Assembly (NCBI GenBank): GCA_900314585.1
Contig: OMVV01000009.1
Coordinates: 1-34,238 of the forward strand
Direction: 5' to 3'
Source: an uncultured Erysipelotrichaceae bacterium
GTDB taxonomy: Bacteria; Bacillota_I; Bacilli_A; RFN20; CAG-826
Length of the DNA: 34,238 nucleotides
Shown here: piece by piece, positions 1 to 34,238 of the stretch
Position numbering within the stretch: position 1 is the first letter of the stretch
Layout of the letters: every line of letters begins with the position of its first letter
Translations under genes and position numbers: made by a program
Notes under the pieces: generated by a model
Databases searched by the model: none
What the model saw: the letters and a program-made list of their open reading frames with translations, nothing else
Told to the model about the DNA's origin: nothing

Positions 1-568
1 AGAACATCACACGAACGAAATCTGGAATATCTCCATTCACAAAGAAGCTTGGAACAAGTGATAATAAGGCAGAGACAACAAACATATAGATAATATATGT
101 TGCTAAGCGACGACCTTTTTCAGCAAGTTCCTTGTCGTGAAGTTTATCAGCTAAATTAGAAATACCAAGTAAAATTAGTAAGATAACAACGATACCAGCG
201 ACACTTGTAAAGACATCAAAAGCAGTTGTTAAGATGACTAAATTCTTAGTGGCTTCAATAGATTGAAGAACTGCACTGACGATACCGATAACAATCGCGA
301 TGATTGTCACCCATAATGCGGTGCGGAAATTGTCTTCATCTTTTCCGCCTTGGATTAAAGCGATAAGTTGAAGGACAAAGACTGCGACGAATGCACCAAC
401 GCTGACAACCGCCAAAGTAGCTCCACTAGCAGCGACGCCTGTACTTGGATCTGCACTAGCAACAGCGGCTAAAACCGCCGAAATTACAGCAAAAGCTGCG
501 GCAGCGATGGAAATGATTTCAGCGATAAATAACTTCTTAACTGCGCTATAAGCATGTGGAAATTTCAT
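1..568 (-). CDS. Partial multi-spanning membrane protein, unknown function (3' end cut by window edge)
   Basis: I read an open frame from the ATG at 566-568 down to base 1 without a stop, giving at least 189 residues; the C-terminus lies outside the window. The start is supported by AGGAGG at 577-582, 8 nt upstream. The protein opens with MKFPHAYSAVKKLFIAEI and then has about four to five hydrophobic segments, roughly residues 13-37, 48-70, 88-108, 121-146 and 162-182, separated by short loops; a charged GGKDED loop sits near residue 75. The composition is rich in Ala, Val and Ile, as expected of an integral membrane protein. I recognise no family motif and propose no function. It has its own promoter and follows the terminator of the neighbouring small gene, so it is probably a separate transcription unit. 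Confidence 0.75.
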   Translation of the reverse strand, partial: MKFPHAYSAVKKLFIAEIISIAAAAFAVISAVLAAVASADPSTGVAASGATLAVVSVGAFVAVFVLQLIALIQGGKDEDNFRTALWVTIIAIVIGIVSAVLQSIEATKNLVILTTAFDVFTSVAGIVVILLILLGISNLADKLHDKELAEKGRRLATYIIYMFVVSALLSLVPSFFVNGDIPDFVRVMF

Positions 569-589
569 TTATAAATCCTCCTGGGCAAT

Positions 590-617
590 ATTCTAAACTA
601 CTTAAATAGAAAATCAA
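590..617 (-). promoter_or_regulatory. Promoter of the partial membrane protein gene
   Basis: On the minus strand a -35 hexamer TTGATT (612-617) is followed after 16 nt by a -10 hexamer TAGAAT (590-595). It lies just past the hairpin at 628-645 and about 20 nt before the start codon, so the SD AGGAGG falls in the short leader. The match to sigma-A consensus is good (4/6 and 5/6). Confidence 0.5.
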
Positions 618-645
618 TAAAATAAAAGGAGCGAAATTTCGCTCC
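618..645 (-). terminator. Rho-independent terminator of the 75-residue gene
   Basis: GGAGCG (628-633) and CGCTCC (640-645) flank the self-complementary AAATTT, so the stem can extend into the loop. On the minus strand it is followed by a T-rich run (TTTTATTTTATTG). It lies about 20 nt past the stop codon at 667. Confidence 0.8.
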
Positions 646-666
646 CAAATGTATATGTAATTCAAA

Positions 667-894
667 TTATCTGCCACAACGGACGACGTTGAATGAGTTA
701 TCTTGGCTAATCACATAATGAATATTGTGTTTATTGCCTTGGGCGTATTCTTCTTCTAATTCAACGTTATAGATGTAGTGATTATTATAATAATCGAACA
801 TATAGTTGATCGCTTCGACTCTACTTGTAAAGGTCTTATCGATATCAATATGTTCATTTCTTACATAAGCATCTTTAATCTTGTAGACTCTCAT
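667..894 (-). CDS. Small hypothetical protein (75 aa)
   Basis: The start ATG (892-894) has GGAGG at 903-907 with 8 nt spacing, and the gene is closed by a clear terminator, so it is very likely expressed. The 75-residue product is soluble and polar, rich in Tyr, Asn, Asp and Glu, with no signal peptide or membrane segment; a TFTSRVEAINYMFDYYNN stretch could form a helix. I recognise no family. It is a single-gene unit between the rpoC terminator and the membrane protein gene. The two LacI/CcpA-type operator sequences 80-115 bp upstream suggest carbon-source control, though that is inference. Confidence 0.7.
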   Translation of the reverse strand: MRVYKIKDAYVRNEHIDIDKTFTSRVEAINYMFDYYNNHYIYNVELEEEYAQGNKHNIHYVISQDNSFNVVRCGR

Positions 895-918
895 ATGTTT
901 TACCTCCCGTTAATTAGA

Positions 919-938
919 TGCATCTTTTTCTTGATGCA
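919..938 (-). other. Hairpin in the leader of the 75-residue gene
   Basis: TGCATC (919-924) and GATGCA (933-938) can form a 6-bp stem with an 8-nt loop in the mRNA leader. Its role is unknown; it is too weak and lacks the U-run expected of a terminator on this strand. Confidence 0.35.
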
Positions 939-974
939 CCTTCACATTAGTCTTCTGTCAACACGTATTAAATA

Positions 975-1009
975 TGAAAACGGTTACATATTTTATGTAA
1001 ACGGTTACA
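975..1009. promoter_or_regulatory. Two tandem LacI-family/CcpA (cre-type) operators
   Basis: TGAAAACGGTTACA (975-988) and TGTAAACGGTTACA (996-1009) both fit the cre consensus TGNNANCGNTNNCA at every fixed position. They lie in the same orientation with centres 21 bp apart, about two helical turns, so two dimers would sit on the same face of the DNA. They lie between the rpoC terminator and the 75-residue gene. A TTGACA hexamer on the minus strand (956-961) lies just downstream, but I see no good -10 at the right distance. The binder could be CcpA or a local LacI-family regulator. Confidence 0.55.
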
Positions 1010-1030
1010 AACTTGAGAGTTATCTATAGA

Positions 1031-1064
1031 TAAAAGAAAAGACACCTCAATGTGAGATGTCTTT
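1031..1064 (-). terminator. Terminator of the rplK...rpoC operon
   Basis: Arms at 1038-1049 and 1053-1064 form a 12-bp stem on the minus strand (AAAGACATCTCA with TGAGGTGTCTTT, one U-G wobble) with a 3-nt loop, followed by TTCTTTTATC. The wobble is a pair only in minus-strand RNA, which fixes the direction. It starts 13 nt after the rpoC stop. Confidence 0.85.
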
Positions 1065-1076
1065 GAATTTTGATAA

Positions 1077-4000
1077 TTATTCGAAGTCTTCTGGACGATC
1101 ATGCGCCTCAACATATTGTTGTTTAACTTGACGCATTTTCTCTTTAACTGAGAAGTTTTCAAGATGTTTTTCTTCCTCTTCTTCAGTAAGAAGTCCAACA
1201 CCTGCCGGAATAAGTTTACCAGTGATAACGTTCTCTTTTAAGCCATGGAGTTCATCGGTCTTTGCTTTAATTGCAGCATCGGTAAGAACACGAGTTGTTT
1301 CTTGGAAGGATGCACTGGAGAGGAATGACTTGGTTTCAAGAGCAGCCTTGGTAATACCAAGAATGAGTTGATGACCAGTCGCTGGAGTGCCACCATTAGC
1401 GATAGCTTCCGAGTTTCTCTCGGTGAATTCTTCAAGATCAACACGAGTGCCAGGAACTAAGTTAGTATCACCAGCATCTTCGATGACGACTTTCTTAAGC
1501 ATTTGACGAACGATAACTTCGATGTGTTTATCGGAAATACCAATACCTTGGGCGCGGTAAACCTTTTGAATTTCTTTAAGCATGTAGTTTTCGACTCTAA
1601 CAGCATCAGAAACTCTAAGTAAGGCTTTAGGAGCGATAGCACCTTCGGTGAGTTTGCTACCACCGTAGACCTTATCGCCTTTCTTAACGCGTAAGTGTGC
1701 GCCATAGGAAGAAACGAATTCTTTTTCTTCTTGGTCGTTAGTAACGGTAATGGTGTATTTACCACCGCTTTCTTCAATCTTAGTGACTTCACCTGGGATT
1801 TCAGAGATGAGAGCTTCACCTTTAGGTGTACGCGCTTCAACAAGTTCTTGAACCCTTGGAAGACCTTGAGTAATATCGCTACCAGCGACACCACCGGTAT
1901 GGAAGGTACGCATTGTTAACTGAGTACCTGGTTCACCGATTGATTGAGCGGCCATAATACCAACAGCTTCGCCTTTCTTGACGAGTTCGCCGGTGGCGAG
2001 GTTACGACCATAACAATGGACGCAGACACCATTTTTGGTTTCACAACCAAATAAGGATCTAATTTCCACTTCTTTAATACCAGCATCTTCGATGGCTTTC
2101 GCTTGTTTTTCATCAATCATCGTATTTCCTTGGACGATAACTTCGCCAGTTTCTGGATGAACGATATCATGCATTGCGAAGCGGCCAACGAGACGGTCTT
2201 GAAGTGGGACGATAATTGTATTTCTTGCGCTATCGCGGATTGCGAAGACAACAAAACCATGGTCGGTTCCACAATCATCTTCACGGACGATAACGTCTTG
2301 AGAGACGTCGACAAGTCGACGGGTTAAATAACCAGAGTCAGCGGTCTTTAACGCGGTATCAGCACCACCCTTACGGGCACCGTGAGTAGCGATAAAGAAT
2401 TCGGAGACGGACAATCCTTCACGGAAACAGGATTTAATTGGAAGTTCGATGGTTTCACCTTTTGGGTTAGCCATAAGACCACGCATACCTGAAAGCTGTG
2501 TAACGTTAGAGATGTTACCACGAGCACCAGAATCGGACATCATGAAGATTGGGTTGCGTTGGTCAGCTTCGAATTGGCGAGTAAGTTTAGTTTGAACTTC
2601 ATCACGGACGCTGGTCCAAATATCGACGACTTCTTTATGATGTTCTTGATCGGTGAGAAGGCCTTTGTTATAGAGTTTGTTGATTTTATCAACTTCAACA
2701 TCGCCGCGTTTAACGATTTCTTCTTTGCCTTTAAGAATTGGGACGTCAGAGATTGAAATCGTAAAGCCAGCACAGGTCGCATAACGGAAGCCTTGGTCTT
2801 TCATCTTATCAAGGACCGCGGAGGTCTTGGATGTGCCATAACGGTGATAAACTTCATCGATGATGTTACCAAGATCTTTCTTCTTGAATGGTTTGCGAAC
2901 TGGTTGTTTAGCGATGTATTCAGGAATATTGGTTCCCATTGGAACGAAGAATTCTTCTAAATCTCCTTTGAGATTTTCTTTCTTCGAATCGTTAAGATAT
3001 GGGAAATCTGCTGGGAAAATTAAGTTGAAGATAACTTTACCAACGGTAGTGATTAAGTAAGACTTGTTCATCTTCTCGCTGAAGCCAGTCTTGTTAAGAG
3101 CACTGCCGCGGAGAGCGATACGAGTGTGTAAGTGAGCTTGTTTAGTTTGATAAGCAAGCAAGACTTCATCAATGGAACGGAAGACTTTGCCTTCAGCGTT
3201 TCCATATTTGGTGAATAACTCGTATTCTTCGATATCACCTTTATCTTTTCTACGTCCAGCACGGGCAAGAAGAGCTTCTTTAGTTTCTTCTAAGGTTAAG
3301 TAATAGTTACCTAAAACCATGTCTTGAGATGGAGTAACAATTGGTTTACCATCTTTTGGACCAAGAATATTGTTGGAAGCGAGCATAAGCTCGAGCGCTT
3401 CTTGTTGCGCGGCTTTCGAAAGTGGAAGGTGGACAGCCATCTGGTCACCATCGAAGTCAGCGTTAAAGCCAGTACAAACAAGTGGGTGGAGTCGAATAGC
3501 ACGACCATCGACGAGTTTTGGTTGGAACGCTTGAATACCAAGACGGTGAAGAGTTGGTGCACGGTTGAGGAGAACTGGATGATCTCCGATGATCTCTTCA
3601 ACGATATCAAAGACGATTGATTCTTTTTGATCAATGATCTTATCAGCAGCTTTATGCGCGCTGACGTATCCACGCTTAATTAAGAGGTGAGCAATGTATG
3701 GGCGAAGAAGTTGAATCGCCATTTCACGTGGAAGACCACATTGATACATCTTTAGATCTGGACCAACCGCGATAACGGAACGACCAGAATAGTCGACACG
3801 TTTACCAAGTAAGTTTTGTCTAAAGCGACCTTGTTTACCTTTAAGCGAAGATGAAAGTGATTTAAGTGGACGGCCAGAAGGACCTTGAACAGGTTTATTT
3901 CTACGACCATTATCGATGAGGGCGTCAACCGCTTCTTGAAGCATACGACGTCCGTTCATGAGCATGACGCTTGGGGCGTTAAGATCGATGAACTTTTTAA

Positions 4001-4937
4001 GACGAACGTTACGGTTGATGACACGACGATATAAATCGTTTAAGTCAGAGGCAGCGAAACGACCACCATCGAGTTGAAGCATTGGACGAAGATCTGGTGG
4101 AATGACTGGAATGACATCAAGGACCATCCATTCTGGACGATTCTTGGATTGTCTAAAGGCTTGAATAACTTCAAGGCGTTTAATCGCTTTAGCGCGGTTT
4201 TGACCAGTGCTTTCCTCGACCTTTTGACTTACTTCAGCGAAATCTTTTTCAAGATTAACTTCTTTAAGAAGACGTTTAATTGCTTCCGCACCTTCACCAA
4301 ATTCAGCACGAGTATATTTAGAAATAAATCTCGCGGTTGAAAGGAAGTCGAATGGTTCTTGTTGAAGTGGAAGTTTAGCAATGAATGAATTTGCTTTTTC
4401 TAAATCGACAGAATTTTCTTCGATCATTGGTAAGATTTCTTTAGAAATGACGGCGGCGAAAACTTCACGAGCAGTCTTTTCATCTAAGAATTCACGATAT
4501 TGAAGGATTTGGCTATCGCCAGGGTTAAGACAAACGTGGCTGACGAAATAAACGATTTCTTCAAGTTGTTTTGGAGGAATGTCTAAAATGAGGGAAATGC
4601 GGCTTGGAATACCTTTGAGATACCAGATGTGAGTACATGGCGAAACAAGTTCGATATGACCCATTCTTTCTCTACGGGCTTCTTTAGAAATAACTTCAAC
4701 ACCACATTTTTCACAAGTCATTCCGGCGTAGCGGATCTTTTTATATTTTCCGCAGTGACATTCGTAGTCTTTACTAGGACCGAAAATCTTTTCACAGAAA
4801 AGACCTTGCATTTCTGGCTTTTGGCTACGATAGTTAATTGTTTCAGGTTTGGTAACTTCACCATGACTCCATTCGCGGATGCGTTCTGGGGAAGCAAGAC
4901 CTACTTTGATACTAGCTAATTGTTCGACATCAAACAT
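1077..4937 (-). CDS. rpoC: DNA-directed RNA polymerase subunit beta'
   Basis: Largest catalytic subunit of RNA polymerase. The 1286-residue product contains the N-terminal zinc site (C60, C62, C75, C78), the clamp and [22 protein letters not shown]-type active-site region near residues 366-387, and the catalytic metal motif NADFDGDQ at 492-499, whose three Asp hold Mg2+. A second zinc site is visible as a Cys in DDCGTDHG and the three Cys of [11 protein letters not shown]. The C-terminal part ends in an acidic tail. Length is a little above the roughly 1200 residues usual in Bacillota. The start is set by GGAGG at 4946-4950, adjacent to the rpoB stop 13 nt upstream, so the two genes are translated from one mRNA. 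It is the last gene of the operon and is followed by a terminator. Confidence 0.99.
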
Positions 4938-4950
4938 TTTTCTTACCTCC

Positions 4951-7900
4951 TTATTCTAAGTAGTCGGCGACTTCATCTTGCGCGACTATCACATCTTCTT
5001 CGCGGTGGGTTTCACCGGTTAAGTTACGAATTGTTGTGTTGATCTTACGTTCTTCTTTTTGAGCTTCTTTCGCAAGAGCGTCAGTATCGATGACATTGCC
5101 TTTCTTATCGATGAGGCGGACATCCATACATAATGCGGATAATTCTTTAACAAGAACGTTGAAGGCCTCTGGAATACCTGATTTAGGTATTTCGTTGCCT
5201 TTGATGATCGCTTCGTAAGTTTTACGACGACCAACACGATCATCGGATTTGATGGTTAAGATTTCTTGAAGAGTGTGGGCAGCACCATAGGCTTCAAGGG
5301 CCCAGACTTCCATTTCACCAAATCTTTGACCACCGTTTTGAGCTTTACCACCAAGTGGTTGTTGAGTGACTAAGCTATATGGGCCTGTCGCACGGGCGTG
5401 TATTTTATCATCGACCATGTGGACAAGTTTAATCATATACATGACGCCAACCGAGATTCTTTCATCGAATCTTTCACCAGTGCGGCCATCGTAGAGGACA
5501 GTCTTACCATCGGCGTCAATGCCAGCTTGTTTCATCAAATCGAAGATTTCTTCGTTGGTGATGCCGTCAAAGACTGGGGTGGCAATCTTAAGTCCAAGTT
5601 TCTTACAGGCTAAGCCTAAATGAATTTCAAGGATCTGTCCGATGTTCATACGAGATGGAACACCGAGTGGGTTGAGCATGATATCGATTGGAGTACCATC
5701 CGCGAGGAATGGCATATCTTCGACTGGTAAGATACGGGAGATAACACCCTTATTACCATGTCGACCTGACATCTTATCTCCTTCGGAGATTTTACGTTTT
5801 TGAGCGATATAGACGCGGACTGTTTTCTTAACGCCTAATGGAAGTTCATCACCGTTTTCTTTGGTTTGAACTTTGACGTCAAGGACAATACCTGCACCAC
5901 CATGTGGAACACGGAGGGAAGTATCTTTTGTGTCTTTGGTCTTTTCAGCAAAGATCGCCATTAAGAGTTTTTCTTCTGGGGTTGGTTCGCTTTGTCCTTT
6001 TGGAGTGGTCTTACCAACTAAGATATCGCCTTCTTTGACTTCGACACCTTTTAAGATGATGCCATTTTCATCTAAGAACGCGCGCGCTTCCTCGCTAACA
6101 TTAGGTATATCGCGTGTGATTTCCTCAGGACCAAGTTTGGTATCACGGCAATCAATTGAATATTCTTCAATGTGGATTGTTGTGTAAGTATCATCCTTAA
6201 CAAGTCTTTCAGACATGATGACGGCGTCTTCGTAGTTATAACCTTCCCAGGTCATAAAGGCGATGGTGACGTTTTGTCCTAAGGCTAAATCACCGTTTTC
6301 CATTGAAGGACCATCAGCAAGGATATCGCCTGGTTTAACTTTATCACCAACTTTCACGATCGAAACTTGGTTGATACAAGTACCTTGGTTACTTCTTTGG
6401 AACTTTTGGAGTTCATACACTCTTTTGCCCTTTGCTTCTTTGACAACGATTTGACGGGAATCAACATATTCAACTGTACCAGTTGAAGCAGAGACAACCG
6501 CTAAACCAGCGTCTTTAGCAACTTTCCATTCAATACCAGTTCCAACGTATGGTGCGTGTGGTCTAAGAAGTGGAAGAGCTTGACGTTGCATGTTCGCACC
6601 CATGAGCGCACGTGTTGTATCGTCGTTTTCAAGGAATGGGATACATGCTGAAGCAATGGAAACGATTTGTTTTGGGCTGACGTCGATGAAATCGACCATA
6701 TCTGGAGAGACGAGGACGTTTTCACCGTTGTGACGAGCGATGACTTCCTTATCTTTGATGTAGCCGTTTTCGTCGATTTTGACGTTAGCTTGGGCAATGT
6801 AGTGATCGGCTTCCATATCCGCGGATAAATACATCGACTTATCGGTGACTTTTCCACCTTTTTCGACGATGCGGTATGGAGTTTCAATAAAGCCATATTT
6901 ATTGACCTTAGCATAAGATGCTAAGTTGTTAATTAAACCAATGTTTTGACCTTCTGGAGTCTCGATTGGACAGATTCGACCATAGTGTGTTGGGTGGACG
7001 TCACGAACCGCCATTGAGGCGCGGTCACGAGTAATACCACCTTGACCTAAGGCTGAGATACGTCGCTTATTAGCGAGTTCAGAAAGTGGGTTGGTTTGAT
7101 CCATGAATTGCGATAATTGCGAAGAGGCAAAGAATTCGTGGATAGTTGAAGTTAATGGTTTGATCGCGATTAATGACTTAATCGAAGATGATTTCATATC
7201 GGAAATGGACATCTTTTGTTGAACCGTCTTAACTAATTTAGTTAAACCGATACGGAATTGAGTTTGAATAAGTTCACCAACGCAGCGGATACGACGGTTA
7301 CCGAGGTTATCGATATCATCGGTATCACCAAAGCCAGCCATAACATTCATCAAATATGAGAAGATGGCGATGATATCAGAGAATGTCAAACATTCAACGG
7401 TGAGGTTAAGATCGGTACCGATGATATTTTCAGTGCGGTCCATCTTATCGTCAACATAGACTTTAACGATGTTAACGTTACCAGCAAATTCTTGCTTAAT
7501 TTCATCGATTGTCTTCTTATCGAGCTTACCTTTTGGAGCGGCTCTATCGAGGGCTTCAATGAGGGCTTTGTTCGCTTTGATGACTTTCTTGTGGGCACCT
7601 TTTTCAAAGACTTCGGCGTCCATTAATTTAAGGACATCGCTCTTAGAAAGGTAATCGCCCTTTTTATAGAGGACTTCACCATCAGCCGAGATTAAGTTTT
7701 CAGCAAGATAGCGGCCTGCTAAACGGTTATAAATACCGAGTTTGGTGCGATATTTGAATCGACCGGCACGACCAAGGTCGTAACGCTTGTGATCAAAGAA
7801 TTTTTGAATTAAGAAATTAGCGACACCTTCTTCGGTGATTGGTTCGCCTGGTTTAAGTTTTCTAAAGATGTAGACTAAAGCATCGTTAGAAGTCTTTAAG

Positions 7901-8580
7901 TCATCTTTTTCGATGGTTGTGGCTAATAATTCATTATCACCAAAAAGTTTTTTCACTTCTTTTTCATCGGTGAGACCTAAAGCTTTTAAGATGATGGTTG
8001 CTGGCATCTTCTTTTGACGGTCGATGCGGACGTTGATTAAACCTTTTTGATCGGTTTCAAACTCTAACCAAGTTCCACGAGATGGAATAAGGTCAGCATT
8101 ATAGACGTAGCGGCCATTCTTATCGATTTCTTTAGAAAGATAAGCACCTGGAGAACGGACAATCTGCGAGACGATAACTCTTTCCGCACCTTTAATGATA
8201 AATGTGCCAGATTCAGTCATTAACGGGATTTCACCCATATAGACTTCTTCGTCTTTTTCAGATCCTGTACCGTCCGTGTTTCTAAGTCTTAATTTTGCAT
8301 ATAACTTCGACGCATAGTTGTAATCGTGTTCTTTACAAGTTAAATATGAATATTTAGGTTCACGAAGTTCACAGGACACGAAGTCGATGAAACTTGTTTC
8401 GGTATAAGAGGCGATTGGGAAGACTTCTTCCATAACCTCCTTAATACCCTTCTCGAGGAACCACTTGTAAGAATCAGTTTGGATTTCAACAAGGTTTGGT
8501 AATTCAAGACTACCGGAAATCTTTGAGAAATTGATTCTCTCGTTCGGTAGGAGTGGGTAATTTTTGTATGTTTTGCTCAT
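4951..8580 (-). CDS. rpoB: DNA-directed RNA polymerase subunit beta
   Basis: Second large RNA polymerase subunit; 1209 residues, normal for the family. Visible landmarks are the rifampicin-site segment beginning [16 protein letters not shown] (about residues 486-501), the [18 protein letters not shown] block, [16 protein letters not shown], and the catalytic [13 protein letters not shown] region. The residue equivalent to E. coli His526 is Asn504 (codon AAT at 7069-7071), and the following GPGG is GQGG; Asn at this place is associated with natural rifampicin resistance in Mollicutes. The start ATG is preceded by AGGAGA (8586-8591) and sits directly after the methyltransferase stop, so the two genes are tightly linked. 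It is transcribed with rpoC. Confidence 0.99.
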
Positions 8581-9195
8581 TTATATCTCCTTTTGGCTAA
8601 CTTTAGTCGCTTTTAGAACATAGTAGCCTTTAGAACGATCTAGAACAGTTACGTTTCCAAACAATTGTTCTAGAAAGTCTTTGACTGACTTAGCCCCTTG
8701 GGCTTTTCTAATTACGATGTAAAGTGAACCTCGTTCACACAAATGATCTTTCGCTCCAGAATATATTTCGTAGGTGACTTTTTTCCCTGCACGAATTGGA
8801 GGGTTGGATACAATTGAGTGAAATTTTCCTTCAATCTCTAAATAGATGTCACTTTGAAGGCAGGTGACTCGTTTACTTATGTCGAGCTTACTCGCGTTTT
8901 TCTTGCACAAGGCAAGTGCGCGCGTATTGACGTCAGAACAAACGACGTTTACGGATGGTTGGAAATAGGCAATCGTAAGCCCAATTGGCCCGATTCCACA
9001 TCCTATATCTAAGATATCTTTTCCTAGATCGAGCGGAAGGAGGTTCTTGATTAGAACCTCACTTCCGTAATCTAATCTATCTTTGGAAAAAACACCTAAA
9101 TCGGACTCTAACTCAAAGTCTATTCCATTAATGGAATATTTCACTATTCGTGGTTTTGATTCTAAAGCAGGATCAAGATCGAAATAATGGGACAT
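8581..9195 (-). CDS. ybxB: RsmC/YbxB-type class I methyltransferase
   Basis: SAM-dependent methyltransferase of the RsmC family, predicted to make m2G in 16S rRNA. The 204-residue protein has the SAM-binding glycine motif DILDIGCGIGPIGL at about residues 60-73 and the catalytic NPPIRAGK at 131-138, typical of N2-guanine methyltransferases. Its size matches the single-domain B. subtilis YbxB rather than two-domain E. coli RsmC. Position between rplL and rpoB is the same as in B. subtilis. The start at 9195 fits the usual family N-terminus (SHYFDLDPALESKPRI) but has no recognisable Shine-Dalgarno sequence; it lies 27 nt after the rplL stop and may be translated at low level. The target base is inferred from the family. 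Confidence 0.9.
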   Translation of the reverse strand: MSHYFDLDPALESKPRIVKYSINGIDFELESDLGVFSKDRLDYGSEVLIKNLLPLDLGKDILDIGCGIGPIGLTIAYFQPSVNVVCSDVNTRALALCKKNASKLDISKRVTCLQSDIYLEIEGKFHSIVSNPPIRAGKKVTYEIYSGAKDHLCERGSLYIVIRKAQGAKSVKDFLEQLFGNVTVLDRSKGYYVLKATKVSQKEI

Positions 9196-9221
9196 AGTTA
9201 AAGTCTAAGTAAGTGAAGAAG

Positions 9222-9599
9222 TTATTTAATTTCAACTTCAGCACCAGCAGCAACAAGAGCTTTCTTGTGTTCTTCTGCTTCGACTGGTGAAATCTTTTCT
9301 TTGATGTTGCATGGTGCGCCATCGACGAGTTTCTTAGCATCCATGAGGCCTAAACCTGTGATTGCTTGAACTGCTTTGATGACAGCGACTTTTTGCATAC
9401 CAACCGCTTTGAGCACTAAGCTAACTTCGCTTGGTCCTTTTGCAACTTCTTCTTCAGCTGGAGCAGCAGCGGCTGCAGCAACTGGAGCGGCGGCTGTAAC
9501 GCCAAATTCTTCTTCAACAGCTTTGACAAGGTCGTTTAATTCCACGACTGTCATTTCTTTTAATGAAGCAATGATTTCTTCTTTTGTTAACTTTGCCAT
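9222..9599 (-). CDS. rplL: 50S ribosomal protein L7/L12
   Basis: Ribosomal stalk protein that recruits translational GTPases. The 125-residue product has the N-terminal dimerisation/L10-binding helices (residues 1-30), an Ala/Pro-rich flexible hinge (about 34-52) and the globular C-terminal domain with [20 protein letters not shown], the GTPase-contacting helices. The start has AGGAGG 8-10 nt upstream. It follows rplJ by 24 nt in the classical rplJL pair under the L10 leader. Confidence 0.98.
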
Positions 9600-9623
9600 A
9601 ATAAGTTCCTCCTATAATTGGCA

Positions 9624-10112
9624 TTAATTTTTGCTATCCGCGACTGCTTTGACTGAGCAAGCGAAACTGCGGATAGGTGCTTGCAAGCACGATAAGAACA
9701 TGGAAATAAGTCCATCTCTTCCTGGTAATGATGCGATGGTCTTCATACCTGAAGCATCGTAGACTTTGCCTTCAACAAGACCGGCTTTGATCACTAAATT
9801 TTCATTACGTTTAGCGAACTTAGCGAGGACTTTAGGTCCGTCTGAAACTTCTTTTGAGAAGACGTAGGCATTTGAACCAGATAAGTATTGGGCGAGTTCA
9901 TCATATCCTAAGGATGCACTTGCTTTAGAAACAAGGGTATTCTTGTAGACAGAGAATGAAGCGCCTTGGGCTTTTAATAACTTTCGGAGTTCAGAGAGTT
10001 GGGCAACTGTTAATCCACGATATTCAACGATGGTGAGAGATCCAGCGTCTTTGAATGAATCGGTGATCTTGTTAACAATCTCTTTTTTGGATTCGAGAGT
10101 TTTTTGATTCAT
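9624..10112 (-). CDS. rplJ: 50S ribosomal protein L10
   Basis: Base of the ribosomal stalk, binding 23S rRNA and L7/L12 dimers. The 162-residue product carries the typical N-terminus (KEIVNKITDSFKDAGSLTIVEYRGLTV) split into a helix and the conserved YRGLTV strand, with a C-terminal helix that binds L12. The start is preceded by AAAGGAGGT with proper spacing. L10 bound to L12 normally represses its own mRNA through the leader, and such a leader is visible upstream at 10149-10212. Confidence 0.97.
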   Translation of the reverse strand: MNQKTLESKKEIVNKITDSFKDAGSLTIVEYRGLTVAQLSELRKLLKAQGASFSVYKNTLVSKASASLGYDELAQYLSGSNAYVFSKEVSDGPKVLAKFAKRNENLVIKAGLVEGKVYDASGMKTIASLPGRDGLISMFLSCLQAPIRSFACSVKAVADSKN

Positions 10113-10148
10113 TGTTCTACCTCCTTTTTTAATAGTCAGTTAGAGGCA

Positions 10149-10212
10149 CCAATATATTGGTAAATAATACACCTCGGCAACATTATTAAGTCCCTTGACC
10201 GTTGCTGTCTTC
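10149..10212 (-). ncRNA. L10 leader (autoregulatory mRNA element for rplJL)
   Basis: The 115-bp rplA-rplJ gap carries, on the minus strand, GAAGACAGCAAC (10201-10212) and GTTGCCGAGGTG (10170-10181) around a CTTAATA-containing internal segment. This pattern (GAAGACAG ... CTTAATA ... TGCCGAGGT) matches the Bacillota L10 leader that binds the L10-L12 complex. CAAC and GTTG form a base stem. A perfect 14-nt palindrome ACCAATATATTGGT (10148-10161) follows and can form a second hairpin before the rplJ SD. Confidence 0.8.
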
Positions 10213-10227
10213 GATATATTGTGCTCT

Positions 10228-10911
10228 TTACATTCCTTCGAATGTGAAGTGAATGGCTGGGCCCATTGTGGTGTGCACAACGGCATTTTTGATGTAAGAA
10301 CCTTTAACGGCAGCTGGTCTAACTCTGACGAGGGTTGAGACAAGCGTACTTAAGTTCTCAACGAGTTTTTTCTTGTCGAAGCTTACACGACCGATTGATA
10401 ACGCCATATTGGCATTCTTATCTAAACGGTATTCGACTTTACCAAGTTTGAATTCTTTGATGGTCTTAGCAATATCTGGTGAAACTGTTCCAGCTTTTGG
10501 GTTTGGCATTAAGCCCTTTGGACCAAGAACTCTAGCAATCTTACCAAGTTCGCCCATCATTTCTGGTGTAGCGACTAAGATATCGAAATCAAACCAGTTT
10601 TCTCGTTGGATTTTTTCAATGATTTCTTTACCGCCGACAAAATCCGCACCGGCAGCTTTAGCGTCTTCAACCTTTGAAGTGACTGCGCAAATCTTCTTCT
10701 CTTTACCATTTCCATTAGGAAGGATGAGAGTTCCTCTAATTTGTTGATCAGCTTGAGTTGGATCAACATTGAAGTGGAATGAGACATCGATTGTGGCATC
10801 AAACTTAACAGTTGAAGTCTTTTTGACAAGTTCACACGCTTCTTCGAGGCTATAAACCTTGTTAGCATCGACGAGTTCGGCGACTTTACGGTAATTCTTA
10901 GAATATTTCAT
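10228..10911 (-). CDS. rplA: 50S ribosomal protein L1
   Basis: L1-stalk protein that helps release E-site tRNA and can act as a translational repressor. I place the start at the ATG of MKYSKNYRKVAELVDANK (10909-10911), which gives 227 residues and the usual family N-terminus. An in-frame upstream ATG at 10947 lies inside rplK and would add 12 atypical residues. The conserved GPKGLMPNPKAGTV block is present near residues 126-139, as is the C-terminal KGSYIKN...TMGP segment. The rplK stop is 2 nt before the ATG and there is no strong SD, so translation is probably coupled to rplK. Confidence 0.97.
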   Translation of the reverse strand: MKYSKNYRKVAELVDANKVYSLEEACELVKKTSTVKFDATIDVSFHFNVDPTQADQQIRGTLILPNGNGKEKKICAVTSKVEDAKAAGADFVGGKEIIEKIQRENWFDFDILVATPEMMGELGKIARVLGPKGLMPNPKAGTVSPDIAKTIKEFKLGKVEYRLDKNANMALSIGRVSFDKKKLVENLSTLVSTLVRVRPAAVKGSYIKNAVVHTTMGPAIHFTFEGM

Positions 10912-10913
10912 AA

Positions 10914-11324
10914 TTATTCGTCGATCGTGATACCCATATTGCGGCAACTACCAGCGACAATTTTCATGGCCGCTTCAACGTTGTCACAGTTAAGGTCTGG
11001 CAACTTGTATTCAGCGATTTCCTTAAGTTGCGCTTTGGAGATGTGGCCAACGATAACTTTTGGGTTAGCGGAGCCTTTCTTTACTCCAGCAGCTTTAAGA
11101 ATTAAGCCTGCAACAGGGGAAGTCTTGATAACAAAGTCGTGTGATTTGTCTTCATAAGCAGTGATAATGACTGGAACGATTTCACCACGTCTATCGGCTG
11201 TCTTAGCATTGAAGTCTGTACAGAATTTTGGCATGACGACACCGGCAGAAGCGAGTTTTGGTCCTGGTTTAGCTTCACCACCAGGGAGTTCCATCTTCAC
11301 TACTTTGACGATTTTTTTACTCAC
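10914..11324 (-). CDS. rplK: 50S ribosomal protein L11 (divergent N-terminal loop, GTG start)
   Basis: Component of the GTPase-associated centre. The 136-residue product keeps the RNA-binding C-terminal domain (KIVAGSCRNMGI at the end) and the N-terminal domain, but the highly conserved proline-rich stretch PPVGPALGQ is not there: the sequence runs PGGEAKPGPKLASAGVVMPKF, about four residues shorter than the usual form. The start codon is GTG (11322-11324), 9 nt from GGAGG at 11334-11338. An ATG at 11329-11331 lies only 2 nt from the SD and reads just four codons (MSRE) before a stop that overlaps the rplK start. First gene of the ribosomal protein/rpoBC operon. Confidence 0.96.
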   Translation of the reverse strand: MSKKIVKVVKMELPGGEAKPGPKLASAGVVMPKFCTDFNAKTADRRGEIVPVIITAYEDKSHDFVIKTSPVAGLILKAAGVKKGSANPKVIVGHISKAQLKEIAEYKLPDLNCDNVEAAMKIVAGSCRNMGITIDE

Positions 11325-11360
11325 GTGACATTTCCTCCTTTTCTTTCTAGGTTGTCCGTG

Positions 11361-11397
11361 TCGTGGTAAGTGGACTAATCGTTAGGTCCTTCCACGA
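11361..11397 (-). promoter_or_regulatory. Structured leader upstream of rplK
   Basis: The roughly 110-nt leader folds around 11361-11397: outer stem TCGTGG (11361-11366) with CCACGA (11392-11397), and an inner stem GGA-CTAA with TTAG-TCC around a TCG loop, interrupted by a bulge. It lies between the promoter and the rplK SD, where an L1- or L11-binding autoregulatory site would be expected. I do not recognise it as a named leader family. Confidence 0.4.
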
Positions 11398-11441
11398 TAC
11401 GTATGCACATGCACCCTCTCAACAGTGAATATGCGAAGTAG

Positions 11442-11470
11442 ATTTTATCAAAGTATGTATGTGTGCGCAA
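11442..11470 (-). promoter_or_regulatory. Promoter of the rplK operon
   Basis: On the minus strand TTGCGC (11465-11470) and TAAAAT (11442-11447) are separated by 17 nt. The -35 is weak (3/6) and the -10 strong. It gives a leader of about 110 nt to the rplK GTG. Confidence 0.55.
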
Positions 11471-11556
11471 GAAGAAAATTGCGTATGTCTACTTAATCAA
11501 AAAGAAATATCATAGATATTTATATAATATTAGAAATTATACAAAAAGAGATTATT

Positions 11557-11826
11557 TTACTTTAGCAAATCAACCATTAGCTCACTGGTTGTTTTGTAAG
11601 GTTTAGATTTTTGTGGATGTTTCTCCATCTTCTCTATCTCTTTAAAAGCTCTAACGGTTTTGCGGTTTGGAGTGTCAATTTTCAATTCAAACGGAATGGA
11701 TCCTGTGCGTATAACTTGCTTATAAAATAGATTAATAGCGGTAGATGCGGTTAATCCAAGATTGGTAAAAACTTCCTCAGCTTGCTTCTTTGTTTCATTA
11801 TCAATTCGAACATTTATATTAGCCAT
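11557..11826 (-). CDS. Orphan RelB/DinJ-family antitoxin
   Basis: The 89-residue protein begins MANINVRIDNETKKQAEEVF, the ribbon-helix-helix signature of RelB/DinJ antitoxins, followed by LGLTASTAINLFYKQVIRTGSIPF, which is also typical, and a basic C-terminal half that would wrap a partner toxin. Such proteins normally neutralise a YafQ/RelE-type mRNA interferase encoded immediately downstream. Here the next 230 bp toward rplK hold only that operon's leader and promoter, and no toxin gene is seen on either side, so it is a solitary antitoxin or a repurposed regulator. The start has GGAGAT upstream. It has its own promoter and lies 78 bp after the metal ATPase gene. Confidence 0.85.
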   Translation of the reverse strand: MANINVRIDNETKKQAEEVFTNLGLTASTAINLFYKQVIRTGSIPFELKIDTPNRKTVRAFKEIEKMEKHPQKSKPYKTTSELMVDLLK

Positions 11827-11842
11827 ATTTTTATCTCCATAA

Positions 11843-11871
11843 AATTAAAAATCATGTAACGCCGTTGTCAA
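11843..11871 (-). promoter_or_regulatory. Promoter and operator-like repeats of the RelB/DinJ gene
   Basis: A perfect -35 TTGACA (11866-11871) is followed after 17 nt by TTAATT (11843-11848). The palindrome GTTGTCAAC overlaps the -35, and a wider inverted repeat, AATCATGT (11850-11857) with ACATGATT (11884-11891), flanks it. Ribbon-helix-helix antitoxins usually repress their own promoters, so these are plausible operators; the wider repeat could instead act as a weak terminator for the ATPase gene. Confidence 0.5.
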
Positions 11872-11904
11872 CATAATAGCATCACATGATTAAATTGAAA
11901 ATGG

Positions 11905-14055
11905 CTAATCTATTTTTCTATAGAATAATAGCAATGAATTTAAGATCATCAAAACAGATAATCCAGTATCAGCAAGCACAGCGATAATCATGCCAAATTG
12001 GCCAAGCAATCCAAGCAAAATTAAGATGATCACGCCTAGTTTGACTAAAAGAGACACGATAATGTTAAAAATAGCAACATGCTTGGTTTTCTTAGCAATT
12101 TTAATCGAAGTGTAAATTTTTCGTGGATTATCCTCCATCAAGACAACATCAGCATTCTCCACAGCCACATCACTTCCAATACCGCCCATTGCAAAACCAA
12201 CATCAGCCGCAACAATTGAAGGCGTATCATTCACACCATCACCTGCAAACGCGACTAATTTCTTTTTATTTAATGATTTAATAACGAATTTTGTTTTTTC
12301 ATTTGGCAAAAGTGAAGAATAGTATTCATCAATTCCAACAAGTGATGAGACTTCTTCAACAACTTCTTTTTTATCGCCAGAAAGAAGAACAACTTCCACT
12401 CCAATTGAATGAAGTTTTTCAATACTTTCTTTCGCGTCTTTTCTAATTTCATCTTTCAACACAACATACCCAAGATATGCGCCATTTTTTGAAACATGAA
12501 CAACAGTGCCAGAAGAGGCAATATCTTCGCAAATCACGGATTGTTTGCTTAAAAATGCGTTTGTACCAGCCAGAATAATTTTACCTTCATAATTGAGTCT
12601 AATTCCTTCTCCAGGAAGTTCTTCATATGAGGAAATTTTCCCGCTAAAGCTGGATAAGTCGATATCTTTGACTATTGTCTTTGCGATTGGGTGATTTGAC
12701 CTAGATTCCGCTATATACAACGCGTCCAAAAGTTCTTGCTTTTCGCAGTTGTTTGGATGAATTTCTACTATCTTAAATTGAGCATAAGTTAACGTGCCTG
12801 TCTTATCAATAAACAAGGTCCCAATCTTGCAAAGTGAATCCAAATAATTAGATCCTTTGATAATGATTCCGTGGCGGCTCGCCAAACCGATTCCGGCAAA
12901 AAATGCTAGAGGTACCGAAATTACAATGGCACAAGGACAAGCAACAACAAGAATAGCTAGACCACCAAAAATAGCTTGTGGCCAAACTCCTGTAACAAAT
13001 CCATAGATTAATGCATAAGTAATCCCAACAACGAAAACTGCTGGGGTATAGATTCTGGCAAACCTTGTAATAAACTTCTCTGTTTTGGTTTTATGTTCAC
13101 CGCTATTTTCGACAAGATCCATGATTTTAGAAACTGTTGAATTAGCAAATTCTTTTGTAACTAACAAAGTTAGAGATCCGCTTTTGAGGATTGTCCCACT
13201 TAAGACTTCGTCGTTTTCTTTAACTGATATAGGAAGAGGTTCACCAGTTAAAGATGAGGTGTCTAACGTCCCACTACCAGAGACAACAATTCCATCAACA
13301 GGGATTACTTCGCCAACGCGAATAATGATTTTGTCGTTAACTTTGAGCAATGATGGATTAACTTCTCTAACAAGTTCGCCTTCAAGTAAATTTGCATGAT
13401 CTGCTCTTAAGTCAATTGTCGCCTTAATTGCGCGTTTAGATTTATTGGTAGATATATGTTCAAATAATTCGCCCACCTGATATAGAGCAACAACAAGCGC
13501 GCCATCAAGAAGATCGATTTCAAATGGTCCATTTGGAAGTACTTCATAGTGAATTAATGTTCCAAGAACAATGACCCCGATAGATGAAATAGACATCAAC
13601 AAATTGATATCAACGGGGTTATTTTTCCTAATGATATTGCGACCAATTTCAAAGAGAATATCGTACAAACAAATGAGGGTTGCAAGTGAATATAAAACAA
13701 GCGCTAAAACGAAATTATCGTGGTAATTCACGAATATTTTAGTGAAAACGGCTATTAAAACCGAAATTACAATTCGCAATAAATTAATGAAGAATTCTTT
13801 ATCAAAAATTGGCTCTTCTTTTTTCTTATCACTGACTAAGCTAATATCGAGTTCATCACTTTCGACTTGAGCGATTCTTTCTTTGATTTCTTCTATTGAT
13901 AATTCTTTGTCTTTGAAGGTAATAAAAAGCTTTTCATTTTGAAAATCAATTGAAACATGTTCAATTTCTTTTTGTTTACGTAAATGATTTTCGCTTTTTG
14001 CGGCACAGTTAGGACAATCAAAACCACTGATGTGATAAACAACCTTCTTCGACAT
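11905..14055 (-). CDS. cadA: Zn2+/Cd2+/Pb2+-exporting P1B-type ATPase
   Basis: Membrane pump that expels soft divalent metals using ATP. The 716-residue protein has an N-terminal heavy-metal domain with CPNC (C14, C17), membrane segments from about residue 90, the TGEP actuator motif (270-273), the ion-binding CPC motif (373-375), the phosphorylated Asp in DKTGTLT (D417), the HP dipeptide (455-456) and GDGVND (605-610). Lys672 and Asp696 (in ADTG) near the end match the residue pair typical of the Zn/Cd/Pb subclass, arguing against copper. It starts 3 nt after the regulator stop with AAGGAG inside that gene's end, so the two form a regulator-pump operon. Confidence 0.93.
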   Translation of the reverse strand: MSKKVVYHISGFDCPNCAAKSENHLRKQKEIEHVSIDFQNEKLFITFKDKELSIEEIKERIAQVESDELDISLVSDKKKEEPIFDKEFFINLLRIVISVLIAVFTKIFVNYHDNFVLALVLYSLATLICLYDILFEIGRNIIRKNNPVDINLLMSISSIGVIVLGTLIHYEVLPNGPFEIDLLDGALVVALYQVGELFEHISTNKSKRAIKATIDLRADHANLLEGELVREVNPSLLKVNDKIIIRVGEVIPVDGIVVSGSGTLDTSSLTGEPLPISVKENDEVLSGTILKSGSLTLLVTKEFANSTVSKIMDLVENSGEHKTKTEKFITRFARIYTPAVFVVGITYALIYGFVTGVWPQAIFGGLAILVVACPCAIVISVPLAFFAGIGLASRHGIIIKGSNYLDSLCKIGTLFIDKTGTLTYAQFKIVEIHPNNCEKQELLDALYIAESRSNHPIAKTIVKDIDLSSFSGKISSYEELPGEGIRLNYEGKIILAGTNAFLSKQSVICEDIASSGTVVHVSKNGAYLGYVVLKDEIRKDAKESIEKLHSIGVEVVLLSGDKKEVVEEVSSLVGIDEYYSSLLPNEKTKFVIKSLNKKKLVAFAGDGVNDTPSIVAADVGFAMGGIGSDVAVENADVVLMEDNPRKIYTSIKIAKKTKHVAIFNIIVSLLVKLGVIILILLGLLGQFGMIIAVLADTGLSVLMILNSLLLFYRKID

Positions 14056-14058
14056 AGA

Positions 14059-14412
14059 TTACTCCTTTTCTAACACGTGCTCCTTGGTAACGTTTAATAA
14101 CTCTTTGATATGACCATCTTTAAGAGAGTAATAAACTTTTTGTTTTTCTTTCCTGGTTTTAACTAAATCAGCGTCCTTTAACACTTTAAGTTGATGGGAC
14201 ACTAAGGATTGTGAAGCGCCAGTTTCGTTAACAATTTCACCGACGCACTTTTCAATCATGCATGATAAACAGGTGCAATTTGAGCAATCACGAGCACCAC
14301 AATGACAATCACATTCGCCCTCGTCTAGAAGGCAAAGCATGATTTTAATTCGGGTTTGATCAGCCGCTATTTTAAGCAGCGTTTCCATTTTAGATACTAA
14401 ATTATTTTCCAT
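14059..14412 (-). CDS. cadC: ArsR/SmtB-family metal sensor with a Cys-rich insertion
   Basis: Winged-helix repressor expected to release DNA on metal binding and derepress the ATPase downstream. I choose the ATG at 14410-14412 (117 residues). An in-frame ATG at 14439 lies upstream, inside the promoter/operator, and has no SD. The DNA-recognition helix SQSLVSHQLKVLKDADLV is at about residues 67-84 and the wing KEKQKVYYSL at 88-97. Between residues 34 and 56 there are eight Cys (34, 36, 38, 43, 46, 48, 51, 56), far more than the usual CVC pair, of which only C56 is kept in place. The transcript should start at or near the ATG. The gene symbol follows the operon type; the actual metal is not determined. 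Confidence 0.88.
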   Translation of the reverse strand: MENNLVSKMETLLKIAADQTRIKIMLCLLDEGECDCHCGARDCSNCTCLSCMIEKCVGEIVNETGASQSLVSHQLKVLKDADLVKTRKEKQKVYYSLKDGHIKELLNVTKEHVLEKE

Positions 14413-14447
14413 GACTATATTATATGAACAGCCTTTCATATAGTCAA
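14413..14447 (-). promoter_or_regulatory. cadC-cadA promoter with ArsR-type operator
   Basis: TTGACT (14442-14447) and a perfect TATAAT (14419-14424) are separated by 17 nt. Within the spacer and overlapping the -10 is the inverted repeat TATATGAA (14421-14428) / TTCATATA (14435-14442), the TGAA..TTCA form typical of SmtB/ArsR operators, nested in GACTATA (14413-14419) / TATAGTC (14439-14445). Only 6 nt separate TATAAT from the ATG at 14412, so the predicted start of transcription is at the start codon. Confidence 0.85.
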
Positions 14448-14458
14448 ATAAAAAAGGG

Positions 14459-14485
14459 TAAAGAAAAAAGCAGGCTGGGCCTGCT
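14459..14485 (-). terminator. Terminator of the rpmG-secE-nusG operon
   Basis: AGCAGGC (14469-14475) and GCCTGCT (14479-14485) form a 7-bp stem with a 3-nt loop. On the minus strand it is followed by TTTTTCTTTA. It lies 19 nt after the nusG stop and upstream of the cadC promoter. Confidence 0.88.
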
Positions 14486-14504
14486 CTTATCTAATTTTTG
14501 TTTG

Positions 14505-15056
14505 TTAGATTCTTTCGATATCAGAGAAATCAACATCAACCGGAGTCGCACGTCCGAAGAAGACGGTTTCAACACGACATGCACCGGTGTTCTTATCGAT
14601 GGAGAGAATTCTACCTTCGGTACCTTCAAGGGTTCCTTTGATAATTCTGACCGCGTCACCAACGTTGTAGTTATCATACATTGAGACATCGACCATACCC
14701 ATTCTTTTAAGAACTGGTTCGATCTCTTCTTTAGAAACTGGGGATGGTTTTTGACCGCCACCAGCTGATCCGGCAATACCTGTAACGCCTGGAGTGTTTC
14801 TAACGTCATACCAGACTTTATCAGTCATAATCATTTCCACAAAGATATTACCCGGGAAAAGGTTTTTCATTTTGGTTTTACCCGTTGGTAAACCATCTTT
14901 TAAGACTGGAACTTCTTGTTCTGCAACTAAGACGTTGAAGATGTAGTCTTGTAAGCCTAAAGTTTCAATACGTTTACGAAGGTTATCAGCAACCTTGTTT
15001 TCGTGTTGAGAATATGTTGTAACAATATACCAGTGTTTTTCGCCTAATTCTGCCAT
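14505..15056 (-). CDS. nusG: Transcription termination/antitermination factor NusG
   Basis: RNA polymerase-binding elongation factor that also links to ribosomes. The 183-residue protein shows the NGN domain opening with HWYIVTTYSQHENKVADNL, the conserved LFPGNIFVEM (about 66-75) and RNTPGVTGI (about 86-94), and a C-terminal KOW domain (YNVGDAVRIIKGTLEGTEGRI). Length is standard. It follows secE by 13 nt, the usual secE-nusG pairing, and is the last gene of its operon. Confidence 0.98.
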   Translation of the reverse strand: MAELGEKHWYIVTTYSQHENKVADNLRKRIETLGLQDYIFNVLVAEQEVPVLKDGLPTGKTKMKNLFPGNIFVEMIMTDKVWYDVRNTPGVTGIAGSAGGGQKPSPVSKEEIEPVLKRMGMVDVSMYDNYNVGDAVRIIKGTLEGTEGRILSIDKNTGACRVETVFFGRATPVDVDFSDIERI

Positions 15057-15069
15057 TGCTTTAATCTCC

Positions 15070-15339
15070 TTATCTCATTAATAAAACCTTAATCGCGGCA
15101 TCAGTAGCTTCGCTTGCTTCTGAAGTTGTTGAATCCGCTGCCGGTTTAATTGAACTAAACCAGTCCTTAATCGTATTGATAATTGTGCCTGCTAAGAAGT
15201 CTTCTAAAGCGAGGACTAACGCAGCAAAGACACAAATGACAATAACGGTTACAAGGGCAGGAAAAAATACTTCTTTTTTCGGCCAACGAACACGTTTGCC
15301 TTCCTTGATTACTTCTTGAGTGTATTTTTTGACTCCCAT
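15070..15339 (-). CDS. secE: Preprotein translocase subunit SecE with C-terminal tail
   Basis: Small subunit clamping SecY in the Sec translocon. Residues 1-25 form the amphipathic helix with the conserved VRWPKKEV motif, followed by one membrane span at about residues 27-46 (ALVTVIVICVFAALVLAL). After the usual FLAGTIINTIKDW end, this protein has about 25 more residues rich in Ser, Thr and Ala (KPAADSTTSEASEATDAA...), making it 89 residues where single-span SecE proteins are near 60. The start has GGAGG upstream, 12 nt beyond the rpmG stop. Confidence 0.93.
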   Translation of the reverse strand: MGVKKYTQEVIKEGKRVRWPKKEVFFPALVTVIVICVFAALVLALEDFLAGTIINTIKDWFSSIKPAADSTTSEASEATDAAIKVLLMR

Positions 15340-15351
15340 AAATAACCTCCC

Positions 15352-15498
15352 TTATTTGCTTTCTTTATGTAATGTTTGTTTATTACAATGTGGGCAATAT
15401 TTCATTAATTCAAGACGTTCAGTTGCACCTTCCTTTTTTGTGGTCGTGTAATTTCTTGATAGACACTCGGGGCAAATTAAAATAACTTTCTTTCTCAT
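15352..15498 (-). CDS. rpmG: 50S ribosomal protein L33
   Basis: I read a 48-residue frame from ATG at 15496-15498 to TAA at 15352-15354. The product has the L33 pattern: basic N-terminus [12 protein letters not shown], the RNYTTTKK segment, then [22 protein letters not shown]. The CPEC and CPHC pairs form the zinc-binding (C+) version. An AGGAT lies upstream at SD distance. The rpmG-secE-nusG order is that of B. subtilis. It has its own promoter. Confidence 0.96.
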
Positions 15499-15531
15499 AA
15501 AACGTTATCCTATTAACATCTTAGTGTCAGT

Positions 15532-15575
15532 ATTTTACAACTTGATTGAAACTAAAGTCAAATCATAATTGACTT
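15532..15575 (-). promoter_or_regulatory. rpmG promoter overlapped by an inverted repeat
   Basis: TTGACT (15556-15561) and TAAAAT (15532-15537) are separated by 18 nt. The -35 lies inside a 7-bp inverted repeat, AAGTCAA (15555-15561) and TTGACTT (15569-15575), which could be an operator for an unknown repressor. The predicted leader is about 25-30 nt. Confidence 0.55.
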
Positions 15576-15594
15576 ACTTTTTATTCTTGAGCTG

Positions 15595-15623
15595 TTCACA
15601 TCAACAAAAATGTATGTTATATT
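15595..15623 (+). promoter_or_regulatory. Plus-strand promoter for a short antisense-type RNA
   Basis: TTCACA (15595-15600) and TATATT (15618-15623) are separated by exactly 17 nt, followed about 20 nt later by a hairpin terminator on the same strand. It is the only plus-strand transcription unit I can support in this window. Confidence 0.5.
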
Positions 15624-15630
15624 AATCACA

Positions 15631-15647
15631 GGAGCAGAAGCTCTTCC
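15631..15647. repeat. Inverted repeat arm A around the toxin-like ORF
   Basis: GGAGCAGAAGCTCTTCC here is an imperfect inverted copy of the segment at 15804-15822, which reads GGAGCAGAGGACTCTTTCC on the minus strand. The two arms enclose the 29-residue ORF. In a minus-strand transcript the arms could pair, joining the 5' leader to the 3' region. Confidence 0.6.
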
Positions 15648-15681
15648 ACTTATCGTGATTCCAATAAGTGGTTCTTTTTTT
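15646..15681 (+). terminator. Plus-strand terminator of the short RNA
   Basis: CCACTTAT (15646-15653) and ATAAGTGG (15664-15671) form an 8-bp stem with a 10-nt loop, followed on the plus strand by TTCTTTTTTT. On the minus strand the hairpin is followed by AAGAGC, not T's, so it terminates plus-strand transcripts. Confidence 0.8.
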
Positions 15682-15769
15682 AGTCAATCAGGAGGACTAA
15701 CAAGGCTAAAAGAACACATAAAAGGGCGAATTTGATAATCTGCAGAAGATCATCGAAATTGTCTTTCAT
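15680..15769 (-). CDS. Candidate 29-residue hydrophobic peptide (type I toxin-like)
   Basis: ATG (15767-15769) is preceded by a strong SD, AAAGGAGGAA with GGAGG at 15778-15782, 8 nt away. The peptide has a charged polar start (MKDNFDDLLQ) and then a single hydrophobic segment, IIKFALLCVLLALLVLLID, running to the stop. Size, single span and convergent short RNA resemble TxpA/BsrG/Fst-like toxins, which damage the cell membrane when overproduced. It is not a confident member of any of these families, and it lacks the basic tail many have. An alternative is a leader peptide of the rpmG region or a small membrane-protein regulator. I see no convincing promoter upstream (15823-15950). Confidence 0.45.
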   Translation of the reverse strand: MKDNFDDLLQIIKFALLCVLLALLVLLID

Positions 15770-15803
15770 AGAAGATTCCTCCTTTCTTATTTGTTTAAAA
15801 CAA

Positions 15804-15822
15804 GGAAAGAGTCCTCTGCTCC
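15804..15822. repeat. Inverted repeat arm B around the toxin-like ORF
   Basis: On the minus strand it reads GGAGCAGAGGACTCTTTCC, which shares GGAGCAGA and CTCTT with the plus-strand sequence of arm A at 15631-15647. It lies about 20-40 nt upstream of the ORF's SD, in the presumed mRNA leader. Confidence 0.6.
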
Positions 15823-15950
15823 GAGTGTTAACGACTTATGCTTTGTCGGAGAATGTGCTTCTCACCAATTAATACTCACTTTTGAGAGCAAAACGTTCGA
15901 AAAATTTGAAATATTTTTTGCGAGAATATAACTTAGCAAAGCTAAAAAGC

Positions 15951-15982
15951 ATGAAAAAAGCGGGCGATTACTCGTCCGCTTT
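15951..15982 (-). terminator. Terminator of the lipoprotein gene
   Basis: AAAGCGG (15957-15963) and CCGCTTT (15976-15982) with inner CGA/TCG pairs form a hairpin whose minus-strand 3' side continues as a run of T's. It lies 20 nt after the lipoprotein stop. The remaining gap 15823-15950 is AT-rich and holds no ORF or promoter I can defend. Confidence 0.85.
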
Positions 15983-16001
15983 AAACATCTAATAAGGTTA
16001 A

Positions 16002-16811
16002 TTACTGAATATAAGCAGCTGGATCTGGATGGGTGAATGTTACATTATCAAAGCTGAATTTTGCTGAAGATTTTTCAGTGAATGAATATGAAGCACCACC
16101 TTCAGTTTTTAATGATGCTGAACCATTAATTTCAAGCATTGATGGAAGGTTCTTATCCCAAGCAACCTTACCTTTTGTTTCACCAGAAATCGTTCCCTTG
16201 AAACCTAAAATTGAATATTCAATTTCGCTGGCTTTCGCGGTTGATTCAACTGTTAAGTTACCATCACCTGATGTGAAGTATTTGGTTTCGACAGTAACAT
16301 TGTCACTTGTTAAAACTTCAGATGGGTTGACAGTTTCACCGGCTTGGACATGAGCAAGAGCTCCGTTCATAGTCTTCAAGAAATCAAGAACGGTTCCGTC
16401 GCTGATGGCTTTTGTGAAATCAAATGTTTCTGGATTTATTTCTTTTTTGTAGCCGTATTTGTTACCAGAATCATCTTGAGAAAGCATGTAGAAGACGTTT
16501 TCTTCAACAAATGCCCAAGATTCACCAGATGATGACTTGTCATCTTTGCGTTGTTTGCCTTTTTGATGAGCGAATTGTTTAACGCCAGAGTATTCGATTG
16601 TGAATTCATAGCCTTTAATTTCTGTCTTGCTATCAGTAACATTTTCAGTTTGATGAGAAACTTCCATAGCAACATCTTGGAAGGCTTTGAGTTCTGGTGT
16701 GGCTGCGACAATCTTAGCAGCGACTTCCTTAGCTTCGTCTTTCGAAATTTCTTTGTTACATCCACTCAAAAGAAGAGCTGGAAGAACAAGTAGGACTAAT
16801 CCTTTTTTCAT
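16002..16811 (-). CDS. Secreted lipoprotein, unknown function (269 aa)
   Basis: I choose the ATG at 16809-16811, which has AAAAGGAGAT just upstream; a further in-frame ATG at 16844 would put 11 polar residues before the signal. The N-terminus MKKGLVLLVLPALLLSGC is a lipoprotein signal peptide with lipobox LSGC and lipidated C18. The mature protein is hydrophilic and rich in Ser, Thr, Lys and Glu, with beta-strand-like patterns in the second half (LTVESTAKASEIEYSI..., GSASLKTEGGASYSF) that resemble LolA/LppX-like or DUF-type extracytoplasmic lipoproteins, but I recognise no motif. It is anchored on the outer face of the membrane. Single-gene unit with its own promoter and terminator. Confidence 0.85.
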   Translation of the reverse strand: MKKGLVLLVLPALLLSGCNKEISKDEAKEVAAKIVAATPELKAFQDVAMEVSHQTENVTDSKTEIKGYEFTIEYSGVKQFAHQKGKQRKDDKSSSGESWAFVEENVFYMLSQDDSGNKYGYKKEINPETFDFTKAISDGTVLDFLKTMNGALAHVQAGETVNPSEVLTSDNVTVETKYFTSGDGNLTVESTAKASEIEYSILGFKGTISGETKGKVAWDKNLPSMLEINGSASLKTEGGASYSFTEKSSAKFSFDNVTFTHPDPAAYIQ

Positions 16812-16846
16812 GTTTATCTCCTTTTGTATTTTAAAAATACACATTT

Positions 16847-16875
16847 ATAATAATGCGAAACAGAAAAATTGTAAA
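16847..16875 (-). promoter_or_regulatory. Promoter of the lipoprotein gene
   Basis: TTTACA (16870-16875) and TATTAT (16847-16852), spacing 17 nt. A perfect inverted repeat GTATTTT-A-AAAATAC (16826-16840) lies in the leader just before the SD and may fold in the mRNA. Confidence 0.6.
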
Positions 16876-16882
16876 CTCGTTA

Positions 16883-17707
16883 TTATTTGAAAGCTAAAAG
16901 CTTTTCGACAAGTTTTTTAAGTTCTGGACAATCATAATCTTCAATTTGTCCTTTATCCACCATTGAAGCGAGTTTTGGATCGATTGGAAGCTCAGCAAGA
17001 ACCTCTACTCCATGCTTTTCGATGTTCTCTTTTGAATGATCATCACCATAGATGCGAATCTTTTCATCACATTTTGGACACTTGATATAGGCCATATTTT
17101 CGACGACGCCAACCATTGGGATGTACATCATCTTAGCCATATTGATTGATTTACCAACGACCATTGACACTAATTCTTGAGGTGAAGTTACTACAATAAC
17201 TCCATCGATTGGAATCATTTGAAAAATGGTTAGAGGAATATCGCTTGTGCCTGGTGGCATGTCGATAAACATGTAATCAACATCGCCATAAACGACATCA
17301 GTGTAAAGTTGTTGAACAAAGTTAGAAACAACCGGACCTCTCCAAACGATTGGAGATTGCTCATCTTCCATAAGAAGATTGGCAGACATAATCTTGATAC
17401 CTTGTTTTGAAAGGACTGGATATAAATATTGTTCATCACCAGAGGCATATTTGCCTTTTAAACCAAAAGTTTGTGGGATGGATGGTCCTGTCACATCAGC
17501 GTCGATAATCGCGACTGATTTGCCCTTCTTATTCATTGCCGAGGCAATAAGGGAAGTCACTAAAGATTTACCAACCCCACCTTTGCCAGACATGATTGCA
17601 AAGCAATGCTTAACATTGGTTAGTTCATTTGTCTTAACCTTTTCAATTTTTCTAGATGCGCAGCCTTCGACGTTGCAGCTGTCGCAGTTATGATTACAAT
17701 CGGCCAT
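16883..17707 (-). CDS. Mrp/NBP35-type Fe-S cluster carrier ATPase
   Basis: P-loop ATPase that carries [4Fe-4S] clusters to apoproteins. The 274-residue protein has an N-terminal four-Cys motif (C4, C8, C11, C16) like eukaryotic NBP35, a deviant Walker A GKGGVGKS (41-48), Walker B-type DIDMPPGTSD-like FIDMPPGTSD, and the scaffold pair CPKC (C210, C213). No DUF59 domain is present, so this is the short anaerobe type. It follows the sigma-factor gene by 14 nt and is probably cotranscribed. The nearby serine dehydratase and molybdenum hydroxylase need Fe-S clusters, so it may serve them, though that link is inference. Confidence 0.9.
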   Translation of the reverse strand: MADCNHNCDSCNVEGCASRKIEKVKTNELTNVKHCFAIMSGKGGVGKSLVTSLIASAMNKKGKSVAIIDADVTGPSIPQTFGLKGKYASGDEQYLYPVLSKQGIKIMSANLLMEDEQSPIVWRGPVVSNFVQQLYTDVVYGDVDYMFIDMPPGTSDIPLTIFQMIPIDGVIVVTSPQELVSMVVGKSINMAKMMYIPMVGVVENMAYIKCPKCDEKIRIYGDDHSKENIEKHGVEVLAELPIDPKLASMVDKGQIEDYDCPELKKLVEKLLAFK

Positions 17708-17721
17708 AATAATCCTTTCTT

Positions 17722-18345
17722 TTAACGCATTTTGATGGTGATGGTTGTGCCATCAAGATATTGGTTAAAATTGTTGATGATGTTTCTAACAATATAACGA
17801 GATCTTTTAACCTTTTTAGAGATCTCAGTTAATGTGTACCCCATTTCATGAAGTAGATATATTTTAGCAATTAATCGACGTTTAGGGCTATTCGAAGATG
17901 ATAAATTTTCTAAAAAGCAATTTATGTCATATATTTGCCCAGCGTTTAAAGAGGGGTCTAACGGCACTACTTCGTGGAATGTGAACTGAGAATCGAAATG
18001 AATGGTTTGGTCTAGACTAATTGGATCACCACGTCTACTAGCTTCAATTTCAGCCTCAGTAACTGCTCGACCTATGTGTTGTCCCATTATCTCTTTTACA
18101 TAAACTTCAAATCGCAACTCATTTAATGTGTAATAGCGAAATATTTTTAGGATTGCATCATTGATTACGGAAATAAAATCTTGGTCCGTAAAATAGCTAA
18201 TCCCTTTTTGTCTAATTACTGCGCCCGCTATTTGGCGACCGATGTGTTCGCAACGATGATAAAGAGCATCGAAAGCTTCTTTATCCCCCATACTTGCTTG
18301 TATGAACAAAGACTCGTCGGAAACACGAGGAAAAAATGGATACAT
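17722..18345 (-). CDS. Divergent sigma-70-family factor in the SigH position
   Basis: The 207-residue protein starts SDESLFIQASMGDKEAFDALY, typical of region 2.1 of sigma-H/ECF-like factors, and ends with a region-4 helix-turn-helix, GYTLTEISKKVKRSRYIVRNIINNF (residues about 169-193), for -35 recognition. Region 2 is poorly conserved (TDQDFISVINDAILKIFRYY). In B. subtilis, sigH sits between rlmB/yacP and rpmG-secE-nusG, the same neighbourhood as here, so this is probably a diverged SigH orthologue. Length is close to SigH (218). The start has no clear SD. Its regulon is unknown; a sporulation role is not implied. Confidence 0.75.
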   Translation of the reverse strand: MYPFFPRVSDESLFIQASMGDKEAFDALYHRCEHIGRQIAGAVIRQKGISYFTDQDFISVINDAILKIFRYYTLNELRFEVYVKEIMGQHIGRAVTEAEIEASRRGDPISLDQTIHFDSQFTFHEVVPLDPSLNAGQIYDINCFLENLSSSNSPKRRLIAKIYLLHEMGYTLTEISKKVKRSRYIVRNIINNFNQYLDGTTITIKMR

Positions 18346-18357
18346 TGTTTTTTACCG

Positions 18358-18373
18358 TTTATATTAATATAAA
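18358..18373. repeat. 16-bp perfect AT palindrome upstream of the sigma-like gene
   Basis: TTTATATTAATATAAA fills most of the 31-bp gap between rlmB and the sigma-like gene. It contains -10-like hexamers on both strands and could be a promoter core or an operator. Confidence 0.45.
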
Positions 18374-18376
18374 AAA

Positions 18377-19111
18377 TTAGTTATTACGGATTCGAGATAA
18401 CAAAATGCCAGTTGCTACTGAAACATTAAGTGAATTAACGTGCCCAAACATTGGAATCTTGATAATGAAATCGGAATTGTCTAAAACTAGACGAGAAATT
18501 CCTCTTCCTTCAGAACCAACGATTAAAGCGACTGGACCTTTATAATCCAGTTTTTGATAATCGTCTTTCCCACTTCCATCAGCAGCATAAATCCAAAAGC
18601 CATTTTCTTTAAGCTTTGAAATCGCTGTTGAAAGATTGCTTACTTGCGCAATACGAAGATATTCAATCGCGCCAGTAGAAACTTTAGCAACCGTACTTGT
18701 TACCAGAACCTGGTTGCGAGATTTGATCAGAATCCCATCGACACCAAATGCATCGCATGAACGAAGAATCGCGCCGAAGTTATGAGGATCCTCAATTTCA
18801 TCTAAGATGACAATTAATGGATTCTCTTTCTTTTTGGCGACGTTAATAATCGAAGCTAAATCACTATATTCAAATGGTTTAACTTCTAAAACAACTCCTT
18901 GATGATTTCCGTTACGAGATAAATTATTTAATTTATCAGCCTCAACATACATCACTTGAATTTTGCTTTTGTTACACAAAGAAATAATTCTCTCATCAGA
19001 AAAGCCTTTTTGGAGATAAGCCTTGAGAGCCTTGCCGCTTTCCAAAGCATTAATCGCAGGAAGGCGTCCAAAAATGTAATTAGCTTTTTCGTTATGATTT
19101 TGATGAGCCAT
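18377..19111 (-). CDS. rlmB: 23S rRNA 2'-O-methyltransferase, RlmB/TrmH (SpoU) family
   Basis: SAM-dependent methyltransferase expected to modify the 2'-OH of a conserved G in 23S rRNA. The 244-residue protein begins with a substrate-binding domain (IFGRLPAINAL...) and then the SPOUT fold: DEIEDPHNFGAILRSCDAFG (motif 1), VALIVGSEGRGIS (motif 2) and NSLNVSVATGILLSRI (motif 3). The first ATG overlaps the cysS stop as TAATG, showing translational coupling. cysS-rlmB is the standard Bacilli order; the mrnC gene that often lies between them is absent here. Confidence 0.93.
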   Translation of the reverse strand: MAHQNHNEKANYIFGRLPAINALESGKALKAYLQKGFSDERIISLCNKSKIQVMYVEADKLNNLSRNGNHQGVVLEVKPFEYSDLASIINVAKKKENPLIVILDEIEDPHNFGAILRSCDAFGVDGILIKSRNQVLVTSTVAKVSTGAIEYLRIAQVSNLSTAISKLKENGFWIYAADGSGKDDYQKLDYKGPVALIVGSEGRGISRLVLDNSDFIIKIPMFGHVNSLNVSVATGILLSRIRNN

Positions 19112-20442
19112 TAAATAATGTGTTCCTTGAGTAAAACATCCCTTAACTTGTCGGACTCTTCAAATTTCTTTTCCTTTTTCAAAGCGAGATATTGGGAATA
19201 GATTTTTTCTAATTCCGGGGTGAGAATAGGATATTCGAGCTTAATCCCTAAGGTTGTTAACATCGCATTCAATGAAGCCCAAACGGACTCAATTTCATCG
19301 AAATCTGCAGGGTTTTTCCTTAAAGCAACGTTACCAGCTTTCACCATTTCAAACACTTCGGTAATTGCGTTCGAAGTGTTTAAATCATCTGCAAGTGAGG
19401 AGAGGAAATTATCGATATGAATGTTTTTTGAATTCATATCTAAATGCTCCAACTGAAGCTTTACAGCGAGTTGATTGTAGACCTTTTGGATACGATCTAA
19501 TTCATTTTTCGCTGCTACGACAGTATCTTCAGTAAAACTAACTGGAGCACGATAGTGAGTGGAAAGAATAAGAAGTCTCATTACATTTCCACCATACTTG
19601 GCGATTGCGTCTTTCGCTAACACAACATTGCCGAGCGATTTTGACATCTTTTCATCGCCGAAATTGACGAAGCCATTGTGCATCCAAATATTGGCGATCT
19701 TGTTGTGATCGTGTGCTTTTGCTTGAGCAATTTCGTTTTCGTGGTGAGGGAATTTTAAGTCAAAACCACCACCATGAATGTCGATTTTTCCTCCGAAGAT
19801 TGAGTTGATCATGACACAGCATTCAGTGTGCCAGCCAGGTCGACCCTTTCCCCAAGGCGAATCCCATTTGATGCCAAGATCAGTCTTTTTCCAAAGGACA
19901 AAGTCTAATGGGGATTCCTTTTTTGTATTCTCTTCGATTCTAGCGCCAACAACGAGGTCATCTTGTTTGATGTTGCTAAGTTCACCGTAATCTTTAATAG
20001 AAGCAATTCTAAAGAATACGTCCCCATTGCTTTCATAGGCAGCGCCTTCATCGATAAGATCCTTAATGTAATTGATGATTGAATCCATGTATTCGGTGAC
20101 ACGTGGATTTTTATAATGTGGCTCGACATTGATGGATTTTAAAACATCTTTGTAAGCCTTGATATAACGATCGGTAATAACAGTTTCACTGACATTTTCT
20201 TCAACAGCTTTTTTGATGATTTTATCATCAACATCAGTGAAATTTGATACGGATTCTACTTCGTAACCAACTCGTTCAAAAAATCTTCTTAAAGTATCAA
20301 AAACAATTACCGGGCGAATATTGCCAACATGAGCATCGCCGTAGACTGTTGGTCCACAGCAATACATCGAGACTTTGCCTGGCTTAATTGGCTTAAATAC
20401 TTCGACTTGATTTGTTAATGAATTGAACAATTTGATTTCCAT
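19111..20442 (-). CDS. cysS: Cysteinyl-tRNA synthetase
   Basis: Class I synthetase charging tRNA-Cys. The 443-residue protein carries C28/C29 and the HIGH-box variant HVGN (38-41), zinc ligands at HTECC (C208/C209) and FPHHENE (233-237), and KMSKS at 265-269. The C-terminal part is a short helical domain ending ESDKLRDVLLKEHII. It has no SD; a TATAAT lies 9 nt before the ATG, so it may have its own nearly leaderless transcript starting inside the 21-bp gap after sdaA. No T-box leader fits in that gap. Confidence 0.97.
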   Translation of the reverse strand: MEIKLFNSLTNQVEVFKPIKPGKVSMYCCGPTVYGDAHVGNIRPVIVFDTLRRFFERVGYEVESVSNFTDVDDKIIKKAVEENVSETVITDRYIKAYKDVLKSINVEPHYKNPRVTEYMDSIINYIKDLIDEGAAYESNGDVFFRIASIKDYGELSNIKQDDLVVGARIEENTKKESPLDFVLWKKTDLGIKWDSPWGKGRPGWHTECCVMINSIFGGKIDIHGGGFDLKFPHHENEIAQAKAHDHNKIANIWMHNGFVNFGDEKMSKSLGNVVLAKDAIAKYGGNVMRLLILSTHYRAPVSFTEDTVVAAKNELDRIQKVYNQLAVKLQLEHLDMNSKNIHIDNFLSSLADDLNTSNAITEVFEMVKAGNVALRKNPADFDEIESVWASLNAMLTTLGIKLEYPILTPELEKIYSQYLALKKEKKFEESDKLRDVLLKEHII

Positions 20443-20451
20443 AGCAACATT

Positions 20452-20480
20452 ATTATAAATAATTTATCTTTGTTTACTAA
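20452..20480 (-). promoter_or_regulatory. Candidate cysS promoter
   Basis: A perfect TATAAT (20452-20457) with a weak TTAGTA 17 nt upstream (20475-20480). Nine nt separate the -10 from the ATG, leaving almost no leader. Confidence 0.4.
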
Positions 20481-21672
20481 CTTTAATTTCTTTAGCTAAA
20501 CCACCTTTGGAGGTTTCTCTGTACGCTTTTTTAAGATCACGACCAGTTTCAATCATTGTTTGAACAATGGTATCAAAAGAAATTGAACGGGTATCTGCAG
20601 CGTATTCAGCCAATCTAACGGCAGTTTCAGCACGAGTGGCCGCTAAAACGTTTCTTTCAATGCAAGGGATTTGGACATAGCCACCAATTGGGTCACAAGT
20701 TGAACCAAGAGAATGTTCCATAGCAACTTCGGCAGCGCATTCAATGCCATCTAAATCTAAACGTTTTAAATATGCATAAGCAGCCGCAGTCATTGAACAG
20801 GCTGAACCAATTTCAGCTTGGCAACCTGCTTCAGCACCAGAGATTGAACCATTTTGTTTGATGATATTACCAAAAACACCACCAACAGCTAAAGCTTTAA
20901 CAACTAAATCTTCGCTCTTGTTATAAGTGTCTTGATAATACTTAAGCAAAGCTGGCATTGTTCCGGCTGAACCACATGTTGGAGCGGTAACAACAATTCC
21001 ACCCGCCGCATTTTCTTCGCCAGTTGCGAACGCATATGCCATAATCGTGCGGTAGCCACGACCAACAGAACTTTCGTTTTCATACTTGGTGTTTAAAAAT
21101 TCCGAGGCACGACGTTTGACGTGAAGAGTGCCCGGAAGTTCGCCAGTCGCTTTCAAACCGTTTTCGATTGTTTTAAGCATTTGACGGTAAGCTTTGCGGA
21201 GATATTCAAAGATTTCATCGCCCTCATAGTGACGAACATAATCGACTAAAGTCCAATGATTTTTACGGCAAAGCGCGGATATTTCCGCAAAATTCTTCTC
21301 TGGATAAACTTCTTCTTCAGCCTCTTCAAGTTCGCCTTCAATTTTGATTGCGCCACCACCGATTGAAAAGATTCTTTTGGTGAATGAATGACCATCTTCA
21401 AAATACAAAGTGAAGTCCATCGTATTTGGATGAGGGACTGGAGTTTTGTAATCAAAAACAATATGAGTTGAGGTTGGAGCGAGTGTCTCAGCGATAGTCT
21501 TATCGGTTAAGTGGCCTCGACCAGTCAATGCTAATGAGCCATATAAGGTAACGTCATAGCTAATCGCATCAGGATAGCGTTTTTTAAAATATTTGGCAGC
21601 GCGGTATGGACCAATAGAATGTGATGATGATGGCCCATGGCCAATGCGATAAAGATAACGTAATGATTTCAT
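20464..21672 (-). CDS. sdaA: L-serine dehydratase, single-chain, [4Fe-4S]
   Basis: Deaminates L-serine to pyruvate and ammonia using an oxygen-sensitive Fe-S cluster. The 402-residue protein fuses the beta (N-terminal, GPSSSHSIGP, regulatory) and alpha (catalytic) parts. Cluster and active-site Cys are in APTCGSAGTMP, EAGCQAEIGSACSM, GSTCDPIGGYVQIPCIERN. I place the start at the ATG at 21670-21672 (MKSLRYLYRIGHG), which matches the family. The frame stays open upstream to 21756, but that stretch is the terminator and the promoter. It has its own promoter and predicted leaderless mRNA. Next to the purine cluster it may take purine-derived serine to pyruvate, as in purinolytic clostridia. Confidence 0.95.
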   Translation of the reverse strand: MKSLRYLYRIGHGPSSSHSIGPYRAAKYFKKRYPDAISYDVTLYGSLALTGRGHLTDKTIAETLAPTSTHIVFDYKTPVPHPNTMDFTLYFEDGHSFTKRIFSIGGGAIKIEGELEEAEEEVYPEKNFAEISALCRKNHWTLVDYVRHYEGDEIFEYLRKAYRQMLKTIENGLKATGELPGTLHVKRRASEFLNTKYENESSVGRGYRTIMAYAFATGEENAAGGIVVTAPTCGSAGTMPALLKYYQDTYNKSEDLVVKALAVGGVFGNIIKQNGSISGAEAGCQAEIGSACSMTAAAYAYLKRLDLDGIECAAEVAMEHSLGSTCDPIGGYVQIPCIERNVLAATRAETAVRLAEYAADTRSISFDTIVQTMIETGRDLKKAYRETSKGGLAKEIKVSKQR

Positions 21673-21679
21673 AGAAGTC

Positions 21680-21688
21680 ATTATAGCA
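21680..21688 (-). promoter_or_regulatory. sdaA promoter (extended -10)
   Basis: TGCTATAAT on the minus strand is an extended -10; the expected -35 lies in the T-rich terminator tail and is poor (CTTTTC). Seven nt separate TATAAT from the ATG at 21672, which predicts a leaderless transcript. Confidence 0.65.
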
Positions 21689-21699
21689 ATAACACGCAA

Positions 21700-21736
21700 A
21701 AAGAAAAGAAAAAAGCGAACCCTTTTAAGAGTTCGC
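21700..21736 (-). terminator. Terminator of the purine-degradation operon
   Basis: GCGAAC (21715-21720) and GTTCGC (21731-21736) extend inward to a roughly 10-bp stem on the minus strand (one U-G wobble), followed by TTTTTTCTTTTCTTTTT. It lies 20 nt after the ygeW stop and separates the cluster from sdaA. Confidence 0.9.
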
Positions 21737-21756
21737 CTATTTATTTTTAGGAGCAA

Positions 21757-22767
21757 TTAACGTCGATCAGATGGAAGTTTGTCGTGAACGAAGAGAGCCA
21801 TAACAGCCTTTGCAGTGTGAATTCTGTTTTCAGCTTCTTGATAAACGACTGATTGTGGTCCATCAATAACTTCATCAACAACTTCGTTGACTCTGTCAGC
21901 AGGAAGAGCGTGCATATAGCGGCATCCTGGTTTGGCAAGAGCCATCTTGTCTGGAGTACATTTCCATGCTTTTAAAGCGAGTAATGCATCGTCAACAACG
22001 GTTGTGGATTGGTTGGTAACCCAGCTTCCCCAGTTCTTTGGGAAAACGACATCAGCATCTTTATAGGCTGCGTCCATATCGTGGGTGATTGTTAATGATC
22101 CACCGTTTTCAGCAGCGTTCTTACGAGCCTTTTCGATAACCCAGTCTGGTAAATCATATCCTTCTGGATAAGCTAAGGTAACATCGATACCATAACGTGG
22201 GAATAAAAGGACTTGGGAAACAGGAACTGAAATTGGTTTCTTGTGAGTTGTAGCCATTGCCCAAATGACGGAAACTTTGAGGTTTTTGGTTCTACCAAAT
22301 TCGTCTTCAATTGTCATTAAGTCCGCTAAAGCTTGCATTGGGTGATATAAGTCACATTGTAAGTTGATGATTGGGACTGTGGACCATTTGGCCATCTCAC
22401 GGATGTATTTGTTACCAAGACCCCAGTTGCAGTATCTACAAGCGATCATATGACCGAAGCTTGAAAGAATAACTGCGGTGTCTTTGGCGGATTCACCATG
22501 AGCGATTTGCATCATGGAGGTGTCTAAGAATGTAGCGTGGCCACCAAGTTGAGCCATACCAGATTCAAAGGAGTTTCTGGTTCTGGTTGATTGTTCAAAG
22601 AACATCAAGAAACCAGTTTTACCTACTAACCATTGAGTTTCTTCATTGGCGTAGAAGGCGTCTTTCATATCATGAGAGACTTTTAAGATGTAGTCGATTT
22701 CTTCTTTGGTAAAATCTTCCAAAGTAATGAGGTGACGACCAGCAAATTTTGGTTCAATTTTGTTCAT
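21757..22767 (-). CDS. ygeW: YgeW-type knotted transcarbamylase
   Basis: Aspartate/ornithine transcarbamylase family enzyme moving a carbamoyl group; the acceptor for YgeW proteins is not settled in my knowledge. The 336-residue protein has the carbamoyl-phosphate motif STRTR (60-64), HPMQ (142-145) and long insertions typical of knotted transcarbamylases (FPKNWGSW). It differs from anabolic OTC by the absence of the usual HCLP...: the C-terminal motif reads MHALPADR. E. coli YgeW is about 396 residues, so this one is shorter. It is the last gene of the operon, 14 nt after ygeY. Working in reverse it could make carbamoyl phosphate, hence ATP through a carbamate kinase encoded elsewhere; this is inference. 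Confidence 0.9.
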   Translation of the reverse strand: MNKIEPKFAGRHLITLEDFTKEEIDYILKVSHDMKDAFYANEETQWLVGKTGFLMFFEQSTRTRNSFESGMAQLGGHATFLDTSMMQIAHGESAKDTAVILSSFGHMIACRYCNWGLGNKYIREMAKWSTVPIINLQCDLYHPMQALADLMTIEDEFGRTKNLKVSVIWAMATTHKKPISVPVSQVLLFPRYGIDVTLAYPEGYDLPDWVIEKARKNAAENGGSLTITHDMDAAYKDADVVFPKNWGSWVTNQSTTVVDDALLALKAWKCTPDKMALAKPGCRYMHALPADRVNEVVDEVIDGPQSVVYQEAENRIHTAKAVMALFVHDKLPSDRR

Positions 22768-22781
22768 AAATATCTCCTTAT

Positions 22782-23999
22782 TTATTTTTTCGCTAAATGT
22801 TCGAGGTAAAGACTTGGAACAGTAGCGTACAACGCTGCACAGATGACAAGATCACGTTTTCTGGTCTTTTCATTTGGAGCGTGTGCTTCTTTTTCATCGC
22901 CTGGGCCAAAGCCGAGACATGGAATACCAAAGCGGCCCATAATTGAGACGCCATTGGTTGAGAAGGTCCATTTGTCAATGACTGGGTCTTGTTTGAATAA
23001 GCCAACATAACCTTCTTTCATTGATTGGACATAGATTGAGTCTTCTGGAATAACCCAAGTTGGGAAGTAACATTCTTGTTTATAAACAAGACCAGTATAG
23101 GCTGGACGTTCATAATCATACATTGTAACTTCCGCTTTTGCTTTCTTGACAGATGGTAAGTTTTCAATTTCAGCAATTGAAGTCTTATCGTTTTCACCGA
23201 CAGTTAGACGGCGGTCAAGAGAGATCCAACAACCATCAGCGACCGCACAGCGGCTTGGTGATTTGTGGAAAATTTGGGAAATTGTAACTGTACCTTTACC
23301 TAAGAATGGATCATAGGCTAAGCCAGTTTCATTGAGTTTTTCGATATCTTTGATGATATCTGCCATTTTGTAAATAGCATTGTCGCCACGTTCTGGGGCG
23401 CTACCATGACAGGAAACACCACGGACATTAACCTTGATTTCCATACGGCCGCGGTGACCACGGTAGATGCGGCAAGAAGTTGGTTCAGTTGAAACGACAA
23501 ATTCTGGTTTGATCTTGTCTTGTTCAATGATGTACTTCCAGCAAAGACCATCACAGTCTTCTTCTTGGACTGTACCTGTAACTAATAAGGTGTAGTCATC
23601 TTCAAGATGAAGATCTTTGATAATCTTACCAGCGTAGACCATTGAGGCCATACCGCCTTCTTGGTCGGAAGTTCCACGACCACCAATATAGGTGTCATCT
23701 TCGAAACCTTCATATGGATCGAACTTCCAGTTTTTGATTTCGCCGATACCGACGGTGTCGATATGGGCATCCATCGCGATGAGGTGTTTGCCGTGTCCGA
23801 GATAGCCTAAGACGTTACCCATTGGGTCAATCTCGACTTTGTCGAATCCGACTTTTTCCATTTCTTCTTTGATGCGGAGAACAACTCTCTTTTCATCACA
23901 AGATTCAGATGGAATTTTGACCATGTCGCGAAGGAACTTGGTCATATCTTTTTGATACGACTCAGCTTTTTTGAGAATTTCTTCGTACGAAACTTTCAT
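22782..23999 (-). CDS. ygeY: YgeY-type M20 peptidase/deacylase
   Basis: Zinc-dependent M20 hydrolase, usually annotated as a YgeY 'selenium metabolism' hydrolase. The 405-residue protein shows metal ligands H79 (MDAHIDTVG), D112 ([10 protein letters not shown]), the catalytic Glu pair E146-E147, STEPTSC, and a late His in [12 protein letters not shown]. Its substrate here is probably an amide or ureido intermediate of ring-opened purine rather than a peptide. It is coupled to the preceding PLP-enzyme gene by TAATG. Confidence 0.9.
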
Positions 24000-25369
24000 T
24001 ATTTGATTTCCTTTCCACGCATTTCTTTAATCTTCTTATCATATTCTTTGACAAGGTTATATTCGTGTTCCCAGAATTCTGGTTTTCTCATGGAATCAAG
24101 ATATTCTTGTTTGTAGCCGAACTTGAGCCAATCTTTCTCTTTTTGAGTAAAGAGTTTTTCTTTGGCTTCTTTGCCACGTGTGTCTAAGACATAACGGGTA
24201 TCAGCTTCAGCGAAGACATCTTCAAACCATCTTTCTAAAACGTTATCAGTAACTTCGAGTTCACGGTCGTGAAGATTCTTGATGACTGATGGATAGCGAT
24301 CGAAGGAGTCGGTTGCAATGGTAACGACGTTATCATCTGGACCGAGTTTGAGATATTTTGCCATTTTAATGGCACCTAAGATGTTACAGATACCAGAAAC
24401 ACCAAAGAGGTCCACCATTGATTTAGCAACTTTTGGATCGACACCATGTTTAACAAGAATATCGCTTCCTTCATGAATGACCGCTAAACCACGGACACAA
24501 TCTTCATCAATAATTTGGGTGATGAAGTCAGTTGTTAAGACGTTGTGGATGAGAGTGATCATCTTATCGCCAATACCTTCGATACGGTGTTGTCCAAGAC
24601 CACCATTAGTGAGGGTTGAACATTCGTGTGGTTCTAAAGCGACAACCTTACATTCTGGGAAAGCAACTTTAATTTGATCGCCAGCAGCAAGCGTACCTGC
24701 GCTACCTGGGGCAGAGCAGAAACATGCGATACGGCCATTACCGATGCCTTTAACAGCTTCGATTGCGGAATTACCAGTAACATGACGGTGGAAACGATAG
24801 TTTGGAAGTAATTCGAATTGAGCTAAAGTACGGTTAAGTGGGTTCTTTTTGAGCTCATATGTTCTTTCAAGAGTGAGAATAACATCGGACTCAGAACCTG
24901 GAGTTAAATCGAGTTTTGCGCCATATTTCGAGATACGTTCATATCTTTCTTTAGACATATTGTCTGGCATGATAACGATCGCATCGTACTTCATTAAGTT
25001 AGTGATATAACTTGTACCGATACCAAAGTTACCTGTGGAAGGACCAAGAATTGTGTGTTTTCCTGGGATAATTTCCCCATCAACGCATCCTTCCATAAGT
25101 GTTGCGTATGCAGGTCCGACTTTGTGGGATCCGGATGGGAAGTACTTTCCTAACATAACAACGATGTTTGCATCAACACCAGTTAATTCTTTAGGAAGGA
25201 CAATTTTGTTAACCTCATTCTTTTCATTTTTCCAAGTGATGTTGAAGAGGTTAATTGGATCAAGTTCGTTTTCCTTGATCGCTTTAAGAGCTTTTGCTCT
25301 TGTTTCTGGATCAAGATGTGATGGATTAAGCATCTCATCATAAGTTGGTCCAAATGGAATTTTTGACAT
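23999..25369 (-). CDS. Fold-type II PLP-dependent enzyme (cysteine synthase-like)
   Basis: The 456-residue protein contains the PLP Schiff-base Lys in [15 protein letters not shown] (K83), the substrate loop [10 protein letters not shown], and a phosphate-binding [12 protein letters not shown], all of the tryptophan-synthase-beta family. A C-terminal extension of about 100 charged residues ([14 protein letters not shown]...) is unlike CysK. It sits where YgeX (2,3-diaminopropionate ammonia-lyase) sits in E. coli, next to ygeY and ygeW, but its active-site loop differs from the DpaL type. A role as ammonia-lyase or beta-replacement enzyme on a purine-derived amino acid is inference. The SD AAAGGAG supports the start; 1 nt separates it from the preceding gene. 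Confidence 0.85.
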
Positions 25370-25370
25370 A

Positions 25371-26615
25371 CTAAATTGCTCCTTTTTCTTTCAAAAATTT
25401 ATCCAATTCTTCAAGATTTGGTTTCATTGGTTCAGGCATGGATACTGCCTTTTGACCATTGACTGGATCTTTTAAACCGTTTCCAGTAACGATGGTTGTG
25501 ACGGTTTCATTAGGCGAGATGATTCCATCTGCAACAGCTTTTTTGATGCCAGCAATCGCTGCCACACCGGCTGGTTCACCAAAGATACCTTCGGTACGAC
25601 CAAGAAGTGACATCGCCTTGATGATTTCTTCATCAGGAACAGCAATCCATGCGCCATGAGAAAGCTTCACTGCATTAATAGCCTTCACAGGGTTACGTGG
25701 AATGCCAACTGCGATTGAATCGGCAAGGGTGTTTTCATCGGCTTCTTTAAGAGGCTCGCCAGTTTGACTTGAAATAACAAATGGCGCGCATCCTGTCGAT
25801 TGAACACCTAAAATCTTTGGGATTTTCTTAATTAATCCTAATTTGAAAAACTCCGCAAATCCCTTATATACACCACCAACTGTGCATCCATCGCCTACGG
25901 ACACAGCGACCCAATCTGTTGGTTCAAAGTTTAACTGCTCGGCTATTTCCATTGAGACAGTTTTCTTACCTTCAACCATGAATGGGTTAATGGCAGCATT
26001 ACGGTTATACCAACCGTATTTATCGATAGCTTCTTTGGAAAGTTTGAAAGCGACTTTATAGTCACCATCGACCTTAACTAAAGTAGCACCGTATAAACAA
26101 ATTTGAGTGGCTTTGCCAATTGGGGCTCTTTTTGGAACAAAGATAACAGCAGGAAGTCCCATATGAGCGGCTTGGCAAGCACAGCTTGACGCGGCATTTC
26201 CGGTTGAGGAACAGGCGATGACCTTTGCACCGGCTTCGATTGCTTTTAAAACAGCAACTCCACTAGCGCGGTCTTTGCTCGATCCGCTTGGATTGAGTCC
26301 GTCGTCTTTTACATATAACTTTTTAACACCTAATTCCTTCTCGAGATTTCGAGCATGATAAAGTGGAGTCCAACCAACACGAAGCATCTCGTGAATATGA
26401 TCTTCCTTGATGCCCATGATTGGAGCATATCTCCACATCGAATAATTGGTGTTGTTCTTAAAATATTCTTTAGTGAGAACTTTCTTGAGTTCATCGTAGT
26501 CATAGACTACGTCTAAAATTCCTTTTTCACCACAATGAGGGCAGGTTAAATTAACTTCATCTGGTGTAAAGAATTCACCACATAAAGTGCATTTGAATCC
26601 TTTGATATAACTCAT
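25371..26615 (-). CDS. Threonine synthase-like PLP enzyme with zinc ribbon
   Basis: The 414-residue protein has an N-terminal four-Cys zinc ribbon (C9, C12, C25, C28) and a fold-type II PLP domain with the Schiff-base Lys in NPSGSSKDRAS (K114), the STGNAASSCACQAA loop and VSVGDGCTVGG. This is the type II threonine synthase layout, but no thrB or hom lies near. In this cluster a beta-elimination or ammonia-lyase role is more plausible than threonine synthesis. Its ATG overlaps the FAD-subunit stop by 4 bp (ATGA). Confidence 0.88.
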   Translation of the reverse strand: MSYIKGFKCTLCGEFFTPDEVNLTCPHCGEKGILDVVYDYDELKKVLTKEYFKNNTNYSMWRYAPIMGIKEDHIHEMLRVGWTPLYHARNLEKELGVKKLYVKDDGLNPSGSSKDRASGVAVLKAIEAGAKVIACSSTGNAASSCACQAAHMGLPAVIFVPKRAPIGKATQICLYGATLVKVDGDYKVAFKLSKEAIDKYGWYNRNAAINPFMVEGKKTVSMEIAEQLNFEPTDWVAVSVGDGCTVGGVYKGFAEFFKLGLIKKIPKILGVQSTGCAPFVISSQTGEPLKEADENTLADSIAVGIPRNPVKAINAVKLSHGAWIAVPDEEIIKAMSLLGRTEGIFGEPAGVAAIAGIKKAVADGIISPNETVTTIVTGNGLKDPVNGQKAVSMPEPMKPNLEELDKFLKEKGAI

Positions 26616-27463
26616 TTTCTTCCCTCCACTACTTGTTTGAAAAATTCTCGTGCAACATTCATTGCAACTTTTTGACGATATTCCTTATTGGAACGTTGAT
26701 CATCGATTGGAGAAATAATTTTGCCATAACGCTCGACAAATTCCTCAATTCTATTCTCAAGTTCCTTGACTGTTAGGCCTTCAATTTCCTTCTCTAATTC
26801 GTGACTGCGTTTAACAGTAATTGCTACTGAGCCAAAGGCCAGTGCAAATTTAGTAATTTTATCGCCTTGGCGGGAATAGATTCCGGCCACGCTGACCTTG
26901 GAAATAGAATCAGCTTTACGTGATCCGACCTTGTACCACATGTTTCCGCTAGTATGAATCTTAGGGAAGATGATTTCAGTGATTAATTCATCTGGACGAC
27001 GATCGATTTTACGAATGCCTAAGACAAAGTCTTCGGCTTTGACGTAACGAACGCCTTTAAGAGACTCGAGTTTGAGTTTTGCATCAAGTAAATAATCAAC
27101 GACGATTGTATCGCCTGCAGGTGATGCGTTTGCTATATTGCCTACAAGTGTTGCGAAATGACGAATATTAACAGACGCAAGTTCAGCAATAGCTTTCTTT
27201 AAAATCTTTGGAGTGTTTTCGTAGTGATAGATTTCATCTAAAGTTGCAGTCGCACCAATATGAATTTCTCCATTTTCATAAGACATTTTCTTAAGTTCTT
27301 TTAGATTCGAGATGAATAAGACGTCTTTATCAAATGTCGGCAAAAGTCCGGCGGAATTGCGTTTTAAAACCATCATGTCTGAACCGCCGGCAACAATATA
27401 AGCGTCGTGTTCTGCAAGGAATTTTAAGGCATCATCTTTTGATGTTGGGACGTATTTTACCAT
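26612..27463 (-). CDS. Molybdenum hydroxylase FAD-binding subunit (XdhB/XdhC-type)
   Basis: Middle subunit of a xanthine dehydrogenase-family enzyme; passes electrons from the [2Fe-2S] subunit through FAD. The 283-residue protein has the FAD motifs AGGSDMM (about 25-31) and IRHFATLVGNIANASPAGD (about 100-118), normal for CoxM/XdhB subunits. The start overlaps the [2Fe-2S] gene by 7 bp with an SD in GGAGAAGG. Named by subunit role, since letters differ between species. Confidence 0.95.
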   Translation of the reverse strand: MVKYVPTSKDDALKFLAEHDAYIVAGGSDMMVLKRNSAGLLPTFDKDVLFISNLKELKKMSYENGEIHIGATATLDEIYHYENTPKILKKAIAELASVNIRHFATLVGNIANASPAGDTIVVDYLLDAKLKLESLKGVRYVKAEDFVLGIRKIDRRPDELITEIIFPKIHTSGNMWYKVGSRKADSISKVSVAGIYSRQGDKITKFALAFGSVAITVKRSHELEKEIEGLTVKELENRIEEFVERYGKIISPIDDQRSNKEYRQKVAMNVAREFFKQVVEGRK

Positions 27464-27930
27464 AATCCTTCTCCTTCCTTGGCCGCTCTAAGAACAGCGT
27501 TAACAATTGATTGATAACCAGTGCAACGACAAAGATTTCCGGATAATGCTTCACGGACCTCTTCTTCACTTGGATGAGCATTGCTAGAAAGTAATGAATG
27601 TGAGGCAATGATCATTCCTGGAGTGCAGAAACCACATTGTGAGCCACCTTCATCTTCAAAGCACATTTCTAAAATCTTAAATTGTGGAGTCTTTTTAAAT
27701 TCTTCGAGAGTGATGATGCTATGACCTGCAACATTCGCCATTGGAAGAAGACAAGAGTTAATACTCTTTCCGTCCATTAAGACGACGCAAGCACCACAGC
27801 TTCCTTCACCACAGCCTTCTTTTGTAGCGGTGAGTTTGAAGTGAACTCTTAGTGCATCAAGAAGACGCATCGATGGATCTAAATCGACTTCGACTTTCTT
27901 TTTATTCAAGGTAAATTTAATTATTGCCAT
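27457..27930 (-). CDS. Molybdenum hydroxylase [2Fe-2S] subunit
   Basis: The 157-residue protein shows both clusters: the plant-type ferredoxin one (C40, C45, C48, C60 in CGEGSCGACV...C) and the all-helical one (C99, C102, C134, C136 in CGFCTPGM...CRC). It transfers electrons between the molybdenum centre and FAD. It overlaps the large subunit gene by 14 bp; GGAGG lies inside that gene's end with good spacing. Confidence 0.97.
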   Translation of the reverse strand: MAIIKFTLNKKKVEVDLDPSMRLLDALRVHFKLTATKEGCGEGSCGACVVLMDGKSINSCLLPMANVAGHSIITLEEFKKTPQFKILEMCFEDEGGSQCGFCTPGMIIASHSLLSSNAHPSEEEVREALSGNLCRCTGYQSIVNAVLRAAKEGEGLW

Positions 27931-30016
27931 TATTAATTACCTCCATAATGTATTCTGGTGTCGCTGGGATTTTGTGAATCTCTTTCTTAATAGCGTTTTC
28001 AATTGCTAGAGCAATTGCTGGAGCGCCACCAACAAAGGTTAATTCGCCCATCCCCTTCGCGCCATCCGCGCCATAGATGAATGGGTTATCGATAAAGGCT
28101 GTTTCCATCTTTGGAGCATCCAAAGCGGTTGGAATGATATAGTCAGTTAAACTACGCTGTCTAAACTTGCCGTTTTCACAACGCATATTTTCTAAATATC
28201 CATAACCAAGAGCCTGCAATAAACCGCCATCGGCTTGTCCGACAGCAATGCGTTCATCGACAACACGACCAACATCATATGTTGACCAAGTGCCTTTAAC
28301 TTCAATTTGATAAGTAACTGGATTAAGTTCAACTTCAACGACGTTAACGCCCCATGAATATGATGGGTAAGCATCGCCTTGCATTGTACTTTCATCCCAA
28401 TGGATGTAGCTTGGACCAACGTATGGTTCAATATGTTCTTGATAAACACCACTCTTCCAGATCTTTTTGAGGTTCTTCGCAGCTTTTTCCATAAGGAAAC
28501 CAACAATAATAATTGTTCGAGATGCTGCGGTTGGACCAGTATCAGGAGTTGTATCTGTATCAGGGCCATCCATCGTGACTTGTTCATCAGGTAAACCAAG
28601 GTTTTTCGCGACAATCTTCTTTAATGTTGTACGACAGCCTTGTCCCATATCAACGCTTGAAGCGTAGCAATAAACGTGGTCTTTCTCGTCCTTGACGAGT
28701 TTAACTTTTCCTTTAATGATGTCTGATTCACCAGAACCAGTAAAACCACATCCGTGAAGGAATAATGACATTCCGATGCCACGGTTTGAACCTGGCTTGG
28801 AATACTCTTTGAGTTTGCGTTCATAATCCGACATTTCCATCGCTTTTTTGATAAGTTCAGGAAGGACGATTGGGTCGTGGAATTTACCAGAGTTTGTTGT
28901 AATATCGCCTTGTTTTGCAAGGTATTTTAGTCTTAACTTCAGTGGATCTATTCCTAATTCCTTCGCGATATGGTGAATAAACATTTCCATCGCAAAGATT
29001 GTTTGAGGAGATCCAAAACCTCTAAAAGCTGCACATGGAACATGGTTAGTCATGTAGACATCACCGACGATATCGAGGTTCTCGAATACGTACGCATTGC
29101 ATGAAGCAATGAGTGCACGAGAGAGAACAACTCCGCTACAACCTTTATATGCTCCACCATCAAGTTGAACATGAGCTTTAATACCTAAAATATTGTTGTG
29201 TTCATCGATTAAAGCTTCATATTCACTATGTGAAGGGTGACGTTTTGTTGAATAAGAAATATCTTCAAAACGTTCAAAAATCATTTTAACTGGACGATGA
29301 AGTTTATGGGCGGCACAAGCAACTTGGCTACCAATCAAAGATGGATAGTGTTCCTTACCACCGAATGCCCCGCCGACAGCTGGCTGAATGACGCGGACTT
29401 CATCATCACCGAGCCCAAGCGAACGCATAACAGCCCGCTTGATGTAGAACGGGCATTGCATAGAACCAGTCAGTGTAAGTTTATCGTTCTCATCGAAATA
29501 AGCGATAATTGCTTGGTTTTCTAAATAAGCTTGTTCTTGGAAGCTTGTTTCGTACGTACGTCTAATTACGCGCCTGGCTTTCTTTTTCGCTGCTTCGTAA
29601 TCACCCTTTGTGAAGGCTTTGTGAATATAAGATTCCTTCAAATCAAAGATTGGGGTTTCTTCTTCATATTCGACTTTAACTTCTTCGCAAAGTTTATTTA
29701 AAACTTCAATATTTTCGCCGACAAAGATACCGATGCCTTCACCTATGTAGTTTACACGTCCATCTGCAAACACCGGCCAATCAGAAAAGATAATATTGAC
29801 GACATTTTCTTTGACGTCTTTTCTATCGAACCAATAGTAGCCTTTAGGTAGCTTCGGCAATGTGATCGATTTTATTTTGCCTCTAGCAATCGTAGAACGG
29901 ACCGTTTTAGCGTACAAAGCATCTTTGAAAGGAATGTCATCACTAAAGAGTGCTTCGCCTCTAAATTTGGCCGCAAAATCCACTTTTGTCGTTGAGGTTG
30001 GATATTTGGATTTCAT
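27917..30016 (-). CDS. Molybdenum hydroxylase large (molybdopterin) subunit, complete
   Basis: Xanthine dehydrogenase-family catalytic subunit; hydroxylates a purine ring or the reverse. The 699-residue protein has the molybdopterin motif GGAFGG (215-220), RGFGSPQ, the MGQG loop and a catalytic Glu at E658 in GAKGMGE. Lengths of 700-770 are normal for this type. It is coupled to the PreA-like gene by TAATG and is followed by its own [2Fe-2S] and FAD subunits, so one complete enzyme is present. Which purine it acts on cannot be read from the sequence. Confidence 0.94.
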   Translation of the reverse strand: MKSKYPTSTTKVDFAAKFRGEALFSDDIPFKDALYAKTVRSTIARGKIKSITLPKLPKGYYWFDRKDVKENVVNIIFSDWPVFADGRVNYIGEGIGIFVGENIEVLNKLCEEVKVEYEEETPIFDLKESYIHKAFTKGDYEAAKKKARRVIRRTYETSFQEQAYLENQAIIAYFDENDKLTLTGSMQCPFYIKRAVMRSLGLGDDEVRVIQPAVGGAFGGKEHYPSLIGSQVACAAHKLHRPVKMIFERFEDISYSTKRHPSHSEYEALIDEHNNILGIKAHVQLDGGAYKGCSGVVLSRALIASCNAYVFENLDIVGDVYMTNHVPCAAFRGFGSPQTIFAMEMFIHHIAKELGIDPLKLRLKYLAKQGDITTNSGKFHDPIVLPELIKKAMEMSDYERKLKEYSKPGSNRGIGMSLFLHGCGFTGSGESDIIKGKVKLVKDEKDHVYCYASSVDMGQGCRTTLKKIVAKNLGLPDEQVTMDGPDTDTTPDTGPTAASRTIIIVGFLMEKAAKNLKKIWKSGVYQEHIEPYVGPSYIHWDESTMQGDAYPSYSWGVNVVEVELNPVTYQIEVKGTWSTYDVGRVVDERIAVGQADGGLLQALGYGYLENMRCENGKFRQRSLTDYIIPTALDAPKMETAFIDNPFIYGADGAKGMGELTFVGGAPAIALAIENAIKKEIHKIPATPEYIMEVINNGNN

Positions 30017-31113
30017 TATTTATCTGCCTTTACGTATTTGAGAGCTTTGGTTGGACATTTGCTAACGCATAAGCCACATCTAAAACATTTTTCAGAGTTG
30101 AATTTTGGGGTTGGATCCATTTCGATAGCGAAATATGGACAAACCTTGGAACAAGTTCCACATTTGATGCATTTAGCTTCATCTATAGATGGAACGTTAC
30201 CCTTTTCATATTTGGTATCGTTAATAAGTTTGGTTTTGATAACTTCTTCAACGGAGGAGAATCCATATTTTTCTAGCGCTGCTGGAAGATCATCGATAAT
30301 CTTCTTGTAAAGATCTTTGCCTCTAAGCATCGCTGCAGAAAGCATTTGCACTGCTGAGGCACCAGCAAGTAAGAATTCAATAACATCGCTAGCGGAGGCG
30401 ATACCGCCAACACCGATAACTGTTAAATCAGGTTCGGCATTTTTGATTGTGTAGACGGTTGCTAAAGCAATGTTCTTAATATATGGTCCTGAAGTCCAGG
30501 CAAAACCTTTCGCATTACCATAAATGATGTTTCTTGAAGCGATATCAATTTTCATTGATGGTCCAAGTGAGTTAACAGCGACAACGCCATTCGCGCCATT
30601 GACCTTAATCGTGTGAGCAAAGCCTTCTGGATCTGGCATATGAGCTGAAATCTTCATATAGAATGGTTTCTTTGTTAAAGAACGAATGGTTCTAACTGTT
30701 TCGCCTAACGCATTTAAGTCATTACCAACATAGTGGGTTGAAACTTCAAATGCATCAGCGAATTTGTCGAGTTGAGGAATTAATACTTCCATGTCCTCTT
30801 TGGTGTAACCAACAGATACAATTAGAGGTTTACCAACTGAATGCTTTTTAAAATATGGTAGGAATTCATTGATCCATTTTTCTTTGGTGTATTCGGTCCA
30901 AAGTTCACAGTTCATGATGTAATCCTTGTCACCATAAATGCATGGGTGTGGGATATGCGCATCCTTCGTTGAGATTGTTTTTGCGACAATTCCTCCACAT
31001 CCTGCAACCTGTTCGAGCCAAAGCATCTTTTCAGCGTCACCAACAAGTGGGCCTGCTGCTGGCATCAAAGGGTTTTCGAGTTTGATTCCGTCAAATTTAC
31101 AACTTAAGTCCAT
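30016..31113 (-). CDS. PreA-like dihydroorotate dehydrogenase/4Fe-4S ferredoxin fusion
   Basis: The 365-residue protein has an FMN-binding TIM barrel of the DHODH/dihydropyrimidine dehydrogenase type (residues about 1-290; PAAGPLVGD near the N-terminus, VIGVGGIASASDVIEF for the phosphate site) and a C-terminal pair of [4Fe-4S] motifs, CIKCGTCSKVCP and CFRCGLCVSKCP. This is the PreA layout, expected to reduce or oxidise a dihydro-ring. I place the start at the ATG at 31111-31113: AAAGGAGG lies 7 nt upstream and the ATG overlaps the ssnA stop as TAATG. An in-frame ATG at 31140 would lie inside ssnA. It may take the part that YgfK plays in E. coli; YgfK shares a related domain (inference). Confidence 0.9.
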   Translation of the reverse strand: MDLSCKFDGIKLENPLMPAAGPLVGDAEKMLWLEQVAGCGGIVAKTISTKDAHIPHPCIYGDKDYIMNCELWTEYTKEKWINEFLPYFKKHSVGKPLIVSVGYTKEDMEVLIPQLDKFADAFEVSTHYVGNDLNALGETVRTIRSLTKKPFYMKISAHMPDPEGFAHTIKVNGANGVVAVNSLGPSMKIDIASRNIIYGNAKGFAWTSGPYIKNIALATVYTIKNAEPDLTVIGVGGIASASDVIEFLLAGASAVQMLSAAMLRGKDLYKKIIDDLPAALEKYGFSSVEEVIKTKLINDTKYEKGNVPSIDEAKCIKCGTCSKVCPYFAIEMDPTPKFNSEKCFRCGLCVSKCPTKALKYVKADK

Positions 31114-32414
31114 TATTTTGCCTCCTTTAATGAATCCCAAAGTTTTTGGGAATAGTTGTTACATTTTTTAAATTCTTCGTTTAATTTATTATTCACTACT
31201 TTGTAGTTTTTAACTTGATATTCACCATCGATGAAGACATCGCTTGGTTTGAAGTTTGGATAAAGTCCATAGAAGATATGTCCAAAAGCATTTGAATCAT
31301 CCATCTTGGTAAATGGGCTGTATTTTGCTCTTAACATATCAGCGACATATCCTTCTTTGATTTCGCCTAACTTGATATCAAAGGTATCTGAGACATATTT
31401 ATAAGCGTTTTTAATCATCGCTAAAACATGGCCGAGATTAAGCTCGGTTGGTTTTTGATTCTTTAGGTGTGATGTGTAAAACACGTTCATGTACTCGCAC
31501 GCCATATTGGAGTTAAGACCATCGTTACCAACCATGACTGGAATATTGTGGTCAAAATAGGCTTTAACATTTGGCACTCCAACAGCGTTATTCATGTTGC
31601 TGGTTGTATTAACAACCATAACAGCACCTTTTACCTTGATGATGTCTAATTCTTTATCGTTAAGGAACACGCCATGAACAATTAATGAATTAGGTTTGAT
31701 AATATCGTATTTCGCAAAGCGAGAGATGATATCGCAGTTATATTTCTTATTTGAATCTTCTTCATCCATATCTGATTCAGCGACATGAACATGAAGAGGA
31801 ATATCTTTATTTTGCTCAGCAATCTTCTTTAATGTTTCGTTTGATAATGACATTGAAGCGTGCATTCCAAAAAGACCTCTAACTTTGCCATCTTTATGTT
31901 CTTTAGCAAAGCTAATGTTTTCTTTTAGACATTCATCAACATTGTATCTATCAGAGGTTTCAAAACAATAGATGCCACGCATATTAGCAACGCCAGAGAC
32001 GGCTTTTGAAAGGCTGCTAAGCGAGCCAACAATTTCACCAGATGCGTGGTGATCGATAACAGTTGTGATGCCGTTAAGTAAGAACTCGTAAGAAGCAGCG
32101 ATGCCACTATAGTAAGTCAATTCATTGGTGAGCTTAGAGTCGAGCTTCCACCACATTTGATCAAGGATGTCTTGGAAGTTCTTTGGATTAAATGGAAGGA
32201 TTAAACCCCTGGCAAAAATCGAATAAATGTGAGCATGTGAACAAACAAATCCTGGAAGCAATAAATCACCTTCAAAATCGATTTCCTCGACATCATTAGA
32301 CTTTCGATATTCTTTCATTGGACCGACTTTTACGATGTTTTTATCGAAAAGAACATATCCATTTTCAATGTATTTCACATAGTCATAAATTCTTGCGTTA
32401 ATAATTGCTTTCAT
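31113..32414 (-). CDS. ssnA: SsnA-type aminohydrolase
   Basis: Amidohydrolase-superfamily enzyme of the SsnA type, related to guanine deaminase and chlorohydrolases. The 433-residue protein has H60/H62 in GFVCSHAHIYS, a LHVHVAESD metal/substrate strand and a late VGNDG with the catalytic Asp. In E. coli the gene lies in the ygfK-ssnA-ygfM-xdhD segment. I place the start at the ATG (32412-32414), with GGAG at SD distance and the hyuA stop 1 nt before; an upstream in-frame GTG at 32429 lacks an SD. Confidence 0.9.
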   Translation of the reverse strand: MKAIINARIYDYVKYIENGYVLFDKNIVKVGPMKEYRKSNDVEEIDFEGDLLLPGFVCSHAHIYSIFARGLILPFNPKNFQDILDQMWWKLDSKLTNELTYYSGIAASYEFLLNGITTVIDHHASGEIVGSLSSLSKAVSGVANMRGIYCFETSDRYNVDECLKENISFAKEHKDGKVRGLFGMHASMSLSNETLKKIAEQNKDIPLHVHVAESDMDEEDSNKKYNCDIISRFAKYDIIKPNSLIVHGVFLNDKELDIIKVKGAVMVVNTTSNMNNAVGVPNVKAYFDHNIPVMVGNDGLNSNMACEYMNVFYTSHLKNQKPTELNLGHVLAMIKNAYKYVSDTFDIKLGEIKEGYVADMLRAKYSPFTKMDDSNAFGHIFYGLYPNFKPSDVFIDGEYQVKNYKVVNNKLNEEFKKCNNYSQKLWDSLKEAK

Positions 32415-32415
32415 T

Positions 32416-33720
32416 TTATTTTTCTCCACACATCAAAAGTTTTCCTTTTGAATCAATAATCTTTCGGTTTTTGAGAATAAATTCACCACGTCTAAGAACA
32501 TGGATGAATTCACCACTGCTGATAAGTCCATCATAGATGGAATAATCACATTTGCCATGGTTTTCTCTAACGACAGCATCCATGTCTTCTTTGAATAAAG
32601 CTACATCGGCGTCAAGACCAACTTTGAGTTCACCTTTGGTTGGGAAATCCTGGAGCTTTGCGTTATTAATGGACATCTTATCAATAATCTCATCTCCAAA
32701 GCGACGATACATAAGTGGGAATGAATGCTCAATACCACCAACACCGAGCGGAAATCCCATCAAAGTTGGGTAATCTTTATCCTTACTCATAAATGAACAA
32801 TGATCGGTGCCAATTGTATTAATATCCTTGTAATTCGCGACTAAAAGTTGTCGTTCACGCTCGCTTCTAAGTGGAGGGGCAAAGGTAAATAACTTACCGT
32901 TTTCTTCGTTAAGAACCGAGTTATTAAAGATGAAATATTGTGGGCAAGACTCAACAAAGAAGTTTTTGCCTAAGATATCCGAGAACTGCTCCTTAAGAGC
33001 TTTAAGTGTTTCACCGCTGGAACAATGAACCATATAGAAGTTACCGGCGGTCTCGCGTACGTATTTAGCGAGTTTAAGAGCTTCGCTGGTCTCAGCAAAA
33101 GATGGGCGAGACATCGGCAAATCCTTAAATGTGTAGGATGGTCTTAAATCAATAAGATCATCGTTCTCAATATGAGCACAAATCATCACGTTATACTTCT
33201 TCGAAAGTTTGAGAAGTTCGATGATGTCTTGATCATATGTTCGACGATTTGTGTCGGAATAAGTTGTAAACAACTTGATTGTCCTTATTCCTAGCTCAAC
33301 TGTCTTCTTGACGTATTCTTCAAGAGAACCATTTGGATTCTTTATGCACGCGTGGAAATGATAATCAACGATTGACTTCTTCGCGAGCTCTAATCTTTCG
33401 TAGAAAGACTTTTCAAGATCCTTAGCGTTTGCAGTTGGATCTAAGAAATCAACAATAGTTGTGACTCCACCATAAGCAGCACAGACGCTGCCATAATAGA
33501 AATCATCAACGGATGAGAGTCGACCACAATTTAGTTCGAAGTGAACATGTGGATCAATTAAGCCTGGGAGAACTTTTAGTCCAGATGCATCAACCGCTTC
33601 TTTTGCCTCAACTTCATCTGAGCCAATATAAGAAATTTTCTCGTTTAAAATGGCGAGATTTGCTTTCACCCATTTACCTTTTTGGTAAATTAAACCATTT
33701 TTAACAAGAATATCGTTCAT
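32416..33720 (-). CDS. hyuA: Dihydropyrimidinase/hydantoinase family enzyme (HyuA-type)
   Basis: Cyclic amidohydrolase predicted to open a hydantoin- or dihydropyrimidine-type ring, e.g. a reduced purine product. The 434-residue protein has H58/H60 in GLIDPHVHFE, IRTIKLFTTYS with the Lys probably carboxylated for the metal pair, ICAHIEND and MVHCSS His ligands, and TDHCSF with the catalytic Asp. It follows the partial large subunit gene, with stop TAA and ATG separated by one base, and has no strong SD. Confidence 0.9.
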   Translation of the reverse strand: MNDILVKNGLIYQKGKWVKANLAILNEKISYIGSDEVEAKEAVDASGLKVLPGLIDPHVHFELNCGRLSSVDDFYYGSVCAAYGGVTTIVDFLDPTANAKDLEKSFYERLELAKKSIVDYHFHACIKNPNGSLEEYVKKTVELGIRTIKLFTTYSDTNRRTYDQDIIELLKLSKKYNVMICAHIENDDLIDLRPSYTFKDLPMSRPSFAETSEALKLAKYVRETAGNFYMVHCSSGETLKALKEQFSDILGKNFFVESCPQYFIFNNSVLNEENGKLFTFAPPLRSERERQLLVANYKDINTIGTDHCSFMSKDKDYPTLMGFPLGVGGIEHSFPLMYRRFGDEIIDKMSINNAKLQDFPTKGELKVGLDADVALFKEDMDAVVRENHGKCDYSIYDGLISSGEFIHVLRRGEFILKNRKIIDSKGKLLMCGEK

Positions 33721-33721
33721 T

Positions 33722-34238
33722 TTATTTTTTAGCTTTCATAGCCTCGAAAATCTTTTGAGGAGTAATTGGGAGAGAATGGACTCTCACTCCAAAGGCGTTA
33801 TACACCGCATTACATAAAACAGCTGGAGGTGTATCAATACCAATTTCACCGACAGATTTCGCACCAAATGGGCCGGTTGGCTCATATGAATCAGCGAATT
33901 CAGTAACGAGTTCACCAACTTCTTTCACGGTTGGTACGTGATATGTGTCAAACGTGCAGGAGATGAGTTTTCCTTTAGGGGCGTATAAAACTTCTTCGCT
34001 AGAAGCCATACCATAACCTTGGACGATACCGCCTTCAACTTGGCCTTTAGCAAGCATTGGGTTGATGGTTGTGCCACAATCAGTAACTGTGACATATTTA
34101 ACCATCTTATATTCATAAGTTTCGGTATCGAATTCGAATTCACCAAAGGCCGCCATGAATGGAGGTGGCGAAACATGACCATGGAATGATTCGGTGACAG
34201 CGATTTGTCTGGTGTCGTTATTATATAAACGGCCAGTT
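33722..34238 (-). CDS. xdhD: Second molybdenum hydroxylase large subunit, C-terminal part (cut by window edge)
   Basis: The frame is open from the stop at 33722 to the last base, 34237, giving 171 residues; the N-terminal 500 or more lie outside. It has the family's C-terminal features: FGEFEFDTETYEYKMVKYVTV-like strand, DCGTTINPMLAKGQVEGG and GAKSVGEIGID with the catalytic Glu. It differs from the complete large subunit at 27917-30016 and lacks adjacent [2Fe-2S]/FAD genes in the window. By neighbours (hyuA, ssnA) it is most like XdhD; the symbol is from context. Confidence 0.85.
   Translation of the reverse strand, partial: TGRLYNNDTRQIAVTESFHGHVSPPPFMAAFGEFEFDTETYEYKMVKYVTVTDCGTTINPMLAKGQVEGGIVQGYGMASSEEVLYAPKGKLISCTFDTYHVPTVKEVGELVTEFADSYEPTGPFGAKSVGEIGIDTPPAVLCNAVYNAFGVRVHSLPITPQKIFEAMKAKK

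Follow-up and report, generated by a model that had tools for sequence, protein, structure and literature searches.

The locus examined here raises the question of what a dense cluster of Cys residues does inside a small DNA-binding regulator. It lies in a window of 34,238 nucleotides (contig OMVV01000009.1) from an uncultured Erysipelotrichaceae bacterium, and an earlier note on this DNA described its product as an ArsR-type metal sensor with eight Cys packed into a 23-residue insertion. What is out of the ordinary is the added Cys loop, whereas regulator, operator and pump are of a common kind. The reading that we consider, on balance, probable is that the protein is an α5 sensor-repressor of a Zn/Cd/Pb exporter, and that it carries in the loop between α2 and α3 an added thiolate metal site, which replaces a missing α3N site.

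The repressor and its α5 site

The repressor gene is read on the minus strand from an ATG at 14412 and encodes 117 amino acids (Table 1); the plus-strand reading of the same interval contains 12 stops. An alternative start, ATG 14439 (126 aa), was ruled out, as it falls inside the operator, upstream of the -10 box. The assignment to the ArsR-type regulators is borne out by profile scores and fold. With 49.9 bits for PF01022 (cut-off 22) and 78.8 bits for NF033788 (cut-off 55), it exceeds both curated thresholds, as expected of an ArsR-type winged helix. An AlphaFold2 model of the repressor as a metal-free monomer was built from ten sequences of the window and its relatives. It has a mean pLDDT of 87.7, with helices predicted at residues 3–16, 19–27, 57–64, 68–80 and 100–116 and a wing at 84–97, and the α1-α2-α3-αR-β-β-α5 fold is present in it. 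Its best PDB matches are CzrA, SmtB and CadC, with a TM-score for CzrA of approximately 0.70–0.72 when normalised by the query.

The last helix contains the motif DxHx10Hx2E, which marks the α5 site of SmtB/AzuR (PMC8790569). Among the 84 distinct relative proteins in our alignment, the Asp and the first His are present in 84/84, the second His in 83/84 and the Glu in 82/84, and the site is conserved in relatives both with and without the Cys loop. The comparison with CadC drawn in the earlier note overlooked this intact site, the sensing feature that is essentially unchanged throughout these 84 relatives of the repressor family. Sites of the α3N type are defined by an N-terminal Cys plus Cx1-2C or Cx2CD at α3, and prefer larger thiophilic ions (PMC8790569). 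The repressor has no Cys N-terminal to C27, and its α3 begins C56-V-G-E. The Cys32-x-Cys34-x2-Cys37 pattern of R773 type is also missing, C56 being the single α3 Cys and residues 57–61 being Cys-free. Judged by sequence, the protein is a member of the ArsR/SmtB family that fits the α5 subgroup and stands outside the CadC-type α3N sensors, yet it may work like one of the latter.

The operon and its likely metals

The operator TATATGAA-N6-TTCATATA is nested in the spacer between the -35 and -10 boxes of the repressor's own promoter. An imperfect inverted-repeat operator at the promoter is characteristic of ArsR/SmtB repressors, and the candidate found here is a perfect repeat with no second perfect copy in the 1.04-Mb genome. 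A wider regulon was considered and rejected. The only other near-operators, with one mismatch, are located shortly beyond rpoC and within gatB, which favours a regulator dedicated to this locus. The operator-in-spacer arrangement is found in both loop-bearing and loop-less relatives. Since the -10 box ends 6 nt 5' of the repressor ATG, a spacing equal to that in the nearest relatives (L002 and L003), the repressor transcript is probably leaderless.

The minus-strand order is secE, nusG, a terminator-like hairpin, the repressor, the pump, a RelB-family antitoxin-like gene and rplK; the hairpin separates the metal operon from the genes upstream. The metal operon (window 10914–15339) thereby interrupts the conserved secE-nusG-rplK cluster after nusG and before rplK, a placement that the repressor-pump pair shares in many relatives and that differs in others. 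The antitoxin-like gene between pump and rplK (11826–11557) belongs to the RelB/DinJ family (PF04221).

The operator and pump gene that had been noticed beside the repressor are both confirmed. The pump scores 443.4 bits against the Zn/Cd model TIGR01512 (cut-off 313.5), which places it among the Zn/Cd P1B-type ATPases, and 338.7 against the Cu model TIGR01511, under the cut-off of 397. A P1B ATPase lies immediately 3' of the repressor in nearly all relatives. The same genome holds a CsoR-family gene beside a Cu-type ATPase (TIGR01511 score 532, cut-off 397), and the repressor is the single ArsR-type protein found in it. Given the separate CsoR-CopA pair and the pump family score, copper is unlikely as the main signal. 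The separate Cu system, the pump subfamily score and the sole ArsR-type protein together point to Zn, Cd and Pb as the most likely metals of the repressor-pump pair.

Two variations in the pump region of relatives should be mentioned. In L002, the nearest relative and a sister species, the HMA domain of the pump is absent from the corresponding region (L002:3859–4080, to be compared with window 14055–13860), and no PF00403 match is found there. Its place is taken by a stretch of about 70 residues in which CCCC/CCC, His and Glu are repeated (HCCCCHEEEKHEEKECCCHHEE...), a predicted further thiol-rich module in the same operon. In L045 and L046, a separate short HMA-like frame between repressor and pump suggests a free metallochaperone in their genus.

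Table 1 Features of the metal operon in the window
Feature	Position	Strand	Basis
Zn/Cd-family P1B-type exporter, 716 aa, with HMA domain (GFDCPNC) and CPC motif	11905..14055	-	TIGR01512
ArsR/SmtB-family repressor, 117 aa	14059..14412	-	NF033788, PF01022, fold of CzrA/SmtB/CadC
Predicted α5 metal site D99, H101, H112, E115 (DxHx10Hx2E)	14068..14118	-	Aligned relatives; motif of PMC8790569
α3 and recognition helix of the winged HTH, residues 57–80	14173..14244	-	PF01022, alignment, model
Cys-rich stretch, residues 34–56, α2-α3 loop	14245..14313	-	Sequence, alignment, model
Promoter TTGACT-N17-TATAAT, operator in spacer	14419..14447	-	11/12 consensus positions
Operator TATATGAA-N6-TTCATATA, perfect 8-bp arms	14421..14442		Sequence; genome search
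Intrinsic-terminator-like hairpin after nusG	14466..14488	-	10-pair stem, then T-rich tail

The Cys-rich loop

All eight Cys positions reported earlier (34, 36, 38, 43, 46, 48, 51 and 56) are correct, and C27 is an additional, ninth Cys. The Cys-packed stretch from 34 to 56 exists as described, but it does not coincide with the insertion, which amounts to approximately 19–22 rather than 23 residues in comparison with loop-less relatives such as L077 (LDENQSEKCV) and L075 (LKEEKCV), and which does not include C56. The insertion sits between the model helices 19–27 and 57–64; from these helices and from the closest solved structures, those of CzrA, SmtB and CadC, it can be concluded that it replaces a short α2-α3 turn. 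Both alignment and model place the loop directly against α3, with the blocks covering residues 31–50 of the model being of low confidence (pLDDT about 66–68). The alignment with SmtB starts at residue 49 and sets 'ELCVGDL' under 'EKCVGEI'. Because C56 aligns with the Cys of this SmtB motif, it is to be regarded as the ordinary, ancestral α3 Cys and not as part of the insertion; it is kept as 'EKCV' in many relatives without the loop.

The frequency of Cys in window ORFs of at least 200 aa is 1.5%, from which a binomial estimate gives a probability of at least eight Cys in 23 residues of about 1e-9 per stretch and about 3e-4 for the whole genome. Since so few are expected per genome, and since the pattern is kept in relatives, it is neither a product of chance nor a sequencing artefact. 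C43 and C46 occur in every member of a set of 26 non-redundant Cys loops, C34 in 25/26, C51 in 24/26 and C36 in 21/26, followed by C56 (17/26), C38 (14/26) and C48 (6/26); the intervening residues mostly show 2–3 bits of entropy. It should be noted that this set was picked by the presence of at least three loop Cys, a criterion that enriches for Cys overall without favouring particular positions. Selection has therefore acted on four or five core thiols, to which lineage-specific Cys are added, rather than on eight Cys as such. The Cys-rich insertion is indeed unusual and conserved, but its thiol core comprises only C34, C36, C43, C46 and C51; C38 and C48 are lineage-specific.

Distribution, gain and loss of the loop

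A scan of approximately 85,000 species genomes retrieved twelve true relatives, all of them from Bacilli or Erysipelotrichaceae genome bins, several of rumen origin. The archaeal matches L014–L016 were dropped, being short stretches of ATPase-like proteins only. A search within the same order gave matches in 223 of 279 genomes. A plasmid origin was likewise rejected: all 281 matching plasmid records are less than 60% identical, and less than 42% among the matches listed. The Cys loop is kept by relatives from at least eight genera of the window's own Bacilli family, represented by gut and rumen genome bins. The more distant relatives of the same class that were compared carry no insertion, and in the genomes searched the Cys-rich loop is confined to this one family of one order. 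The earlier note had allowed that the insertion might prove common and already described. Its distribution is that of a single family, and no description of a Cys-rich α2-α3 insertion was found in the literature searched, which comprised open-access papers.

The length of the α2-α3 loop region ranges between 7 and 31 residues. The shortest form (LKEEKCV) has 7, Cys-poor loops have 15–28, and Cys loops have 26–31 with four to nine Cys; the minimal Cys loops, those of L053 and L056, contain only C34, C43, C46 and C51. The loops of sister clades (L051–L069) occupy the same position and are almost devoid of Cys, which indicates that the position itself tolerates insertions. In a neighbouring genus (L054, L066 and L070), the insertions at the same place contain His and are nearly Cys-free, e.g., DELKGHKGHCHFEGDEP, and look as if they had been retuned to other ligands.

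When the loop columns were left out of the tree, which then rested on 90 columns only, at least four changes of Cys-loop state were seen, with gains and losses being indistinguishable. A single gain, with all Cys-loop proteins in one clade, is rejected by the AU test on this tree of 90 columns (p 0.0004). Both states occur within one genus: L019 and L023 have the Cys loop, whereas L074, L077 and L082, which fall into the same starred group (100/97), have loops of 9–10 residues without it and retain both pump and operator. Outside the loop, the loop-bearing and loop-less proteins of this genus are 74–80% identical (71 of 89 positions for L019 and L077). Because these loop-less close relatives keep pump and operator, the loop is dispensable for the persistence of the regulator-operator-pump unit. 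In our opinion, these data are best read as repeated loss or remodelling of the loop beside a constant operator and pump, and the role of the loop is most simply taken to be modulatory.

Proposed mechanism and alternatives

We infer the identity of the metals, the binding of metal by the loop and the effect on DNA binding, and propose the following sequence of events. The repressor would be autoregulating and metal-responsive, controlling the adjacent exporter of the Zn(II)/Cd(II)/Pb(II) type. Its apo-dimer would bind the palindrome in the promoter spacer and block RNA polymerase; by analogy with SmtB and CzrA, metal bound at D99, H101, H112 and E115 would release the operator, and the pump would be made. 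The Cys loop would form an added thiolate site, with C34, C36, C43, C46 and C51 as its putative core and with help from C56 in some cases. It would act where the DNA-reading helix pair begins, the place of the α3N site in CadC-type sensors, and could supply the thiols that the short N-terminus of the repressor cannot. Most likely, the loop would tune affinity and selectivity towards Cd, Pb and Zn, as a second, modulatory input rather than an essential switch. Two observations speak against this reading: C56, which would link the loop to a classical α3N site, is replaced by Ser, Lys or Thr in 9 of the 26 Cys loops, and the loops of L051–L069 at the same position are nearly free of Cys.

The main rival is a structural zinc knuckle, because the minimal loops hold exactly four Cys. 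Here C34, C43, C46 and C51 would bind one Zn tightly and so fold the insertion; the loop would take no part in signalling, and the extra Cys would be incidental. The L053 and L056 loops do match the normal Zn(Cys)4 count, and the CxxC is invariant among Cys loops; however, C36 is kept in 21/26 loops, extra Cys recur in many lineages, and there is no obvious rationale for a purely structural module whose deletion leaves operator and pump intact. We hold a zinc knuckle to be unlikely. We would give similarly little credence to a metallothionein-like module in which two or more metal ions sit in a thiolate cluster and the protein acts as a graded two-site sensor (α5 plus cluster).

A redox or Fe-S sensor that passes an oxygen or thiol-stress signal to the same operon is, in our view, quite improbable. 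Together with a spaced fourth Cys, the CxxC and CxC motifs could coordinate an Fe-S cluster or be oxidised to disulfides, and redox and persulfide sensors with the ArsR fold exist (SqrR, BigR, HlyU and RexT), but sensors of that type have no such insertion, the target here is a Zn/Cd exporter, the α5 metal site is intact, and the number and spacing of loop Cys differ by lineage. Hardest to credit is a loop of little function, in which Cys drifted into a turn that tolerates insertions. The range of 7 to 31 residues across the family, with some loops Cys-free, and the repeated changes of state on the tree are what such drift would produce; yet the Cys columns are conserved on a variable background among relatives that are 56–65% identical, and the chance estimate per genome given above speaks against it.

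Relation to known metal sensors

CzrA and SmtB are α5 Zn sensors that control zinc handling genes. The repressor resembles them in fold, in its α5 residues (D/H/H/E in SmtB) and in the TGAA-N6-TTCA operator core, and differs in that both lack a Cys-rich α2-α3 insertion and CzrA also lacks a Cys at the start of α3. CadC, which combines α3N and α5 sites, is the Cd/Pb/Zn sensor of CadA. With it the repressor shares a probable job, the pairing with a P1B exporter, thiols beside α3 and residues of the α5 type. The α3N thiols of CadC, however, come from the N-terminal arm and a CxC at α3, whereas the arm of the repressor is Cys-free, its α3 begins CVGE and its thiols are in the insertion. Small bacterial and fungal metallothioneins have dense CxC/CxxC motifs within about 20 residues and so resemble the loop, a likeness that serves as a lead only; they are free proteins, whereas the loop is inside a repressor. 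R773 ArsR and ArArsR use thiols close to where the DNA-binding helices begin (PMC11868830), a place at which the repressor has its candidate thiol ligands too. The sites of these two sensors, however, are three-coordinate As(III) sites of three Cys, an α2-α3 insertion is not reported for them, and their target is an arsenic operon rather than a Zn/Cd P1B ATPase.

Significance

ArsR/SmtB proteins are the textbook case of one fold evolving many metal sites. The present family has a likely metal site in the α2-α3 loop, a place without description in the literature found, while operator, pump and α5 site are constant. The loop, being kept, reshaped or deleted in related gut bacteria, offers a natural series on how sensors gain metal sites, and close species with and without it, such as those of L019 and L077, provide a natural experiment on an extra thiol site and selectivity. 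Loop variants could also serve as parts for Cd/Pb biosensors. If the metallothionein-like reading, to which we give little credence, is true, the thiolate-cluster loop would be a new type of ArsR/SmtB metal site, gained and lost within one bacterial family.
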